A stretch of DNA of 64,000 bases, taken from assembly GCF_900113675.1 (NCBI RefSeq), contig NZ_FOQE01000001.1:1-64000 (forward strand), in the 5' to 3' direction. Origin of the DNA: Pisciglobus halotolerans. GTDB taxonomy: Bacteria > Bacillota > Bacilli > Lactobacillales > Carnobacteriaceae. Numbering within the stretch: position 1 is the first letter of the stretch; the number at the start of each line of letters is the position of its first letter. The position numbers and the translations under genes are program-made. The notes beneath the pieces were generated by a model that worked only from the letters and a program-made list of their open reading frames with translations, was not told the DNA's origin and did not search any database. Positions 1-64,000 of this stretch are shown piece after piece.

Positions 1-169
1 TGTTTTTGACGCCGCAAAGTTTACAGCAGGAAGGTCGATAGGTCAATTTTCCGTGTACTACCAGATATTCTTGATCCTTTTTCTTTTCCTTTGTAACGGG
101 AACTTCAGCTAATTGAACATTTGGGTCTTTAATATTGAGCAATTTTTTTATAGAATGAGTGTAGGCCAT
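1..169 (-). CDS. ISL3-family transposase, N-terminal fragment
   Basis: The first 56 codons of a transposase run off the window edge. Translation from the ATG at 169-167 gives MAYTHSIKKLLNIKDPN, then a stretch with YLVVHGKLTYRPSCC and a further Cys in LCG. This matches the N-terminal region of ISL3-family transposases, which carries a CxxC zinc-binding pair ahead of a helix-turn-helix. The DDE catalytic domain lies outside the window, so it cannot be judged whether the gene is intact. It is not in the same transcription unit as the gene at 471. Confidence 0.75.
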   Translation of the reverse strand, partial: MAYTHSIKKLLNIKDPNVQLAEVPVTKEKKKDQEYLVVHGKLTYRPSCCKLCGVKN

Positions 170-293
170 GTGAATTCTCCTATTCTTTTGTGTGGTAACT
201 TAATTATAGGAGTTCACTGGTCTTTTTTCATTTAAAAACAAAAAATAGTGCCAGTGAACCGATTGGTCCACCAACACTATATATTATAGAGCC
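1..293 (-). mobile_element. ISL3-family insertion sequence, one end only
   Basis: This is the promoter-proximal end of an insertion sequence that continues past the window edge. The outer end is placed at 293, because read on the minus strand the sequence starts GGCTCTATAATATA, and ISL3-family terminal repeats begin with GG. The transposase start lies 124 bp inside this end. The flank at 294-301 (tttctttc) would be one copy of the 8-bp target duplication usual for this family, but the other end is not visible. Confidence 0.75.
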
Positions 294-424
294 TTTCTTT
301 CAACAGTAAAATACCTTTTTCTTTCATCTCTATCACCTTCCTGTTTTACTCGTTCATTTTTATTATCTCATTCTCAGGCGAAAAGAAACAAGAAAAAGGC
401 CTTTTTCCCTCTTTTTTAATGAAA

Positions 425-470
425 AAAATGATAAGATATAGAAAAGAACCGAACGAATGGGGGCGACAAA
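425..470 (+). promoter_or_regulatory. Probable promoter and RBS for the gene at 471
   Basis: An AT-rich stretch holds a TAAGAT -10-like hexamer near 432. A GGGGGCG ribosome site at 459-465 lies 5-6 bases before the ATG at 471. The -35 element is not clear. The rest of 294-424 shows no gene. Confidence 0.4.
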
Positions 471-1523
471 ATGGATAAGGAACATATTCTGATCACTAAA
501 ATTTCAATCCGAGAACCAATTCTCAGCAGCCAACTGTACAGCGGCCGTTTGTACATATGGGCAGTTGATCACCAGCTACACATTTATAGTTGGAAAAAAT
601 GTTTAGCTCTTTTGCAACAGATAGACCGTCCCATTTATCTAGAACCGTTTCCTTCTGAACAGCTTGATCTGTCTTTAGCGGCTCTTGAACCTGCTTTGAT
701 CCGTAGTCGTTTAATAAATGAGACCATTACGGATACAGCCATTTTTAATCATGTTCTTTATATGACTGCTGCAGAAGGGCTTTATCGTTTGCCGTTAAAC
801 CAAAAAGAAGCCATTCCTGAACAAATCAGTTCGATCCCAATGGAACACCTCTATATTTCGAGATTAGGCAGAATGGTCTGTACCAGCAAACAAGAAGGAG
901 TATTTGAGTACTTATTGACGACTCGTTATTTCTATCCTGACCAACAAGCTAAAGTAGCCAACCGTTTGTACCAAATCCAAACCGACCACACCCAAAAAGT
1001 TGCATGGGACGCTCAAAATTTGATCCAATGGACCGATGGAGTTTCGCCAAAAATGTATTATTTGACCTTTGCTATACATAAAGGTGCTATTCATTTTCTA
1101 GAGGCTAAAGAAATCATAGATACTCCTATGAAAGAAAAGGGAGCAGATCGAATCCAGCCACTGCCGCTCCATCTTTCACTGACGGAACCTCTTGAGGGAG
1201 ACGGTCAGCTATTTTCGTTTGAAGAGCAAGGCAGCCAAAAGATTAAAGTTCATGATGACTACCAAGATCCTTTTGTCAAAATCCGATCATTTCCTTCATC
1301 TTTATCCCAGCAAACAGTAGTTGATTTTGAACGTTTTTTCTACCTAGATGATCAAAAAGATCTACTGTCGCTTTACATGCAAGACGAATGCTTGCTTTCT
1401 CTGTCAAAAGCGAGCATTGAGAAATGGAAAATTTTTGATCGTACTTTTGACTACCAAAACCAATTACACGTTATTACTGCACACACACTGGATCTCTATC
1501 TTTTTACTCAAATATCGCGATAA
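471..1523 (+). CDS. Hypothetical protein, 350 aa
   Basis: I do not recognise this family. The protein has no signal peptide, no membrane segment and no nucleotide-binding motif. It is rich in short alternating hydrophobic stretches with many Tyr, Phe and Leu residues (for example LYIWAVDHQLHIYSW near residue 27), as expected for a beta-rich, possibly propeller-like fold. That fold idea is inference only. The start is supported by a GGGGGCG ribosome site. The gene stands alone: the IS end lies upstream and a hairpin terminator follows directly. Codon use and base composition look like the neighbours, so there is no sign of recent transfer despite the adjacent IS. Confidence 0.8.
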   Translation: MDKEHILITKISIREPILSSQLYSGRLYIWAVDHQLHIYSWKKCLALLQQIDRPIYLEPFPSEQLDLSLAALEPALIRSRLINETITDTAIFNHVLYMTAAEGLYRLPLNQKEAIPEQISSIPMEHLYISRLGRMVCTSKQEGVFEYLLTTRYFYPDQQAKVANRLYQIQTDHTQKVAWDAQNLIQWTDGVSPKMYYLTFAIHKGAIHFLEAKEIIDTPMKEKGADRIQPLPLHLSLTEPLEGDGQLFSFEEQGSQKIKVHDDYQDPFVKIRSFPSSLSQQTVVDFERFFYLDDQKDLLSLYMQDECLLSLSKASIEKWKIFDRTFDYQNQLHVITAHTLDLYLFTQISR

Positions 1524-1528
1524 ATTAA

Positions 1529-1580
1529 AAAAAACACGTGGAAGCTGGTAACGAACTGACCCAGTGATCACGTGTTTTTA
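1529..1580 (+). terminator. Rho-independent terminator after the 471 gene
   Basis: AAAAACACGTG at 1530-1540 pairs with CACGTGTTTTT at 1569-1579, and a T-rich run follows. It begins a few bases after the stop codon. Confidence 0.75.
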
Positions 1581-1648
1581 TCTTTATTTGACTGTGATTA
1601 TTCAAGTCTTTTGATACTCTATTGATGCGCAAAAGAACGTTGAGCGCT

Positions 1649-1756
1649 CGTTTGTTTCCAACTCTGACAAGAGCATTTGGGCTACCAGTTGGAACGAGAA
1701 TCCCGTTTATTTTCAACTCTAACAACATTTGGTCCGACAGTTGGAACGAAAGTTTG
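1649..1756. repeat. Two tandem 55-bp hairpin repeats
   Basis: Two units start at 1649 (CGTTTGTTTCCAACTC) and 1704 (CGTTTATTTTCAACTC). Both run through CATTTGG and close with CAGTTGGAACGA. In unit 1 TTCCAACT (1656-1663) is complementary to AGTTGGAA (1687-1694); unit 2 has TTCAACT with AGTTGGAA. The pair sits between the terminator of the gene at 471 and the 3' end of topB, where the two genes converge. It could fold as two hairpins in the topB 3' region. Confidence 0.65.
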
Positions 1757-1776
1757 TTCAAACATCAGAATTCACT

Positions 1777-3933
1777 TTATGGTTCAATGCCCTCATCCAT
1801 GTTAAGCTTCAGCGTTTTTTTATAGGGTTTGAATGATAACTGGTTTTGGTCGTCTAACATGAGAATGGCGCTGAAGTTTCCGCCATCTTTTTTCTTAAAG
1901 CCTTTGATCCAATCGGTTTCTTTATGGACGAGCAATTTTTTTAATTGTGCTTGTGACAAGTTCTTCCCAGCAAATTTTTTCGGCAAAGAAAACTGACATC
2001 CCGTTTGCTGATAACGGCTGCAACCATAAAAAGTTTTTTTGTCCACCACTTTTGCGCTGCAAACTGGACATTTTCCTAAAGCTTTTTTCTCTTTGACTGC
2101 TGATTGTTGTTGTAAGGCAGGATCGAATTTGACCTCTGTTAGGCTATCTGCAATCGTTTGTTGCAAAAAATCCGCTATATTCTTTAAAAATCTTTCTTGT
2201 GTCCCAACGCCCTCATGGATTTTTTTCAAATACCGCTCCCATTTGCCTGTCATTTCTGCACTGCTCAACAATGTTTGGCTAACAGATTGGCAAAGAATTT
2301 TACCTTTGGGTGTGACGGTCAATTGATTGCTTTTTGACAAAATATACTGCTGCTTTTTCAAAGTTTCTAGAATATTGGCTCTTGTGGCTTCTGTTCCGAT
2401 TCCTTCTACTTCTTTCAATATTTCTTTGTCTTCTGCAGTTTCCAACTCTCGACCGCAGTATTTCATTGCTGTAATGAGAGTCCCCTCTGTGTAAAGCTTT
2501 GGCGGCTGTGTTTTACCCTCTTTTGTCGAAAGGAGCGCCGTTCCCTTTTCTCCTTTTGCTACGACCGGCAAAAGAGGCTGTTCTTCTGCTTTTTTCTTTT
2601 GGCTGCGTTCTTCCAACAGTGCCTTCCAGCCTTCCTGAATCACAACTTTCCCGACCGCTTTAAAAGGCAATTGATGAACATCACTAAAAATCGTTGTTTC
2701 ATCATACTGATGATCTGCTTCAAACATCGCTAAGGTCCGTTTCAGCACCGTAAAATAGAGTTGCTTTTGTATACTGGATAAGCTATTTAACTTTTGAGCA
2801 CTAGGAATCGTTTTGGTTGGAATGATCGCATAGTGCTCTTGAACTTTTTTATTGTTCACGTATCGGCTTTTTGGGGTAAGATGCGGTTCTTTCAAAGTGT
2901 AGCCAGTCAATCTTTGGTAATCTTCCAAGTGGCTGACCAAATACCGGAATTCACTTTCAGTAATATAAGAGCAATCACTTCTTGGATAGCTTAACAGCTT
3001 TTTTTCATATAGCGCTTGAACTTGTTTCAACGTTTCTGAAGGACTGATCTTAAAACGTCGATTGGCAAAGGTCTGAAGATCGCTTAATGCAAAGAGCTTC
3101 GGCGAAGGTTGGTGAACTCTTTTTGTTTCTACTGAAGTGATCACTGCATCATTTTCCCGTTGCAGTTGATGCCGGTCGATCACTTCTCTTACCTGTTCTT
3201 TTGTCTCATATTTTTTAGTGTGTTTTGCTTTGAAGTTTCCTTGTTCAACAGTAATATCCGCAAACAATTCGTAAAACGGCTTGGAGATAAATTGATCGAT
3301 TTCTGCTTCTCGATTGTAAATCATACAAAGAGTAGGCGTCTGTACTCGTCCCACGGAAAAGACACCATCCTGCACACCTTTGCTTTGCAAGGTCAACGTA
3401 TAACTTCTAGAAAGATTGATGCCGACAAGCCAATCCGCTTTTTGTCTCGTTTGAGCTTCAATATAAGCTGAAAAATAATCCTCGGCTTCTTTCAAATGCT
3501 GGAATCCTTTTCTGATTTCCTCTGTTTCTAATGAGTTGATCCATAGCCGCTTCATCGGCTTATCCTCACAACCTGCTTGACGAATAATAGAGCGCGCAAT
3601 ATTTTCTCCTTCACGATCGCTATCTGTGGCAATAATGATTTCATCAGCACTTTTCAATAATCTTTTTACAATATTGAATTGTTTGCTTTTTCCTTTGCCT
3701 ACTTGAAATTTAAAAGTTTCTGGCAAAATAGGAAGATCGGCTTTGTTCCATTTCTTCCACTCTTTTTGATAAACTTCAGGCGGCGAAAGCTCAACGAGAT
3801 GACCAAATCCCCATGTAACCACATCTTCTGTTCCATTGATTTCAATATAGCCGTCCTTTTTGCTTTGCTTGCCTAATGCAGCAGCATAAGCTTGGCCTTG
3901 AGAAGGTTTTTCAGCGAGAATCACTCTTTTCAT
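1777..3933 (-). CDS. topB: DNA topoisomerase III (type IA)
   Basis: This is a type IA topoisomerase that cuts and passes single DNA strands to relax negative supercoils and separate linked molecules. The N-terminus (MKRVILAEKPSQGQ) opens the Toprim domain, whose metal-binding acidic motif reads ATDSDREGENIAR near residue 100. The active-site tyrosine is in LLSYPRSDCSYIT; the family usually has YPRTDS. A C-terminal zinc ribbon shows CPVC and a later GCSRYQQTGC. The reading frame opens 17 codons earlier, but the ATG at 3933 is preferred because AAAGGAAG lies at the right distance and LAEKPS sits near residue 6 as in the family. The length of 718 residues is normal. The gene is monocistronic. 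Confidence 0.93.
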   Translation of the reverse strand: MKRVILAEKPSQGQAYAAALGKQSKKDGYIEINGTEDVVTWGFGHLVELSPPEVYQKEWKKWNKADLPILPETFKFQVGKGKSKQFNIVKRLLKSADEIIIATDSDREGENIARSIIRQAGCEDKPMKRLWINSLETEEIRKGFQHLKEAEDYFSAYIEAQTRQKADWLVGINLSRSYTLTLQSKGVQDGVFSVGRVQTPTLCMIYNREAEIDQFISKPFYELFADITVEQGNFKAKHTKKYETKEQVREVIDRHQLQRENDAVITSVETKRVHQPSPKLFALSDLQTFANRRFKISPSETLKQVQALYEKKLLSYPRSDCSYITESEFRYLVSHLEDYQRLTGYTLKEPHLTPKSRYVNNKKVQEHYAIIPTKTIPSAQKLNSLSSIQKQLYFTVLKRTLAMFEADHQYDETTIFSDVHQLPFKAVGKVVIQEGWKALLEERSQKKKAEEQPLLPVVAKGEKGTALLSTKEGKTQPPKLYTEGTLITAMKYCGRELETAEDKEILKEVEGIGTEATRANILETLKKQQYILSKSNQLTVTPKGKILCQSVSQTLLSSAEMTGKWERYLKKIHEGVGTQERFLKNIADFLQQTIADSLTEVKFDPALQQQSAVKEKKALGKCPVCSAKVVDKKTFYGCSRYQQTGCQFSLPKKFAGKNLSQAQLKKLLVHKETDWIKGFKKKDGGNFSAILMLDDQNQLSFKPYKKTLKLNMDEGIEP

Positions 3934-4044
3934 ATCGATTCTTCCTTTATGCTTCGATAGTGCCCGTCTATCCTCATAAAACACAGCACTTCATTCTATA
4001 GATGTCTCTCTTTCCTTTTTTCTCTTTCAAAACTATACTGTTTT

Positions 4045-4093
4045 TTCAACAACAAAACAAGGAGCCAAAGCAATTTCTGCCTTGACTCCTTGT
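4045..4093 (-). terminator. Terminator of dps
   Basis: ACAAGGAG (4057-4064) pairs with CTCCTTGT (4086-4093). On the minus strand a T-rich tail ending in TTGAAAAAA follows. It lies 27 bp past the dps stop. Confidence 0.7.
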
Positions 4094-4119
4094 ATTTACG
4101 GATCATTTTTTTGATTTAA

Positions 4120-4578
4120 TTAGTCTTCCATCGGATCTTTGCCTAAGAAAGCTTGCAGCATCCAAATGTTTTTGTCTATTTCTGTCCGGTAATCGATTAG
4201 ACGGTCTTGTGTGACATCGTCTCCTGCGTCTCCAGTCAGCTTGATTCCTTTGCCAAGATGTTCTGACATCAAACGCAAATCAGAAACAGTTGATTGGACC
4301 ATTTCAATATCAGAAGCACCTGCATAAGGGTTTTCTTCAATAATAGAGTGATCTAAAAATTCTTGAAGTGTAGCATAAGGTTTGCCGCCGATCGTTACCA
4401 ATCGTTCTGCAATTTCATCAAATTGTTCGTGTGCTTCGTCATAAAGCTCCTCAAACTTTTCATGTAAAATAAAGAAATGAGAACCTTGAACATAAAAGTG
4501 GTGTTGGTGCAGTTTGATATACAATACCCCGTAAGATGCAACCGTGTTGTTTAAATACTCTTGTACTTCCTTATTCAT
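4120..4578 (-). CDS. dps: Dps-family ferritin-like DNA-protecting protein
   Basis: This is a Dps miniferritin that oxidises Fe2+ with peroxide, stores the iron in a 12-subunit shell and protects DNA. At 152 residues it has the usual length. The intersubunit ferroxidase ligands can be followed by spacing: His27, His39, Glu43, Asp54 and Glu58, within the stretch LHQHHFYVQG to FDEIAERL. Glu43 stands where most Dps proteins have Asp. The central pattern FEELYDEAHEQFDEIAERL and IGGKP are family hallmarks. The gene is monocistronic, with GGAGAGG before the ATG and a terminator behind it. A perfect Per box over its -10 element points to peroxide-responsive repression by PerR. Confidence 0.93.
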   Translation of the reverse strand: MNKEVQEYLNNTVASYGVLYIKLHQHHFYVQGSHFFILHEKFEELYDEAHEQFDEIAERLVTIGGKPYATLQEFLDHSIIEENPYAGASDIEMVQSTVSDLRLMSEHLGKGIKLTGDAGDDVTQDRLIDYRTEIDKNIWMLQAFLGKDPMED

Positions 4579-4604
4579 TCTTCAACCTCTCCTTTTCTTT
4601 TACT

Positions 4605-4641
4605 TTATAATTATTATAATTTAAAAGGCTTTTATTGTCCA
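4605..4641 (-). promoter_or_regulatory. dps promoter with perfect Per box
   Basis: TTATAATTATTATAA at 4605-4619 fits the PerR consensus TTATAATNATTATAA at every defined base. On the minus strand it contains the -10 hexamer TATAAT (4618-4613). A 17-bp spacer separates this from TGGACA at 4641-4636 as the -35. The operator covers the -10, so bound PerR should block RNA polymerase. The binding itself is inference from the consensus. Confidence 0.85.
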
Positions 4642-4796
4642 CCGATAAGCTCTCCTTTTTTTGTATCTGATAAATTTCTCATAAACTTGCCTTTCCTTTT
4701 TTAATATTCAAGAAAAAGACAGGATTGTATCGCAATCCCTAGCGAATTATGCTAGAATGATGCGAGATACCATTAAGAATAGAGGGAATAATTTAA

Positions 4797-6422
4797 ATGA
4801 TCACTGTATCCGATGTAAGTTTGCAATTTTCAGATCGCAAATTATTTGACGAAGTGAATATCAGCTTCAAACCGGGAAACTGTTACGGTGTTATTGGAGC
4901 AAACGGTGCAGGAAAGTCGACTTTCCTAAAGATCCTTGCTGGTGAGATCCAGCCGACAACAGGTTCTGTATCCATGGCACCCGATGAACGATTAGCAACT
5001 TTGCGCCAAAATCACTATGACTATGAAGAATATACTGTAATGGATACAGTTATTATGGGACACAAACGCTTATATGAAGTCATGCAGGAAAAAAATGCCA
5101 TTTACATGAAAGCTGATTTTTCTGAAGAAGACGGCTTGCGTGCTGCTGAATTAGAAGGCGAATTTGCCGAAATGGATGGTTGGGAAGCTGAACCAGAAGC
5201 TTCACAATTGCTGCAAGGGCTAGGGATTCCTGAAGATTTGCACTATCAAAAAATGAGCGAATTGTCTGGCGGACAAAAAGTGAAAGTGCTGTTGGCACAA
5301 GCACTTTTCGGCAAGCCAGATGTTCTGCTATTAGACGAGCCGACCAATGGATTGGACACAAAATCGATCCAGTGGCTGGGAGAATTCCTGATTGGTTTTC
5401 CAAATACGGTCATCGTCGTTTCGCATGACCGCCACTTCTTAAACAAGGTTTGTACGCACATGGCAGACGTTGACTTCGGCAAAATCAAGTTATTTGTCGG
5501 CAACTATGATTTTTGGTTGGAATCTAGTCAACTAGCTGCTAAACTGCAAGCCGATCAAAATGCGAAAAAAGAAGAAAAAATCCAAGAGCTGCAAGCCTTT
5601 ATTGCGCGTTTCAGTGCGAATGCTTCTAAGTCAAAACAAGCAACTTCTCGTAAAAAGATGCTTGATAAGATCACTTTAGATGATATTCAACCTTCTTCTC
5701 GCCGCTACCCTTACGTCGGTTTTGAACCAGAACGCGAAATTGGGAATGACTTGCTGCGTGTCGAAGGGTTATCTAAGACGATCGACGGTAAAAAGATTTT
5801 GAACAATATCAGCTTCAACTTGCGAAAAGACGATAAAGTCGCTTTTGTCAGTGAAAGTGATGTTGCCATTACCACTTTCTTCAAGATCATTATGGGAGAT
5901 ATGGAACCTGATGCTGGTACTGTCAAATGGGGCGTTACCACTTCTCAGTCTTACTTGCCGAAAGACACGTCTGCTGAATTCTCTTCTGATTTGAACATTT
6001 TAGAATGGCTCCGTCAGTACGCACCTAAAGAAGAACAAGACAATACTTTCTTGCGCAGTTTCCTCGGACGGATGTTGTTCTCAGGAGAAGATGTATTGAA
6101 AGAAGTTTCCGTTCTTTCCGGTGGCGAAAAAGTACGTTGTATGCTATCAAAAATGATGCTGAGCAAAGCAAATGTTCTTGTGATGGATGACCCAACGAAT
6201 CACTTAGACTTGGAATCTATCACCGCCCTGAATGATGGTTTGATTGCTTTTAAAGGCTCACTACTATTTGGATCACATGACCACCAATTCATTCAAACGA
6301 TCGCAAACCGGATCATTGCCTTGACGCCAAACGGTGTTGTGGATCGTGCCGAAACCACTTACGATGAATTCTTAGAAAACAAAACGGTTCAAGATCAAAT
6401 CGAATCTTTATACCAAGCATAA
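4797..6422 (+). CDS. ABC-F family ATPase, YkpA/YbiT-like
   Basis: This soluble protein has two ABC ATPase domains and no membrane part, as in ABC-F factors that act on the ribosome. The first domain is canonical: Walker A GANGAGKST at residues 34-42, signature SGGQK, Walker B LLLDEPTNGLD and switch VVSHDRHF. A charged linker near residues 245-290 is rich in Lys and Glu. The second domain is unusual: the P-loop position reads VSESDVAITTFF with no GK(S/T), and Walker B reads VMDDPTNHLD with Asp instead of the catalytic Glu, although signature LSGGEK is kept. The layout resembles YkpA/YbiT rather than antibiotic-resistance ABC-F proteins. Function is not established; translation modulation is inferred from the family. 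Confidence 0.85.
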   Translation: MITVSDVSLQFSDRKLFDEVNISFKPGNCYGVIGANGAGKSTFLKILAGEIQPTTGSVSMAPDERLATLRQNHYDYEEYTVMDTVIMGHKRLYEVMQEKNAIYMKADFSEEDGLRAAELEGEFAEMDGWEAEPEASQLLQGLGIPEDLHYQKMSELSGGQKVKVLLAQALFGKPDVLLLDEPTNGLDTKSIQWLGEFLIGFPNTVIVVSHDRHFLNKVCTHMADVDFGKIKLFVGNYDFWLESSQLAAKLQADQNAKKEEKIQELQAFIARFSANASKSKQATSRKKMLDKITLDDIQPSSRRYPYVGFEPEREIGNDLLRVEGLSKTIDGKKILNNISFNLRKDDKVAFVSESDVAITTFFKIIMGDMEPDAGTVKWGVTTSQSYLPKDTSAEFSSDLNILEWLRQYAPKEEQDNTFLRSFLGRMLFSGEDVLKEVSVLSGGEKVRCMLSKMMLSKANVLVMDDPTNHLDLESITALNDGLIAFKGSLLFGSHDHQFIQTIANRIIALTPNGVVDRAETTYDEFLENKTVQDQIESLYQA

Positions 6423-6537
6423 GATAAAAAATGCAGAAACACTTCAGTTTCTCAGCTTAATGTCTTATTCTTTCCTGATTTTTAGTCTTCGAAAGAATTT
6501 TTAGCAGAAAACATTTGATCTTTACAATAGAACAAAC

Positions 6538-6577
6538 AAAAAAGGCTTAGAGAGTCTCTTCTCTAAGCCTTTTTTGT
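6538..6577. terminator. Terminator after the ABC-F gene
   Basis: AAAAAGGCTTAGAGA pairs with TCTCTAAGCCTTTTT around a short loop, with a T run on the plus strand. It lies about 115 bp past the stop codon. Confidence 0.85.
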
Positions 6578-6581
6578 TTCA

Positions 6582-6640
6582 GTTCTTCCTCTGCTAACGT
6601 TGGTAAAGAAATTTCCTCCAGTCGACGTGCTACTAGTGGA
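6582..6640. repeat. Partial copy of the dispersed element seen at 31352
   Basis: This block starts GTTCTTCCTCT and runs through TAACGTTGGTAAAGAAATTT, then a weaker match ending GCTACT.GTG. It parallels 31352-31412 almost base for base and then diverges. No matching right end was found before the 52-bp array, so it looks like a truncated or chimeric copy. Confidence 0.6.
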
Positions 6641-6721
6641 GACATTATTTATGATGTAAGCTGCTTTCAATAGAGGATATTTCTTTTTGAAATTTTTGTA
6701 TTCGAAGACTGCAGTCAGTTC

Positions 6722-7085
6722 GAGTTGGTCAATAAGTAGCTTTAATGACGAACTCGAGAGCCGTACTGAGTTTGAGTTGGTCAATAAGTAGCTTTAATGA
6801 CTAACTCGAGGGCCGTACTGAGTTTGAGTTGGTCAATAAGTAGCTTTAATGACAAACTCGAGGGCCGTACTGAATTTGAGTTGGTCAATAAGTAACTTTA
6901 TTGACAAACTCAGGAGCTGTAACTTATTTGAGTTGGTCAATAAGTAGCTTTAATGACTAACTCGAGGGCCACAACTAGTTTGAGTTGGTCATTAAGTAGC
7001 GTTAATGACAAACTCAGGAGCTGTAACTTAATTGAGTTGGTCAATAAGTAGTTTTAATGACAAACTCGAAAGTTCTACTGAGTTT
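6722..7085. repeat. Seven tandem 52-bp hairpin repeats
   Basis: Units start at 6722, 6774, 6826, 6878, 6930, 6982 and 7034, an exact 52-bp period. Each opens GAGTTGGTCAATAAGTAGC and closes its hairpin with TTAATGACNAACTC. GAGTT-G-GTCA pairs with TGAC-N-AACTC, and N is G, T, A, A, T, A, A in the seven units, so a full Watson-Crick pair never forms at that position. About 18 bp of semi-conserved spacer follows (for example GAGGGCCGTACTGAGTTT). In unit 6, ATTAA opposite TTAAT lengthens the stem. The whole unit is conserved, unlike CRISPR spacers. No open frame of convincing size covers it. Confidence 0.9.
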
Positions 7086-7170
7086 GAGGTAGTATTAAAT
7101 AAAAATACTGTCCACATCAAGACCTAATACTTTTTCCCGATGGTTCACACAACTTTTTTCAATTTGATGG

Positions 7171-7199
7171 TTGACATTCGCTTTCAACTTCTGTATATT
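7171..7199 (+). promoter_or_regulatory. Promoter of the met T-box operon
   Basis: TTGACA (7171-7176), a 17-bp spacer, then TATATT (7194-7199) is close to the vegetative consensus. Transcription would start near 7206, just before the first T-box leader. No comparable promoter is seen between the two leaders, so one transcript should carry both. Confidence 0.8.
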
Positions 7200-7206
7200 A
7201 AAAACA

Positions 7207-7540
7207 AGTTAAAAAACGCATGAAAAATGACAAAACGCTATGAAAAGAAGAGTAAGTTTACATTTGTCTATAACAGAGAGCCCAATCAGCTGAAAATGGG
7301 TTAGTCAAATTGAACTGAAGATGGTCTTTGAGTGGAGTCGGCGAGCGCAGTTAAAGCGCCAGCTTTCTACGGGAGCACCCGTTATAGTGCCACAGTATAA
7401 AAAAGACACCCTTGTCTTCCGTACTGATTAAGGTAGGTATAGTGATATATCTATAAACTAAGGTGGTAACACGAACTAGTCCATTGTCTTTCGTCCTTAC
7501 AAAGAAGCAAAAGCTTTGCTTCTTTGTAAGGACTTTTTTA
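7207..7540 (+). promoter_or_regulatory. Met T-box leader 1
   Basis: This is a tRNA-sensing leader. Stem I carries the conserved ACAGAGAGCC (from 7273), and AATGGTCT follows lower down with ATG at 7321-7323 as the probable methionine specifier. The T-box reads AAGGTGGTAACACGAA from 7460; its TGGT should pair with a tRNA acceptor ending in ACCA. ACGAA and AAGG can pair with the downstream TTCGTCCTT to form the antiterminator. The competing terminator is a long hairpin, GTCCTTACAAAGAAGC against GCTTCTTTGTAAGGAC, followed by TTTTTT (7493-7540). The specifier was read from local pattern, not from a computed fold. Confidence 0.88.
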
Positions 7541-7554
7541 TTTGTGCTAATTGA

Positions 7555-7851
7555 ATAACAAAACGCTATGACGAGAAAAGTATTTTCATAGAATGCAACA
7601 ACAGAGAGCCTGGTTGCTGAGAACTGGTTTGCAGAAGTGAAAAGAAAATGGCCTCTGAGCGGGATACCGAGTGTTGAAAAACATGAGATTATCATGGGCG
7701 CACCCATTACAGTGCTAGAGTATCAGAAGATATCTTCTCGTACTTGATGAGGAGTTGTTTGTGAAAACAACTTGAATAAAGGTGGTACACGACGTTAAAG
7801 CGTTCGTCCTTTGGTCTGCAGCAGCAGGTTGAAGGATGAACGCTTTTTTAT
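7555..7851 (+). promoter_or_regulatory. Met T-box leader 2
   Basis: This second complete T-box lies directly behind the first. ACAGAGAGCC occurs at 7601-7610, and AATGGCCTCTGAG puts a candidate ATG specifier at 7648-7650. The T-box is AAAGGTGGTACACGA at 7778-7792. The terminator is AAAGCGTTCGTCCTT against AAGGATGAACGCTTT plus a T run, ending at 7850. Both leaders share the 14-mer ACAAAACGCTATGA 42 bp before stem I, which supports origin by duplication. It ends 22 bp before metN. Confidence 0.88.
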
Positions 7852-7872
7852 TTTTACAGAGGAGGAAAACAA

Positions 7873-8943
7873 ATGATTACATTAAAGAATGTGAGTGTCA
7901 CATTTGCAGATAAAGAAAAAACGGTAAAAGCGGTAGAACAAGTCAACCTAGAGATCGAAAAAGGCGACGTTTTCGGGATTGTCGGTTACAGCGGGGCTGG
8001 AAAAAGCACTTTGGTCCGCACAATGAATCTCCTCCAGATGCCGACAGAAGGATCTGTGATTGTTTCAAATCAAGACCTCTTGCAATTAAAGCCAAAAGAG
8101 TTGAGGAAAACCCGTAAAAAGATTGGTATGATTTTTCAACACTTTAACTTGATGAGGTCTCGTACCATTGCAGAAAATGTTGCTTATCCTCTAAGAAAGT
8201 CCGGCTTGTCAAAAAAAGACATCCAAGAAAAAGTAGCCGATTTATTAGGTCTTGTCGGTTTGAGCGATAAAAGTAGCGCCTACCCTTCTCAATTATCAGG
8301 AGGTCAAAAACAACGAGTCGCGATTGCTAGAGCCTTAGCCAATGATCCTGAAGTGTTATTGTGTGACGAAGCAACAAGCGCTTTGGACCCAAAAACCACT
8401 CTTTCGATCCTAGAGCTGCTCAAAGAATTGAACCAGAAACTAGCGTTAACGATCGTCATCATCACTCATGAAATGCAAGTCGTAAAAGAAATCTGTCATA
8501 AGGTAGCCGTCATGGAAAATGGTCACGTTGTTGAAAAAGGCGATTTGGTTTCGATCTTTACTGAGCCTAAAGAAAAAATTACAAAAGAATTTATCAACAC
8601 GGCTACGCATGCTGATCAAGCTGTAGAAAAAATTCTACAACACCCTTCTTTGTTAAATTTACAGCCAAACGAAGTATTAGCCAGCATGTCGTATGTCGGT
8701 TCCAGTACCAGTGAACCGTTGATTGCTGCATTGGCGACGCGCTTTGGTGTTACCGCTAATATTTTATTCGGAAATGTCGAGATCTTGCAGGAAACACCGG
8801 TTGGCCATCTCCTTGTTGTTTTAAGCGGAGAAGCTAGACGTCGTGAGAAAGCTATTGCTTTTTTGAAATCGGAACAAGTAAACGTATCTTTGATTCAGCA
8901 GCAACCTGTTATTCCCTTTGTAAAAGAAAAAGAAATTATTTAA
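7873..8943 (+). CDS. metN: Methionine ABC transporter ATP-binding protein
   Basis: This is the ATPase of the MetNIQ importer for methionine and its derivatives. Walker A (GYSGAGKST) lies near residues 38-46, followed by signature LSGGQKQR, Walker B VLLCDEATSALD and switch H in IITHEMQV. At 356 residues it has the long form, with a C-terminal NIL-type ligand-sensing domain after about residue 270, which in MetN allows feedback inhibition by internal methionine. GGAGG lies 9-10 bases before the ATG. It is the first gene after the two Met T-boxes and is followed by metI and metQ, so substrate assignment rests on both family and regulation. Confidence 0.95.
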   Translation: MITLKNVSVTFADKEKTVKAVEQVNLEIEKGDVFGIVGYSGAGKSTLVRTMNLLQMPTEGSVIVSNQDLLQLKPKELRKTRKKIGMIFQHFNLMRSRTIAENVAYPLRKSGLSKKDIQEKVADLLGLVGLSDKSSAYPSQLSGGQKQRVAIARALANDPEVLLCDEATSALDPKTTLSILELLKELNQKLALTIVIITHEMQVVKEICHKVAVMENGHVVEKGDLVSIFTEPKEKITKEFINTATHADQAVEKILQHPSLLNLQPNEVLASMSYVGSSTSEPLIAALATRFGVTANILFGNVEILQETPVGHLLVVLSGEARRREKAIAFLKSEQVNVSLIQQQPVIPFVKEKEII

Positions 8944-8956
8944 GGAGTGGATCAAT

Positions 8957-9637
8957 ATGACCGCATTTTTTACGACTTATTTTGAAAATGTCATTCCATT
9001 GAAAGAAGAAATCATTGAAAGCACCTTACAAACACTGTATATGGTATCCGTCACGGGACTCATCGCCGGTGTGCTCGGCTTGCTTCTAGGCATCATTCTT
9101 GTTGTAACGGCTCATGACGGTATCTTACCAAAGCCGGGACTTTACCACCTGCTTGACCAAGTCGTCAACTTCTTCCGTTCGCTGCCCTTTATTATTATGA
9201 TGGCGCTGGTCGTACCGTTAACTCGCTTGCTCGTCCACACTTCTATTGGAACGACTGCTGCCATTGTTCCTTTAGTGATCGGAACTGTCCCCTTCTTTGC
9301 TCGGCAAATTCAAAACGCCTTGTTGGAGGTAGATCCTGGAGTGATCGAAGCTGCAGAATCGATGGGATCCAGTCCTTTAGAAATCATTTTCCGTGTTTAC
9401 TTAAAAGAAGGTTTAACAGCTATCATTCGTGTTTCTTCCGTTACCGTCATCAACTTGATTGGCTTAACAACGATGGCAGGCGCAGTTGGCGGAGGCGGTT
9501 TAGGCAACTTGGCTATTTCTAGAGGCTATAATCGATTTCAAAGTGATGTCACTTTGGTCGCGACAGTCATTATTCTCATCATTGTGTTGATCAGTCAATT
9601 CATTGGAAATTTATTTATCAAAAAAACAAGTCATTAA
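8957..9637 (+). CDS. metI: Methionine ABC transporter permease
   Basis: This is the membrane subunit of MetNIQ. Its 226 residues contain about five hydrophobic segments, for example TLYMVSVTGLIAGVLGLLLG near residue 26. The cytoplasmic coupling motif EAAESMGSSPLEIIFRVYL lies near residue 132 and contacts the ATPase. The glycine-rich motif AGAVGGGGLGNLAI near residue 174 is typical of MetI. AAGGAG precedes the ATG, 13 bp behind metN, so the genes are cotranscribed. Confidence 0.95.
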   Translation: MTAFFTTYFENVIPLKEEIIESTLQTLYMVSVTGLIAGVLGLLLGIILVVTAHDGILPKPGLYHLLDQVVNFFRSLPFIIMMALVVPLTRLLVHTSIGTTAAIVPLVIGTVPFFARQIQNALLEVDPGVIEAAESMGSSPLEIIFRVYLKEGLTAIIRVSSVTVINLIGLTTMAGAVGGGGLGNLAISRGYNRFQSDVTLVATVIILIIVLISQFIGNLFIKKTSH

Positions 9638-9658
9638 ACAATATTGGAGGAATAAAAA

Positions 9659-10474
9659 ATGAAAATAGTAAAAAAAGGATTTTTAAGTTTGATTTTAACC
9701 TTCGCCCTTTTATTGATCGCAGCTTGCGGATCAACTTCCAGCGCGGATGAACAAGTGGTTACATTAGGAGTTGTCGGAGAAGATCAAGACGTATGGGATT
9801 TTGTCGCTGACAAATTAGCAAAAGAAGGGATTACCTTAAAACTGGTTAAGTTCACTGACTACACACAGCCCAATACGGCATTAGCAGAACATGAACTGGA
9901 TTTAAATGCTTTTCAGCATCAAATTTTTCTAGACTCTTATAACGAAGATAGCGGTACGAACCTGGTTTCTATAGCGGATACTGTGATCGCCCCTTTAGGA
10001 TTATATTCAGACAAGCTTACATCACTTGACGAGCTTAACGAACAGGATCATATTGCCATTCCAAATGATGTAACAAATGGCGGCCGTGCTCTACTGCTGC
10101 TCCAAACAGCGGGACTCATCACTGTAGATCCGAGTGCAGGTTCTACGCCAACGATAAATGATATCACAGAAAATCCTTTAAACCTTTCCATTGATGAACT
10201 GGATGCTGCACAAACAGCCCGTGCCCTACCAGATGTTGCCATCTCAGTCATCAATAGCGGAATGGCTGTAGATGCCGGCTTCGTTCCTACACAAGATGCG
10301 ATTTTCTTAGAACCTGTAGACGAACAATCTCAACCTTATATCAATATTATTGTTGCCAATTCTGAAGATACAGATCATGCGTTGTATAAAAAAGTTGTTG
10401 AAGCTTATCAAGCCGAAGACACAAAAGAAGTGATTGAAAAAACTTCTAAAGGCTCCTCTATCCCTGCTTGGTAA
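9659..10474 (+). CDS. metQ: Methionine-binding lipoprotein (NlpA family)
   Basis: This is the extracellular substrate-binding lipoprotein of the methionine importer. A lipoprotein signal peptide ends in the lipobox LIAAC, with the lipidated Cys at about residue 23. The mature part shows NlpA-family signatures: KFTDYTQPNTALAEHELDLNAFQHQ near residue 65, IAPLGLYSDK, and the segment from AIPNDVTNGGRALLLLQ. The length of 271 residues is normal. It follows metI after 21 bp with its own GGAGG site. Regulation is through the T-boxes upstream of metN. Confidence 0.95.
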   Translation: MKIVKKGFLSLILTFALLLIAACGSTSSADEQVVTLGVVGEDQDVWDFVADKLAKEGITLKLVKFTDYTQPNTALAEHELDLNAFQHQIFLDSYNEDSGTNLVSIADTVIAPLGLYSDKLTSLDELNEQDHIAIPNDVTNGGRALLLLQTAGLITVDPSAGSTPTINDITENPLNLSIDELDAAQTARALPDVAISVINSGMAVDAGFVPTQDAIFLEPVDEQSQPYINIIVANSEDTDHALYKKVVEAYQAEDTKEVIEKTSKGSSIPAW

Positions 10475-10534
10475 ATCCATTCAATATTGAATCCCTGTTA
10501 GAAAAATAAAAAAAATAGAAAAGGATGATCCATC

Positions 10535-11728
10535 ATGACAACCACTCTACAAACAACAACCTTACAAAAAGAAGTCCAACAAGGTGCTCAAGCGGTTATT
10601 GACTTGCGCCGTCATTTCCACCAGCACCCCGAACCAAGTTTACAGGAATACGAAACGATCAAACGAATCAAAGAAGAATTGGTTCAGTTAGATATCCCTT
10701 ATGAAACAGTCGGCGAAACAGGTGCGATCGGAACCATTATCGGTAAAAAAGGCGCTGGAAAAACCATTCTGCTGCGAGCAGATATTGATGCGCTAGAATT
10801 AGAAGATGCTAAAGACAAACCTTATCGCTCTACCAAAGAAGGTTTGCATCATGCATGTGGTCACGATGGTCATGCTGCTGCTTTACTTGGCGCTGCAAAA
10901 ATTCTAAAAAAACATGAGGCAGATTTTGCCGGCACCATTAAACTGGCTTTCCAACCAGCTGAAGAAATTGGTGCAGGTGCAAGACAATTTGTGGCTGGCG
11001 GATTTGTAGAAGGCGTTGATCAAGTCTTTGGAATCCATGTCGACTCATCAATCGAAATAGGTAAAATCGCAGCTACTTCTGGTCCAACCAATGCTTCTTG
11101 CGATATCTTCAATATTAAAGTGAAAGGTGAAAGTGGCCATGCAGCCAGACCCGACTTAGGAAGAGATGCGCTTTTAACAGCAGCTGCTATTATCGTTGAA
11201 CTACAAAGTATCGTTGCTCGAGAAGTCAGCCCTTTAGATCATGCAGTCGTTGCAGTAGGTGTTTTACATGCAGGCACCCGCTACAATATTATCGCCAATG
11301 AAGCTGCGTTAGAAGGAACTGTGCGGACATTTAGCCATGAAACACGTCAAACCGTATTAGCAGCTGTTGAACGTATCGCAAGAGAAGTCGCTCAGGCGCA
11401 TCGGACGACGATTGAGTTTGAAAATTATGACGCCGCTGCTCCTTTGATCAACGATCCAGTCGCTGCCAACCGCGCTGCTCGCATCGGAGCTGAAATCGTA
11501 GGAACTGAAAATGTGATCCTAAACAACCCAAAAAGCTTAGGCGCTGATGATTTTGCTGACTTCTTAGCAGTTGCTGAAGGTGTGTACGCTCGTGTCGGAA
11601 CAAAAAATCCTGATGATTCTGATACTTGGTACGGTCACCATCATGAAAATTTTGATATTGACGAACGCGGTTTAGCTATAGCCACCGAGCTGCATGTTCG
11701 TTACGCACTTGATTACTTGGATGACTGA
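10535..11728 (+). CDS. M20-family amidohydrolase
   Basis: This is a metal-dependent amidohydrolase of the M20D group (N-acyl-amino-acid or hippurate hydrolase type). The metal-binding pattern HACGHDGHAAALLGAAK lies near residue 110, and the general base and ligands are in AFQPAEEIGAGA. A central dimerisation lid runs about residues 185-300, and a late GADDFADF motif supplies another ligand region. The gene begins 60 bp after metQ with no terminator between, so it probably belongs to the methionine operon. By context it may release methionine from N-acylated forms brought in by MetNIQ; that substrate is inference. Confidence 0.88.
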   Translation: MTTTLQTTTLQKEVQQGAQAVIDLRRHFHQHPEPSLQEYETIKRIKEELVQLDIPYETVGETGAIGTIIGKKGAGKTILLRADIDALELEDAKDKPYRSTKEGLHHACGHDGHAAALLGAAKILKKHEADFAGTIKLAFQPAEEIGAGARQFVAGGFVEGVDQVFGIHVDSSIEIGKIAATSGPTNASCDIFNIKVKGESGHAARPDLGRDALLTAAAIIVELQSIVAREVSPLDHAVVAVGVLHAGTRYNIIANEAALEGTVRTFSHETRQTVLAAVERIAREVAQAHRTTIEFENYDAAAPLINDPVAANRAARIGAEIVGTENVILNNPKSLGADDFADFLAVAEGVYARVGTKNPDDSDTWYGHHHENFDIDERGLAIATELHVRYALDYLDD

Positions 11729-11740
11729 AAGAAGAAACAT

Positions 11741-11768
11741 GTTGAAGGTTTATATTAGGCCTTTCAAC
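11741..11768 (+). terminator. Weak hairpin after the amidohydrolase gene
   Basis: GTTGAAGG pairs with CCTTTCAAC around an 11-bp loop, 12 bp past the stop. The following tract is only moderately T-rich, so termination may be partial. Confidence 0.4.
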
Positions 11769-11825
11769 TTTCAACTTCAGATCCAGTTGCTGTAAGTCAC
11801 TTTCTTTTTCATCTATGTAGATATA

Positions 11826-11838
11826 CTGTAGACTACAG
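11826..11838. promoter_or_regulatory. CTGTAG-A-CTACAG dyad upstream of the PepSY gene
   Basis: This perfect 6-bp inverted repeat with one central base lies 40 bp before the start of the lipoprotein gene. It could be an operator, and no regulator for it can be named. Confidence 0.35.
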
Positions 11839-11877
11839 ATAGAAGGTAAAAAGAAAACAACAAAGGAGAGAAAAAGC

Positions 11878-12561
11878 ATGAATGCAGCTAAAACAAAACT
11901 TGCTTTCGTTACGCTGGCCTCTTCATTCATTTTAATGGCTTGCGGCAATACAAATCAAGATGAAGGAAGCACATCTTCTTCTGAAGCATCGTCTGAGGAA
12001 ACAATGTCTAGTGAACAAACATCTAGTTCAAGTGCAATGGAATCTTCTTCAGAAATGAGCTCTGACATGAGTTCTGAAGCCAGTTCTGATAGTTCAGCTA
12101 CAAGCGACACCAACACAAAAGGGATTGAAAACAAAACTTTCGATACCAGTATAGACGACGTCATTAAAAACTTTAATGATACTTTCCCAAATGCAAAAAT
12201 TACTTCGCTCAGCATCGACAATGACAACAATAGTTACGTTTATGAAGTAGAAGGTTATAATGACACAAACGAATTAGAACTCAAAGTGGATGCGAACACG
12301 GGTGAAATCGTGAAACAAGATGACGATGATGACCGCGATGATGTCATAGACGATGACGTTTTAGATTTAGACGGTATCGTTTCTCCACAAGAAGCGATGA
12401 AAGCTGCATTAGATGAAGTTGGCAGCGGATATGCAAAAGAATGGGAACTCGACAGTAAAAATGGAAAAGTTTACTACGAAATCGACGTTGAAGGTAGTAA
12501 ACAAGCACAAGATGATGTTCACATTGATGCTAAAACAGGCGACTTTATTGGATATGACTAA
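11878..12561 (+). CDS. PepSY-domain lipoprotein with Ser-rich linker
   Basis: This is a predicted surface lipoprotein. The signal peptide ends with lipobox LMAC (Cys22). Residues about 30-80 form a low-complexity spacer of Ser, Glu and Met (repeats such as SSSEMSSDMSSEASSDSS) that would span the wall. Two PepSY-type modules follow: one with DDVIKNFNDTFP and a VDANTGEIV ending, then one with SPQEAMKAALDE and a HIDAKTGDFIG ending. Between them is an acidic run, DDDDDRDDVIDDDVLDLD. PepSY domains are proposed to inhibit peptidases or sense envelope state; the role here is unknown. AAAGGAGAG precedes the ATG and a strong terminator follows. Confidence 0.85.
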   Translation: MNAAKTKLAFVTLASSFILMACGNTNQDEGSTSSSEASSEETMSSEQTSSSSAMESSSEMSSDMSSEASSDSSATSDTNTKGIENKTFDTSIDDVIKNFNDTFPNAKITSLSIDNDNNSYVYEVEGYNDTNELELKVDANTGEIVKQDDDDDRDDVIDDDVLDLDGIVSPQEAMKAALDEVGSGYAKEWELDSKNGKVYYEIDVEGSKQAQDDVHIDAKTGDFIGYD

Positions 12562-12623
12562 AGCAAAAAAGAAGGCTGAAGCTCTCTTCCATTAGAATCG
12601 AACGATGAAATCATGACAAACCC

Positions 12624-12668
12624 AAACAAAGTGAAACGGATCAACACTTCCGTTTCACTTTGTTTTTT
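12624..12668. terminator. Bidirectional terminator
   Basis: AAACAAAGTGAAACGGA pairs with TCCGTTTCACTTTGTTT, with T runs in both directions. It separates the convergent PepSY lipoprotein and helicase genes. Confidence 0.9.
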
Positions 12669-12710
12669 GTTTATAGCCTGCTTCATTAGCATTTTTTATC
12701 TTCTTACTGA

Positions 12711-14171
12711 TTATTTTTTGGCTTTGTAGACTTTCAATTGCTTGCCTTTGATCTTACGGTCTTTCATTTTTTCTAAAACAAATAGACCTTTTCCATTCAA
12801 GATTTCTACAAAAGTCGCAGTCTCTTGGATGGTAATGATGCCAATATCTTCAGGCTGAATCGTTGGGATTTTTGAAATCGTTCCGACAAAATCGACTGCA
12901 CGTAATTTTTTCTTTTTGCCACCATTAAAGTACAACTTCATGATCTCTTTGTCCAGCGGCTTATTTTTCTTGACGAACATTTTTTGTTGCATTTTCGCCT
13001 CAAATGCACGTTGATGTCGTTTAACGACGCGAGCAGATGGCAAATCGATTGGGTCAAATGTAAAGCCAGATGCTGCTTTGGTTTTTTGCCATTCTTTTTC
13101 CTCATCCGGTTCAACTAATGTCAGAACTGAACCTGCTCTGCCCGCTCTTCCAGTTCTTCCGGATCGGTGAATAAAACTTTCCACTTCTTCAGGAACATCA
13201 AAATTGACCACATGTGTCACTTGTTCGACGTCAATACCGCGAGCGGCAACATCTGTCGCAACCAGATAGCGAAAACGCCCTTCTTTAAAGTCCTTCATCA
13301 CATCAAAACGATCATCTTGCAACATTCCGCCATGCAGTTTGTCAATGGGCAACCCTGCTTTGTGCAAAAACGTGTAGAGTTGGTTGACTGCAGCTTTTGT
13401 ATTGCAAAAAATCATACAGCTATCTGGATTTTCCATAATCAAAAGATTCAATAGCTGTTTTTCTTTATCTTCCGCTGCTACTTTTACAAAGGATTGTTGG
13501 ATGGCTGGACGTTTTTCCTCAGCTGCTTCGACTTTGATCCGTTTATTATCTGGGTTTAGATAGAATTGTGCCATGCGTTCGATTTCTTCTGGTAGGGTTG
13601 CTGAAAAAAGGACAGTTTGTCTGCTTTCTGGAACGAAATCCATGATTTCTTCCATCTGATCTATAAATCCCATATTCAGCATCTCATCTGCTTCATCTAA
13701 TATGAGTGTCCGAAGTTTTTCTAAATGAAGTGTACCTTTTTGTAAATGATCTAATATTCGACCAGGTGTCCCTACAACAATATGACTTTTTTGCTTTAAC
13801 TCGAGCTGCTGTTTTTTAAATGAAGCTTTTCCAAATACAGCTGTTGCTTTGATCCGCTTATACCGACCAATATTGATGATATCTTCTTTGATTTGCAATG
13901 CCAATTCTCTTGTGGGAGCCAATACCAAAGCTTGCGGTTTATTTTCTTCCCATACTACTTGCTCGCATAACGGAATTGCATAACTGGCTGTTTTACCGCT
14001 GCCGGTTTGTGCCTCAACGGTCGCATCTTTTCCTGACAGCATAACAGGTATTACTTCTTGCTGTACCGGTGTCGGCTGAAAATAGCGCAATTTTTTTAAA
14101 GCTTTTAAAATGTCTTCGCTAATTTGTTCATCTGTAAAATTCTTTTTCAAATCGTACCCTCTTTTGTCCAT
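12711..14171 (-). CDS. dbpA: DEAD-box RNA helicase, DbpA-like
   Basis: This ATP-dependent RNA helicase is probably involved in large-subunit ribosome assembly. Core motifs occur in order: Q-motif region near PTPVQQE, Walker A AQTGSGKT, PTRELALQ, TPGRILDHL, DEAD in LILDEADEMLN, SAT, then HRSGRTGRAGRAG. The C-terminal part (about residues 410-486, from LYFNGGKKKKLRAVDFVGTISKI) matches the DbpA/YxiN RNA-binding domain that directs such helicases to a hairpin of 23S rRNA. That specificity is known for the family and is only inferred here. The length of 486 residues fits. The gene is monocistronic. Confidence 0.9.
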   Translation of the reverse strand: MDKRGYDLKKNFTDEQISEDILKALKKLRYFQPTPVQQEVIPVMLSGKDATVEAQTGSGKTASYAIPLCEQVVWEENKPQALVLAPTRELALQIKEDIINIGRYKRIKATAVFGKASFKKQQLELKQKSHIVVGTPGRILDHLQKGTLHLEKLRTLILDEADEMLNMGFIDQMEEIMDFVPESRQTVLFSATLPEEIERMAQFYLNPDNKRIKVEAAEEKRPAIQQSFVKVAAEDKEKQLLNLLIMENPDSCMIFCNTKAAVNQLYTFLHKAGLPIDKLHGGMLQDDRFDVMKDFKEGRFRYLVATDVAARGIDVEQVTHVVNFDVPEEVESFIHRSGRTGRAGRAGSVLTLVEPDEEKEWQKTKAASGFTFDPIDLPSARVVKRHQRAFEAKMQQKMFVKKNKPLDKEIMKLYFNGGKKKKLRAVDFVGTISKIPTIQPEDIGIITIQETATFVEILNGKGLFVLEKMKDRKIKGKQLKVYKAKK

Positions 14172-14317
14172 ATAGTTTATTTAGTATAACAGCATTCCCT
14201 ACAAAAAGAGAGTCTTTTTTGTCATCGCTCTTCTTCCAGTTTGTATTGTTGGGTTATTTTTTTGATTTTTGTTAAACTGAAAGAGAAACAAAGGATCAAA
14301 TAAAGGAGAGGAATAAT

Positions 14318-14902
14318 ATGGCAAAAGTTTTTAAAGGTGCTTATATGTCCGTAGAAGAAGCAGCAGCTGCAGTGGAACACCTATTAGCAGATGGTTATAC
14401 CGCAGCAGATGTAGTTGTTGTGACCCATCGTTCAAATAAAGGCGCGATTGAAGGCTTAACGATCGCAAACGTCGAACCTGTTTTAGACGCTGAAAACAAA
14501 AGCGTTTCCACAGGCAGACCTTCCCTCTTTAGTATTGCAGATGACAATAATCCGCTCGGTGCTTATCAATTGGACCCTTCAGTAACGGAACGGTACAATA
14601 AAACCGTCCAAAATGGCGGCTATGTTATCTTGGCAGAAGGAACTGGAAAAGAAACAGCCGGCACTTATTTGGAACGTTCTCCAATCAAAGAAAAATCAGA
14701 CCCTACCATACCGAATATTGGTGAAAAACAAGAACAATCCACTAGCGAAATCCAAAACACCACCAATGAGGGCGATGCAACTTCAGTTGACGGTATCCCA
14801 GTAAAAGAATCTGACGGAAACTATGGTGGCCACATGAAATCTGACATCACCAATGTTCCGCCAACTCCTGGAGCTGATGACGGAACGATTGATAAACCAT
14901 AA
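14318..14902 (+). CDS. YflT-domain general stress protein
   Basis: The N-terminal 100 residues match the YflT / general stress protein 17M domain: FKGAYMSVEEAAAAVEHLLADGYTAADVVVVT, a nucleotide-binding-like beta-alpha start whose function is not known. After about residue 120 the chain turns into a polar, probably disordered tail with NTTNEGDATSVDG and ending TPGADDGTIDKP. No signal peptide is present, so it is cytoplasmic. AAAGGAGAGG precedes the ATG. It lies divergently from the helicase gene and has its own terminator. A stress role is inferred only from the domain name. Confidence 0.8.
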   Translation: MAKVFKGAYMSVEEAAAAVEHLLADGYTAADVVVVTHRSNKGAIEGLTIANVEPVLDAENKSVSTGRPSLFSIADDNNPLGAYQLDPSVTERYNKTVQNGGYVILAEGTGKETAGTYLERSPIKEKSDPTIPNIGEKQEQSTSEIQNTTNEGDATSVDGIPVKESDGNYGGHMKSDITNVPPTPGADDGTIDKP

Positions 14903-14956
14903 TCGTTACTGCAAAAAAATGGAGAAAGAACTACACTTTCATCGTTGAGTAGAATA

Positions 14957-14996
14957 AACAAAGAAGAGCTATTTTTTGGCTTTTCTTTGTTTTTTT
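14957..14996 (+). terminator. Terminator after the YflT-domain gene
   Basis: AACAAAGAAGAGC pairs with GGCTTTTCTTTGTT, with T residues following. Confidence 0.8.
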
Positions 14997-15133
14997 GTAC
15001 GATCTATTCTTTATCAACCACACCAAAAAGTAAGTAATGATTATTTCCGTAGATTATTGTACACTTGAATCAAGACAAAAGCATTTTGTCAGCTTTACAC
15101 TGACCCTTATAAGAATGAGAGGCTGAATATAAA

Positions 15134-15940
15134 GTGAACGATAGCTTAAATTTTTCAAACCGCGTTACACAAAATTATTCTCTATTAACAAAAAAAGAAA
15201 AAGAGATTGCCTCTTTTATACTGGAAAACCAATCACAATTAAAAAAATGGAACATTAAAGACCTTGCCAAACTCAACCAAACGTCAAATGCTACGATCTC
15301 GCGCTTTTGTTCAAAGCTGGATTACAACAGTTTTGGAGAATTCAAAGCAATCGTTTCACAAGAGTCTACTGAAATACCGGTCCCTTTAAAAGTCCCTTTA
15401 AAAATTGCTAGTTACTACAATCAATTGATCCAATCCGCTTATCAGTTGATGGAACCAAGCAAACTGACGGCTTTTATTGAAGCCATCAAACAAGCCAATA
15501 AAATTTTAATCATCGGAATTGGAAACTCAGGTCTAAGTGCTCTAGAAATGAAATATCGACTCACAAGAATGGGCTTAAATGTGGATGCTGTAACAGATCC
15601 ACATATGATGCTGATGGAAAGTGCCTTACTAAAGCAAAAAGACTTAGTGATTGCAATTTCTAACTTTGGAAAAACGACAGCAATCATTGATACTTGCAAA
15701 ATCGCTAAAAAAGAAAAAGCTTTAGTTTGTTGCTTGACCAACCAGAATCATACTCCATTAACTGAAATATCGGACATTATTTTGTTTGCATCTGATAAAT
15801 CAAGTATTCCAGATCAGAAGTTTATCAATAGCCAGTTGCCTATTCATTATGTACTAGACGTCTTATGCTATATTCTTCTAGAGGAAGAGGAACATCTAAA
15901 CAATCGAATCAAAACACTGTCAGCCATCAATTTAGAGTAA
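15134..15940 (+). CDS. MurR/RpiR-family transcriptional regulator
   Basis: This is a sugar-phosphate-responsive regulator. The N-terminal helix-turn-helix (about residues 1-75) contains LTKKEKEIASFILENQ and the recognition region LNQTSNATISRFCSKLDYNSFGEFK. The C-terminal SIS domain (about residues 105-240) has ILIIGIGNSGLSALEMKYRL and VIAISNFGKTTAIIDTC, which bind phosphosugars. The start is a GTG with GAGAGG about 11 bases upstream. The gene converges on the nanE-PTS pair, and a long inverted repeat lies over the PTS promoter. It is therefore the likely regulator of that pair, with N-acetylmannosamine 6-phosphate or GlcNAc 6-phosphate as possible ligand; both points are inference. Confidence 0.88.
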   Translation: MNDSLNFSNRVTQNYSLLTKKEKEIASFILENQSQLKKWNIKDLAKLNQTSNATISRFCSKLDYNSFGEFKAIVSQESTEIPVPLKVPLKIASYYNQLIQSAYQLMEPSKLTAFIEAIKQANKILIIGIGNSGLSALEMKYRLTRMGLNVDAVTDPHMMLMESALLKQKDLVIAISNFGKTTAIIDTCKIAKKEKALVCCLTNQNHTPLTEISDIILFASDKSSIPDQKFINSQLPIHYVLDVLCYILLEEEEHLNNRIKTLSAINLE

Positions 15941-15974
15941 AAAAGCCGCTGACGTTCTATCGTTTTCTGCAAAA

Positions 15975-16025
15975 AAAGATGTACGCTTAGTAAATGGACT
16001 CTTATCCATCTAAGCGTACATCTTT
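15975..16025. terminator. Bidirectional terminator between regulator and nanE
   Basis: AAAGATGTACGCTTAG pairs with CTAAGCGTACATCTTT, flanked by A and T runs so that it can serve both convergent units. Confidence 0.9.
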
Positions 16026-16041
16026 GCGATGCGCTCTTTTT

Positions 16042-16728
16042 CTATTTTTTCATTTCATTAACGAACTGTTTTGTAATGAGTTGAGGACGAGTGATTGCAC
16101 TGCCGACAACAACAGCATGCACACCTAATTCTTTACATCTTTTAGCTTTTTCAGGTGTATCTACATGCCCTTCTGCGATAACAGGAATCGTCAGTTTTTT
16201 TAAGATTTCTTTTAAACGGAAGAAATCTTCATCTGAGATATCATGTCCTTCTGATTCAGGAGTATAACCCATTAAAGTAGTAGAAACACAATCAAAGCCT
16301 AATTTTTCAGCTGTAACAGCTTCTTCAATCGTTGCAACATCAGCCATTAATAAAACGTCAGGATATTTTTCACGGATAGCAGATACAAAACTTTCTAATG
16401 ATTTCTGCTGGGGTCTCAATCTATTTGTTGCATCTAAGGCGATCATATCACAATTCGCTTGAATCAGTTCTTCTATTTCTTTCATAGTCGCAGTAATGTA
16501 AATGTCTGAATCATCATAATCTCTCTTTACAATCCCTACAACAGGCAAGTCTGTATTTTTTTTGATTTCAATAATATCCTCTTTTGAATTGGCTCTGATT
16601 CCTTTTGCGCCGCCTTCTTCTGCAGCTACCGCCATTCTTCCCATAATATAAGAACTGTGTAAAGGTTCGTTGGACAAGGCTTGACATGATACGATCAATT
16701 CTGATTTTACTTTTGCTAACATATTCAT
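16042..16728 (-). CDS. nanE: N-acetylmannosamine-6-phosphate 2-epimerase
   Basis: NanE converts N-acetylmannosamine 6-phosphate to N-acetylglucosamine 6-phosphate in the cytoplasm. The 228-residue TIM barrel shows the family patterns: LIVSCQALSNEPLHSS near residue 11, GAKGIRANS, the Lys of VVGIVKRDY, MIALDATNR, LMADVATIEEA, and VIAEGHVDTPEKA ahead of the phosphate-binding end VVVGSAITRP. It starts 3 bp after the upstream PTS gene, so the two are translationally coupled. No nanA lyase or nanK kinase is present nearby; a PTS partner would make a kinase unnecessary because it delivers the 6-phosphate directly. Confidence 0.93.
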   Translation of the reverse strand: MNMLAKVKSELIVSCQALSNEPLHSSYIMGRMAVAAEEGGAKGIRANSKEDIIEIKKNTDLPVVGIVKRDYDDSDIYITATMKEIEELIQANCDMIALDATNRLRPQQKSLESFVSAIREKYPDVLLMADVATIEEAVTAEKLGFDCVSTTLMGYTPESEGHDISDEDFFRLKEILKKLTIPVIAEGHVDTPEKAKRCKELGVHAVVVGSAITRPQLITKQFVNEMKK

Positions 16729-16731
16729 CTT

Positions 16732-18264
16732 TTATTCTCCTAACACTTCTTCGATTTCATTTTTTATAACAGAAACTTGAGGTCCATAAATAACTTGGAT
16801 TCCTTTTCCTTTTTTCACTATTCCTTTGCTTCCAGTTTCTTTCAACGCTTCATCATCCACCAGTTTTTCATCTGCAACGGTCACTCTTAACCGTGTCGCA
16901 CAGTTATCTACGCTGACAATGTTGTCTTCTCCGCCAAGCCCTGTAATGATCGCTAGTGAACGTCCTTCAGCAGGCTTTTTAGAACTTTCTTCCATTTTTT
17001 CGGCTCTACCTGGCGTTTTAAAGTTAAATTTTTTAATTAAAAATGTAAAGGAGAAATAGTATAAGAAGAACCAAACTACGCCAATCAACAATACGTATAT
17101 CCAATTTGTACGTGCATTCCCTTGTAGAACGCCAAATAAGATGAAATCAATGAATCCACCTGAAAAAGTTTGCCCAATCGTGATTTTGAAAATGTGAGCC
17201 ATCATAAAGGCTAATCCATCAAATACCGCATGAACGACATATAAAGCTGGCGCGACGAACAAGAATGAAAACTCAAGTGGTTCTGTGATACCGGTTAAGA
17301 AAGAGGTTAAAGCAGCTGAGAGCATTAACCCTCCGACTATTTTTTTGTTTTCTGGTTTAGCTGTTCGATAAATGGCAAACGCTGCTCCAATAAGACCAAA
17401 CATCATGGTAATAAAGCGGCCTGACATAAATCTTGATGTGCCAATAAAGAATTCATGTGTATTTGGATCAGCTAATTGAGCAAAGAAAATATTTTGCGTC
17501 CCTTGAACGACTTTTCCGCCGACTTCCAATGTACCGCCAAGGGCAGTTTGCCAGAACGGCAAGTAGAAAATGTGATGTAATCCCAATGGTCCTAACATAC
17601 GTAATACAAATCCATAAATAAAGGTTCCTAAGTAACCAGTTGAATTTACTAAATTCCCCATATTGGCAATTAACTGTTGGAATAATGGCCAAACAAAATA
17701 TAATACAACACCAACAAGAATAGCGGCTACTGAAGTAATGATGGGAACAAAACGCGAACCTCCAAAGAAACCTAAATATTGAGGTAATTCAATTTTATTG
17801 AAGCGATTGTGTAGCATTCCTGCTACTATCCCTATGATAATACCACCAAACACACCCGTTTCCAACGATTGGATACCAACTGTTAGTCCTTGTCCAGCAG
17901 CTGCTAAGTTTTCTTCTACCAAATTTCCCGTTATGGAAAGAATAGAATTAATGGTCGCGTGCATAACCAAATAACCGATTAAAGCAGCCAAACCAGCAGT
18001 CCCTTTATCAGAACGCGCCAGCCCTATAGCTACCCCCACTGCAAAAATAATCGGCAAGTTTGCAAAAACGATATTTCCTGCACTGCTCATAACAGTAAAT
18101 ATAGCTTGCAACCAATTGACATCTAGCACAGGATAAGCGTTTACAGTATTGGGATTTGATAAAGCTCCTCCAATCCCCAACAACAGACCAGCGGCTGGCA
18201 AGATTGCGATCGGCAACATAAATGACTTGCCAAACTGCTGTGCTTTTTCAAAAAACGTTTTCAT
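16732..18264 (-). CDS. PTS EIICB transporter, glucose/maltose class
   Basis: This membrane permease phosphorylates its sugar during uptake. The EIIC domain fills about residues 1-400, with a typical N-terminus (FMLPIAILPAAGLLLGIGG), GFFGGSRFVPI, and the substrate-site pattern ITEPLEFSF near residue 316. The EIIB domain (about 430-510) carries the phosphorylated cysteine in VDNCATRLRVTV. There is no EIIA domain, so a general EIIA must supply phosphate. The class includes glucose, maltose and amino-sugar transporters. Coupling to nanE suggests N-acetylmannosamine (or a related amino sugar) as substrate; this is inference. A strong promoter with a long inverted repeat lies upstream. Confidence 0.9.
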   Translation of the reverse strand: MKTFFEKAQQFGKSFMLPIAILPAAGLLLGIGGALSNPNTVNAYPVLDVNWLQAIFTVMSSAGNIVFANLPIIFAVGVAIGLARSDKGTAGLAALIGYLVMHATINSILSITGNLVEENLAAAGQGLTVGIQSLETGVFGGIIIGIVAGMLHNRFNKIELPQYLGFFGGSRFVPIITSVAAILVGVVLYFVWPLFQQLIANMGNLVNSTGYLGTFIYGFVLRMLGPLGLHHIFYLPFWQTALGGTLEVGGKVVQGTQNIFFAQLADPNTHEFFIGTSRFMSGRFITMMFGLIGAAFAIYRTAKPENKKIVGGLMLSAALTSFLTGITEPLEFSFLFVAPALYVVHAVFDGLAFMMAHIFKITIGQTFSGGFIDFILFGVLQGNARTNWIYVLLIGVVWFFLYYFSFTFLIKKFNFKTPGRAEKMEESSKKPAEGRSLAIITGLGGEDNIVSVDNCATRLRVTVADEKLVDDEALKETGSKGIVKKGKGIQVIYGPQVSVIKNEIEEVLGE

Positions 18265-18297
18265 TTCTTTTACCTCCCAATTCCTTATTTTTTCTAA

Positions 18298-18351
18298 ATC
18301 ATACTATATGAAAATACTTTCGTCAATATAAAATATTGCGAAAATATTTTC
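18298..18351 (-). promoter_or_regulatory. Promoter and candidate operator of the PTS-nanE unit
   Basis: On the minus strand TTGACG (18326-18321), 17 bp, then TATGAT (18303-18298) form a strong promoter. A long imperfect inverted repeat spans 18310-18351. The left arm GAAAATACTTTCGTCAATAT mirrors the right arm ATATTGCGAAAATATTTTC with one substitution and one inserted base. It covers the -35 and most of the spacer, as expected for a repressor site. The RpiR-family product encoded at 15134 is the likely binder. Confidence 0.75.
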
Positions 18352-18525
18352 TAAAACAAGTTTATTTGTGCCGTCCATTTAAGATTTCGCGTCCAACAAT
18401 TATGGAATTCAACGCTCTCTTTCCTTTCTTATTTTGTCTGCGTTCAAAATTAAAAAAATTTTCAAACGTGTTATGATAATGACAAGCATCAAAATATCGA
18501 TGCACAATGCAGGGAGGTCAATGAG

Positions 18526-19140
18526 ATGTTAGAAGTGAAACGTATCGTAACGGGTAATTTAAAAGAAAATTGTTATCTTATTTATCAACATGAGGTGGCA
18601 CTGATCGTGGATCCAGGTGATGATTTTGATAAGATCAAAGCAGAAATTGATCGATTGAAGGTGAAGCCGAAAGCCATTTTACTGACACATACACACAGTG
18701 ATCATATCGGTGCATTGGAAGAAACGCGAGAAACCTATCAGATTCCTGTTTATGTCAGTCCTGAAGAACAAGCTTGGTTAGGCGATGCTGAATTGAATCT
18801 GTCCGCATTCAGCGGGCTTCCATTTACAACTCGTCCGGCAGAATTTGAATTTGAAATGAAAGAGTACGATTTAGATGGCTTTAACTTTACAGTTGTTCCT
18901 ACTCCTGGGCATTCTCCAGGCGGTGTCAGCTTTATTTTTGATGGTTTCGTCATCAGTGGGGATGCTTTATTTAATGGAAGTATCGGACGCACGGACTTGT
19001 ATCAAGGAGATCTAAACACTTTGCTTTCTGGCGTTAGAGAGCACTTATTCTCTCTGCCAGATGAATTCCGTGTTTATCCTGGTCATCTTGGAGATACAAC
19101 GATTGGTTATGAAAAGAGATTCAATCCATTTTTCCAATAA
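18526..19140 (+). CDS. MBL-fold metallo-hydrolase, glyoxalase II-like
   Basis: This cytoplasmic metallo-beta-lactamase-fold hydrolase resembles B. subtilis YqgX. The zinc motif HxHxDH is at residues 55-60 (THTHSDHIGAL). Later ligands lie in PTPGHSPGGVSF, the Asp of VISGDALFNGSIGRTD, and the final PGHLGDTTIGYEK. The length of 204 residues is typical. YqgX-type proteins are often called hydroxyacylglutathione hydrolase-like, but the true substrate in Gram-positives is unsettled. GGGAGG precedes the ATG. The gene is monocistronic, divergent from the PTS gene, and ends in a clear terminator. Confidence 0.88.
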   Translation: MLEVKRIVTGNLKENCYLIYQHEVALIVDPGDDFDKIKAEIDRLKVKPKAILLTHTHSDHIGALEETRETYQIPVYVSPEEQAWLGDAELNLSAFSGLPFTTRPAEFEFEMKEYDLDGFNFTVVPTPGHSPGGVSFIFDGFVISGDALFNGSIGRTDLYQGDLNTLLSGVREHLFSLPDEFRVYPGHLGDTTIGYEKRFNPFFQ

Positions 19141-19169
19141 CGAAGGAAAGTGAAGATTTTGCCTCTCAT

Positions 19170-19208
19170 AAAAAAAGGAAGACAGCATGTACGCTATCTT
19201 CCTTTTTT
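19170..19208. terminator. Bidirectional terminator
   Basis: AAAAAAGGAAGA pairs with TCTTCCTTTTTT around a short interrupted stem. It separates the convergent hydrolase and thioesterase genes. Confidence 0.85.
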
Positions 19209-19256
19209 CATACAATTTTAAGCAATCAGTACATCCTATTCTTTCTTAGGCAACAC

Positions 19257-20012
19257 TTATTCTTCTAGTGCTTTCCAAACCGCGCTAAGTTCGCAGTTTG
19301 TTTTTCCTTCTGTCACAATGCGATGAGCAGATAGTACTTGTCCCTCTTCCATCTTGCGTAGGCTGTATTCACTTTGGACCTGTTCGCCATATTGCACTTC
19401 TTTTTCAAATTTGATATTCATACTCATCAATTCATGAGTAGCTAAAAAGTCATATCCTAAAGCGTCTAATGCCCACTCAAAGTATTTAGAGTTGTTCACA
19501 TGCTTGTTTTGGTCAATATCTAAGTAGCGTACACGGTAAGTTTTAGCGGCTAGTTTCTCTTCGTTTACCTTTTCGGGTTGAGGTGTACGAATCAAGCGTT
19601 TAGTGAATTCTGATTCGTAAGGTGCAATCACTTCTTGCGGGACACGAACCATCTTCCGTTTTTCAAGATCCATCAAAGCAAAAGTTGAATGAACAGTTAC
19701 GATTTCTTCACCTGCTTCATCTCTAACATTAAAGTCTCGATAACAGAATAATTTATTATAGGACATGGCTTGAGTCTGAATACGAACTTTCTCAGTTATG
19801 CGCGGCATTCTTTTGATTTCAATACCATACTGCAGGATGATCCATGACAGTCCACGACTTTTGACAAATGCGTCATCCACACCTAAAACGCTGCTTTGTG
19901 TTTCCGATACATGAATCAAGTTGTTGATCAGCATGGGCAAAGACATCCTGCCTAATGTATCTCCTTCATAATACTTCACTGTATGTTCTTCTTCATATAC
20001 TTTTCCACTCAT
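19257..20012 (-). CDS. Acyl-ACP thioesterase
   Basis: This enzyme hydrolyses acyl-ACP thioesters to free fatty acids. It has the double hot-dog architecture of the FatA/FatB-like family. The first half runs from VKYYEGDTLGRMSLPMLINNL and includes SWIILQYGIEIKRMP. The second half has RYLDIDQNKHVNNSKYFEWALDAL, where the Asn/His cluster is characteristic, and MSMNIKFEKEVQYGE. The frame opens 10 codons further upstream at a TTG, but the ATG at 20012 is preferred because TGAGG sits 9 bases before it; an ATG at 20027 is possible. The gene is monocistronic, with a terminator for the following unit further downstream. Confidence 0.87.
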   Translation of the reverse strand: MSGKVYEEEHTVKYYEGDTLGRMSLPMLINNLIHVSETQSSVLGVDDAFVKSRGLSWIILQYGIEIKRMPRITEKVRIQTQAMSYNKLFCYRDFNVRDEAGEEIVTVHSTFALMDLEKRKMVRVPQEVIAPYESEFTKRLIRTPQPEKVNEEKLAAKTYRVRYLDIDQNKHVNNSKYFEWALDALGYDFLATHELMSMNIKFEKEVQYGEQVQSEYSLRKMEEGQVLSAHRIVTEGKTNCELSAVWKALEE

Positions 20013-20211
20013 CTTGCTTAGCCTCATTTCTTTCCATTTCAATACCTTTAGCCTACCATAAAATAGCCTTCAGCCGTTAGTAGAAATTACAGCTGATTTG
20101 CGCTATGGATACTTCAGGTAAAATCTGACTCTCTAAACTGATTTTAACTCGTAAGTCGTTATGCTCCCTTCTGACATGGTCAACTCAAACTGATTTCTTC
20201 TTTTCAGTCTT

Positions 20212-20249
20212 AAAAAAAAAGAACTGCAGCAGGACGCGGCAGCTCTTTG
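20212..20249 (-). terminator. Terminator of the ABC exporter operon
   Basis: On the minus strand AAAGAGCTGC pairs with GCAGTTCTTT, followed directly by a run of T. It lies just past the stop of the second exporter gene. Confidence 0.8.
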
Positions 20250-20259
20250 TCATTTGAAC

Positions 20260-22041
20260 TTATACTTTTTTCAACAATTTGGATTGTGTTCTATACAAAT
20301 TATAGTAATGGCCTTTTTTCTTCATCAGTTCTTCGTGGCTGCCAGATTCCAGAATCTTTTTATCACCAATGTAAAAGATCCGGTCACTATTTCGAATCGT
20401 TGACAAACGGTGTGCCACAATAAAAGCCGTTCTACCTTCTAATAGTCTATCTAGTCCTTCTTGCAGCAAGATTTCTGTTTGGGTATCAATACTAGAAGTT
20501 GCTTCATCGAGAATCAGAACTTTTGGATCAGCTAATAGCGTACGAGCAAATGAGATCAATTGCCGTTGACCTGCTGATAAGGTGCTGCCTCTTTCTTGTA
20601 CGACAGTTCGATAACCATTTTTCAAGTCTTGAATAAATTCATGGGCTCGAACCACTCTCGCTGCATCTACAATATCCCAAGGACTCGCTTCCAAGTTACC
20701 ATAACGGATATTTTCCATGATCGTTCCGGAGAAAATAAAAGTATCTTGCAGCATAACACCGATTTCTTTACGCAGTGACTGCACTTTTACGTCTCGAATG
20801 TCCATTCCATCTACCAAGATAGCTCCATCTTTGATGTCATAAAAGCGGCTGATCAGATTGGTGATCGTTGATTTTCCAGCACCAGTCGGACCAACTAAAG
20901 CGATGGTTTCACCAGGTTTAACATGGAATGACAAATGTTCAAAAATATTCTGCTCTTCCGTATAACCGAATGTGACATCCCGGAAAACGACCTCACCTTT
21001 GACTGGCGGCATTTCATAAGCATCTGGTGCGTCTTGGATCTGTGGCTTCACATCCATCATTTCAAATACTCGTTCCAAGTAAACGGCTCCTGATACGAGT
21101 GAATTGTAGAAGTTTCCGACATTGATGATCGGGTTCCAGAAGTTATTGACATATCCAACAAATGCGATCAAGATCCCCGTCGATACATCGACCCCTAAAC
21201 CTCTGATGCCAGCAAAATAAATGAAAGAAATGGTGATCGTAGCAATATTTTGAACGATCGGACTCAGCATATCTTGCGCTTTTACAGCTTTCATATAGGC
21301 TTCGCGCTGCTGATTGCTGACATCTGAAAAGATATCGTAATTCATGCTTTCCCGTGTATAAGACTGTGTCGTTTTGATCCCAGCAATACTTTCATGAATA
21401 TAAGCATTCAAATTGGCTTGCTTTGCACTCAATTCATCATAAGCGGCGCGCTGTTTGTTTTTGATGATCATTGTCGCGACAAACAAAACCGGCATCAAAA
21501 TCAGACTGTATAGCGTAAGCCGGACATCAATGGCCAACATAATGGCTAATGTAACAATAATGCTCAAAATATCTGACAACACATTGATCAATCCAGAAGA
21601 CAGGATATTACTGAGATTATTGATATAGTTTACAACCCGAATCAAGATCTTTCCATGCGGTTGGCTGTCAAAAAAAGCAAATGATAATTTTTGCATATGA
21701 ATAAACAAGTCTGAACGCATATCGCGTAAAACATCTTGTCCCAGCAATGTAATGTTATATAGGCGATAACGAGAAGCCCAACCATTTATCAAAGTGGCCA
21801 CTGCATAAAGCACAATGATCCAAGTCAATTGGCGTGCATCTTGGTTGGGGATGGATTGGTCGATCACGATACTGGTTAGGTAAGGACCCAAGATCATGAT
21901 GATATTAGAAAGCAAAATGACCAGAAAGAGGATCGTGATTTTCATACGGTAAGGCTTCAAATAAGTGAGTACACGTTTGATATTCTTGGCACTCATTTTT
22001 TTATCTAGTTTTTTATCTGTATCAGTCTGTACTTGAGCCAT
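20260..22041 (-). CDS. ABC exporter half-transporter, catalytic-site subunit
   Basis: This is one half of a heterodimeric ABC exporter (BmrCD/EfrCD/LmrCD type). An N-terminal six-helix domain (about residues 30-320) precedes an ATPase with Walker A GPTGAGKST, a deviating signature (LSAGQ instead of LSGGQ), a complete Walker B LILDEATSSID and switch His in FIVAHRLSTI. The long frame begins 7 codons earlier, but the ATG at 22041 has GAGGAGGAGG six bases before it. It overlaps its partner gene by about 20 bp, so the two are translationally coupled. Multidrug or lipid export is likely for the family; the substrate is not known. Confidence 0.9.
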   Translation of the reverse strand: MAQVQTDTDKKLDKKMSAKNIKRVLTYLKPYRMKITILFLVILLSNIIMILGPYLTSIVIDQSIPNQDARQLTWIIVLYAVATLINGWASRYRLYNITLLGQDVLRDMRSDLFIHMQKLSFAFFDSQPHGKILIRVVNYINNLSNILSSGLINVLSDILSIIVTLAIMLAIDVRLTLYSLILMPVLFVATMIIKNKQRAAYDELSAKQANLNAYIHESIAGIKTTQSYTRESMNYDIFSDVSNQQREAYMKAVKAQDMLSPIVQNIATITISFIYFAGIRGLGVDVSTGILIAFVGYVNNFWNPIINVGNFYNSLVSGAVYLERVFEMMDVKPQIQDAPDAYEMPPVKGEVVFRDVTFGYTEEQNIFEHLSFHVKPGETIALVGPTGAGKSTITNLISRFYDIKDGAILVDGMDIRDVKVQSLRKEIGVMLQDTFIFSGTIMENIRYGNLEASPWDIVDAARVVRAHEFIQDLKNGYRTVVQERGSTLSAGQRQLISFARTLLADPKVLILDEATSSIDTQTEILLQEGLDRLLEGRTAFIVAHRLSTIRNSDRIFYIGDKKILESGSHEELMKKKGHYYNLYRTQSKLLKKV

Positions 22042-23791
22042 CTTCATCCTCCTCCTCTTCAACCTCAGATTGTCCTAGTTGTTCTTGATAGATATCGTAG
22101 TAGCTTCCTTTTCTTGCCAACAATTCCTCATGCTGTCCGCGCTCGATGATTTCTCCTTTTGACATAATCAAAATTTGATCGGCATTTTTTACAGAAGAGA
22201 TGCGGTTGGCAATAATAAATGTCGTTGTATCTCGACTTACATCTTTCATGCCTTTCTGAATCTTGACTTCTGTTTCCATATCCACAGCTGAAGTCGTATC
22301 ATCCAAAATCAAAATTTTCGGATGCTTGATCAGTCCTCGAGCCAATGAAAGTCGTTGTCGCTGACCGCCTGATAAACCGCTGCCGCGTTCACCAAGATAC
22401 GTCTCATATCGTTCAGGCATCTTTTCAATAAACTGGCTAGCATCTGCTACGCGCGCCACCTGTTCAATATCTTCAAACTCAGCACTTGGTTTTCCATACG
22501 AGATGTTTCCTTTAATGGTATCTGAAAATAGAAAAACGTCTTGCATCACGATGGCAATTTGCTTTCTTAAGTCCAATACGTTCCATCGACGCGCATCTTC
22601 TCCATCAATCAGTACTCGACCTTCCGTTGGGTCGAAAAAGCGTGAGATCATGTTGACCAACGTCGATTTCCCAGATCCTGTCTCACCTAAGATCCCGATA
22701 GTTTCTCCCGGCTCAGCCCTGAAAGAGATATGGCTTAGAACAAAATGTTCCGGCTCATCAGCAAATGCAAAAGAAACATTTTGGAACTCAACTTCCCCTC
22801 GCATTTCTTGAATCGATTTTTTCTGGTTGACAGGGATCAGCGGTTTCGTATTCAACATTTCGCGGATTTTATAAGTGGCCGTTATAAAGCGTTGCATATC
22901 ATTCATATAACCGCCGACATTCCGCATGGGTGTATTCAACATCCAAATCAATCCATTAAAAGCAACCAAATTCCCGACACTCATCATGCCGTTTAGAACA
23001 AAAAATCCGCCTAATCCAACTGAAATCACAGCCATAAATCCGGCTAATGTCTCAAGAACCGGCAAATAAGTTTTAGAGATATTAACGGAATCCATGTTTG
23101 CTTTCTTGAATCCTTCATTACGGACATCAAACTTTTGCTCTTCATAAGCTTCATTGGCAAACGCTTTGACGACTTTGTTTCCACCGATATTTTCTTCTAC
23201 CATGGAGTTCAACTTGGCAAAGCTTTCTCTTATTTCATAAAATGCCCCATTGGCTTTGATCGATAATAAAATAGTAAAAAGAGCGATAAATGGTGTGACG
23301 ATCAACAAAGCTAAGGTCAAGCGCCACTCGATCGTACTCAATACGATAAGGGCAGATACAAACAGGACGATATTGTCCAAGACGTTAAAATAAAGCCACG
23401 CTATGGCATGCCGAATCGCATCTGTGTCTCCTGTCATCCGTGCCATGATATCTCCTACACGTGTGGTATTAAAAAAAGTAAAATCCAGCTCCTGCAATTT
23501 CGTATACAAATCTTCACGAATTTGATAAAGGGCATTTTGACCGATCCGTTCAAATTTGATTTGATACGTATACCGCAAAATCGTTCTAACGAATGTCCCA
23601 AGCAGCATCAATCCCAAAAGCGGCAGCAGCAGATCGCTTTCTCCGTTGTAAATCACATTGTCAACAATCAATCCGCCGACATATGGCGTTACGATGTTCA
23701 GCAAAGCTACGGCAACAACCATGATACTTGCCCATGACCAACCGAACAAATAGGGTCTAATGTATTGCCATACCCATTTGATACTATTCAT
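22022..23791 (-). CDS. ABC exporter half-transporter, degenerate-site subunit
   Basis: This is the partner half of the heterodimeric exporter. The transmembrane domain occupies about residues 15-310. The ATPase has Walker A GETGSGKST and a canonical signature LSGGQRQRLSLAR, but Walker B reads ILILDDTTSAVD, with Asp in place of the catalytic Glu, and the switch position reads FIIANRISSV, with Asn in place of His. Such changes are known in heterodimeric exporters, where one of the two ATP sites binds but hydrolyses poorly. The C-terminus ends in a very acidic tail (EVEEEEDEDGSSTD). It is the promoter-proximal gene of the pair. Confidence 0.9.
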   Translation of the reverse strand: MNSIKWVWQYIRPYLFGWSWASIMVVAVALLNIVTPYVGGLIVDNVIYNGESDLLLPLLGLMLLGTFVRTILRYTYQIKFERIGQNALYQIREDLYTKLQELDFTFFNTTRVGDIMARMTGDTDAIRHAIAWLYFNVLDNIVLFVSALIVLSTIEWRLTLALLIVTPFIALFTILLSIKANGAFYEIRESFAKLNSMVEENIGGNKVVKAFANEAYEEQKFDVRNEGFKKANMDSVNISKTYLPVLETLAGFMAVISVGLGGFFVLNGMMSVGNLVAFNGLIWMLNTPMRNVGGYMNDMQRFITATYKIREMLNTKPLIPVNQKKSIQEMRGEVEFQNVSFAFADEPEHFVLSHISFRAEPGETIGILGETGSGKSTLVNMISRFFDPTEGRVLIDGEDARRWNVLDLRKQIAIVMQDVFLFSDTIKGNISYGKPSAEFEDIEQVARVADASQFIEKMPERYETYLGERGSGLSGGQRQRLSLARGLIKHPKILILDDTTSAVDMETEVKIQKGMKDVSRDTTTFIIANRISSVKNADQILIMSKGEIIERGQHEELLARKGSYYDIYQEQLGQSEVEEEEDEDGSSTD

Positions 23792-24008
23792 CTTCTTCTC
23801 CCACCTTTTTGCAAGCTAAACGATAAAGAAAACAGACGCTCTCTTTTCGTCTACAACTTGTTTGTTATTTTGATCATCCATTTATCCTTACCTTAAAGAG
23901 ACTGGGAAGAAAATAGAATGGATTTTATCATCAATTCAAATGGAGATTTTTAGCAGTATCCCTTTATTGGTGCTGCTTTTTTTAACAATAAACCTATAAT
24001 CATATCAA

Positions 24009-24037
24009 TTGTCGACCGCATTGAAAACGTTTATAAT
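24009..24037 (+). promoter_or_regulatory. Promoter of the AraC-type gene with a cre-like site
   Basis: TTGTCG (24009-24014), a 17-bp spacer and TATAAT (24032-24037). TGAAAACGTTTATA (24022-24035) fits the catabolite-response consensus TGWAANCGNTNWCA except at position 13, and overlaps the -10. CcpA repression is therefore plausible. Confidence 0.6.
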
Positions 24038-24073
24038 TTAAGTGATACCGGAAAAAGAAAACGAGGTGAAAGT

Positions 24074-24907
24074 ATGCTGAAATTTGACTCTAAAACCTTC
24101 AATCCTGAAGTGCTGTATGTCTTTGATGCTCATTCGATCGGTCCCGAAGCCGGCAAAAACCATGCCCATGATTTTTTTGAGCTGTCGATCATCTTAGATG
24201 GCACGACCGATTATGTCATTGAAAATCAAGTTTACCATTTAGAAAAACAAAGTATCCTCTTGCTTAATCCAGGTGTTCACCATTATGAATACACTACAGC
24301 TCCTTCAAAGAATACACAGATTCATATCGGTTTACGCAACTTTCATTTTGAACGTTTTCCAAAAGATGTGCTGCCGCTTGAATCGACTATCATTCATCTG
24401 CAACAATACGAAACTGACTTCTTTGCAGTTTGTAACGAAATGGTCCGCGAAAGATACGAAGCAAGACCAGGTTATGAACTCCTATTAAAAGCGATGGTGT
24501 TAAAACTGCTTGTTTACTTGTTGCGAGATGAAGCTGCTGTTCCGCTTCAAAACAGTCAATTGCTCCTTTCGACAGAAGATCAAGAAAAGCAGCAGTTGGT
24601 CGCTGAAGCAAAGTTTTATATCGAAACCCGCTATATGGAAGATGTTTCGCTCAATCAAATGGCACAAGATCTTTATACAAGTCCTGCCACCCTTTCGCGC
24701 CTCTTCAAAGATCAACTGGGAGACACGCCGATCAATTACTTGATCCGCTTTCGTTTAGATAAAGCCAAACAGATGATCGAGAACGATCGAAATATCAGCA
24801 TGAAGGAAGTTTCTCAGCTCATCGGCTATGAAGATCCATTTTATTTCAGCAAATTATTTAAAAAATACTTCGGCTTGTCTCCTTCTCTTTTTGCCAAGCA
24901 GGTTTAA
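24074..24907 (+). CDS. AraC-family transcriptional regulator
   Basis: The N-terminal cupin-like sensor domain (about residues 1-130) shows HAHDFFELSIILDGTTDYVIE and LLLNPGVHHYEY, typical of AraC regulators that bind sugars or related effectors. The C-terminal double helix-turn-helix (about residues 178-277) contains LNQMAQDLYTSPATLSRLFKDQLGDTPINYL and the conserved end VSQLIGYEDPFYFSKLFKKYFGLSPSLF. GAGGTG precedes the ATG. No adjacent sugar operon reads with it, so the target is not evident. It is divergent from the exporter genes and could regulate them, but nothing specific supports that. Confidence 0.88.
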   Translation: MLKFDSKTFNPEVLYVFDAHSIGPEAGKNHAHDFFELSIILDGTTDYVIENQVYHLEKQSILLLNPGVHHYEYTTAPSKNTQIHIGLRNFHFERFPKDVLPLESTIIHLQQYETDFFAVCNEMVRERYEARPGYELLLKAMVLKLLVYLLRDEAAVPLQNSQLLLSTEDQEKQQLVAEAKFYIETRYMEDVSLNQMAQDLYTSPATLSRLFKDQLGDTPINYLIRFRLDKAKQMIENDRNISMKEVSQLIGYEDPFYFSKLFKKYFGLSPSLFAKQV

Positions 24908-24983
24908 AGCAACAACCACATGGATTGTTCAGCCTTATATAGAAATAGGATAAAAGATTGAAAGCTGAACCTAAACTAAATCC

Positions 24984-25026
24984 GCCTTAAATCATGGGAA
25001 GTTTCCTGTATTTAAGGCTTTTTTTA
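24984..25026 (+). terminator. Terminator after the AraC-type gene
   Basis: GCCTTAAAT pairs with ATTTAAGGC, with a second small stem inside and a T run behind. Confidence 0.8.
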
Positions 25027-25105
25027 TTTCATCACTTTTGGAGAAAGCGGGCATGTAAGCGCAGACTTTTTCTTTTGTCTAAGACGAGATTATTGCGTTT
25101 TTTGA

Positions 25106-25134
25106 TTGATTTTGAATGCTTTTGGTGGTAAATT
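25106..25134 (+). promoter_or_regulatory. Promoter of the fructose operon
   Basis: TTGATT (25106-25111), a 17-bp spacer and TAAATT (25129-25134). Direct repeats of TTGATT/TTGAAT around the -35 may be part of a FruR operator; that is a guess from position. Confidence 0.55.
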
Positions 25135-25155
25135 AAGGTAACAGGAGTGATGAAG

Positions 25156-25908
25156 ATGCTTACAGAAGAACGTCATGCACTGATTTTAGAAAAGCTAGCA
25201 CAAGATAATGTTGTGAAATCACAAGAATTAATGGAGCTGCTTAATTGCTCAGAATCTACGGTTCGCCGCGATTTAGCTCAACTTGAAGAACAAGGGAAGC
25301 TGATTCGGATCCATGGTGGCGCCAAGCGTTTCCATACTTTGCAAGAGGAAGAAACGGCTACTGAAAAAATGTTCAAAAACGTTCAGGAGAAAAAAGCCAT
25401 CGCAGCTTATGCTGCTTCTTTGATCGAAAATGGCGATACAGTTTACCTAGATGCAGGAACCACTACTCAGTATATGATTCCTCATTTAGTTGGCAAAACA
25501 GTCCGTATCATAACAAACGGTTTGCCGCACGCTCATTTCCTGGCTGACCAACAAAATGATGTGTTGTTGATCGGCGGAACAGTCAAACTTTCAACGAAAG
25601 CGATCGTAGGCTCAGAAAGTATCGAACAGCTTAGCCGCTATCGCTTTGATAAAGTTTTTCTCGGAATGAACGGATTGGATCTTCGTTACGGCTGCACCAC
25701 TCCTGATCCGGATGAAGCAGCGGTCAAACGCGAAGCTGTTCGTAACAGCATCAAATGCTTTGTTTTAGCTGACTCAAGCAAATTTGAACATGTGACTTTC
25801 GCAAAAGTTTGCGATCTAGACGAAGTTACGGTGCTAACGAGCGGCCTCCCTACCTCATTGTCTGAACATTATTCAACCATCACCCTACTTAAGGAGGTAA
25901 CAGAATGA
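25156..25908 (+). CDS. fruR: DeoR-family fructose operon regulator
   Basis: This DeoR-family repressor probably responds to fructose 1-phosphate. The N-terminal winged helix (about residues 1-60) reads LTEERHALILEKLAQD and LNCSESTVRRDLAQLEEQGKLIRIHGGA, the family signature. The effector domain (about 75-230) has TVYLDAGTTTQYMIPHL, ITNGLPHA, LLIGGTVK and ADSSKFEHVTFAKV. The frame also offers a GTG at 25147 and an ATG at 25150, but the ATG at 25156 has GGAG at 8 bases. It overlaps fruK by 4 bp (ATGA), so the whole operon is translationally coupled. Confidence 0.93.
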   Translation: MLTEERHALILEKLAQDNVVKSQELMELLNCSESTVRRDLAQLEEQGKLIRIHGGAKRFHTLQEEETATEKMFKNVQEKKAIAAYAASLIENGDTVYLDAGTTTQYMIPHLVGKTVRIITNGLPHAHFLADQQNDVLLIGGTVKLSTKAIVGSESIEQLSRYRFDKVFLGMNGLDLRYGCTTPDPDEAAVKREAVRNSIKCFVLADSSKFEHVTFAKVCDLDEVTVLTSGLPTSLSEHYSTITLLKEVTE

Positions 25909-26822
25909 TTTATACAGTCACTTTAAACCCAGCGATCGATTACATCATTCATTCAGAAAAAGTCGAATTAGGTGAGTTAAATCGTTTAGATTCAGATACG
26001 AAACTCCCCGGCGGAAAAGGGATCAACGTTTCTCGAGTCTTGCAACAATTTCAAGAACCCAATACGGCTCTAGGCTTCATTGGTGGCTTTCCTGGAAAGT
26101 TTATTCAAGACTGCTTAGAAAAAGAACAAGTATTGACCCATTTCATTCAAGTTCAAGAAGATACGCGTATCAACGTCAAGTTGAAATCGATATCAGAAAC
26201 AGAATTCAATGCTCAAGGTCCAACGATCCAAGCAAAAGAAGCTGAAGCTCTTTTAAAACAGATGGACCAATTGACTGACCAAGACATCGTCATCCTTTCA
26301 GGAAACAAACAGGGTTCTTTGCCGGATGATTATTATGAAAAAATGATTTTACGCATCCAACAGGCTGGCGCACGTTTTGTGATCGATACGACTGGAAAAG
26401 AAATGATAGCTGCACTTGCTTATCATCCGCTTCTAGTCAAACCAAACCACCATGAATTAGCTGAACTGTTCCATACGTCCTTTGCTTCGATGCAAGACAT
26501 GATTCCTTATGGTAAACAGCTGATCCAAGCCGGAGCACAGCATGCCATCATCTCAATGGGCGGAGACGGTGCTTTATTCTTTACAGACGGCGCAGTTTAC
26601 CATGCTACTGTACCAAAAGGCCATGTTCTCAATTCAGTTGGTGCCGGCGACTCCATGATCGCAGGGTTCATTGCTGCTTTTGTACAAACACAAGATCCGA
26701 TGACTGCTTTTAAAACAAGTGTCGCTACTGGAAGCGCAACTGCTTTTTCACAAGATTTAGCCACTAAAGAAAAAATCGAACAACTACTGCCTAGTGTGAG
26801 TGTAAACAAGATATCGGAATAA
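25905..26822 (+). CDS. fruK: 1-phosphofructokinase
   Basis: FruK phosphorylates fructose 1-phosphate to fructose 1,6-bisphosphate, feeding glycolysis. It is a PfkB/ribokinase-fold enzyme of 305 residues. The substrate-binding motif LPGGKGINVSRVLQQF lies near residue 37, and the ATP/catalytic signature NSVGAGDSMIAGFIAAF near residue 244 carries the catalytic Asp. VKPNHHELAELF is another PfkB landmark. AAGGAGG precedes the ATG, inside the end of fruR. Confidence 0.95.
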   Translation: MIYTVTLNPAIDYIIHSEKVELGELNRLDSDTKLPGGKGINVSRVLQQFQEPNTALGFIGGFPGKFIQDCLEKEQVLTHFIQVQEDTRINVKLKSISETEFNAQGPTIQAKEAEALLKQMDQLTDQDIVILSGNKQGSLPDDYYEKMILRIQQAGARFVIDTTGKEMIAALAYHPLLVKPNHHELAELFHTSFASMQDMIPYGKQLIQAGAQHAIISMGGDGALFFTDGAVYHATVPKGHVLNSVGAGDSMIAGFIAAFVQTQDPMTAFKTSVATGSATAFSQDLATKEKIEQLLPSVSVNKISE

Positions 26823-26852
26823 ACAACAGAAAATGTTATGGGAGGAAACGGC

Positions 26853-28757
26853 ATGAATATCAATGATTTACTTGTCAAAGATGTCATGATCATGAACTTG
26901 AAAGCGACGACAAAAGAAGCAGCTATCGATGAAATGATTTTGTCATTGTATGACCATGGTCGCATCAACAATGTGGAAAACTTTAAAGAAAAAATCTTAG
27001 CGCGTGAAGCACAAACCTCTACTGGCTTAGGAGATGGCATTGCGATGCCGCATGCCAAAACAACAGCTGTAAACGAAGCGACCGTTTTATTTGCGAAAAG
27101 CAATGCGGGTGTCGATTATGCTGCTTTAGACGGTCAGCCCGTTAATCTCTTCTTTATGATCGCAGCTCCAGAAGGCGCAAACGATACCCATTTGCAAGCG
27201 CTAGCTGCATTAGCACGCCTATTGATCAATCAAGACTTTGTGGCTTCTTTGCGTAAAGCTGAAAATCCGGATGAAGTCCAAGCTTTATTTGCAGCGGCTC
27301 AAAAAGAACAAGAAAGTGAAGCAGCTGCGGAAGAAGCGCATGATGAAACACCTGCAGATATCCAATCTGACAAACCATTTGTGGTTGCTGTAACCGCTTG
27401 TCCAACGGGAATCGCTCATACGTATATGGCAGAAGATGCACTAAAGAAAAAAGCTGCTGAGATGGGTGTCGACATCAAAGTCGAAACCAATGGAACAGAA
27501 GGTGTGAAGCATCGACTATCTAAAGAAGATATCAAGCGAGCAGCTGGTGTGATCGTAGCCGCTGACAAACAAGTAGAAATGGCGCGTTTTGATGGCAAAC
27601 CTGTCTTACAGCGACCTGTCAGCGACGGAATCCGTAAGCCGGAAGAATTGATCAACAAAGCGATCAATCAACAAGCACCGATTTTTTCTGCTGAAGGACA
27701 AGTGGATAGTGATTCAGCTGAAGAAACAAGCGGTTCGCTTTGGAACAAAGTCTACAAAGACTTGATGAATGGTGTTTCTTACATGCTACCGTTCGTAGTT
27801 GGTGGCGGGATTCTGATGGCGATCTCCTTCTTGTTCGAAAACACATTGGGCGATAAAAGCCAAGCTTTCTTATTCTTGAATACGATTGGCAGTAATGCTT
27901 TCAATTTCTTGATTCCTATCTTAGCCGGTTACATCGCCATGAGTATTGGTGATCGGCCAGGGCTAATGCCAGGGATGGTTGCTGGTTTAATGGCTGTCAA
28001 TAGTCATGCAGGATTTCTAGGAGGACTAGTCGGCGGTTTCTTAGCAGGATACCTTGTATTGCTGCTGAAGCGCTGGTTCAAGGGCTTGCCAAAATCACTT
28101 GAAGGATTGAAATCGATTCTCTTGTATCCCGTTTTTGGTCTGTTATTAACGGGCGCTTTGATGTACTTTGTTGTCGGACCAGTTTTTGCGACGATCAATA
28201 CAGCAATGATCAACGTCTTAAATAGTCTCGGTTCTGTCAATGCCGTTTTGATCGGTGCGATCTTAGCCGGCATGATGTCGCTTGATATGGGTGGTCCATT
28301 CAATAAAGCCGCTTATACCTTCTCGATCGGTATCTTTACGGATACTGGCGATGGCAGCTTGATGGCAGCCGTTATGGCGGGCGGAATGGTTCCGCCATTA
28401 GCGATCGCTTTAGCCAGCACTTTCTTTAAACACAAATTCACTGAAGATGAGCGTAAGTCAGGTTTAACCAATTATGTTTTAGGTCTATCCTTTATCACAG
28501 AAGGCGCTATTCCTTTTGCAACAGCTGATCCTCTTCGCATTATCGGTTCTTCCGTTATTGGATCAGTCATTGCTGGTGGGTTAACTCAGTTGTGGGACAT
28601 TTCGATTCCTGCACCACATGGTGGGATCTTTGTTATCCCATTGGCCAACCATCGACTGTTGTTCTTATTAGCGTTAGCAATCGGTTCTATTATATCCGCC
28701 CTTATCTTAGGATTTTGGCGCAAACCTGTTGAAAAGAACACGGTCAACTTGAAGTAG
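26853..28757 (+). CDS. fruA: PTS fructose transporter EIIABC
   Basis: This multidomain fructose permease imports fructose as fructose 1-phosphate. The EIIA domain (about residues 1-145) has the phosphorylated His in GIAMPHAKT. A linker rich in Glu and Ala follows. The EIIB domain (about 165-265) carries the Cys of VTACPTGIAHTYMAEDAL. The EIIC domain runs to the end with LPFVVGGGILMAISF, SMDMGGPFNKAAY and AIPFATADPLR. The frame starts 5 codons earlier, but the GGGAGG ribosome site lies inside that stretch, so the ATG at 26853 is the real start. It is the last gene of the operon and is followed by a strong terminator. Confidence 0.95.
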   Translation: MNINDLLVKDVMIMNLKATTKEAAIDEMILSLYDHGRINNVENFKEKILAREAQTSTGLGDGIAMPHAKTTAVNEATVLFAKSNAGVDYAALDGQPVNLFFMIAAPEGANDTHLQALAALARLLINQDFVASLRKAENPDEVQALFAAAQKEQESEAAAEEAHDETPADIQSDKPFVVAVTACPTGIAHTYMAEDALKKKAAEMGVDIKVETNGTEGVKHRLSKEDIKRAAGVIVAADKQVEMARFDGKPVLQRPVSDGIRKPEELINKAINQQAPIFSAEGQVDSDSAEETSGSLWNKVYKDLMNGVSYMLPFVVGGGILMAISFLFENTLGDKSQAFLFLNTIGSNAFNFLIPILAGYIAMSIGDRPGLMPGMVAGLMAVNSHAGFLGGLVGGFLAGYLVLLLKRWFKGLPKSLEGLKSILLYPVFGLLLTGALMYFVVGPVFATINTAMINVLNSLGSVNAVLIGAILAGMMSLDMGGPFNKAAYTFSIGIFTDTGDGSLMAAVMAGGMVPPLAIALASTFFKHKFTEDERKSGLTNYVLGLSFITEGAIPFATADPLRIIGSSVIGSVIAGGLTQLWDISIPAPHGGIFVIPLANHRLLFLLALAIGSIISALILGFWRKPVEKNTVNLK

Positions 28758-28795
28758 TTCGCACATCATCTTTGCTAAATAAAAAGATCTTCATC

Positions 28796-28845
28796 AAAAA
28801 GCGTTCCTGCTCGCGGATCATTTCCGCAAACAGGAACGCTTTTTA
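28796..28845. terminator. Terminator of the fructose operon
   Basis: AAAAAGCGTTCCTG pairs with CAGGAACGCTTTTT, with an inner GCGGA/TCCGC stem. Confidence 0.9.
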
Positions 28846-28859
28846 GTTCTGTTTTTTGT

Positions 28860-28891
28860 GCCTTCAACCTGGTTTCTCATGAGTTGAAGGC
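28860..28891. other. Second hairpin between fruA and the metallopeptidase gene
   Basis: GCCTTCAAC (28860-28868) and GTTGAAGGC (28883-28891) form a perfect 9-bp stem. A T-rich stretch follows on the plus strand. It may be a back-up terminator or part of the convergent gene's 3' end. Confidence 0.45.
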
Positions 28892-28927
28892 ATAGGATTT
28901 TTCGTTTGTTGTTTTTACCCACAGACC

Positions 28928-29794
28928 TTATTCAAAGGTATTTCCCTCTTCTAAACGACCAGATTGAAACCCCTTTTCAAACCAATACATCCTTTGCTTC
29001 GCGGTGCCATGTGTAAAACTTTCCGGAACCACATATCCTTGGGCTTGCATTTGGATACGATCATCTCCAACTGCACCGGCAGCCGTGATGGCTTCTTCAT
29101 AGTCTCCTTCTTCTAGATAACCCATTCCTTCAGCGTAGTGTGCCCAGACACCAGCTAAGTAATCGGCCTGAAGCTCAAATTGAACAGACATGGCATTTGC
29201 CTGTTCTTGAGAAGCCTGGCTTTGTGCCCGTTGGAATTGGTCCGCTAAGCCTAATTGATTTTGAACGTGATGCCCAACTTCATGTGCCACTACATAAGCC
29301 ATGGCAAAATCGCCGGGAGCTTGGAACTGATCACGCAATTCGTCATAAAAGCTGAGGTCAATATATAATTTTTCATCTGCAGGACAATAAAATGGACCAG
29401 TCGAAGCTCCTGAAACGCCGCAAGCTGATTGAACCATCTCATTATAAACAACAAGTTTTGGCGCTTCATACGTATATCCATAATCAGCTAAAACATCTGT
29501 CCAAATGTCTTCTGTATCCGCTAAAATAACAGAAACATAATCAAATAATTCATCTTCTTCAGCCGTTTCATAAGTGCCATTTGTTGTCTGATCGATAACA
29601 TTTGCCCCATCAAATGATCCGCTGCTTCTGCCGCCAAAAAATGAAAACAACAAATAGATCAAAAGAGCACCAATGCCGCCTCCACCCATCAAAACGCCTG
29701 GAATACCGATTCCTCCGCCTCGATAGCCTCCCGCTGGCGACTGTCCTCTTCGATCTTCAACATTCGAGCTGCGCCTTCGATTCTTCCACTTCAT
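28928..29794 (-). CDS. Neutral zinc metallopeptidase, YpfJ-like
   Basis: This is a membrane-anchored metallopeptidase of the YpfJ/KPN_02809 type. The cytoplasmic N-terminus (MKWKNRRRSSNVEDRRGQS) is basic, then a Gly-rich patch leads into one transmembrane segment (GALLIYLLFSFFGG, about residues 41-54). The catalytic domain outside the membrane carries the zincin motif HEVGHHVQNQLG near residue 166 and the family pattern GVSGASTGPFYCPADEKLYIDLSFYDEL upstream of it. The downstream FELQADYLAGVWAHY supplies the third ligand region. The length of 288 residues is normal. The physiological substrate is not known. Confidence 0.87.
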   Translation of the reverse strand: MKWKNRRRSSNVEDRRGQSPAGGYRGGGIGIPGVLMGGGGIGALLIYLLFSFFGGRSSGSFDGANVIDQTTNGTYETAEEDELFDYVSVILADTEDIWTDVLADYGYTYEAPKLVVYNEMVQSACGVSGASTGPFYCPADEKLYIDLSFYDELRDQFQAPGDFAMAYVVAHEVGHHVQNQLGLADQFQRAQSQASQEQANAMSVQFELQADYLAGVWAHYAEGMGYLEEGDYEEAITAAGAVGDDRIQMQAQGYVVPESFTHGTAKQRMYWFEKGFQSGRLEEGNTFE

Positions 29795-30032
29795 TCCTTT
29801 TCTCCTCCTTGTTGCTCCTCCTTTTTTCTTATATTTAGTTTAGCATGTTCTTCGCATTTCCTTTCATGAAACGCTCTCTAGCTGTCCATCTAGGTTAATA
29901 TTTTAAAGGCTTTGTATTAGGCCATTTAGCGCGAGGCGCTTAAAGAACTGCTTTCATTTGTAAATGCCTTTTAATCATGAGGGCTTAAGTTTGAAATCAA
30001 AAGATAAAGAACGGTCAAGAGTTTGATTTCCA

Positions 30033-31241
30033 TCATTCAGCAGGTGTTAAGTAACGTGCATCGATCACTTTCTCTGTCAGTTGTTCGAAGTATTCAGGTG
30101 AAACATCTTCTCCGTCTTCATTTGCTAATGCATGATGTTGTGCAATTTCTTCCGTATAATCTTTTAAAGGATAAATCATAAAATCTCGTCTTTTATCTAA
30201 ATCTTTGTTTTCTCCAGTAGCATAATACACGACAGTAGGTGTCCAATGTACATTTTCAACAACCTTATCATCCTCTTCTTCTGTTACATCAAAGGATAAC
30301 ATACCGCCTAATAAGTTTTTATTGGAGGTAGTCGCCGCCAAAAAGTTTCCCAATGAATAAGCCACCAGGGTTTCATTGCCTTCTTTTCCCTCGACCCATT
30401 CAATTGGCTGAATGGTGTGAGAATGCGTGCCGATCACAACATCTGCGCCCGCATCTGCGAAAACTTTTGCATATTTTTTTTGAAAGTCATTGGGTTCAAA
30501 AGCATGTTCATCTCCCCAGTGAGCAGATATCAAGACAACATCACTAACAGATTTTGCCTTTTTGATATCTTGATTAATTTGATCTTCATCAAAATAATTA
30601 ACAAGATACGAATGTTGCGGTTCAATGCCATTCGTGCCATATGTATAAGACAATAACGAAAAAGTAATGTCGTTTTGTTCAATCGTAGGAACTTCATCTC
30701 TTTTTTCTTGACTGTCAAAAATACCAGTGAAAAGGGTATCAGGATACTGTGCCCATGTTTGAAGTGCATTCGTGATGCCTTTGGTTCCCTTGTCTAAAGA
30801 ATGATTCGTACCGCCATTAACTAAGTCGAAGCCTAAGTCATGAAGATCCTCAGCCATGTCTTCCGGTGTATTGAAAGCTGGATATCCTGACAATCCAAGT
30901 TGAACGCCGCCCAAAATCGTCTCTTGGTTGATAAAAGCCAGGTCAGCTTGCTGAATATCCTCTTCCACAAACTGATAAATCGGTTTAAAGTCATAGGCAT
31001 TTTCCTCTTTTTGTGCATCTTTATAGATTGGACTGTGAATCAAGTTGTCTCCAACGGCTACGAATGAAACTTGTTTATCTGGCAAAGATACAGATAAATC
31101 CGCTTGTTCACTCCCTGTTACTTTTTCCTGTTCTGTCTGCTGTTCACTGCTTTTTTCAGTAGATGAGTCTGAAGTTCCCGTCTCTCCAAATTGGCAGCCA
31201 GCCAATATCGCACTGATCAACAAGATACCTAAACGTTTCAT
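30033..31241 (-). CDS. CapA/PgsA-like lipoprotein metallophosphatase
   Basis: This is a surface lipoprotein of the CapA family, related to the poly-gamma-glutamate factor PgsA/CapA. The signal peptide ends in lipobox ILAGC (Cys near residue 16), and a Ser/Glu-rich spacer follows. The phosphoesterase core motifs are present in order: VAVGDNLIHSP, FINQETILGG, NGGTNHSLDKG, ISAHWGDEH and IGTHSHTIQPIEW, which hold the metal ligands. The start at 31241 is chosen because GGAG lies 8 bases upstream; an ATG two codons earlier is too close to it. No pgsB/pgsC genes are nearby, so a polyglutamate role is not supported. Confidence 0.87.
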   Translation of the reverse strand: MKRLGILLISAILAGCQFGETGTSDSSTEKSSEQQTEQEKVTGSEQADLSVSLPDKQVSFVAVGDNLIHSPIYKDAQKEENAYDFKPIYQFVEEDIQQADLAFINQETILGGVQLGLSGYPAFNTPEDMAEDLHDLGFDLVNGGTNHSLDKGTKGITNALQTWAQYPDTLFTGIFDSQEKRDEVPTIEQNDITFSLLSYTYGTNGIEPQHSYLVNYFDEDQINQDIKKAKSVSDVVLISAHWGDEHAFEPNDFQKKYAKVFADAGADVVIGTHSHTIQPIEWVEGKEGNETLVAYSLGNFLAATTSNKNLLGGMLSFDVTEEEDDKVVENVHWTPTVVYYATGENKDLDKRRDFMIYPLKDYTEEIAQHHALANEDGEDVSPEYFEQLTEKVIDARYLTPAE

Positions 31242-31351
31242 ATCCATCGCTCCTTTTTTAGTTTAGCTTTGTTCCATTATACCAATTTTATTTAGAAATA
31301 ACTTGTCCAAATGTGGTTCTTCTTTTATTAGATTCTCTTGTTAATATAAGA

Positions 31352-31622
31352 GGTTCTTCCTCTTTTAACGTTGGTAAAGAAATTTTCTACGGTCAATGAG
31401 CTACTGATGAAAAGCCATGAGAACACATTGAGCCGAAAATCGCGTCTCAATGCTTGCAAGCTTCAAACTTAGTGTAACGGCTAAAGCCTAACACTAAGTG
31501 ATTCACATCACATCTTTTTTTCATGGCTATCAGTAGTCCTATACGCCTCCTAAAATTTCTAGAAATAGGTTTCTAACGAGCTTAGCATTAAAAAAATTGA
31601 TTTTTTACAAACCAACGTTAAA
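31352..31622. mobile_element. Palindromic, MITE-like multi-hairpin element
   Basis: The block is bounded by TTAACGTTGGT (31365-31375) and its reverse complement ACCAACGTTAA (31611-31621). Inside lie AGAAATTTT with AAAATTTCT, and a stem CTACTGAT..GCCATGA against TCATGGC..ATCAGTAG. Within that stem are CATTGAG/CTCAATG, the palindrome GCTTGCAAGC, and CTTAGTGT/ACACTAAG. The arrangement folds like a multi-branched cross. The left 60 bp recur at 6582-6640. No coding frame of note is present. It fills most of the 499-bp gap between capA-like and pepC. Mobility is inferred from the terminal repeats and second copy. Confidence 0.65.
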
Positions 31623-31740
31623 TACTGCAGAACCATATAAGAGTGCAAAAAAAAAGAAGAGCAGCTGCCCTTCTTTCTTCTAGTCTTTTCATTTTTGATA
31701 GTGGTTTCAATGCGCCTTCTTGTTGAGAAACAAAAAGACA

Positions 31741-33078
31741 TTACTGCATCATAGCTAAGGCTCCCATTGGATCCCAAGGTGCTAATTGAATAACTGGTTC
31801 ATCAAGAGCTTTCAACCATTCTTGGTCGATATATTTCTTATCTACAGAAATTTGATAAGCGAATTCGTCCATCCACTTGTCGCTCATTGAGAAGATACCT
31901 TTTTTCCCAGCTTTTTCACCCCAGCTATTTTCAACTTTCCAATTGATTGGATGACCATCTTTATCCAAGTCCACTCCTACCAATACCATTGCATGAGTCA
32001 ATAAACTTTCGCCATAATCTAGTCTTTGGGCTTTTGTTAAAGAAGAAGCTTCCCCAAGTGTCAATCCGTAATTGTAACTTTGTTCATCCATGATTCCACT
32101 TTCACGGACAGACATTTGCCCAACATCACAGCCATACCAGACAGGTTCGCCATTTTTGATTGATGCGACAGCTGCTTTTTTCAGCACGTCCATTGGTACA
32201 TTGATGTAACGGATCGGTTCAGCTTCTTTAACAGTTCCAAGATATTGGACTGTATAAGCTCGACCATATGGTTTATCTTCTGTTGGTGCATTGATCAAGC
32301 TTACGCGATCAGTTAAATTCCAACCGACGTATTCTTTGAAGAATTCCTGTGGTGTAATGTTTTCGATTCGTTGGAACTGATCATCTTTATCGCGGTATTC
32401 GTAAGTGAAAGTCGTTGGAACTTCTCCCAATGCTTTGACCAAAATATTGTAAATGACATACAACATATCTTCTTTTTGCGCACGTAAATCTTCAACTGTA
32501 GCGCCAGTTTGATACGTTTCGCGCAAACGAGAAGCAAATTCTCTGAGTTTGGTCGTCAAAGCTGTGTTCAATTCACGTGTATTTGAAGAATGATAGGTTT
32601 CAGGCATAACAGCTTTAGGAACAGCACCATATTTTTCTAACATCCCAGCAAACATATCCCATTGTCCACCATCTTGAACAGGCGCTGCAAGCAAATGCGC
32701 AATGATTCTAGAATCGATTGCTTCTTCTAACGTTTCCAAAATACTATCCAAAAAGTAGTTAGATTTTTCTAGTTTATCCCAAAATAGCGTATAGTTTTGT
32801 GAAAATTCAAAAGTTTCTAAGTTCAACTTCGCCATTGTATCGACACGTGCTGTATTTAATGCCGCGAACATCCAGCAACGGCCGCTAGCTTTTTGATTGG
32901 TGATCGCTCCGCGTTTGGTTTCATCTGAGAAAACGAAAGAATGTCTGCGGAAAACATTGTTGTCCAAAGAAGCATCTTTGATTCCTACTTTTGCTATCGC
33001 ACCTTCGATCACTTGGTTTTCCTTATGGGACTCAAAACGTGCTTGATATTGTTCTAGTAAATTTTGATCAATCGTCAT
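31741..33078 (-). CDS. pepC: Aminopeptidase C (peptidase C1B)
   Basis: PepC is a cytoplasmic cysteine aminopeptidase of the bleomycin-hydrolase family that forms a hexameric barrel and trims peptides. The catalytic Cys lies in SGRCWMFAALN near residue 70, the His in LLTHAMVLVGVD and the Asn in WKVENSWGEKAG. The C-terminus places its last residues in the active site in this family. A GTG lies three codons upstream; the ATG at 33078 (MTIDQNLL) fits known PepC starts. Peptide supply from the opp system at 43669-52101 makes it a likely metabolic partner. It has its own promoter. Confidence 0.94.
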   Translation of the reverse strand: MTIDQNLLEQYQARFESHKENQVIEGAIAKVGIKDASLDNNVFRRHSFVFSDETKRGAITNQKASGRCWMFAALNTARVDTMAKLNLETFEFSQNYTLFWDKLEKSNYFLDSILETLEEAIDSRIIAHLLAAPVQDGGQWDMFAGMLEKYGAVPKAVMPETYHSSNTRELNTALTTKLREFASRLRETYQTGATVEDLRAQKEDMLYVIYNILVKALGEVPTTFTYEYRDKDDQFQRIENITPQEFFKEYVGWNLTDRVSLINAPTEDKPYGRAYTVQYLGTVKEAEPIRYINVPMDVLKKAAVASIKNGEPVWYGCDVGQMSVRESGIMDEQSYNYGLTLGEASSLTKAQRLDYGESLLTHAMVLVGVDLDKDGHPINWKVENSWGEKAGKKGIFSMSDKWMDEFAYQISVDKKYIDQEWLKALDEPVIQLAPWDPMGALAMMQ

Positions 33079-33106
33079 ACACTTCACTCACTTTCTATTA
33101 AATTCT

Positions 33107-33135
33107 ATCTTACTCTTTTTAATAGCCATGTTCAA
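33107..33135 (-). promoter_or_regulatory. pepC promoter
   Basis: On the minus strand TTGAAC (33135-33130), 17 bp, TAAGAT (33112-33107). Confidence 0.65.
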
Positions 33136-33261
33136 CAAACGAGGAAAAAGAAATGAAAAAATAGTTAATGTTTCGTGAATACGTCCAAATCAAATTCAAC
33201 TTTTTACTAGGTTTATTATAATGAAATCACTGCTTTTAAAAAAGCCTGTAAAAAAGAAAAA

Positions 33262-33295
33262 GCATCTGAGATAGGAGCAGCTCCTATCTCAGACG
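33262..33295 (-). terminator. Terminator of manO
   Basis: TCTGAGATAGGAG pairs with CTCCTATCTCAGA, a very strong stem. On the minus strand it is followed by TTTTTCTTTTTT. Confidence 0.85.
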
Positions 33296-33378
33296 CCTTT
33301 ATATAACAATATCCAACGTTAACCTAAGACTCTTCATCTTCTAACGTTAAGCAGCATAGATCCTAAAATAGTAGATAA

Positions 33379-33750
33379 CTATCTTTTAAACATGTTTCTT
33401 ATTCCCCGCTTAATGACATCAAGGAAACTCAATGATTGGACCATATGACTAGGATCAACATATTCACGAATCGCACGTAAAACTTTTTTCGGATTTTTAG
33501 AAGAAAAAGAAAATGTCCCATTTTTTTTGGTTTGAATCGCATAACGTGGAATCCATTTTCCTTTGAACATGACGGAAGCAACAACATAATCTACTTCTTC
33601 CCATGGAATTTGAATAAATTTACGGGTATCTCGACTATTAAAGAATTCAAATCCTTTATCCCCAATCATGACTTTGCCGTAATCAGTTAGTCCTGAATAA
33701 GAGGTTGAATCAATGACCAAGTCGACTTTTGTGTTGATTGATTGAACCAT
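33379..33750 (-). CDS. manO: DUF956 family protein, ManO-like
   Basis: This small cytoplasmic protein of the DUF956 family is almost always encoded just behind mannose-class PTS operons. Its 123 residues include DSTSYSGLTDYGKVMIGDKGFEFFN, IPWEEVDYVVASVMFKGKWIPRY and FSSKNPKKVLRAIREY. These resemble a PH-like beta fold, though no function is proven; ManO has been treated as a regulator of mannose PTS genes in lactic acid bacteria. It follows the mpt operon but is separated by a terminator and has its own promoter, so it can be expressed independently. Confidence 0.88.
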   Translation of the reverse strand: MVQSINTKVDLVIDSTSYSGLTDYGKVMIGDKGFEFFNSRDTRKFIQIPWEEVDYVVASVMFKGKWIPRYAIQTKKNGTFSFSSKNPKKVLRAIREYVDPSHMVQSLSFLDVIKRGIRNMFKR

Positions 33751-33851
33751 TTGATTATTCCATTTCCTTTCTTGGAAAATATCTTCTGCGGTAAATGATG
33801 TCTCTCTTCAACATCAGCGATCAACTTTGGGATCGCTAACGGAACGTCATT

Positions 33852-33880
33852 ATTATACGACGTTTTCACTTTTTAAGCAA
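33852..33880 (-). promoter_or_regulatory. manO promoter
   Basis: On the minus strand TTGCTT (33880-33875), 17 bp, TATAAT (33857-33852). AACGTC and GACGTT (33843-33862) form an inverted repeat over the -10. AGCGATC and GATCGCT (33817-33837) form a hairpin in the leader. Confidence 0.7.
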
Positions 33881-33905
33881 AAAGCGTTTCAAGAATCTGC
33901 GTCGT

Positions 33906-34075
33906 ACTTTTTCATTTTCCTGTCGCCTCTATCGACCTCGCTCCGCATCCTTTTAGTTGAGCTGCGCGAGGCAGAGTCTCGGGTAAAATTCAAAAGATGC
34001 TCACATGCGCGGGATGCTCTGTGGCGCACTTTTTCATTTTCCTGTCGCCTCTATCGACCTCGCTCCGCATCCTTT
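33906..34075. repeat. 48-bp direct repeat pair, 122 bp apart
   Basis: The copies at 33906-33953 and 34028-34075 are identical (ACTTTTTCATTTTCCTGTCG, then CCTCTATCGACCTCGCTCCG, then CATCCTTT). The spacer between them is GC-richer than its surroundings. A third fragment, GCATCCTTTA, lies at 34081. Read on the minus strand, each copy carries AGGCGACAGGAAAATGAAAAA, which resembles a ribosome site and start codon for very short frames (15 and 8 codons). Confidence 0.85.
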
Positions 34076-34093
34076 ATTTCGCATCCTTTACAT

Positions 34094-34123
34094 AAAAAGC
34101 CCGAGCTGAAGAGCTCAGGCTTA
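34094..34123 (-). terminator. Terminator of the mannose PTS operon
   Basis: On the minus strand AAGCCTGAGCT pairs with AGCTCGGGCTT, followed by TTT. It lies 12 bp past the EIID stop. Confidence 0.85.
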
Positions 34124-34134
34124 GTTTCTCCATA

Positions 34135-35046
34135 TTACATCAAGTGTAGTAAGTGGAAGACGATACCAACCACGAACAATCCAAGAATGATAACGATTGG
34201 AGATACTTTTTTCTTAAGCAACCACATACAGAATAGTGTTAAGAGCAATGGAACTAGCCCAGGAATCAAGCTGTCCAAGTTATCTTGTAAAGTTGTTACG
34301 TTATATTCGCTTAATGAAAGACCTGCTGCTTGTTGTTCTAATGCAGATTTGATTCCTTCTGCACCTGCAGGCAAGTTGTTCCAATCAATGTAAGCTCCTT
34401 CGTCAAGCTTGACCGAAGATACGATCGGCGTAAAGGTAATGGATACCCATCGGTTTACTAATGATCCGAGGATAAACATACCCAGAATAGAAGCACCTTT
34501 TGTGATGTCCTGTAATAAGCCGCCTGAAAGGTCATCTGTAACTTTAGATCCTGCTTTATAACCAAACTCTTGTGTATACCACATAAATGCCATACGAATA
34601 ATATTCCATGCTACAAAGTAAATAATTGGTCCAAGAATGTTACCAGCCATTGCAAGAGAAGCTGCTAACGCACCAAGGATAGGCTTAACCGTAAACCAGA
34701 AAACTGGGTCCCCAATACCTGCTAAAGGTCCCATCATCCCAACTTTTACCCCTTGAATGGTAACATCATCAACTGGTGCACCATTTCCACGTTCTTCTTC
34801 AAGTGCTAACGTTACACCGATAATGGGTGAAGCTACATACGGGTGTGTATTAAAGAATTCCAAGTGACGTTGTAGCGCAGCTGCACGATCTTCTTTAGTC
34901 TTATACAATTTTTTGATCGCTGGGATCATCGTATAAGCCCAACCACCATTTTGCATACGTTCATAGTTCCAAGAACCTTGAAGGAAAGTTGAACGCCACC
35001 AAATAGAAAGACGATCTTTTTTTGTTAATTTTATTTGTTCTGCCAT
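34135..35046 (-). CDS. mptD: PTS mannose-family EIID
   Basis: EIID is one of the two membrane components of the mannose/glucose PTS, the main glucose entry route in enterococci. The 303 residues show the EIID-Man patterns: WWRSTFLQGSWNYERMQNGGWAYTMIPAI near residue 12, FFNTHPYVASPIIGVTLALEEE, and GVKVGMMGPLAGIGDPVFWFTVKPI. The C-terminus ends in membrane segments (FLGLF-like stretch VIILGLFVVGIVFHLLHL). It is the last gene of the operon, 19 bp after EIIC, and a terminator follows. EIIC/EIID of this family also serve as receptors for class IIa bacteriocins. Confidence 0.95.
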   Translation of the reverse strand: MAEQIKLTKKDRLSIWWRSTFLQGSWNYERMQNGGWAYTMIPAIKKLYKTKEDRAAALQRHLEFFNTHPYVASPIIGVTLALEEERGNGAPVDDVTIQGVKVGMMGPLAGIGDPVFWFTVKPILGALAASLAMAGNILGPIIYFVAWNIIRMAFMWYTQEFGYKAGSKVTDDLSGGLLQDITKGASILGMFILGSLVNRWVSITFTPIVSSVKLDEGAYIDWNNLPAGAEGIKSALEQQAAGLSLSEYNVTTLQDNLDSLIPGLVPLLLTLFCMWLLKKKVSPIVIILGLFVVGIVFHLLHLM

Positions 35047-35065
35047 TTTTGTGTCCGCCTCCTTC

Positions 35066-35872
35066 TTAGTAATTATCTATAATATCGCCGATTGGATCAC
35101 CAGTATTTGAGCTTCCGCCGCTACCTGAACCGCCTTGTTTAGAAAGCGCTAGATAGATCAAAGCTAAAGCAATACCGATTGCACCCAAACCGATCAGTGT
35201 AATTTCTGAAACAGTCGCCAATACGAAACCAATCGCAAAGAATGGCCATACTTCTTTTGTAGCCATCATGTTGATAACCATTGCATAACCAACAGCTACA
35301 ACCATTCCACCACCGATTGCTAAACCATCTGTTAGCCAGTCTGGCATAGATTCAAGTAATCCTCTAACCGGACCTTCACCAATAGCTAAAATCAATGCAG
35401 CAGGAATAGCAATTCGGATCCCTTGCATACAGATGGCAATGATATGCCACATTTCAACTTTTCTGAAGTTTCCTTCTTTTGCTGCAGCATCCATAAAGTG
35501 CACAAAAGCTGTTGCAACTGTACGAACAATAATTGTTAATAATAACCCAGCAACAGCAAGCGGAACAGCGATCGCAATAGCTGAAGATACCCCAGCTCTG
35601 CCTTGTCCCCCAAGAACTAAAATAATTGCAGATGCAACAGATGCCAACGCAGCATCAGGCGCTACAGCGGCACCAATGTTTGCCCAACCTAGTGCAATCA
35701 TTTGAAGTGTACCGCCTAAAATAAGGCAAGGTAATAGATTTCCTGTAACTAAGCCGATTAACGTACATGCGATAACAGGTTGGTGAAAATGGAATTGGTC
35801 TAAAATACCTTCCATACCAGCCATGAACGCTACGACAATGACCAATATCACTTGAATAAAATTCAAATCCAT
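35066..35872 (-). CDS. mptC: PTS mannose-family EIIC
   Basis: This integral membrane subunit of the mannose-class PTS has about eight hydrophobic segments in 268 residues. The N-terminus contains IQVILVIVVAFMAGMEGILDQFHFHQP and TGNLLPCLILGGTLQMIALGWANIGAAVAPDAALA, which are EIIC-Man signatures. GQGRAGVSSAIAIAVPLAVAG follows. The C-terminal end is Gly/Ser-rich (KQGGSGSGGSSNTGDPIGD) and probably flexible in the cytoplasm. It lies between EIIAB and EIID in one transcription unit. Confidence 0.95.
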   Translation of the reverse strand: MDLNFIQVILVIVVAFMAGMEGILDQFHFHQPVIACTLIGLVTGNLLPCLILGGTLQMIALGWANIGAAVAPDAALASVASAIILVLGGQGRAGVSSAIAIAVPLAVAGLLLTIIVRTVATAFVHFMDAAAKEGNFRKVEMWHIIAICMQGIRIAIPAALILAIGEGPVRGLLESMPDWLTDGLAIGGGMVVAVGYAMVINMMATKEVWPFFAIGFVLATVSEITLIGLGAIGIALALIYLALSKQGGSGSGGSSNTGDPIGDIIDNY

Positions 35873-35906
35873 AATGATTAATCCTCCGTTTCCTACTGAT
35901 AATAAA

Positions 35907-36875
35907 TTACTTTTGTTTGTTTAGCTCGTTTTGAGCTCTCTTAAGAATTTCGTTCATATTGCCTCTAGAATCGCTTGGAACTTTCCGTACGTCGAATTTC
36001 ACGCCATTTTCTTCCAATTTTCTAAATGTATCAATGTCGTTTTGGTCAAATGCCAATACTTTATTCGGTTGAACTTTCCCAGTTGAGTGAGACATAGAAC
36101 CAACGTTGACAGTGTCCAATGGAACGCCGCCTTCAACTACTCTAAGGACATCTTGTGGGTTTTCAAAAAGAAGCAATGCGCGTTGACCGCCAAAGTGTTG
36201 ATCATCTTTTGAAAGCTTGATCATTTGCTCAACAGGAACAACGTGTGCTTTAGTACCTGAAGGAGCAGCTTGTTGGATCAATTTCTTACGAAGTTCATCT
36301 TTTGCTACTGCATCTGAAACAACAATGATCCGAGTTGGTTGTGTTGTTTTGGTCCATGACGTTGCAACTTGTCCATGCAACAAACGAGAGTCGATACGTG
36401 CCAATACATATTGGAACTTCCCAGGAGCGCCGCCTTTTGGTACTGACTGAGCAGGAGCAGCTGCAGTTTTAGGTTCCAGCTCTTCAGGTTTTACTTTCAC
36501 GCCTTCTTTAGCTGTTTCAATAATATGTGCTGCGATTTCTTGCGCAGATTCCATTGAAAAACGTGAAGCATATGCTTCAATCACCATCGGCAAATTCATG
36601 CCAGCTACGATCGCCCATGTATCTTTGTGTTCCTCAAACAAACTATTTGCTTGGTTAAATGGTGTTCCTCCCCATAGATCAACCAAGAATAATACTTGAT
36701 CTGGATTATCAAAAGTCGAAACCGCTTCTTGCATTTTCGCTTTTATATCATCCGGACCTTCTGAAGGCATTAATGTAACAGCTTTTACATTTTCTTGTTC
36801 ACCAAAGATCATTGATCCTGATTGTAAGATGCCTTCAGCAAACTCACCATGACTTGCTAGGATAATTCCTACCAT
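35907..36875 (-). CDS. mptAB: PTS mannose-family EIIAB fusion
   Basis: This cytoplasmic phosphotransfer protein of the mannose PTS has an EIIA domain (about residues 1-130), with phospho-His9 in ILASHGEFAEG and the pattern FLVDLWGGTPFNQA. A linker rich in Ala and Pro (TAAAPAQSVPKGGAPG) follows. The EIIB domain (about 160-322) has the phospho-His in RIDSRLLHGQVATSW. The same domain order is seen in mannose PTS of other Lactobacillales. AGGAGG precedes the ATG. In bacteria with this system, EIIAB also controls the sigma-54 activator by phosphorylation; the activator gene lies just upstream. Confidence 0.95.
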   Translation of the reverse strand: MVGIILASHGEFAEGILQSGSMIFGEQENVKAVTLMPSEGPDDIKAKMQEAVSTFDNPDQVLFLVDLWGGTPFNQANSLFEEHKDTWAIVAGMNLPMVIEAYASRFSMESAQEIAAHIIETAKEGVKVKPEELEPKTAAAPAQSVPKGGAPGKFQYVLARIDSRLLHGQVATSWTKTTQPTRIIVVSDAVAKDELRKKLIQQAAPSGTKAHVVPVEQMIKLSKDDQHFGGQRALLLFENPQDVLRVVEGGVPLDTVNVGSMSHSTGKVQPNKVLAFDQNDIDTFRKLEENGVKFDVRKVPSDSRGNMNEILKRAQNELNKQK

Positions 36876-36972
36876 TTGTATACCTCCTATTTACAATGTG
36901 CATTTTTTGATAGTGGTCGCAAAAAAATAAATAATCAATAAATGCTGTTTAGCGACCCTTATCTTAACCCAA

Positions 36973-37470
36973 CTAACAAAACTTTTCTTTTTCCAGCAGC
37001 TCCATCAAGTAGACTTTCCGATTAGCGGGAACCTTGCGAATCTCGATCTCAATTCCTTGATCAGCCAAATACGCGAATGCTCGAACGTCTTCTTCATCTA
37101 AAGAAATAAAATTGGTCACCATATGTTTACCTTCAGTAAACCGCATTCCGCCTATATTGATGGACCGAAGTGAAACATCTCCATTCACAAGCGCTTCCAC
37201 TTCTTGCGGGTTAGTAAACAATAACATGACTTTTTCATTTTTTAATAGATCAGAGTGATAAATGTCGATCATTTGATGAACACTGATCACATTTGATTTA
37301 ATACCTGGCGGGGCAGCTTCTTTTAAAAGAAACTTCCTTAATTGGTCTTTCGCGACTTCATCACTGACGACTAAAATTCGACTGATTCCCGTCTCTTTAG
37401 ACCAAGCCGTCGCCACTTGACCGTGAATCAAACGATCATCGATCCGAGCTAAACGAATATCCATTCCCAC
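36973..37470 (-). CDS. Stand-alone PTS mannose-family EIIB
   Basis: This is a separate EIIB protein of 165 residues, with the phospho-His in RIDDRLIHGQVATAWS near residue 16, VVSDEVAKDQLRK, and IRKVPANRKVYL near the end. It duplicates the EIIB half of the fusion protein encoded next. It is the first gene after the sigma-54 promoter. The start is a GTG with AAGGAGG eight bases upstream; an ATG two codons later is too far from it. E. faecalis has the same arrangement. Its role may be to transfer phosphate to, or signal through, the PTS-regulated activator; that is inference. Confidence 0.9.
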   Translation of the reverse strand: MGMDIRLARIDDRLIHGQVATAWSKETGISRILVVSDEVAKDQLRKFLLKEAAPPGIKSNVISVHQMIDIYHSDLLKNEKVMLLFTNPQEVEALVNGDVSLRSINIGGMRFTEGKHMVTNFISLDEEDVRAFAYLADQGIEIEIRKVPANRKVYLMELLEKEKFC

Positions 37471-37598
37471 TTTGGAGACCTCCTTGCATCACAACTGCTG
37501 ACGTTCAGAATTTTTCCATCTGCTTCATAAAACTTCACAGACAAAAAAGTTTCTGAATATTTTCCTCTACACCTCCTTGAGTACCCCTCAATACTAAT

Positions 37599-37616
37599 AA
37601 GCAAGAAACATGCCAA
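37599..37616 (-). promoter_or_regulatory. Sigma-54 promoter of the mannose PTS operon
   Basis: On the minus strand TTGGCATGTTTCTTGCTT matches the -24/-12 consensus TTGGCACG-N4-TTGCW with GG and GC spaced correctly. It lies about 130 bp before the first PTS gene and downstream of the activator gene, as in E. faecalis and Listeria mpt loci. Confidence 0.88.
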
Positions 37617-37658
37617 AATAACACCAATACACTACTGGTGGTTGTAGGCTTTTTAGCG

Positions 37659-37704
37659 ATACACAAAAAGATACACTCAAAAAATAGTGTATCTTTTTGT
37701 GTAT
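37659..37704. promoter_or_regulatory. Perfect 19-bp inverted repeat, candidate activator site or terminator
   Basis: ATACACAAAAAGATACACT (37659-37677) and AGTGTATCTTTTTGTGTAT (37686-37704) are exact reverse complements around an 8-base loop. The dyad begins 43 bp upstream of the sigma-54 promoter and 10 bp after the activator gene's stop. It could be the upstream activating site, the activator gene's terminator, or both. No U run follows on the minus strand, which favours a binding site. Confidence 0.75.
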
Positions 37705-37713
37705 TGTATTGCT

Positions 37714-40554
37714 TTACTGTATTACTTTCTCTAATTGGTTGCGAATCAATTGGAGGATGTAAAATTGTTCAGAGAGAGGAGTTGTTAATTTTAGTTGATT
37801 TTGAAGATGGTCTAATCTTTTTAATAAGGGTGGGTAGATAGGATCTTGTTTCAGTTGCTGAATAGCTGTTTCTTCGACTGTCAGCGGTTCTCCTAGAAGG
37901 AGACGTTCAATCATTCCTGCCATATGCATAACTAAGTTGATCTGGAAAGTATAATGATTTGTTGAAATTGACAGCTCTTCAACCAATGCTTCTGAAAATC
38001 TCCATAATGGATGGATCAGTTTTTGAGCATTGATAAAAGTAAAACTATCCTCTATATAATCTATACAGATTTTCTTCGCTTGAACTTCATCTAGTTTAAC
38101 ATCCTCTATGTCATTTAGATCGTTTTCTAAATGCAATTGATCAAGCAGTTGATCTACATCTTGATCAATAAACTTTTCAAGCGGAATAAAAGGTACATGA
38201 ATTTTCGGATCAACGATTCCTGTTGCGGCAATCACTGTAAATTCTTTTTGGACTTCTTTCAGTTTCCCCTTTAGATCTGCAACCGATAAAGTGATCACTG
38301 TAAGAGTCTGATCATGTCTTTTAGACAATGCTTGTTCAATGATCTCCTTAATACGCTGAGCAGTTCCTTCTCCAGATGCACAGATAGCAAGAATAGCTTG
38401 CTGTTCCCTACTAGAGGCTTCACTTGAATGTTGGGCAACTTCTGCATAACCTCTAAACTTCTTCAACGACTCATAAAGGTTGTCCAAGTCAGTTCCTAGA
38501 ACAGAAGCTTTACGAACCGTTTCTAAAACCACAGGTGTCGTAACCATTTCCACCGTTCTCACAGGAATACCTGTATTTTTCTCGATTTGTTCATTAAAAG
38601 TTGCTAGAGAACCCATATCCACTAATAAAAGAACACCGTTTCCTTCGTCCATTTCTTTCACAGCACGTTCAATCCGTTCTTGTGCTGTTCTAGGATGCAT
38701 ATCAAGCGGCATGTCAACAGATGCGATTTTATCAACGTCCAATAGCTGTTTGACTACTTGAACCATGCTGCTGGCCGTACTATTTCCATGAGCTGCAACG
38801 ACCACGCCGATTTTACCTGTTGAATGACTCGCTTTTAATGAAACCAATAATACAGTCAGGTAGTCATCTTCACTTTCTGGAATCTCAACTTGGAATTGTG
38901 TTTCGATAAACTGTCGAATCTTTTGAGCGACATGTAGTTCTTTTGGAAAATCAGCTGCCATCTCGCGAATATTGTCATTCGTGTGCCGCTCTTCTCCAAT
39001 GTAGATTTTCTTTAAGAATGAACTAACATGCAAGCTCATTGCATACACAAAATTTTGCTGAAAGTCTTCTTGCGTTTCTTTCCTGACCATTTCATAAATT
39101 TGATTGGTGACATCAATGATTTTTTGATCCACAAACTCAGCCAATTTGTTTTCAGCAGTAAAAGAAAATCCATGATCTTTATAAAATGATTTTAAGTGGA
39201 TATTGATATCTGTAGTGATAAAGTGGTTGATCGCTTCTTGGTCTAATCCATCTGCTTTTAACATCGCTGCTTTATCCCCAATAATATCGTAAAGGTTATA
39301 AGGCAATTCATACGAATCTGATTGGATATCCAAAACAGATTCATTGGGCGACACTGTCATTTTCGGCTGCAATATTTTGGAAAGTTCTGCCAGTCCATCG
39401 CGATCGCTGACCAGTTGAATCAGTCCAGAACGAATGCCTTCTGTTAAATCATTTACAGTGATCATAATTTCATCCTGTTGCATATGATTCAAAAAGCCGC
39501 GTGCACAAACCAATTGGATGTTTGATTTTAATTGGCCGATGTTCCCATAAGTTACACTGCCGATCAACGCTTTCACTACATCTTCAGTCAATGATATCCT
39601 TCTTTGGATTTGATTGGCTTCATGCGCAACCATCACCTTGACCAAATCAATCTTTTCCGATGCAGGTCGCAAAGAAAAAGGCGGCAACTGGATATTAATC
39701 GGGATTCTTCGTACAAAAGTATCCAATAAACTTGAATTTGGATCCTCTGTCGTTGCACCTATGATCCTCACATTCGCCTGATGATTTTTTACGGTCTCCC
39801 CTAAGCGACTATAAGTGCCATGATCCATAAAATAAAAAATCATTTCTTGACCTTCTGGTGGTAAGCGATGGATCTCATCTAAGAAAAGCATCCCCCCATC
39901 TGCTTGATCTATGATGCCGCTCTTATCGCTGTCAGCTCCCGTAAAGGCTCCCTTGATATAGCCAAATAGATGACTCATCAACAGCTCAGGATTATTGGCA
40001 TAGTCAGCGCAATTAAAGACGATCAATTCTTTGTCAGGTAAGACAACTTGATGGTATTTGGCAAATTGAAACATCGCATGCGCGAAATAGGTTTTCCCTG
40101 AGCCGGTCGGTCCAGTAATGAGACAATTCAGCCCTCTTGGCGGATATAGGATCGCCGCCTTAGCTTGCTCAACGGCATTCTTCATGCTTCCGGCCGCCCC
40201 TATGATCCTTGAAAATAGATCTTCTCCAGTGATCACAGGTCCTGATGGCAAGGTTTTGACTATCGGTACCGGTCTTTTTCGCGGTTCTTCTTTATAGCTA
40301 GGGACATACTTCGATAAAGGCTCATGGCGAAATATTTTAATATCGACATATTTAACAGGACGACCATCGATTTTGGCCAGTTTCCCTTCTTTGACCAGTA
40401 AATTGAGGTCTTTACTGCTATTGCTTCGTTGGATATCTAGTTCTTCTGCCACTTCACGTGTGGTCACACCTTCACCCCACTGCACAGCCTCCTCTGTTAA
40501 ACGACTTGTTTTTTCTATAACATAGGCATAAATCCGATCAATTCGCTTGGTCAA
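37714..40554 (-). CDS. mptR: LevR/ManR-type sigma-54 activator with PTS regulation domains
   Basis: This large activator (946 residues) opens sigma-54 promoters using ATP. Domains in order: a winged helix-turn-helix (about 1-70, TTREVAEELDIQRSNSSKDLNLL); an AAA+ domain (about 110-340) with Walker A GPTGSGKT, the sigma-54-contact loop GAFTGA, Walker B GGMLFLDEIHRL and an arginine finger region TFVRRIPI; a first PRD (about 450-560); a mannose-class EIIA-like domain with phospho-His in VVAAHGNSTASS; an EIIB-like stretch with Cys in ICASGEGTAQRI; and a C-terminal PRD with LVMHMAGMIERLL. PTS phosphorylation of these sites tunes activity in this family. The target is the adjacent mannose PTS operon. 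Confidence 0.93.
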   Translation of the reverse strand: MTKRIDRIYAYVIEKTSRLTEEAVQWGEGVTTREVAEELDIQRSNSSKDLNLLVKEGKLAKIDGRPVKYVDIKIFRHEPLSKYVPSYKEEPRKRPVPIVKTLPSGPVITGEDLFSRIIGAAGSMKNAVEQAKAAILYPPRGLNCLITGPTGSGKTYFAHAMFQFAKYHQVVLPDKELIVFNCADYANNPELLMSHLFGYIKGAFTGADSDKSGIIDQADGGMLFLDEIHRLPPEGQEMIFYFMDHGTYSRLGETVKNHQANVRIIGATTEDPNSSLLDTFVRRIPINIQLPPFSLRPASEKIDLVKVMVAHEANQIQRRISLTEDVVKALIGSVTYGNIGQLKSNIQLVCARGFLNHMQQDEIMITVNDLTEGIRSGLIQLVSDRDGLAELSKILQPKMTVSPNESVLDIQSDSYELPYNLYDIIGDKAAMLKADGLDQEAINHFITTDINIHLKSFYKDHGFSFTAENKLAEFVDQKIIDVTNQIYEMVRKETQEDFQQNFVYAMSLHVSSFLKKIYIGEERHTNDNIREMAADFPKELHVAQKIRQFIETQFQVEIPESEDDYLTVLLVSLKASHSTGKIGVVVAAHGNSTASSMVQVVKQLLDVDKIASVDMPLDMHPRTAQERIERAVKEMDEGNGVLLLVDMGSLATFNEQIEKNTGIPVRTVEMVTTPVVLETVRKASVLGTDLDNLYESLKKFRGYAEVAQHSSEASSREQQAILAICASGEGTAQRIKEIIEQALSKRHDQTLTVITLSVADLKGKLKEVQKEFTVIAATGIVDPKIHVPFIPLEKFIDQDVDQLLDQLHLENDLNDIEDVKLDEVQAKKICIDYIEDSFTFINAQKLIHPLWRFSEALVEELSISTNHYTFQINLVMHMAGMIERLLLGEPLTVEETAIQQLKQDPIYPPLLKRLDHLQNQLKLTTPLSEQFYILQLIRNQLEKVIQ

Positions 40555-40806
40555 TGTTGCTGCTCCTCTCTAAAAACTTCTACCATTTTTTTACACGTTA
40601 TCTAAACCGTTTGCTTACCTTAAGTTTACCATTTTTTTCAATCATATTCTTATTTAATCTTATTTTTTAAGCCTTAATCTTACTTTCTTTGTTCACAGTT
40701 GTCAATCCTCTTCAGCTTATCGATTCCATCATTAGTTGCCTTTTCTCTCTTATGCTATGCTAAACATAAAGCGATTCTTTTAATGAAGACAAGTTGGAGA
40801 GGATAG

Positions 40807-41100
40807 ATGATGAAAAATAATTGGTTTCGTTGGAGTTTACAAACGCTGGCTTTCTTTTTCGGGATAGCACTTGGCATTTTAAGGCCGATCGCTACACAAC
40901 AAATATTGTCATTTGTCGGTATCATAGTGGGTTTAGGTTACTTTTTCTTTTCGCACAGAGACCAAACGGCATCTGAAAATGCACAAAAAAGAAATCAGAA
41001 AGAACCGTTCGAGTGGTTCCTCCTGATCCAAATGCTGCTCGCCTTTATTGTGGGCGGTGCTGTCGGCAGTACACTTATTTATTTTAGGCCTTACCTTTGA
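40807..41100 (+). CDS. Small three-helix membrane protein, hypothetical
   Basis: I do not recognise this family. The 97-residue protein has hydrophobic segments at about residues 11-25 (LQTLAFFFGIALGIL), 32-48 (ILSFVGIIVGLGYFFFS) and 71-92 (LLIQMLLAFIVGGAVGSTLIYF). A polar stretch with NAQKRNQKEP lies between the second and third. GGAGAGG precedes the start; two ATG codons in tandem (40807 and 40810) are both possible. It converges on the HAD phosphatase gene and is otherwise isolated. Confidence 0.75.
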   Translation: MMKNNWFRWSLQTLAFFFGIALGILRPIATQQILSFVGIIVGLGYFFFSHRDQTASENAQKRNQKEPFEWFLLIQMLLAFIVGGAVGSTLIYFRPYL

Positions 41101-41148
41101 GCGCTTCTGATCGAAGTTACGATTCTTATAGCGCAACAATAAGCTTGC

Positions 41149-41958
41149 TTATTCTATTCCGTCGCTTTCAAAGTAAGATTCGATCACTTCCAGCACACCT
41201 TCTTCATTATTTGAAGAAGCGACTAAAGGAACGGTTTCGCGGATCTCTAACGGCGCATTCGCCATAGCAAAACCGTACTTAACATGCTGCAGCATTTCTA
41301 AATCGTTGTATCCATCACCGAAAGCCATGATTTGGTTTGCTTCGATTCCCAATTGATCAGCCAGCAATTGAATACCTCTGGCTTTGTGCGTACCTTTATG
41401 GATCAAGTCGATGCTGCCATGTCCACTAGAAACAGGTACGATTTCTTTTGGTAATTCTTTTTCCAATTTTTCTAGTAATACATCGGTTTCCAAGTCTGGG
41501 CAACTTAAGGCAAATTTCAAAATCGTATCTTCTACTTCGTCAAAGCTGCTGACTTGTGTCAATTGATGATAATACTTTTTAATGACTTGCACAAACGCTT
41601 CATCTACTTCGTTTAAAATGTAGGCACTTTTCTTTCCACATACGATCACGCTGATTTGCGGTAAGACTTTTAGCGTCTCAAGCATTTCTGCTACGCTTTC
41701 TTTGTCAATGCTTTCCACAAAAAGTGTTTCACCTTCTTTGACGACGTATGCGCCATTTTCTGCAACAAAATTGATCTTGCTTGCTATTTTCGGGAAAAAT
41801 GATTTTAATTGTGCATACTGATTCCCACTTGCTACAGTAAAATGGATTTTCTTTTTTTCCATGACCTGAAATAACTCTCTAAACCGTTCTTCATTATACA
41901 TCATCTGATCGTCCAAAAAGGTGCCATCCATATCAACTGCAATCATTTTTATTGACAT
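41149..41958 (-). CDS. Cof-type HAD-IIB sugar phosphatase
   Basis: This cytoplasmic phosphatase belongs to the HAD superfamily Cof subgroup. The nucleophile motif is DMDGTFLDD at residues 9-17, and the Ser/Thr motif lies in TVASGNQYAQ. The Lys is probably in GIQLLADQLGI context (HKGTHKARGIQ), and the acidic motif reads MAFGDGYNDLEML near residue 214, followed by GFAMANAPLEI. The length of 269 residues is normal. Cof proteins act on sugar phosphates or cofactors such as FMN or PLP intermediates; the substrate cannot be read from sequence. Confidence 0.9.
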   Translation of the reverse strand: MSIKMIAVDMDGTFLDDQMMYNEERFRELFQVMEKKKIHFTVASGNQYAQLKSFFPKIASKINFVAENGAYVVKEGETLFVESIDKESVAEMLETLKVLPQISVIVCGKKSAYILNEVDEAFVQVIKKYYHQLTQVSSFDEVEDTILKFALSCPDLETDVLLEKLEKELPKEIVPVSSGHGSIDLIHKGTHKARGIQLLADQLGIEANQIMAFGDGYNDLEMLQHVKYGFAMANAPLEIRETVPLVASSNNEEGVLEVIESYFESDGIE

Positions 41959-42090
41959 GTGTTAAATACTCCTTACTTTTTTTCTCTTTCTATCCTAACA
42001 TAACTCAAATAAGAGCAGAAGTGAAAATATTCAGACTTTTTAACGTTTAGCGACTAACGACGAACAGGACTATAACTTTTTTCTGTTAAC

Positions 42091-42121
42091 AAAAAGAACA
42101 GGAATCAGCTTCCTGCTCTTT
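42091..42121 (-). terminator. Terminator of the LysM/3D gene
   Basis: On the minus strand AAAGAGCAGGAA pairs with TTCCTGTTCTTT, followed by TTGTTAAC. Confidence 0.8.
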
Positions 42122-42203
42122 CATGTTGCTATTTTACTGCTTTAATACAGTCAATTTCTATTTTAAATCAATTTCTCAGTGCATCTTATGATGGTTCATA
42201 AGA

Positions 42204-43094
42204 TTAATCTAAGATTTGAATATCCATTGTACGTCTGCCGAATGCATAACAATCGTCTATGCTAGTCATATGAATGTCGATACGTTTTCCTTTGATCGCA
42301 CCGCCTGTATCTCCAGCAATGTATGTGCCATATCCAGGAACATAAACTTTAGAACCTAATGGAATCACACTTGGGTCGACAGCAATGACGCGAGGATTTT
42401 CATTCAAGTTGATCCCAGTCGCAGTTGTGTCACTTAAGCCAGGTTCGTTTGTTGAGTAAGCTGTAGCTTCAACAGTAACCCAGTTGCCAGATTTTTCCTC
42501 GCTTGATGCTGATTCGTTAGCAGTTTTTTCTTTACTTGAATCTTTTGCTTCAGCTTTCGTTTCTTGTTTCTTCGTTTCTGTTTTCTTTTCTTCTGTATTC
42601 TTTGTTTCTTTTACTTCAGATTCGGCTGCTTCAGCTTTATCTTTGCTCTTAGATTGTTTAGATTCTTTTGATTGGATTTTTTCTTGTGTTTCTTTAGGCG
42701 TTTCAACTTCTTTTACTTTTTCGTCACTAACATCATAGCTCTTCACTTCTTTATTGTTGTCAACGGTAACGATATGGTTATCCCCTGACAGGTAAATAGA
42801 ATTGCCTGCATAAATCACATTCGCATTGTTGATGTTATTGATCTCTGTCAACTTATTTACTGAAAGATCTGTTGCTGATGCAATAGCTGACAATGTATCT
42901 CCCCATTGGAATGTGTACTTAGAACCGTCACTGTTGTTTTCAATATCTGATTTGATCTCTGAAGTTGAACGAGCTGACCAATTGCTTGAATCATACTCGG
43001 CCGCAAAAGTATCTGTTGGGTTAGCGACTGAGAACAAACCGGCTAAAGCGAACGTCGTACCTGCAGTGATGATTTTAGTCTTTATGTTTCTCAT
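42204..43094 (-). CDS. Secreted LysM and 3D-domain cell-wall protein
   Basis: This is a secreted wall-acting protein. A signal peptide of about 32 residues ends near DTFAAEYD. One LysM domain (about residues 57-104) reads YTFQWGDTLSAIASATDLSVNKLTEINNI and binds peptidoglycan. A long charged linker of Lys, Glu, Thr and Ser repeats follows (about 120-200). The C-terminal 3D domain contains VEATAYSTNEPGLSDTTATG, VIAVDPSVIPLGSKVYVPGYG, AGDTGGAIKGKRIDIHM, with the three conserved Asp residues. 3D domains are lytic-transglycosylase-like or stationary-phase factors. The gene is monocistronic, with a structured leader that may control it. Confidence 0.9.
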   Translation of the reverse strand: MRNIKTKIITAGTTFALAGLFSVANPTDTFAAEYDSSNWSARSTSEIKSDIENNSDGSKYTFQWGDTLSAIASATDLSVNKLTEINNINNANVIYAGNSIYLSGDNHIVTVDNNKEVKSYDVSDEKVKEVETPKETQEKIQSKESKQSKSKDKAEAAESEVKETKNTEEKKTETKKQETKAEAKDSSKEKTANESASSEEKSGNWVTVEATAYSTNEPGLSDTTATGINLNENPRVIAVDPSVIPLGSKVYVPGYGTYIAGDTGGAIKGKRIDIHMTSIDDCYAFGRRTMDIQILD

Positions 43095-43127
43095 GTTTTC
43101 TCCCTTTCTTTAATGCATATCGCATTT

Positions 43128-43208
43128 GCAAAGATGAGCCGGAAATTTCCAGTTTGCTGATTCGCCGAATGACGCATGCAGTTTGTTTTAACTGGAGACT
43201 ATCTTTGC
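43128..43208 (-). promoter_or_regulatory. Structured 5' leader of the LysM/3D gene
   Basis: On the minus strand GCAAAGAT (43208-43201) pairs with ATCTTTGC (43135-43128), an 8-bp closing stem. CCAGTT (43195-43190) pairs with AACTGG (43154-43149) as a second nested stem. Between them are two copies of CAAACTG and the small hairpin ATTC-GGC-GAAT. The structure sits about 34 bp before the ATG. It does not match a leader I can name with confidence. LysM genes in other Firmicutes are often behind c-di-AMP riboswitches, but that consensus is not seen. Confidence 0.5.
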
Positions 43209-43581
43209 CACTTGAGATATCCTAACACGATTTTTGACTAAAATGGGAGAAACAACAGCTTTGTTATGTTTCTTTATTCGTTCTGTATTATTCGGGAAGG
43301 TATTTTACAAAAGGAATACAGTGTCATGGAAATTGTAAAATCTTACATGCTTCCGTCATAATTGTCACACACGTCATAAACCACTTTTTCTTACCTTCAT
43401 CTCTACTGAGTAAAGGCTTATGTAGTGATTCCCGCTTTTCTCTTCTTTTACTTTCATCTTTTACGTTAGGAGCAGAATGGGAAATGAGCAGGATAAAAAC
43501 GATAGACTCCTTAAATTCCCTTGGCTTTCCAACAGGAGTCCCATCAGCCGGAGGAAATGTCTTTACCCACGTTAGAAAATG
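43209..43581. other. Gene-free stretch between oppF and the LysM gene
   Basis: No convincing gene is seen. It should hold the promoter of the LysM/3D gene. A GACTCC/GGAGTC dyad (about 43506-43542) and a TTTACGTTAGGAG motif (about 43459) are the only notable features. Confidence 0.4.
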
Positions 43582-43618
43582 AAAAAAAAGAAGCTGGAAT
43601 AAGTTTCCAACTTCTTTT
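43582..43618 (-). terminator. Terminator of oppBCDF
   Basis: On the minus strand AAGAAGTTGGAA pairs with TTCCAGCTTCTT, followed by a T run. Confidence 0.85.
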
Positions 43619-43668
43619 GAAGTAAATCTTTTTATCTTAAATGCTTATCTTATTGGACGTCGTGCACT

Positions 43669-44613
43669 CTATTTATGATAGGCTGCTTCTTTTTGTTTCA
43701 ATGCTTCTACTTCTGACTCACGGCAATAAACAAAGTGTCCAGGAACGATTTCACGCATTTTTTCTTCTTCGCCGTTAGCTTGTCTTGGTACGTACTGTGT
43801 ACGGCGACGACTACGTTCATATTCAGGGTCTGGCAGCGGAACAGCAGACAGCAAGCTTTCCGTGTAAGAATGCAATGGTCTATTGTAAACATCTTCAGCA
43901 GGAGCCAATTCTAGCAGCTTGCCTGCATTCATAACCCCGATCCGGTCACTGATATATTTTACCATAGAGAGGTCATGGGCAATGAATAAGAATGTCAGTC
44001 CTTGCGATTTTTGCAATTCCATCAGCAAGTTCACGACCTGCGCTTGAATGGATACATCTAATGCAGAGATTGGTTCATCGGCTACAATAAATTTCGGTTT
44101 AACTGCCAAAGCACGTGCAATACCGATCCGCTGACGTTGACCACCTGAAAACTCATGTGGATAACGAGTAGCGTGGTCAGGATTTAGTCCAACCAATTCT
44201 AGCAGTTCATTGACACGTTTATTCCGTTCAGCTTGTGATGAAGCCAAACCATGAATGTCGATTCCTTCTGCAATGATGTCTCGGATCTTCATCTTAGGAT
44301 TCAAGGAAGCATATGGATCTTGGAAGATCATTTGCATGTCCCGTCTAAATTGCAACATATCTTTCTTTCCAGAAATATTGTGTACTTTTGTTCCTTCAAA
44401 GTCGATTTCGCCATCTGTTGGATCATACAAACGAATAATGGAACGTCCTGTAGTAGATTTACCAGAACCAGATTCTCCTACTAACCCGAATGTTTCTCCT
44501 TTATAAATGTCAAAGGAAACATCATCGACAGCGCGAACTTCATTTTTAGTGCCAGCATTAAAGTATTGTTTTAAGTGTTTGACTTCTAAGATTTTTTCTC
44601 TATTGTCTGCCAT
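43669..44613 (-). CDS. oppF: Oligopeptide ABC transporter ATPase OppF
   Basis: This is one of two ATPases driving oligopeptide import. Walker A is GESGSGKST near residue 42, followed by the dipeptide/oligopeptide-specific motif FQDPYASLNPKMKI, signature [15 protein letters not shown], Walker B FIVADEPISALD and switch FIAHDLSMV. The C-terminal oligopeptide extension includes YTESLLSAVPLPDPE and a Cys in HFVYCRESE that may ligate an iron-sulfur cluster in related proteins. The start overlaps the oppD stop by one base. It is the last gene of the opp permease operon. Confidence 0.95.
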   Translation of the reverse strand: MADNREKILEVKHLKQYFNAGTKNEVRAVDDVSFDIYKGETFGLVGESGSGKSTTGRSIIRLYDPTDGEIDFEGTKVHNISGKKDMLQFRRDMQMIFQDPYASLNPKMKIRDIIAEGIDIHGLASSQAERNKRVNELLELVGLNPDHATRYPHEFSGGQRQRIGIARALAVKPKFIVADEPISALDVSIQAQVVNLLMELQKSQGLTFLFIAHDLSMVKYISDRIGVMNAGKLLELAPAEDVYNRPLHSYTESLLSAVPLPDPEYERSRRRTQYVPRQANGEEEKMREIVPGHFVYCRESEVEALKQKEAAYHK

Positions 44614-45677
44614 TATACTGTTCCCCCTTCAGCTACAGGATGGCCTTCAGCATATCTCTTTTTGAACAGTTCTTGACGAGCTTTGATTTCTGCAGGAGGC
44701 TCGACAGCAGGCGCATCTTCATGTAACAACCAAGTTGCAGCATAATGCGTATCTGAAATTTTGAACATTGGCGGCTCGTATTCTGTATCGATTTTCATAG
44801 CATATGCATTACGTGGTGCAAATGCATCTCCTTTAGGCGGATCTAGCAAATCAGGAGGTGTTCCTGGAATCGCATAAAGCGATCCTTCTGTCTCTAATGT
44901 CGGCATAGAAGCCAACAATCCCCATGTATAAGGATGTTGCGGGTTGTAGAAGATTTCATCTACTGTTCCCACTTCAACGATTTTACCAGCATACATAACA
45001 GCAACGCGGTCGGCTACGTTAGCAACGACACCTAGGTCATGCGTGATAAAGATGATAGACGTATCGATTTTACTTTGTAATTGTTTCATCAATTCTAAAA
45101 TTTGTGCTTGAATCGTTACGTCTAATGCAGTCGTCGGTTCGTCGGCGATCAAGATCTCAGGGCTGCATGCCAAAGCGATCGCGATAACGATCCGTTGGCG
45201 CTGTCCACCTGAAAATTGGTGCGGATATTGTTTCATTCGATTTTTAGCGTTTGGCAATCCTACCAATTCTAACAATTTCAACGCTCTAGCATGTGCTTCT
45301 TCTTTGTTCATATTTTGATGAATACGCAAAGGTTCAGCTACCTGTTTCCCGATTGTTGTTGTCGGATTAAGAGAAGTCATTGGATCTTGGAAAATCATCG
45401 CAATTTCTTTTCCGCGAATGCCTTGCATGTCTTTTTCAGATTTTTTAACAAGGTCTTGTCCATTGAATAGGATCTCGCCTTTTTCAATATTTGCATTTTG
45501 AGAAAGCAGGCGCATAATACTTCTGGTCGTAACAGATTTTCCTGAACCGGATTCTCCAACGATCGCCAATGTTTCTCCTTTTTTCAAATCAAAATTGACA
45601 CCACGAATGGCTTGTACTTTACCAGCGAAAGTGTCGAATGTGATGTTTAAATCTTTTACTTCTAAAATATTACTCAT
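44613..45677 (-). CDS. oppD: Oligopeptide ABC transporter ATPase OppD
   Basis: This is the second ATPase of the oligopeptide importer. Walker [10 protein letters not shown] lies near residue 40, then [22 protein letters not shown], signature [15 protein letters not shown], Walker [17 protein letters not shown] and switch [22 protein letters not shown]. The C-terminal family motif [13 protein letters not shown] and [20 protein letters not shown] is present. The length of 354 residues fits OppD. It follows oppC after 16 bp and overlaps oppF by one base (TAATG). Confidence 0.95.
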
Positions 45678-45693
45678 TCATAGTCACCTCTCG

Positions 45694-46740
45694 CTAATCT
45701 TTCATTTTCGGATCAAATGCGTCGCGAAGTCCGTCAGCCAGCAAGTTAAAGGCAATCATCAAGACACAGATAACGCCTGCTGGATACCACATCAAGTGTG
45801 GCAAGAAACGGAAAGTCTTATATCCATCGTTGATCAATGTACCTAATGAAGCTGTAGGAGCCGGGATACCGATTCCGATAAAGCTTAAGAAGGCTTCGAA
45901 GAAAATAGCAGATGGAATAGAGAACATCGTTTGAATAATGATGACCCCAGATAAGTTAGGAATCAAATGTTTTAATGCGATTTGAACAGGCGATTCTCCT
46001 AATGCACGAGCAGCTAGAATATATTCTTGATTTTTTAGTTTCAATGTTTGGGCACGAACAACACGCGCCATTGAAATCCATCCAGTAATCGCTAAGGCAA
46101 TAATGATTGAAGTGATACCTGGATTTAATACCAATAGCATCAAAATGACGACAACGAGGTTCGGTACACCGGAAATGATTTCTAAGATCCGCTGCATCAC
46201 GTTATCCACACGTCCGCCGTACCAACCAGAAACAAGTCCATAGGTTACCCCAATGGTTAAGTCAAATAAGGCTGCTACAAAAGCGATCAATAGGGATACT
46301 CGTGTTCCATATAAAATACGAGACAATAAGTCGCGTCCTAGACTATCTGTTCCTAAAAAGTAGTAAACATCATCTGGAACATTTTGCTGTTCATATTTAT
46401 CCACACGAGTGGTGCCAGCAACTGAAGTTCCATTAAGTCCATTGATATCGACTCCTGGGATCTTAGGCGGTAAGTTAGCGTGTTGGATCACCTGTGCATT
46501 TGGATCTCTTGGTGCAAGGATTGGTGCAGCAACAGATGCCAACATCATTAAAATCAACACGATCAAACTAAGAACTGCTGCTTTGTTTTTCTTTAAACGT
46601 CTCCATGAATCTTGTAAAAAACTCAACGAAGGGGCCGCGATTTTTTCGCTATCTTCCTTTTGTGCACCCGTCGCCCGTTCAAACATATCAGGAGAGATTT
46701 TGATTGTTTCATCTGCAACTGAATGATTTTCGTTACTCAT
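45694..46740 (-). CDS. oppC: Oligopeptide ABC transporter permease OppC
   Basis: This inner permease subunit of the oligopeptide importer has an N-terminal cytoplasmic tail of about 45 residues before the first membrane helix (NKAAVLSLIVLILMMLASV). The pattern YYFLGTDSLGRDLLSRILYGTRVSL is the OppC landmark. The coupling loop lies near AARALGESPVQIALKHLIPN. EAFLSFIGIGIPAPTASLGTLI follows, also typical. The length is 348 residues. It begins 2 bp after oppB. Confidence 0.95.
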   Translation of the reverse strand: MSNENHSVADETIKISPDMFERATGAQKEDSEKIAAPSLSFLQDSWRRLKKNKAAVLSLIVLILMMLASVAAPILAPRDPNAQVIQHANLPPKIPGVDINGLNGTSVAGTTRVDKYEQQNVPDDVYYFLGTDSLGRDLLSRILYGTRVSLLIAFVAALFDLTIGVTYGLVSGWYGGRVDNVMQRILEIISGVPNLVVVILMLLVLNPGITSIIIALAITGWISMARVVRAQTLKLKNQEYILAARALGESPVQIALKHLIPNLSGVIIIQTMFSIPSAIFFEAFLSFIGIGIPAPTASLGTLINDGYKTFRFLPHLMWYPAGVICVLMIAFNLLADGLRDAFDPKMKD

Positions 46741-46742
46741 GT

Positions 46743-47687
46743 TTACTCTCCCCTTTCATTTGAAACACGAATACGCGGATCGATAACACCATAAAGAATG
46801 TCTACAACTAAGATAATAAATACTAACATTGCGGAGTATAAAATAGTGACACCCATAATCGTTGGGTAGTCATTTGTCGTAATCGATTTTACAAACTGCT
46901 CTCCAATTCCTGGGATAGCAAAAATGTTTTCAACAACCATTGAACCAGTCATCAATGCGACCGCCATTGGTCCTAAAATAGTTACAAGTGGAATCAATGC
47001 ATTCCGTACACCATGTTTAAAGGCAACTGCCCAGCGGCTAAGTCCTTTGGCACGAGCCAATTCGATATAGTCACTGCTTAAAACGTCAACCATCTCTGTA
47101 CGGATAAAACGTGCAGAATCGGCTAGAGGACTGATGGCTAAAGCGATGGTCGGAAGAATAGAAGATCTAAACCCACCGTCCCAAAGAGCAATCGGGAACC
47201 ATTTCAGATAAACACCAAATACTAATTGGAGTAACACGGCAATAACAAAGTTCGGAATCGAGCGTCCAATAATAGCTGTAAATGTAGCGGCTGTATCAAC
47301 CCATGTATTTTGCTTCATCGCAGCAATTACACCAAGCACAATACCAAGGATCGTTCCGATAAGAACGGCTTGCGCACCTAGCTGCAACGATGGTCCAACA
47401 CGAGTAGACAAAAGTTGAGTAACGGGCGTATTGTCAAATTGGAAAGACGTTCCTAAGTCACCAGTGACCAAACCACCCATATATCTTAAGTATTGAACAG
47501 GAACTGGATCATTTAATCCGTATTGTTCGTTCATAATATATATTTGTTCTTCTGAAAGCTTATCCTGGTTTGTATAGGGTGTTCCAGGTAAGAGCTTCAT
47601 GAGAAAGAACGTAATCGATGCAATTAAAAATAATGTCAACAACATGTAAAATAGTCGCTTAGCTAGATATTTTCCATAACTTTTCAT
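46743..47687 (-). CDS. oppB: Oligopeptide ABC transporter permease OppB
   Basis: This is the outer permease subunit and first gene of the oppBCDF unit. The first helix (LFYMLLTLFLIASITFFLMKLLPGTPY) carries the PGTP motif of the family. GLNDPVPVQYLRYMGGLVTGDLGTSFQF precedes the core. The coupling segment is in LSSDYIELARAKGLSRWAVAFKHGVRNALIP, and VVENIFAIPGIGEQFVKSI follows. The 314 residues match OppB. The binding proteins are not in this operon but lie as separately promoted genes upstream at 48422-52101. Confidence 0.95.
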   Translation of the reverse strand: MKSYGKYLAKRLFYMLLTLFLIASITFFLMKLLPGTPYTNQDKLSEEQIYIMNEQYGLNDPVPVQYLRYMGGLVTGDLGTSFQFDNTPVTQLLSTRVGPSLQLGAQAVLIGTILGIVLGVIAAMKQNTWVDTAATFTAIIGRSIPNFVIAVLLQLVFGVYLKWFPIALWDGGFRSSILPTIALAISPLADSARFIRTEMVDVLSSDYIELARAKGLSRWAVAFKHGVRNALIPLVTILGPMAVALMTGSMVVENIFAIPGIGEQFVKSITTNDYPTIMGVTILYSAMLVFIILVVDILYGVIDPRIRVSNERGE

Positions 47688-47972
47688 CGATTAAAACACC
47701 TCCACTGAATTATTTTAATTTTCACACAAAAAAGACTATACTATATAGAATAGCTTCTTGAAGGTTAATTTGCAATTTTTTTTTGTATTTCTTTTCTAAA
47801 ATAAATAAAATATTAAAGAAAAATGACAAAATTTCATCATTTCTTTTTTTTTACTCACTAAACATTAGTTGTCCTACTCTCTTCTGCTGCTTTCTTCTTC
47901 TATTTTTTATTGTACTCTTTTTTGTTTTCCTGTACTCTATTCAATAGAATCATTAAATGAGGAGAGCATGAG

Positions 47973-48338
47973 ATGAAAAAAAAGTTTACCCCTTTAAATA
48001 CATGGATCGTCCTGACCATCCTTCTTTTTATCCTCGAATGGATCATGGAACGCGACATCACTTTTTTAAACACAACCAATCTTTTCTTTTTTCCAGCTGG
48101 ATTTTTTTTGATCATCGGTTTATTCAGTTTAGCGATCTATTCTGGTTCATTCGACTTCTTTCATTACAGTATGCGAAAAGCCGGCCAGCGAATGAAAAAA
48201 CAGAATGAAGAAGACTATCCTATCCGACCTTTGTCTCAATCAGTAGGGACAGTCCACCGCTTTTTCATTACTGTAGGAACGGGATTAATGGTGATCTGTC
48301 TATTAGCTTTAATGGGTTTCTATTTATTCGAACATTGA
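47973..48338 (+). CDS. DUF3899 membrane protein
   Basis: This small membrane protein of 121 residues matches the DUF3899 family. Hydrophobic segments lie at about residues 11-24 (WIVLTILLFILEWI), 39-56 (FFPAGFFLIIGLFSLAIY) and 98-117 (FFITVGTGLMVICLLALMGF). The middle part is basic and polar (RKAGQRMKKQNEEDY). GAGGAGAG precedes the ATG. It is the only plus-strand gene inside the opp locus, between oppB and oppA. DUF3899 genes are known next to peptide transporters in related genera, but no function is established. Confidence 0.82.
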   Translation: MKKKFTPLNTWIVLTILLFILEWIMERDITFLNTTNLFFFPAGFFLIIGLFSLAIYSGSFDFFHYSMRKAGQRMKKQNEEDYPIRPLSQSVGTVHRFFITVGTGLMVICLLALMGFYLFEH

Positions 48339-48353
48339 ATATCTCTACATTAA

Positions 48354-48397
48354 GAAAAAAAGAAACAGAAACATATCCAGCCGTTTCTGTTTCTTTT
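48354..48397. terminator. Bidirectional terminator
   Basis: AAAAGAAACAGAAAC pairs with GTTTCTGTTTCTTTT around a 10-base loop. It serves the DUF3899 gene and the convergent oppA. Confidence 0.85.
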
Positions 48398-48421
48398 ATT
48401 TTTCTACCTATTTAAAGGAAA

Positions 48422-50113
48422 TTATTCTTTTCCTTCAACATAAGCCCATTTATAAGAATAGTCTGCTCCGACTAAGTGAGTAGCCAAGTCTTTAACATAT
48501 GGTTTTTCTAGTACTGCGTAAACACGTTGGTATACTGGTGCAACACCCGCTGTATCCATCAAGACTTTTTCAGCTTCTTGCATATCTTTCCAGCGTGCTT
48601 CCAAGTCACTAACGTTTGATTGTGCGCTTTCGATCAGTTTGTCGTACTCTTCATTAGAGTAGCCAGACTGGTTGTTTCCGTTATTTGTTTCAAATAGTTC
48701 CAAGAAGTTGATTGGGTCAGCATAGTCAGCACCCCATCCTGCTAATTGGATGTCATAGTCTTGTTTAGAGTTAGCATCTAAACGAACTTTAAACGGAACG
48801 TTTTTCAGAGAGATTTTCAGACCTGGTAAGTTTTCTTGCAATTGTGCCTGCATGAATTCACCCGTTCTTTTAGCATTTTCAGTATCATCTCCAAGCAGTT
48901 CAAGCGTTAGAGAATCTTCACCTAATTCTTCCAAACCTTTTTCCCAATATTTTTTAGCTTGGTCGGCATCGTAAGCTAACAGCGCTCCATTTTCTTCACG
49001 GAAATCTTTACTTGATTCAGGTCCTTTAGCCAACCCTTCAGGAACCAAGCCATCGATCGGCAATGAGCCATTTTGTAGGATCGTGTCTGCAAAAGCTTTC
49101 TTATCAAAAGCCATTGCCAATGCTTTACGGATATTTTCGTTTGCTAAAGCTGTTTTTTCTCCATTACGTTCTTGGTTGAACTTGAAGTAGAAAACAGAAG
49201 ATGTTTCTTGGTTAGTCAAGTCAGGATTATCTTGTTGAGTCTGTACATATTCACCAGACAGTGTCATCCGGTCGATTTCGCCAGTTTCATATAAATTCAA
49301 TGCTGTTGATGTTTCTTTTACTACGTCCACATTGATTTTATCCAGTTTAACTGTATCAGCATCCCAATAATCTTCATTTTTTTCCATGGACCAGCTTAAG
49401 CCAGTTCCATCCCAGTCAGTCATGACAAATGGACCATTATATAGAAGAGAATCACTGTTTGAAGCGTATTTATCTCCCTTTTCATTGAAGTAGTTTTCAT
49501 TTTGAGGAAGGAACATTGCAAGTGTCAGCAAATCTTTAAAATAAGGAACTTGTGTTTCTAGCTGAACTTCTAACGTTTTATCATCAACAGCTTTAGCGCC
49601 CAATTCATCGGGTTCCTTTTCTCCAGCTAGAATACCTGCAGCATTCTTTACAACATCTTCAATCATATAAGAATACTCAGAAGCTGTTTTTGGATCTGCC
49701 AAACGTTTCCAAGCAAAAACAAAGTCATTTGCTGTTACTGGATCACCATTTGACCACTTAGCATCTTCTCTGATTTTAAAGGTATAAGTCAAACCATCTT
49801 CGCTGACTTCAGGTTCTTCAGCAGCCATTCCTAAGACCAATTCTCCATCAGGTCCTTGACGATAAAGACCTTCATTAACGTTATTGATCACGTTAAAGCT
49901 GGCTGCATCCGTTGCTAAAACTGTATCCATTGATGGAATTTCAGCTGATTCGATCAAATTAAGTACTTGTTCTCCATCTGGCTTTGCAGCATCCCCTTTG
50001 CTTGAGCCAGAAGATGATGTACCTTCTGATGTGCTTCCACCTCCACATGCAGTTAAGGCGACTGAAGCCATCGTAGCAATTCCTAGTAAACTTAATAACT
50101 TATTCTTTTTCAT
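48422..50113 (-). CDS. oppA: Oligopeptide-binding lipoprotein OppA (copy 1)
   Basis: This extracellular peptide-binding lipoprotein feeds the OppBCDF importer. The signal peptide ends in lipobox ALTAC (Cys23), then a Gly/Ser-rich spacer. The family-5 solute-binding core includes MAAEEPEVSEDGLTYTFKIREDAKWSNGDPVTANDFVFAWKRL near residue 100. The frame starts 10 codons earlier, but the ATG at 50113 follows a GGGGGA site and begins the signal peptide (MKKNKLLSLLG). It is closely similar to the next gene along its full length. It has its own promoter, and a candidate CodY box lies upstream. Confidence 0.94.
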   Translation of the reverse strand: MKKNKLLSLLGIATMASVALTACGGGSTSEGTSSSGSSKGDAAKPDGEQVLNLIESAEIPSMDTVLATDAASFNVINNVNEGLYRQGPDGELVLGMAAEEPEVSEDGLTYTFKIREDAKWSNGDPVTANDFVFAWKRLADPKTASEYSYMIEDVVKNAAGILAGEKEPDELGAKAVDDKTLEVQLETQVPYFKDLLTLAMFLPQNENYFNEKGDKYASNSDSLLYNGPFVMTDWDGTGLSWSMEKNEDYWDADTVKLDKINVDVVKETSTALNLYETGEIDRMTLSGEYVQTQQDNPDLTNQETSSVFYFKFNQERNGEKTALANENIRKALAMAFDKKAFADTILQNGSLPIDGLVPEGLAKGPESSKDFREENGALLAYDADQAKKYWEKGLEELGEDSLTLELLGDDTENAKRTGEFMQAQLQENLPGLKISLKNVPFKVRLDANSKQDYDIQLAGWGADYADPINFLELFETNNGNNQSGYSNEEYDKLIESAQSNVSDLEARWKDMQEAEKVLMDTAGVAPVYQRVYAVLEKPYVKDLATHLVGADYSYKWAYVEGKE

Positions 50114-50178
50114 GATGTTTCCCCCTTTTTGTGAGTAATCCAAATTGGATTTTCAGCAAAAATTAATTTACTAGCCAT

Positions 50179-50207
50179 ATATTATCATCTATTTATCATA
50201 AAAACAA
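50179..50207 (-). promoter_or_regulatory. oppA copy 1 promoter
   Basis: On the minus strand TTGTTT (50207-50202), 17 bp, TAATAT (50184-50179). The region AGATGATAATATATGG is identical to that in front of copy 2. Confidence 0.6.
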
Positions 50208-50259
50208 CTGTAAAATGGTTTTTATTTTAACATTTTCTCATTTTTTACCCATGTAGTGA

Positions 50260-50274
50260 ATTTTTCTGAAACTT
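50260..50274. promoter_or_regulatory. Candidate CodY box
   Basis: ATTTTTCTGAAACTT matches the CodY consensus AATTTTCWGAAAATT at 13 of 15 positions. It lies about 55 bp upstream of the -35 of oppA copy 1. CodY control of peptide uptake is common in low-GC Gram-positives; control here is inference. Confidence 0.45.
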
Positions 50275-50397
50275 TCAGTCTGTTTTAGGCACTGGAATGT
50301 AAAGAGCATTTTCTTCTTTTTTGGTACCCATCTTTTTGGCATCACTTTTTTTAGATACTTTTCTTCGCAAAAAATGATAGATGCACTTTTTACAAAC

Positions 50398-50444
50398 AAA
50401 AAAACAGCCACCATCAACAAACTGTTGAGGTAGCTGTTTTTTTT
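50398..50444 (-). terminator. Terminator of oppA copy 2
   Basis: On the minus strand AAAAAACAGCTACC and GGTGGCTGTTTTTT pair around an inner CTCAACA/TGTTGAT stem. It lies 5 bp past the stop. Confidence 0.85.
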
Positions 50445-50448
50445 AAAC

Positions 50449-52101
50449 CTATTTTTGTACAGAAGCCCATTTGTATGAATCTTCTGCCCCTACTAGGTGA
50501 GATGTAAAGTCTTTTACATATGGTTTTTCCAAAATTGCAAACACACGTTGGTAAACAGGTGCAATTGGAGCATCTTCCATTAAGATTTTTTCTGCTTCAC
50601 GCATATCTTCCCAACGTTGCGGCAAGTTAGAGGCGTTGTTTCTAGCACTTTCGATCAATTTATCATATTCTGGATTTGAATATGCTTCTGAGTTGTTGCT
50701 GTTGCCTGTTTCAAACAATTCTAAGAAGTTCATTGGGTCAGCATAATCTGCGCCCCAAAGTGCCAATTGGATATCATAGTCGCCTTTAGAGTTTGAATCT
50801 AGACGTGCTTTGAATGGTACGTTTCTCAATTTGATGCTTAGGCCAGGTAACTTAGATTGCATTTGAGCTTGCATGTATTCACCTGTTCTCTTAGCATTTT
50901 CAGTATCATCACCAAGCAATTCAAGCGTAACAGAGTCAACGCCTAATTCTTCCAAACCTTTTTCCCAATAATCTTTCGCTTGATCTGCATTATAAGATAA
51001 CAAGTCGCCATTTTGTTCACGGAAGTCATTATTTGAATCGGGATCACTTGCTAAACCTTCTGGTACAATGCCATTAGCTGGCATCGATCCGTTTTGCAAA
51101 ATCGTATCTACAAAGCCTTGTTTGTCAAAAGACATAGAGATGGCTTTACGAATATTTGGATTTGCTAATGGTGTGTCTTCGCCATTACGTTCTTGGTTAA
51201 GTTTAAAGAAAGCAACGGTTGAAGTAGCTTCATCTTTCAAATCAGGATTGCCTTGTTGTGTTTGTACATATTCACCTGTCAACTTCATGCGATCGATATC
51301 GCCAGATTCATACAAGTTCAATGCAGTAGAAGTTTCTTTAATCACATCCACATTGATTTCATCTAATTGTACTGTGTCTGCATCCCAATAAGTATCATTC
51401 TTTTCTAATGACCAACTTAAGCCAGTTCCATCCCAATTCGTCATCGTAAATGGTCCATTATAAAGAAGAGAGTCACTGTTAGAAGCATATTTATTGCCCA
51501 TTTCATTTACAAAATCTTCATTTTGCGGTAAGAACATTGACAATACAAGCAAGTCCTTAAAGTAAGGAACAGGTGTTTCTAATTGTACTTCTAAAGTTTT
51601 GTCATCTAGGGCTTTCGCACCTAGTTCGTCCGGTTCCATATCACCTTTTAAAATCGCTCCTGCATTTTTCACTACGCCATCGATCATATAAGCATATTCA
51701 GAAGCTGATGTTGGATCTGCTAAACGTTTCCATGCAAAAACAAAGTCATTAGCTGTTACAGGATCACCATTTGACCAATTAGCATCTTCTCTGATTTTAA
51801 AAGTATAGGTTAAGTTATCTTCGCTGACTTCTGGTTCTTCAGCTGCCATTCCCAATACTAATTTGTTATCGGGTCCTTGACGGTACAAACCTTCGTTTAC
51901 GTTATTCATCACATTAAAACTAGCAGAATCTGTTGCCAAAACTGTATCCATTGATGGAATTTCAGCTGATTCGATCAAATTTAAAACTTGTTTCCCATCT
52001 CCTGATGAAGGTTGAGATGAATCTCCGCCTCCACAAGCTGCTAAAGCAATAGCAGAAATTCCAATCGTTCCTAACAATCCAGCTAATTTACTTTTTTTCA
52101 T
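50449..52101 (-). CDS. oppA: Oligopeptide-binding lipoprotein OppA (copy 2)
   Basis: This second OppA lipoprotein has 550 residues. Lipobox ALAAC places the lipidated Cys at residue 23. The mature protein shares long identical runs with copy 1, such as VLNLIESAEIPSMDTVLATD and TAFINLYE-like segments around ETSTALNLYE, as well as the same C-terminal YKWA ending. Differences concentrate in surface stretches, for example after the lipobox and around DPDSNNDFREQNGDL. A tandem duplication followed by divergence explains the pair and may widen peptide specificity. GGAGGAG precedes the ATG. Confidence 0.94.
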   Translation of the reverse strand: MKKSKLAGLLGTIGISAIALAACGGGDSSQPSSGDGKQVLNLIESAEIPSMDTVLATDSASFNVMNNVNEGLYRQGPDNKLVLGMAAEEPEVSEDNLTYTFKIREDANWSNGDPVTANDFVFAWKRLADPTSASEYAYMIDGVVKNAGAILKGDMEPDELGAKALDDKTLEVQLETPVPYFKDLLVLSMFLPQNEDFVNEMGNKYASNSDSLLYNGPFTMTNWDGTGLSWSLEKNDTYWDADTVQLDEINVDVIKETSTALNLYESGDIDRMKLTGEYVQTQQGNPDLKDEATSTVAFFKLNQERNGEDTPLANPNIRKAISMSFDKQGFVDTILQNGSMPANGIVPEGLASDPDSNNDFREQNGDLLSYNADQAKDYWEKGLEELGVDSVTLELLGDDTENAKRTGEYMQAQMQSKLPGLSIKLRNVPFKARLDSNSKGDYDIQLALWGADYADPMNFLELFETGNSNNSEAYSNPEYDKLIESARNNASNLPQRWEDMREAEKILMEDAPIAPVYQRVFAILEKPYVKDFTSHLVGAEDSYKWASVQK

Positions 52102-52490
52102 GTTGCTCCTCCTTAGAATCCAAACTTTATTAAAGCTTTTTATTTAATGCTGCGTGACGGTAATGGCGTTTACCTACCATATATTATCATCTTCTTTTTT
52201 TAAAAACAAACGAATCCCATTGCATTCACATTTTTAAGTTATTTTTACACATTTTTTTTTAATTTATATTTAATATCATTTGAACAAAATCCATTATTTA
52301 TTGATCTGTTTTTTAAGCTGTTTTGTTTTGATGGATTAAATTCATCTTTTACCTTTCACTTTCCTTATTTTTTCCCCACTCTCTCCTCCTGTACTTATTT
52401 AAGAAAAAGCATGAAAAGTGTTATCCTTTCATTTTTTTAAGGTTTAAGGTATGATGAAGGAGTAGTAGTTAATTGAAAGGGGATACAACT
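52102..52490. other. Divergent promoter region oppA copy 2 / rplY
   Basis: No gene is seen. On the minus strand TTGTTT (52209-52204), 17 bp, TAATAT (52186-52181) is the oppA copy 2 promoter, the same layout as copy 1. On the plus strand TATGAT (52450-52455) is the likely -10 of the L25 gene; its -35 is poor (TTTCAT). The middle is very AT-rich. Confidence 0.6.
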
Positions 52491-53117
52491 ATGAAAGTGA
52501 CTGTAATGAAAAGAGAAGATCTTGGTACAGGAGCATCTGCACGTTATCGCCGTGAAGAAAAAATTCCTGGAGTTATCTACGGCAAAGGAAGAGAGACGGT
52601 TCCTGTCTTATTAAATGAAAGAGAAATTGAAGAAGTGATTCGAACTTTAGGTAGACAAGCTATCTTTGACATTGAAACACCAGATGGCAAAACACAGCAA
52701 GTCTTCATTAAAGAAGTCCAAAAAGAGTCTTTACGAGATCACCTGCTGCATGTCAGCTTACAAACGATCCAAGCTGGACAAAAAATCACTGTTGAAGTAC
52801 CGATTATTTTAGAAAATACAGAAGAAGTAAAAAGAGGGATCTTAGATCAACCTGTATACGAAGTTACGATCGAAGCAACACCATCTAATGTTCCAACTGA
52901 ATTTACTCTAGACGTTGGTGAATTAGAAATTGGCGATGCATTGAACGTTTCCGACTTGAAATCAGCAGAAGGTGTTACGATTATAGACGAACCTGATACG
53001 CTGATCGCTCAAGTACTGCCTCCAGCTGCTGAAGAACCAACTGAACCGACAGATGCTTCAGAAGGTGAACCAGGCTTAGTAGGCGATGAGCAACCTGGAG
53101 CTGAAACAAATCTCTAG
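52491..53117 (+). CDS. rplY: 50S ribosomal protein L25 / general stress protein Ctc
   Basis: This is the long (Ctc/TL5-type) form of L25, which binds 5S rRNA. The N-terminal L25 domain (about residues 1-92) starts MKVTVMKREDLGTGASARYRREEKIPGVIYGKG. The C-terminal beta domain (about 93-185) has LHVSLQTIQAGQKITVEVPI and PSNVPTEFTLDVGELEIGDALNVSDL. A Pro/Glu-rich tail closes the protein. The frame opens 6 codons earlier, but AAAGGGG before the ATG at 52491 fixes the start. In Bacillus the ctc form is stress-induced; regulation here is not visible. Confidence 0.93.
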   Translation: MKVTVMKREDLGTGASARYRREEKIPGVIYGKGRETVPVLLNEREIEEVIRTLGRQAIFDIETPDGKTQQVFIKEVQKESLRDHLLHVSLQTIQAGQKITVEVPIILENTEEVKRGILDQPVYEVTIEATPSNVPTEFTLDVGELEIGDALNVSDLKSAEGVTIIDEPDTLIAQVLPPAAEEPTEPTDASEGEPGLVGDEQPGAETNL

Positions 53118-53141
53118 AATGATTAACATTCCTAAAAAAAC

Positions 53142-53188
53142 AATGGATCTCACAGCAAGCATACTCCTGCAGCTGTGAGATCCATTTT
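53142..53188. terminator. Bidirectional terminator, rplY and flagellar operon
   Basis: AATGGATCTCACAGC pairs with GCTGTGAGATCCATT, with T runs on both outer sides. It ends the convergent rplY gene and the flagellar operon. Confidence 0.92.
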
Positions 53189-53189
53189 T

Positions 53190-53963
53190 CTATTGGTTAA
53201 ATGCATTCGTCATTGACATCAGTTCATCAGTACTTTGAGCAACTTTCAGATTCAATGAATAAGCGCGTTGCGTAACGATCATATCGGTCATTGTTTTAGC
53301 CAAATCAACATTTGCGTTTTCTAGAAAACCTTGTTGAATCGTACTTGCTAATCCCTCTAATGGCTTGCGCGAAAGTGTTCCGTTTGGTGTTTGATAAAGG
53401 TTATCGCCATTCGGGGTAAGAGCAGCTTTATTTTCAGGATAAAAAATAGGGATTTTGCCGACCATCAGCTGCTGTCCGCTTGACTCGACCAATACATTGC
53501 CATCTTCTTGAACGATCACTTTTCCTTCTGGCCATTGTGCAGTGGGCAGATAATGATCCATAACAAGGGTATAATGACGATCATCAGTAATAGAATGATC
53601 GGGATTGACTTGAAAAGCGCCATCTCTTGTTAGAAAAGAGCGGCCTGTCTGATCTGTTACTTGAAAAAATCCTTCTCCACCAATCGCCAAATCTAATTCG
53701 CCTTCTCCAGCAACCAAACTTCCTTGCGAAAAATCTGTTCCTGTCACGCCGCTTTTTACCCCTACACTGATTGCTTTATTGGCGGCTTGATCAGATACAA
53801 GTAACTTATCTTCTGTTATTTTATGATTTAGCAATTCTCTAAAACCTACATTTTTAGCCTTATACCCTGTTGTATTCGCATTTGCCATATCATTTGCAAG
53901 TGCATCTAAAGACTGTTGAAAGGCCTTGATACCGCTTCTGCTATTCTGTAAAGAAATACTCAT
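53190..53963 (-). CDS. flgG: Flagellar basal-body rod protein FlgG-like
   Basis: This is a distal rod protein of the flagellar basal body, 257 residues. The N-terminal rod motif is SGIKAFQQSLDALANDMANANTTGYKAKNVGF, and the middle hook/basal-body pattern is LDLAIGGEGFFQVTDQTGRSFLTRDGAFQVN. The C-terminus has GFLENANVDLAKTMTDMIVTQRAYSLNLKVAQSTDELM, the conserved axial-protein tail. It is exported by the flagellar type III apparatus, so it has no Sec signal. It corresponds best to FlhP/FlgG of B. subtilis. It is the last gene of the operon. Confidence 0.88.
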   Translation of the reverse strand: MSISLQNSRSGIKAFQQSLDALANDMANANTTGYKAKNVGFRELLNHKITEDKLLVSDQAANKAISVGVKSGVTGTDFSQGSLVAGEGELDLAIGGEGFFQVTDQTGRSFLTRDGAFQVNPDHSITDDRHYTLVMDHYLPTAQWPEGKVIVQEDGNVLVESSGQQLMVGKIPIFYPENKAALTPNGDNLYQTPNGTLSRKPLEGLASTIQQGFLENANVDLAKTMTDMIVTQRAYSLNLKVAQSTDELMSMTNAFNQ

Positions 53964-54035
53964 CTCTTTCCTCCTCTTCCTCTATTTAGTATCCTTCCTG
54001 TTTTTGTTGTATCTCTAACAGGCTTTCTCCGTATC

Positions 54036-54779
54036 CTAGGTTTTTCCGATTTCATTTGTTGCTTTTTGGAGGGTTTCGTCGATTGTATGTAAGACTTTTT
54101 GGTTGGATTCGAATTCGCGTGCGATTTGGATCATGTCGACCATGACGTCTGCCATTTCTACATTGGACTGTTCTAATGTATACTGTGTGATCGTGCTGTT
54201 GTTTGCTTCAAATCCGCCTGTTCCTGTAAATGATGTGTCTCCTACACTTGTCAGGTTTGCTGGTTCTGCAAATGATGTTAGCCTTAATCGTTGGCCTGTA
54301 CCACTGACGGTGCCATCATTATTGATCGAAAAATGATCTGCATAAACCTGGATAGGATCGCCGTTCACAGCCAAAACTGGATAACCTTCTTGGGTAACCA
54401 ATTGGTGTTGCTGGTTAACGGTAAAATGTCCGTTGCGCGTATATAAGGTTTCTCCTGTAGGTGTTCGTACTGTAAAGAAAGCATCTCCAGTAATCGCTAG
54501 GTCTGTCTCTGAGTGAGTCGTTTCAATTACTCCAGGCGTAAAATCTCGATAAACTTCATCGATTTGATTGCCAAATGTGAACGGTCCAATTTGATTTTTT
54601 TGGTTAAGCTTTGGACCGCCTATATGATTGACCAAGTCTTTTTCTTCTAAGGTACTTTGAATCAGCTGCTGAAATTTGTATCCGGGTGTTTGGATATTAG
54701 CCGCATCAGTGCTTAAGTTTTCTTGCTTTTTTTGAATGATATCAATATTACGTTGCACAGTGTCCAAACCTCTAATCAT
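54036..54779 (-). CDS. flgF: Flagellar basal-body rod protein FlgF-like
   Basis: This is a second distal rod protein, 247 residues, resembling FlhO/FlgF. The N-terminus has MIRGLDTVQRNIDIIQKKQENLSTDAANIQTPGYKFQQL, the axial-protein pattern, though with Thr-Asp in place of the usual LANN. TDLAITGDAFFTVRTPTGETLYTRNGHFTVN follows in the middle, and the tail is TLEQSNVEMADVMVDMIQIAREFESNQKVLHTIDETL. It overlaps the end of the sigma factor gene by 8 bp, so it is translationally coupled to it. FlgF and FlgG paralogues are hard to separate by eye; the order suggests this one is proximal. Confidence 0.83.
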   Translation of the reverse strand: MIRGLDTVQRNIDIIQKKQENLSTDAANIQTPGYKFQQLIQSTLEEKDLVNHIGGPKLNQKNQIGPFTFGNQIDEVYRDFTPGVIETTHSETDLAITGDAFFTVRTPTGETLYTRNGHFTVNQQHQLVTQEGYPVLAVNGDPIQVYADHFSINNDGTVSGTGQRLRLTSFAEPANLTSVGDTSFTGTGGFEANNSTITQYTLEQSNVEMADVMVDMIQIAREFESNQKVLHTIDETLQKATNEIGKT

Positions 54780-55521
54780 GGTAGACCTCCTTAAAATATT
54801 GTTTCAGCTTTAAAATAATTTTTCCGTGAATTTGAGAAATACGCGGGATAGACAATTCCAGGATATAGGCAATTTCTTTGAGTGGCATTTCATCTACATA
54901 ATAAAAGTTCAAAATCATCTGCTCTCTTTTATCCAGTGTCTTGATGGCTTCTGTTAACAACTCTACTTGCTCTTTGCCTAATAAGGCAGTATCAGTCTGT
55001 TGAATATTTGTGTCTTCTATTTTATCAATCAGCTTAATTTCTGTATTTTCTTCTTTGAATAAGACATGTTCTAAAGAAAGAGAAGCCAATTGATGGATCG
55101 TTTCATGAATTTTTCCCAGTTGTTTATCATTAATATCAAGCTTTTCACAAATCTCTCCTTCTGAAGGAGTACGCATCAGCGTTTTTTCAAGTTCTTCTTT
55201 TGCCTTATAGAAGTCGTTCAACTTAGCCATCTTCGAACGAGAGACTTTAGATGTTTTGCGAACTTCATCGATGATCGTCCCTTTTATACGGATGTACGCA
55301 TACCCTTCAAAAGGAACTTTTTTTGATCGATCATACTTTTTTAAAGCATCCATCAAACCAATCACGCCGATATTGATCAAGTCTTCACGGTCATAATCCG
55401 CTCGCTTGATGTTCAGCTGGCTGACGACTTTTTCTACCAATGGAAGATATTTCAAAATTTCAGTTTCTTCGACTGTTTCGCTGTACATATCAGCTATCTC
55501 CTTTTCGCTTAAACTTTTCAT
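54772..55521 (-). CDS. fliA: Flagellar RNA polymerase sigma factor FliA/SigD
   Basis: This is a sigma-28 family factor that transcribes late flagellar and chemotaxis genes. Region 2 (about residues 15-95) reads LPLVEKVVSQLNIKRADYDREDLINIGVIGLMDALKKYD and FEGYAYIRIKGTIIDEVRK. Region 3 follows (RTPSEGEICEKLDINDKQLGKIHE), and region 4 ends with LNFYYVDEMPLKEIAYILELSIPRISQIHGKIILKLK. The length of 249 residues is normal. It sits directly behind flhA (14 bp) rather than behind flhF/flhG. Its own expression within the operon would give a feed-forward step to flagellin transcription. No FlgM anti-sigma gene lies in this window. Confidence 0.93.
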   Translation of the reverse strand: MKSLSEKEIADMYSETVEETEILKYLPLVEKVVSQLNIKRADYDREDLINIGVIGLMDALKKYDRSKKVPFEGYAYIRIKGTIIDEVRKTSKVSRSKMAKLNDFYKAKEELEKTLMRTPSEGEICEKLDINDKQLGKIHETIHQLASLSLEHVLFKEENTEIKLIDKIEDTNIQQTDTALLGKEQVELLTEAIKTLDKREQMILNFYYVDEMPLKEIAYILELSIPRISQIHGKIILKLKQYFKEVYHD

Positions 55522-55535
55522 TCAATAAAAACATG

Positions 55536-57626
55536 TCAGTTTCTACTCCCTTCGATCATCCCTTCTGTTTCAATGCTCACATCATTGGGCACTTCATTCA
55601 AAGAGAGCACTGCGATATCAGGGAAATTAAAAGAAATCAGGTTCTTAATAGCTGGACGGACTTTTGGCGACGACAGCAGCACATGAGGAATGCCCATACT
55701 GTCTAGCTGTTGATGAACTTGCGCTAAACTATCAAAGATCTTTGTGATTTCAGCTGATTGTAAAACCGGGATAGATCCAGCCGAAGATTTTTGGATGCTT
55801 TGACTGATCAGTTCTTCTGTGTCTGGATGAATAGTTAAAACATGTAACGTTCCATTTTGGTCTTGATAGGGATTAACGATCGTTCGTTTCAAAGCTTGAC
55901 GTACATATTCAGTCAATGTCTCGCTATCTTTCGTCAAGTTTCCATAGTCTGCCAGTGTTTCTAAAATGGTGACCAAGTCATTGATTGGAATATTTTCCTT
56001 TAACAAATTTTGCAGTACTTTTTGCACTTCTCCCAAACGCATGATATCTGGGATCAATTCATCAATTACCACACTATACTTATCTTTGATACCTTCCAGC
56101 AGTAACTTAACCTCTTGTCTGCCTAATAAATCGGCGCTGTTTTGGCGGATCACTTCTTTCAAATGGGTCACTAAAACGGTTAATGGATCTACTACGGTAT
56201 AACCTTTCAAATCTGCTGCTTCACGATCGTTTTCATCGATCCACATCGCATCTAAGCCAAATGACGGTTCTTTTGCTGGAATACCATCGAAATCAAATTG
56301 CGTTTCTCCAGGATCAATGATCATTAACTTGTCCAAATACAAAACACCGATAGCGACTTCATTCCCTTTGATCTTGATCGCATACTCATGTGGATCTAGT
56401 TGTAAATTATCGCGGATACGAATCGGGCTCAGCAAAATCCCCATTTCTTGAGCACACTGCCTGCGAATAGTAGGGATTTGCCCTGTCAAATTCAAGTCTT
56501 GGCTGTCATCTGCTAGTGGGATCAATCCGTAACCGATCTCGATCGCAAGTGGATCAACTTGGAAAGCAGATGCCGACTCTTCTTGCACTTTTTCGCTTTG
56601 TGTACGCTGTGCCGCTTTTTCTTTTATTGCTTGTTCTTTTTCAGCTGCAACTTGCGTTTTTTCATTTTCATTCAACAAATAGCCGGCTGTTCCCGCTAGA
56701 ACACCGAATAATAAGAATGGAATGACTGGAAAACCTGGAATGAGTGCAAAGACAAGTAATACACCTGCTACCATCATCAAGACTTTAGGAATACCAAACA
56801 ATTCTTCTCCCAAGGCTGTCCCAAACGCCTTTGGGCTGCCTGAACGGGTCACTAAAATACCAGAGCCGACAGAAATCAACAATGAGGGTACTTGGCTGAC
56901 CAATCCGTCTCCGATCGTCAACTTGCCGAAGTGATTCATGGCTTCCATCATACCCATCCCTTGCTGTGTCACATAAATCAAAATACCGCCGATCAAGTTG
57001 ATAATGGTAATGATAATGCCTGCAATCGCATCTCCTTTGACAAACTTGCTGGCTCCATCCATCGCACCGAAGAACTGCGCCTCACGTTCCAGATCTTTCC
57101 TTCTATGTTTAGCTTCTTCTTGTGTGATCAAGCCGGCATTTAAATCAGCATCGATCGCCATCTGTTTCCCCGGCATTGCATCTAAGGTGAAACGAGCAGA
57201 GACTTCTGAAACTCGTCCTGACCCGCTGGTTACAACAACCATTTGAACAATGATGATGATAATGAATACAACGAGGCCGACAACGAAATTACTGCCGGCA
57301 ACAAAATTAGCAAACGTATCAATGACCTGACCAGCAGCGCCTTGTGTCAAAATCAAGCGCGTTGAAGAAATGTTTAAGGCTAAGCGAAACATTGTCGTGA
57401 TCAACAGAACAGTCGGGAATGTCGAAAACTCTAAAACACTTTTTGTGAATAAGGTTAACAGCAAAATGATAAGCGATAAAGAAATATTGATAACCAACAT
57501 AAAATCGAGTAGCGGAGATGGCAAAGGAACAATGATCATGCCTAAAATCATGACCACTAATAAAGCAATGGCAATATCCATCTGTTTAGATAATCCTTTG
57601 AGTTTATCATTTACTGCTGCTAGCAT
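55536..57626 (-). CDS. flhA: Flagellar export apparatus protein FlhA
   Basis: FlhA is the large export-gate protein of the flagellar type III secretion system. Eight membrane segments fill about residues 15-310, with MILGMIIVPLPSPLLDFMLVINISLSLIILLLTLF and, in the FHIPEP-like region, VSEVSARFTLDAMPGKQMAIDADLNAGLI near residue 140. A charged linker leads to the cytoplasmic domain (about 350-690), which binds export chaperones. The length of 696 residues is usual. It lies 28 bp after flhB. The next gene is the sigma factor, without flhF or flhG. Confidence 0.95.
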   Translation of the reverse strand: MLAAVNDKLKGLSKQMDIAIALLVVMILGMIIVPLPSPLLDFMLVINISLSLIILLLTLFTKSVLEFSTFPTVLLITTMFRLALNISSTRLILTQGAAGQVIDTFANFVAGSNFVVGLVVFIIIIIVQMVVVTSGSGRVSEVSARFTLDAMPGKQMAIDADLNAGLITQEEAKHRRKDLEREAQFFGAMDGASKFVKGDAIAGIIITIINLIGGILIYVTQQGMGMMEAMNHFGKLTIGDGLVSQVPSLLISVGSGILVTRSGSPKAFGTALGEELFGIPKVLMMVAGVLLVFALIPGFPVIPFLLFGVLAGTAGYLLNENEKTQVAAEKEQAIKEKAAQRTQSEKVQEESASAFQVDPLAIEIGYGLIPLADDSQDLNLTGQIPTIRRQCAQEMGILLSPIRIRDNLQLDPHEYAIKIKGNEVAIGVLYLDKLMIIDPGETQFDFDGIPAKEPSFGLDAMWIDENDREAADLKGYTVVDPLTVLVTHLKEVIRQNSADLLGRQEVKLLLEGIKDKYSVVIDELIPDIMRLGEVQKVLQNLLKENIPINDLVTILETLADYGNLTKDSETLTEYVRQALKRTIVNPYQDQNGTLHVLTIHPDTEELISQSIQKSSAGSIPVLQSAEITKIFDSLAQVHQQLDSMGIPHVLLSSPKVRPAIKNLISFNFPDIAVLSLNEVPNDVSIETEGMIEGSRN

Positions 57627-57654
57627 GTTTCATTCTCCTTTTGTTCTGCTTTTC

Positions 57655-58722
57655 TTAAATTTTTTGTTTCTTCATTTCTTCCATTTGATAAACCAAGGCC
57701 AAGATCTCTGCAATCGATTGGTACAGATCGTATGGGATCGGTTGGCCGATTTGAATGACGGGATATAATGCTCGCGCTGTCGGTTTGTTTTCGATGATTG
57801 GCACCTCAAAAGCACGTGCTTTTTCTCTGATTTTTTCTGCTATGTAATCCGCACCTTTAGCAACAACGATCGGCACTTCATCTTTTCCTCGCTCATATCG
57901 GATAGCAATCGCCAGATGCGTAGGATTTGTTACGACAACAGTAGCCGTTTCTACTTGTTTCAGCATTCCAATCAACATGGCTCGGTGCTGTTGCTTGCGC
58001 TGCCCTTTGATCTGCGGATCACCTTCATTTTCTTTAAATTCATCTTTGATTTCTTGTTTAGTCATCCGCAGGTTTTTACGGTACTCATACACTTCATAAA
58101 GATAATCTCCCACTCCAAGTACAAGTAGGATGATAGCTAAAGTTACACTCAGTTTTTTCACGACTTCCGTTAAAACAAAAAAGAGCTTTTCTGGTCCCAT
58201 ATCACTCGTGTTTACTAATGTACCTGCAGCATCACTAACAGTTGAAAAAGCTAAGTAAAATACTAACGTCAGCTTGGCAATATTTTTCGCCAACATGACC
58301 CAGACTTTCTTGCTGAATAAATTCTTAAAGCCAGACACTGGATTTATTTTTTTAAAATCCATCTTGATTGCTTTGGCGCTAAATAAAAATCTTGTTTGCA
58401 CTCCTGCTCCAATGAGCGAGGCAAAAAAACCGATTGCCAGAAAAGGACCTACCAAGATAAAAAAGAATAAAATCATCTGCAGACCTAAGTTGTTCAAGTT
58501 GTTTTCAAAGCCTGAAACACTTAAGCCATCCGATAAGGTTTTGCGTAAAAATAAAAAGCTTTTTTCCAACACATATTTTCCAAAAAAAGTTCCAAACAAA
58601 ACAAAAACGATAAAAGAAACGGCAGAAGTAAGGTCTGAACTTTTCGCAACTTGCCCTTTTTTTCGCGCATCTTGTAACTTTTTAGGCGTCGCTTTTTCTG
58701 TTTTTCCGTCTCTTTCGCTCAT
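57655..58722 (-). CDS. flhB: Flagellar export switch protein FlhB
   Basis: FlhB controls substrate switching in flagellar export. Residues 1-30 hold the cytoplasmic start (SERDGKTEKATPKKLQDARKKGQVAKS), four membrane segments follow to about residue 215, and then a cytoplasmic domain with the self-cleavage motif NPTH (VVVTNPTHLAIAIRYE, near residue 265). The end has ENKPTARALYPVIQIGQPIPYDLYQSIAEILALVY. The autocleavage site is intact. The length is 355 residues. It lies 22 bp behind fliR. Confidence 0.95.
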   Translation of the reverse strand: MSERDGKTEKATPKKLQDARKKGQVAKSSDLTSAVSFIVFVLFGTFFGKYVLEKSFLFLRKTLSDGLSVSGFENNLNNLGLQMILFFFILVGPFLAIGFFASLIGAGVQTRFLFSAKAIKMDFKKINPVSGFKNLFSKKVWVMLAKNIAKLTLVFYLAFSTVSDAAGTLVNTSDMGPEKLFFVLTEVVKKLSVTLAIILLVLGVGDYLYEVYEYRKNLRMTKQEIKDEFKENEGDPQIKGQRKQQHRAMLIGMLKQVETATVVVTNPTHLAIAIRYERGKDEVPIVVAKGADYIAEKIREKARAFEVPIIENKPTARALYPVIQIGQPIPYDLYQSIAEILALVYQMEEMKKQKI

Positions 58723-58744
58723 TCTTGTTCACCTCTGCTTTCTA

Positions 58745-59497
58745 TTACGGTAAAGACTGCATAAATTCATTCATATAATAAACCATTTTGGGCAAAGTTT
58801 CTTTGATGCCATTCAAGAGCGGCGGCAAAAAAATCAATGTAAAAAACAAACTCATCAGCACTTTCAACGGCATCCCTAAAATCAGCACATTGATTTGCGG
58901 TACACTTCTAGAAATCAATCCTAAAACAATTTCAGAAATCATCGCTACAATCATTAACGGCGCAGCTAGCGTTAAACTCGTTTCAAACATTTGAACAAAC
59001 AGCTTCAATATCCCTTCCACACCAAAATTTCCTAAATGTTGGCTGGTGAGCGGAAAGTAAGTAAAAGATTGAACCAGGCTTTGAAGAACGACGTGATGTA
59101 AGTCTGTTAAAAAAAAGACAGCCATCGACAGCCAGTAGTAAACTTGACCATAGTTAGAAACGCTGATGCCTAAACTAGGATTGAAAGTTTCTCCCATTGA
59201 AAAGCCAACTTGAAAATCAACCAGTTTACCTGCAATTTCTACAGCTGTAAAAAATAGCCGGCAAATGTAACCAAGTGCAAAACCGACCAAGCATTCTTTT
59301 ACCGCGATCAAGATCAATGCCAATGTTGATAACTCACTGCCCATTTCAGGGATCAAAGGAAACAGGACTAAGGAAATACCAAAAGAAAGGGTTACTTTAA
59401 TGAGATTCGGCAGACCCGTAAAAGAAAAACCGGGACAAACGACGATAAATGTCGCTACACGCAAGACAATCAGTAACATTTGTTGTAAATCTGCCAT
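58745..59497 (-). CDS. fliR: Flagellar export protein FliR
   Basis: FliR is an integral membrane component of the export gate, stacked with FliP and FliQ. Its 250 residues have five or six hydrophobic stretches, including LLIVLRVATFIVVCPGFSFTGLPNLIKVTLSFGISLVLFPLIP. The typical GFALGYICRLFFTAVEIAGKLVDFQVGFSMGETFNPSLG pattern lies near residue 72. The end (LGMPLKVLMSLFFTLIFLPPLL) matches the family. It is 13 bp behind fliQ in the same unit. Confidence 0.93.
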   Translation of the reverse strand: MADLQQMLLIVLRVATFIVVCPGFSFTGLPNLIKVTLSFGISLVLFPLIPEMGSELSTLALILIAVKECLVGFALGYICRLFFTAVEIAGKLVDFQVGFSMGETFNPSLGISVSNYGQVYYWLSMAVFFLTDLHHVVLQSLVQSFTYFPLTSQHLGNFGVEGILKLFVQMFETSLTLAAPLMIVAMISEIVLGLISRSVPQINVLILGMPLKVLMSLFFTLIFLPPLLNGIKETLPKMVYYMNEFMQSLP

Positions 59498-59510
59498 TTT
59501 TCACCCTCCA

Positions 59511-59774
59511 TCAAAGTTCTGCAATCATTTCAAAAATCTTTTGCGTAAAGGCAATCAATGTATTCAACATAAAGTTGCCGAAAATGATCAAGGAAACAAC
59601 TACAGCCAAAATTTTAGGGACAAAACTCAGCGTTTGTTCCTGCAATTGTGTCGTTGCTTGTAAAATACTGATGACCAAACCAATCACGAGAGCGATGACC
59701 AGCGTTGGAGCTGCTATCGTGATCATGGTCATAAAAGCTTCTCTTAAAATATCTAAAACGGATACGATCGTCAT
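59511..59774 (-). CDS. fliQ: Flagellar export protein FliQ
   Basis: FliQ is a two-helix membrane component of the export gate. The 88 residues include APTLVIALVIGLVISILQATTQLQEQTLSFVPKILAVVVSLIIFGNFML, in which the LQATTQLQEQTLSFVPK loop is the family hallmark. An ATG two codons upstream (59780) is only three bases from the GAGG site, so the ATG at 59774 is preferred with a spacing of nine. It follows fliP after 12 bp. Confidence 0.93.
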   Translation of the reverse strand: MTIVSVLDILREAFMTMITIAAPTLVIALVIGLVISILQATTQLQEQTLSFVPKILAVVVSLIIFGNFMLNTLIAFTQKIFEMIAEL

Positions 59775-59786
59775 CTGCATTCACCT

Positions 59787-60533
59787 CTACTGGAAGCCTT
59801 GAACAAGGGACTCTACAACTAAATACCAGCCATCGACTAATACAAATAGTAATAACTTGAACGGCAATGAGATCATAACTGGCGATAACATGAACATCCC
59901 CATTGACATTAAAATGCTGGCAACGACCATATCGATCACTAAAAAAGGAATAAAAATCAAAAAACCAATACTAAAAGCTGTTCTGAGTTCACTGATCGCA
60001 AACGCTGGTACTAAAACCGTCATCGACAAGTCTTCCAGGTCTTGCGGCTGTTTTTCACCAGAGATATCTAGAAACAGTTGAATATCTTTATCTCTTGTTT
60101 GTCTGGACATAAAATCTTTCAGCGGATCTTCGCCAATATCAATGGCCTCTTCTAATGAGATCTCGTCATTCAAATAAGGTGTGACGGCCTCATCTATAAC
60201 CTGGTTGTAGACAGGTTTCATGATAAAGAAGGTCAAAAAAATCGCAAGACCGGTCAAAACGATATTAGGCGGGTTTTGTTGAGTTCCTAAAGAACTTCTA
60301 GTGAAAGATAAGACCACTACGATACGCGTAAAAGATGTGGTCAGTACAAGAAAGGCGCTGCCCAAACTCAAAAGTGTTAGCAAAACAAACAATTGAATCG
60401 TATCTGAATTTGTTCCAGTTGAATTTTTTAAAGTATCGGATACAGTATCAAGCAATTCAGCTGCCTGAACATTTTTCGGAAAACTAAAGAAAGCTACGAA
60501 CCCGCTCGCAATAAGAAAAATCTGTTTACCCAC
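59787..60533 (-). CDS. fliP: Flagellar export protein FliP
   Basis: FliP forms the core ring of the export gate. It starts with a signal-like helix (GKQIFLIASGFVAFF), then TIQLFVLLTLLSLGSAFLVLTTSFTRIVVVLSFTRSSLGTQQNPPNIVLTGLAIFLTFFIM, the FliP signature. ELRTAFSIGFLIFIPFLVIDMVVASILMSMGMFMLSP follows near the end. The frame is open further upstream (TTG at 60572, ATG at 60554). The GTG at 60533 is preferred because AGAGG sits seven bases before it and it overlaps the fliO stop by 8 bp, which suggests coupling. The protein is then 248 residues. Confidence 0.9.
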   Translation of the reverse strand: MGKQIFLIASGFVAFFSFPKNVQAAELLDTVSDTLKNSTGTNSDTIQLFVLLTLLSLGSAFLVLTTSFTRIVVVLSFTRSSLGTQQNPPNIVLTGLAIFLTFFIMKPVYNQVIDEAVTPYLNDEISLEEAIDIGEDPLKDFMSRQTRDKDIQLFLDISGEKQPQDLEDLSMTVLVPAFAISELRTAFSIGFLIFIPFLVIDMVVASILMSMGMFMLSPVMISLPFKLLLFVLVDGWYLVVESLVQGFQ

Positions 60534-60909
60534 GTTTCTGCCTCTTTTCAGCATGTGATTGTTTCTGTTCAAGCAACGCTTTGATCATCCCTTCAAACTG
60601 TTCCGGTACCGCTGTTTCTTTCTTTTCTTCCTGTAATTGTTGGATCACTCTGATTTCTGCTTCTGACAATGTCTTTAATAGTTCATTTTTTCCTTCAGTA
60701 AAGCTCATCAGATAATAAGTCTCCACAACTTTCACTATACAAAGCGAAGAAGTTTTACTTAGCGGCAGACGCTCAATGACCTGGAGCGATTGTGTTTTTT
60801 TGGAAGATAGTCCATTTAAATAGCGTAAAAGTAGATTAGCCAAATAAATAATCAAGACTAACGCTGCTATGCTCTTTAACAAATATCCCATGCCTGTTCC
60901 GAAATTCAT
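60526..60909 (-). CDS. fliO: Flagellar protein FliO/FliZ
   Basis: FliO is a small bitopic membrane protein that assists FliP ring assembly. One transmembrane segment lies at about residues 10-29 (LLKSIAALVLIIYLANLLLRYL). The short FliO domain follows with LQVIERLPLSKTSSLCIVKVVETYYLMSFTEGK. The C-terminal third is charged and probably helical (VIQQLQEEKKETAVPEQFEGM, ending KRQKRG). It is weakly conserved in general, and identification rests on this pattern plus its place just before fliP. It lies 21 bp after fliL. Confidence 0.88.
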   Translation of the reverse strand: MNFGTGMGYLLKSIAALVLIIYLANLLLRYLNGLSSKKTQSLQVIERLPLSKTSSLCIVKVVETYYLMSFTEGKNELLKTLSEAEIRVIQQLQEEKKETAVPEQFEGMIKALLEQKQSHAEKRQKRG

Positions 60910-60930
60910 GAAAGCCTTCCTTTCTTTTAT

Positions 60931-61395
60931 TTACTGCACGACAATGTTGGTGATGTAGACGTCTTGGACAATAGGCTGTTCCAAAACATCATTGATTTTT
61001 TCAACAATCTCGTGTTTTACGATCAATGAACCGGATTGATCTTTTTTAAAAATAGTTTCTGGTGTTTGACTATGTAAAACAGTGATCACAGCATCTCTAA
61101 CTTGTGCTGCATTTTCTGTCAATAATTTCTCTGCCTCTTTATCCATTGAATACACTGACAGTTCAATTTTTAAATACTGAGAACCTACCGCTTTATCCTC
61201 ATCCAAATTGACTAAAAACTCCTCTAGCGGTACGGTCGTCTCTACTTCGGGATTCATGGCAGCTTCTACCATTTCTTTTGCCTTGCCCGATTTTAAACCG
61301 ATCCCCAGCAATGACCCGACTGACAGCACTAGCAAAATGATCACGACGATCAATATCTTTTTTAACTTGTTATCTGTTTTTCCTGACTCTTTCAT
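60931..61395 (-). CDS. fliL: Flagellar basal-body-associated protein FliL
   Basis: FliL associates with the stator and basal body and supports torque. A single N-terminal membrane helix lies at about residues 12-32 (KILIVVIILLVLSVGSLLGIGL). The periplasm-side domain reads PLEEFLVNLDEDKAVGSQYLKIELSVYSM and ends with VKHEIVEKINDVLEQPIVQDVYITNIVVQ, as typical. The length of 154 residues is normal. It overlaps motB by 4 bp (ATGA), consistent with shared function with the stator. Confidence 0.92.
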   Translation of the reverse strand: MKESGKTDNKLKKILIVVIILLVLSVGSLLGIGLKSGKAKEMVEAAMNPEVETTVPLEEFLVNLDEDKAVGSQYLKIELSVYSMDKEAEKLLTENAAQVRDAVITVLHSQTPETIFKKDQSGSLIVKHEIVEKINDVLEQPIVQDVYITNIVVQ

Positions 61396-62135
61396 TTCTT
61401 TTGTTCCTCCTGCTGCTCATCGCTGTCATACAGCATCACGATATTCACTCTTCTATTTTTTGCTTTATTTTGAACTGTGTCATTTGGCGCGATTGGGCTG
61501 TATTCGCCATATCCTCTAGCAGATAAACGTGTTGGTTTGATTTGCTGCTGTTCTGTTAAGTATCTCAATACAGAGACAGCTCTAGCGGTTGATAATTCCC
61601 AGTTTGTTTCGTATTTAGAATGGACATTAGGCACATTATCGGTATATCCTTCTACAATGATCTGATTATCAAATTTTTTAATGATACCTGCTAAGTCATC
61701 CAAAGTCTGTTCACCTGTCGCAGAAATGTCTGCTTTTCCAGAAGCAAACAAAATAGATTCTTGGATATTCATATAAAGCCCTTCTGAGTCAACTTCAACC
61801 GTCACTGTGGCATCCATTTCTTTGTCTTTCAAATATCCAACGACTGTGTTGTACATCTCAATCAATTCTTGTGGAATCTTTTTTTCCGATGCTTCTTCTG
61901 CTGCTTTGTTATCAGAACTGGTAATACTTGTTTCTTCTGGAAGAATGCCACTTCCATTTGCAAAAGCTGTGTTGATCGATTGTGAAGCTTGTGAAAACTT
62001 CTCGTCGCTGACCGTCGACATGGAAAAAAGCAAAATAAAAAATGTCAGAAGTAAAGACATTAAATCAGAAAAGGTTGTGATCCATCCGCCTCCGCCGCCA
62101 GAAGAACTTTCTTTTTTTCTTTTTCTTCTAGACAT
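61392..62135 (-). CDS. motB: Flagellar stator protein MotB
   Basis: MotB anchors the stator to peptidoglycan and carries the proton-path aspartate. A basic N-terminus with five Gly residues precedes the helix GWITTFSDLMSLLLTFFILLFSMS, where Asp24 is the conserved ion-binding residue. The C-terminal OmpA-like domain has LFASGKADISATGEQTLDDLAGII, IIVEGYTDNVPN and NWELSTARAVSVLRYL, then ARGYGEYSPIAPNDT and NRRVNIVML. It overlaps motA by 8 bp and fliL by 4 bp. The ion (H+ or Na+) cannot be told from sequence with certainty. Confidence 0.94.
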   Translation of the reverse strand: MSRRKRKKESSSGGGGGWITTFSDLMSLLLTFFILLFSMSTVSDEKFSQASQSINTAFANGSGILPEETSITSSDNKAAEEASEKKIPQELIEMYNTVVGYLKDKEMDATVTVEVDSEGLYMNIQESILFASGKADISATGEQTLDDLAGIIKKFDNQIIVEGYTDNVPNVHSKYETNWELSTARAVSVLRYLTEQQQIKPTRLSARGYGEYSPIAPNDTVQNKAKNRRVNIVMLYDSDEQQEEQKK

Positions 62136-62940
62136 AATGCTCTTCCTTTTGTTGACTGATTTCTTCTGTTGCTTTTTGTCGGCTTTCTTCTGCAGATTTC
62201 GATAAATAACTGCTCAATTTTTGTTCGATCGTTCGTGGATTTTGACCAGCTTGGATCGACAAAACTGCTTCGATCGCCATTTCACAACGCTGCATCTCTT
62301 CTTCTGTCTGCATTTTCAAGTTGGTAGCGACTGGAAGAAAGACCAAATTTGCTAAAAGACTTCCGTAGAAAGTTGTGATCAAAGCTGTAGCCATTCCCGA
62401 ACCAATCGTGCTAGGGTCATTTAACTGCCCCAACATAATGATCAGTCCAATCAATGTCCCCAGCATTCCAAAACCTGGCGCTAACTCGCCCCATTTTGCA
62501 AAAATTTCATGTCCTATGTTATGACGTTGTTCAATGTTGTCAGCTTTGATCTCTAGTATTTCTTTCAAATCTTCTGACTCCACACCATCCACTACCATGC
62601 TTAAACCAAATGCCAACATCTCATTGTCCAGCTGTTCTACCTCTTCTTCGATTGCTAAGATGCCTTGACTGCGAGATTTTCTTGACAAATCAACGACGGT
62701 TTCTATAAATCCTGCCGTGTCTTCTTGTGTTAAAGAAAATAATTGTTTCAGCAAAGCTGGCACTTTTTTAATATCTTTAAACGGAAAACTGATCAGCAGC
62801 GCACAAAATGAACCGCCTAATGTAATGATCAAAGAAGGCCCGTCTAGAAAACTGCTGATTTCTCCACTAGATGTGATCGACCAAACGATCAAGGCAATTC
62901 CTGCAATAAAGCTGATCAAAGGCAATAAGTTTTTCTTCAC
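62128..62940 (-). CDS. motA: Flagellar stator protein MotA
   Basis: MotA is the pentameric stator subunit that generates torque. Four membrane segments are seen: residues about 8-24, 32-53, 150-172 and 180-200. The MotA/TolQ/ExbB pattern KWGELAPGFGMLGTLIGLIIMLGQLNDPSTIGSGMATALITTFYGSLLANLVFLP spans helices 3 and 4, and the cytoplasmic loop has the charged GILAIEEEVEQLDNEMLAFGLSMVVDG. The C-terminus contains AIEAVLSIQAGQNPRTIEQKL. The length is 270 residues. It overlaps flbD by 4 bp. Confidence 0.95.
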   Translation of the reverse strand: MKKNLLPLISFIAGIALIVWSITSSGEISSFLDGPSLIITLGGSFCALLISFPFKDIKKVPALLKQLFSLTQEDTAGFIETVVDLSRKSRSQGILAIEEEVEQLDNEMLAFGLSMVVDGVESEDLKEILEIKADNIEQRHNIGHEIFAKWGELAPGFGMLGTLIGLIIMLGQLNDPSTIGSGMATALITTFYGSLLANLVFLPVATNLKMQTEEEMQRCEMAIEAVLSIQAGQNPRTIEQKLSSYLSKSAEESRQKATEEISQQKEEHYV

Positions 62941-63140
62941 TTTTCCACCTCCGGAAAATGCTGTCCGATTTTTCTCTTATACTGGATCACCTTTTCGATG
63001 ATCTTTTCTTCTGTATCTTTTACCCGTACCGTTTTCCCATCCACTAAGGTAATAATGGTGTCAAAAGAACGATCGACCCGGTAAATCAAATCACTATTCA
63101 ATACAAATGTTTCTCCTGAAACTGCTGTTAAACGAATCAT
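62937..63140 (-). CDS. flbD: Flagellar protein FlbD
   Basis: This small cytoplasmic protein of 67 residues matches the FlbD (SwrD-like) family: MIRLTAVSGETFVLNSDLIYRVDRSFDTIITLVDGKTVRVKDTEEKIIEKVIQYKRKIG. In Bacillus, SwrD increases stator torque and lies next to flgE, the same context as here. GAGGC precedes the ATG. It overlaps motA by 4 bp and follows flgE after a 175-bp gap. Confidence 0.9.
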   Translation of the reverse strand: MIRLTAVSGETFVLNSDLIYRVDRSFDTIITLVDGKTVRVKDTEEKIIEKVIQYKRKIGQHFPEVEK

Positions 63141-63183
63141 TCTTCTGCCTCATTTCCCACACGAAAACTTTTATATCGTCGTC

Positions 63184-63299
63184 TTGAACTTATTTGGCCT
63201 GCGAGTCATCATGATGAGCTCGTATATTGTCGACTCAGGTTCACTTTGATCTCCGAGTTGCCTCAGTACGAGCTCTTTAGTTCAATTTGCATAGCAGGC
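63184..63299. other. Nested inverted repeats between flgE and flbD
   Basis: GAGCTCGTA (63216-63224) and TACGAGCTC (63267-63275) are a perfect 9-bp pair. TTGAACT (63184-63190) pairs with AGTTCAA (63279-63285) outside it. GCCTGC (63197-63202) and GCAGGC (63294-63299) give a further, crossing pair. This is the only sizeable gap in the operon within the window. Confidence 0.55.
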
Positions 63300-63315
63300 G
63301 TTAAAAGACTGGATC

Positions 63316-64000
63316 TTATCGTTTCAAGTTGATGAGTTCTTCCAGCATGCCGTCTGATGTGGTGATACTCCTTGAGTTGGCTTGATAAGCTCTGTTAGTG
63401 ATGATCATTTCGGTAAATTCATTTGCCAAGTCAACATTTGACATTTCTAAAAAGCCGGATTGAACTTTTCCATAGCCAGTCGAACCGGGTTTGCCTATTG
63501 TGGGTTCGCCTGAATTAATGGTACGACTATACAGATTGCCGCCTGATTTTTCTAAGCCGTCTGGATTTGAAAAATTAGTCAAAACAATTTGGCCTAAAAC
63601 ATGTGATTCACCATCACTGTAAGAGCCTCGAATCACCCCTTCGCTATCGATGTTATAGCTTTGCAGTTCATATGTATTGCCGTTGACTGTGATTTCCTTA
63701 TCGATCTTCAACGGCTGCAAATTGTTTTCGTTTAGCTTTCCATCTGCACCTGTCGTGTATCCCATGATACTTAGCCCGCTTGACGTAACCAACTTTCCGC
63801 TGGCATCTGTATAAAATCCACCATCACGTGTATAAGCTAAATTTTCAGTACTGCCGTCGCTGCTTACAGTAAAGAAAGAGCTGTCGCCGTTTTCGATCCC
63901 AAAATCTAATGAACGCCCTGTTGATTGCAAAGAACCGCCTGTCATGATCGTATCGATTGCACTCGTTTGCACACCCAATCCAACTTGTTGTGCATTGATT
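63316..64000 (-). CDS. flgE: Flagellar hook protein FlgE, C-terminal part
   Basis: This is the C-terminal part of a hook-type axial protein; the frame stays open to the window edge, so the start is missing. The visible N-terminal end reads INAQQVGLGVQTSAIDTIMTGG. It continues with LDFGIENGDSSFFTV, LAYTRDGGFYTDASGKLVTSSGLSIMGY, and the axial tail SGFLEMSNVDLANEFTEMIITNRAYQANSRSITTSDGMLEELINLKR. FlgE is preferred over FlgG because of the position before flbD-motAB, which matches the Bacillus order. It is exported by the flagellar apparatus. Confidence 0.87.
   Translation of the reverse strand, partial: INAQQVGLGVQTSAIDTIMTGGSLQSTGRSLDFGIENGDSSFFTVSSDGSTENLAYTRDGGFYTDASGKLVTSSGLSIMGYTTGADGKLNENNLQPLKIDKEITVNGNTYELQSYNIDSEGVIRGSYSDGESHVLGQIVLTNFSNPDGLEKSGGNLYSRTINSGEPTIGKPGSTGYGKVQSGFLEMSNVDLANEFTEMIITNRAYQANSRSITTSDGMLEELINLKR

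What the first reader, a model, noticed from the sequence alone, without database searches (positions are those of the whole stretch)
31352..31622. MITE-like element folding as a multi-branched cross
Terminal repeats TTAACGTTGGT/ACCAACGTTAA enclose a second stem and three inner hairpins. The left 60 bp recur at 6582-6640 in a different context. No coding capacity is present. Such elements may be mobilised by a transposase in trans, or act as mRNA stability elements between genes.
Basis: partly seen in the sequence, partly recalled or inferred. Interest (0 to 1): 0.6.

Follow-up and report, generated by a model that had tools for sequence, protein, structure and literature searches.

The report
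ISL3-type MITE with conserved folded core
The 283-base piece is one of about 63 copies of a small transposon-derived element in this genome that has ISL3-type ends and makes 8-base target duplications, and most copies carry a folded, roughly 200-base core that recurs across the order Lactobacillales, matches no Rfam family, and in Aerococcus-type genomes sits inside complete ISL3 transposons right behind the transposase gene.

Summary
Confirmed and extended. The element is window 31352-31634 (283 bp), flanked by an 8-bp duplication (ATATAAGA). The genome has 63 copies with both ends: 37 full-length (~282 bp, mean 95% to consensus), 24 short forms (66-142 bp), one of 202 and one of 451 bp. 43 have exact 8-bp duplications (offset control 0). 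Targets are A/T tracts; 22% lie directly behind a strong hairpin (control 4%). The ends are of ISL3 type, and the start of an ISL3 transposase gene with its IS end lies in this window (2-293, minus): a non-autonomous ISL3-type MITE. The host is a GTDB Carnobacteriaceae member, not Enterococcus. The unexpected part is the core: 54 pairs, half with compensatory changes across genera, no Rfam match, found in 38 of 395 Lactobacillales genomes (18 genera), and in a class-wide sample only in that order. In the Aerococcus genus it lies directly downstream of the transposase gene inside complete ISL3 elements of two types (46% identical transposases). Copies decay evenly in stems and loops, and short forms lacking the core also transposed, so the core is neither needed for mobility nor kept locus by locus. 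Whether it acts as RNA or as DNA is undecided.

The parts
31352..31634 (+). full-length MITE copy (283 bp)
   Evidence: 40 full-length matches in the genome including itself; 63 two-ended elements
31344..31351 (+). left copy of the 8-bp target duplication ATATAAGA
31635..31642 (+). right copy of the 8-bp target duplication ATATAAGA
31352..31375 (+). A end GGTTCTTCCTCTTTTAACGTTGGT (corresponds to the transposase-3' side of an ISL3 element)
31611..31634 (-). B end, read on the minus strand GGTTCTGCAGTATTTAACGTTGGT (corresponds to the left end of an ISL3 element; family form is 19/24 identical to the own IS left end)
31374..31575 (+). conserved folded core (covariance model match 191 bits)
31426..31452 (+). 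inner hairpin A, CATTGAG...CTCAATG, with compensatory changes in relatives
   Evidence: helix 6
31467..31499 (+). inner hairpin B, ACTTAGTGT...ACACTAAGT, with compensatory changes in relatives
   Evidence: helix 8
6581..6634 (+). truncated left end of another copy
43553..43588 (-). degenerate A-end fragment (7 mismatches in 36)
2..169 (-). first 56 codons of an ISL3-family transposase gene, cut by the contig start; candidate source of transposase
   Evidence: 86% to the ISL3 transposase of G007
270..293 (-). left end of that ISL3 element, GGCTCTATAATATATAGTGTTGGT

Best explanation
A non-autonomous ISL3-type MITE: the two ends of an ISL3-family insertion sequence plus a folded untranslated domain, with the transposase gene missing. 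An ISL3 transposase of the same cell most likely binds the 24-bp ends and moves the element into A/T tracts, often the T tracts of terminators, making 8-bp duplications. Shown: copy number, ends, duplications, target bias, and the same core directly behind the transposase gene inside complete ISL3 elements of the Aerococcus genus. Inferred: (1) mobilisation in trans by the resident ISL3 element or a close relative; (2) the core is a structured part of the transposon, probably acting as RNA in the 3' untranslated part of the transposase message, kept by selection on active lineages. Individual copies then decay almost neutrally.
For: 63 two-ended copies in size classes ~282, ~137 and ~100 bp; exact unshifted 8-bp duplications in 43, none 20 bp further out. 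Relatives in other Carnobacteriaceae: 5 of 15 exact 8-bp duplications. B end 19/24 with the own ISL3 left end, best of 20,000 shuffles 16. ISL3 transposase 5' part in the window, 3' parts at other contig ends. Complete ISL3 elements of relatives have 24-bp GG(T/C)TCT...GTTGGT ends and 8-bp duplications. ISL3 elements of G103 and of G020/G281 carry the core directly downstream of the transposase gene, in all four listed copies of G020. Core: 27 of 54 pairs with compensatory changes, score 0.268 against 0.111 +/- 0.006 shuffled. Core absent around pepC in 12 relatives.
Against: No autonomous ISL3 element with exactly the MITE's ends was found; the A end is only 15/24 identical to the own IS right end. 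No core-bearing ISL3 element was found in Carnobacteriaceae, and 27 of 30 examined ISL3 loci have no core. Some cores of the Aerococcus genus have no visible ISL3 ends, and one own MITE carries a diverged core in the opposite orientation, so the core may be an independent module. No clear strand bias of G-U pairs to call it RNA.
Confidence: 0.82

Rival explanations
1. The core is an independent structured mobile module that repeatedly entered ISL3 elements and ISL3-ended MITEs and hitch-hikes on them.
For: Six dispersed cores in G187 without ISL3 ends; a MITE (L034) with a diverged core in opposite orientation; most ISL3 elements lack the core; two ISL3 types with only 46% identical transposases both have it.
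Against: Same orientation and position relative to the transposase gene in both ISL3 types, and the same layout relative to the A end in the MITEs; ISL3-type ends also surround it in Carnobacteriaceae and in G279.
Confidence: 0.25
2. The structure works as DNA: hairpins or a cruciform extruded from single-stranded or supercoiled DNA that aid transposition, replication or persistence.
For: Both strands fold about equally well (consensus -99.6 and -101.4 kcal/mol); species-consensus G-U pairs are few (2.3%) and not much commoner than A-C (23 against 13), whereas FMN riboswitches of the same genomes gave 16 against 3.
Against: Short forms without the core transposed with 8-bp duplications. Neutral decay of copies adds A-C and G-U equally, so the counts are weak evidence; the control is small.
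Confidence: 0.2
3. A host-beneficial element: mRNA stability or terminator-like element kept between genes by selection on the host.
For: Copies lie a median 68 bp from a gene's 3' end, mostly intergenic, and fold strongly.
Against: Stems mutate almost as fast as loops (4.45% against 4.89%) and only 14 of 227 changed pairs remain Watson-Crick; positions are not conserved in relatives. Intergenic position also follows from purging of harmful insertions and from the A/T-tract preference.
Confidence: 0.07

Closest known systems
ISL3-family insertion sequences (Pfam PF01610 DDE_Tnp_ISL3, PF14690 Zn_ribbon_ISL3)
   Same: ends beginning GG(T/C)TCT with GTTGGT at positions 19-24, 8-bp duplications, A/T-rich targets
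   Different: no transposase gene; carries a conserved folded core that 27 of 30 examined ISL3 loci lack
Bacterial MITEs (RUP, NEMIS, Bcr1, ERIC/YPAL, Nezha, EFAR; listed in PMC3733652)
   Same: short, non-coding, folded, inverted ends, high copy number next to genes
   Different: the interior is conserved with compensatory changes across genera and recurs beside the transposase gene of complete insertion sequences
Structured RNAs encoded by insertion sequences (IS110 bridge RNA, TnpB omega RNA); from own knowledge
   Same: conserved untranslated structured domain inside an insertion sequence next to the coding region
   Different: ISL3 transposases are DDE enzymes; no guide role, transcript or protein partner is shown; most relatives lack the domain

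Membership tests
MITE | short, without a transposase gene | tested here: met
   283 bp, no conserved ORF; classes of 66-451 bp
MITE | terminal inverted repeats | tested here: met
   family-consensus ends identical at 19 of 24 positions
MITE | target site duplication | tested here: met
   43 exact unshifted 8-mers, offset control 0
MITE | many dispersed copies at non-orthologous sites | tested here: met
   63 two-ended copies; pepC surroundings of 12 relatives lack the core
MITE | empty sites in other strains of the species | not tested
   only one genome of the genus is held; duplications used instead
ISL3 family (as a derivative) | ends of the family's type | tested here: met
   B end 19/24 with the own IS left end, shuffled maximum 16; A end weaker, 15/24 with the IS right end
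ISL3 family (as a derivative) | 8-bp target duplication | tested here: met
   own copies and complete ISL3 elements of relatives
ISL3 family (as a derivative) | an ISL3 transposase acts on these ends | not testable with these tools
   transposase gene parts present in the genome; needs a transposition assay
known Rfam RNA family | match to a covariance model | tested here: not met
   no credible match on the core of the window copy or its relatives
new structured RNA family | conserved pairing with compensatory changes | tested here: met
   27 of 54 pairs; far above shuffled and slid controls
new structured RNA family | transcribed, one strand preferred | tested here: inconclusive
   G-U against A-C counts give no consistent strand; no expression data held
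EFAR (Enterococcus faecalis repeats) | sequence relation and integration mode | not testable with these tools
   EFAR sequences not held; only a mention was read

The most novel reading that the evidence does not exclude
Some ISL3-family transposons of Lactobacillales encode a dedicated, undescribed structured RNA directly downstream of the transposase gene, which works with or regulates the transposase; MITEs such as the one in the window are ends-plus-RNA derivatives that spread it through genomes.
Probability: 0.3. Interest if true: 0.8.

Novelty: new variant of a known kind. Interest (0 to 1): 0.6.

Why it matters
MITEs are usually seen as two ends around degenerate filler. Here the interior keeps a complex fold with compensatory changes in at least 18 genera of Lactobacillales and is found beside the transposase gene of complete ISL3 elements. 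That points to an unrecognised functional part of a common insertion-sequence family, or to a hitch-hiking structured module, and adds a candidate structure family absent from Rfam. One genome with natural copies with and without the core offers a simple test system.

Tried and rejected
Known RNA family: no Rfam match on the core at gathering or relaxed thresholds. Phage or plasmid origin: no match to the element and none to the core pattern in viral contigs; a second viral pattern was malformed and not repeated. Strand call from G-U asymmetry: alignment A2 suggested the minus strand (68 A-C against 32 G-U), but groups disagree and species consensuses are nearly even, so it was dropped; FMN riboswitches served as a small control. 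Small ORF or leader peptide in the core: frames not conserved by eye. T-box likeness of the GGNACCG motif: too short, and no Rfam T-box match. The first alignment A1 mixed strands by my error and was replaced by A2. Literature searches found MITE lists and ISL3 papers but nothing that describes this core.

Full report
Observation. Window 31352-31634 carries GGTTCTTCCTCTTTTAACGTTGGT ... ACCAACGTTAAATACTGCAGAACC, nested stems and inner hairpins, and folds far better than shuffles (DNA z -5.9, RNA z -7.5). ATATAAGA stands on both sides. The left 53 nt recur at 6581-6634 (85%) as a truncated copy. The element lies between a C1-type peptidase gene (31741-33087, minus) and a PGA_cap gene (30033-31247, minus).

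Copies. The own genome (2.44 Mb, 88 contigs) gave 40 full-length matches including the query (89-95% for the others; only 40 candidates were scored) and 71 left-end matches against none for the reversed pattern. Pairing ends in the fetched loci gave 64 candidate pairs, one a double count, so 63 elements: 37 of 277-288 bp, 24 of 66-142 bp, one of 202 and one of 451 bp. 43 have identical 8-mers exactly at both borders; 8-mers 20 bp further out match in none. The 137- and 100-bp classes have lost the core but keep ends and duplications.

Targets. The duplicated octamers are A/T tracts (31 T-rich, 28 A-rich, 4 other). Directly upstream of the T tract, 14 of 63 sites have a hairpin of -8 kcal/mol or better, against 3.9% of positions with matched T count (Mann-Whitney p = 2e-6). 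Terminators are thus favoured, though most sites are plain A/T tracts. By simple ORF sites lie between tandem and 17 between convergent genes, three inside short ORFs; the median distance to a gene's 3' end is 68 bp. For comparison, an 8-bp duplication with an ISL3-family element, within an rRNA-operon terminator, has been reported in E. faecium (PMC11702846).

Which transposase. The signs point to ISL3. Complete ISL3 elements of relatives have 24-bp ends GG(T/C)TCT...GTTGGT and exact 8-bp duplications. The window itself begins with the left end of such an element (270-293, minus) and the first 56 codons of its transposase, 86% identical to that of relative G007. Transposase 3' parts lie at other contig ends, as expected if the assembly broke inside a repeated IS. 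The MITE B end is 19/24 identical to that left end (best of 20,000 shuffles 16); the A end is less similar to the right end (15/24). Movement in trans is therefore inferred, not shown.

Host. The window's GTDB family includes G015, whose contigs of 322769, 131459 and 316134 bases have the lengths of Desemzia incerta DSM 20581 contigs. Desemzia belongs to Carnobacteriaceae. The Enterococcus guess is not supported.

The core. In other genera of the family, elements with ISL3-like ends share the inner ~200 nt at about 70-80%. Aligned on one strand (A2), a structure of 54 pairs in nine helices is formed in 93.5% of cells; 27 pairs have compensatory changes; the covariation score is 0.268 against 0.111 +/- 0.006 in shuffles and 0.05-0.09 in slid versions. 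Conserved linkers flank the hairpins (GCTTGCAAGCTTCAAAC, GTAATTCACATTG). Caveats: the structure was derived from these sequences, and the shuffles do not keep relatedness.

Distribution. A covariance model found the core in 38 of 395 genomes of the order, in 18 of 80 genera and five families, often in six copies, the most that was scored per genome in that search. A refined model over 398 genomes of the class found it in three genera, all of the same order. An exact pattern scan gave names: Desemzia, Carnobacterium maltaromaticum, Aerococcus, Atopobacter, a Tetragenococcus MAG and a record labelled Streptococcus sp. 263_SSPC. No Rfam family matches the core. The own genome holds about 50 cores.

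Link to complete transposons. G103 belongs to the genus (g9) of G180, whose contig of 1069652 bases has the length of an Aerococcus kribbianus contig. In G103 a complete ISL3 element with the duplication ATAAAAAG has the core between the transposase stop codon and the right end, in at least three copies. G020 and G281 carry another ISL3 type (46% identical transposase) with a reduced core 59 nt behind the matched transposase region, in all four listed copies of G020. The core has the same orientation relative to the transposase gene in both types, and the MITE keeps that layout relative to its A end. Most ISL3 loci examined (27 of 30) have no core, though several have other strongly folded segments at the same place (L183 z -6.8, L189 -5.7, L204 -5.4).

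Function of the core. Shown: it is not required for mobility (24 short copies lack it) and is not kept site by site (stem substitutions 4.45%, loops 4.89%; 14 of 227 changed pairs still Watson-Crick). The fold must therefore be kept in active lineages. I favour a role in the transposon's own expression, as RNA in the 3' untranslated part of the transposase message; this is inference. G-U against A-C counts decide neither the strand nor RNA against DNA (control). Cores without ISL3 ends in G187 and a reverse-oriented core in one own MITE (L034) leave room for a hitch-hiking module.

Verdict. The MITE reading is right and well supported; descent from an ISL3 element is supported by ends, duplications and the resident transposase gene. 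The conserved core is what goes beyond a routine MITE.

Noticed in passing
window 6667-7145: Tandem array of a 52-bp unit (7 or more copies) with inverted repeats (GAGTTGGTCA...TGACTAACTC), close to the truncated MITE at 6581.
   Followed up: no
window 7226-7282 and 7554-7610: Two related leader-like segments, followed by GGTGGTAACACG and GGTGGTACACG, T-box-like by eye, although the Rfam scan gave no match at gathering threshold.
   Followed up: no
window 33896-33953 and 34018-34075: 58-bp direct repeat (95%) with starts 122 bp apart.
   Followed up: no
window 33310-33370: Short head-to-head pair of AACGTTA motifs that resembles degenerate MITE ends.
   Followed up: no
L183, L189, L204: ISL3 elements of other genera carry unrelated, strongly folded segments between transposase gene and IS end (z -5.4 to -6.8).
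   Followed up: partly
L110 and L111: In two Desemzia copies a shared segment, AGCGAC(T/G)TACGGATATGGTATGCG, lies inside the core in place of its usual middle; roughly similar stretches are seen by eye in inserts of L144 and L151.
   Followed up: partly
L034, 675-1125: 451-bp MITE with the usual ends but a strongly diverged core in the opposite orientation (44 bits).
   Followed up: partly
L158-L163: Six dispersed cores of G187 bounded by TGAGCA/TGCTCA, without ISL3 ends or a consistent duplication; how they spread is unknown.
   Followed up: partly
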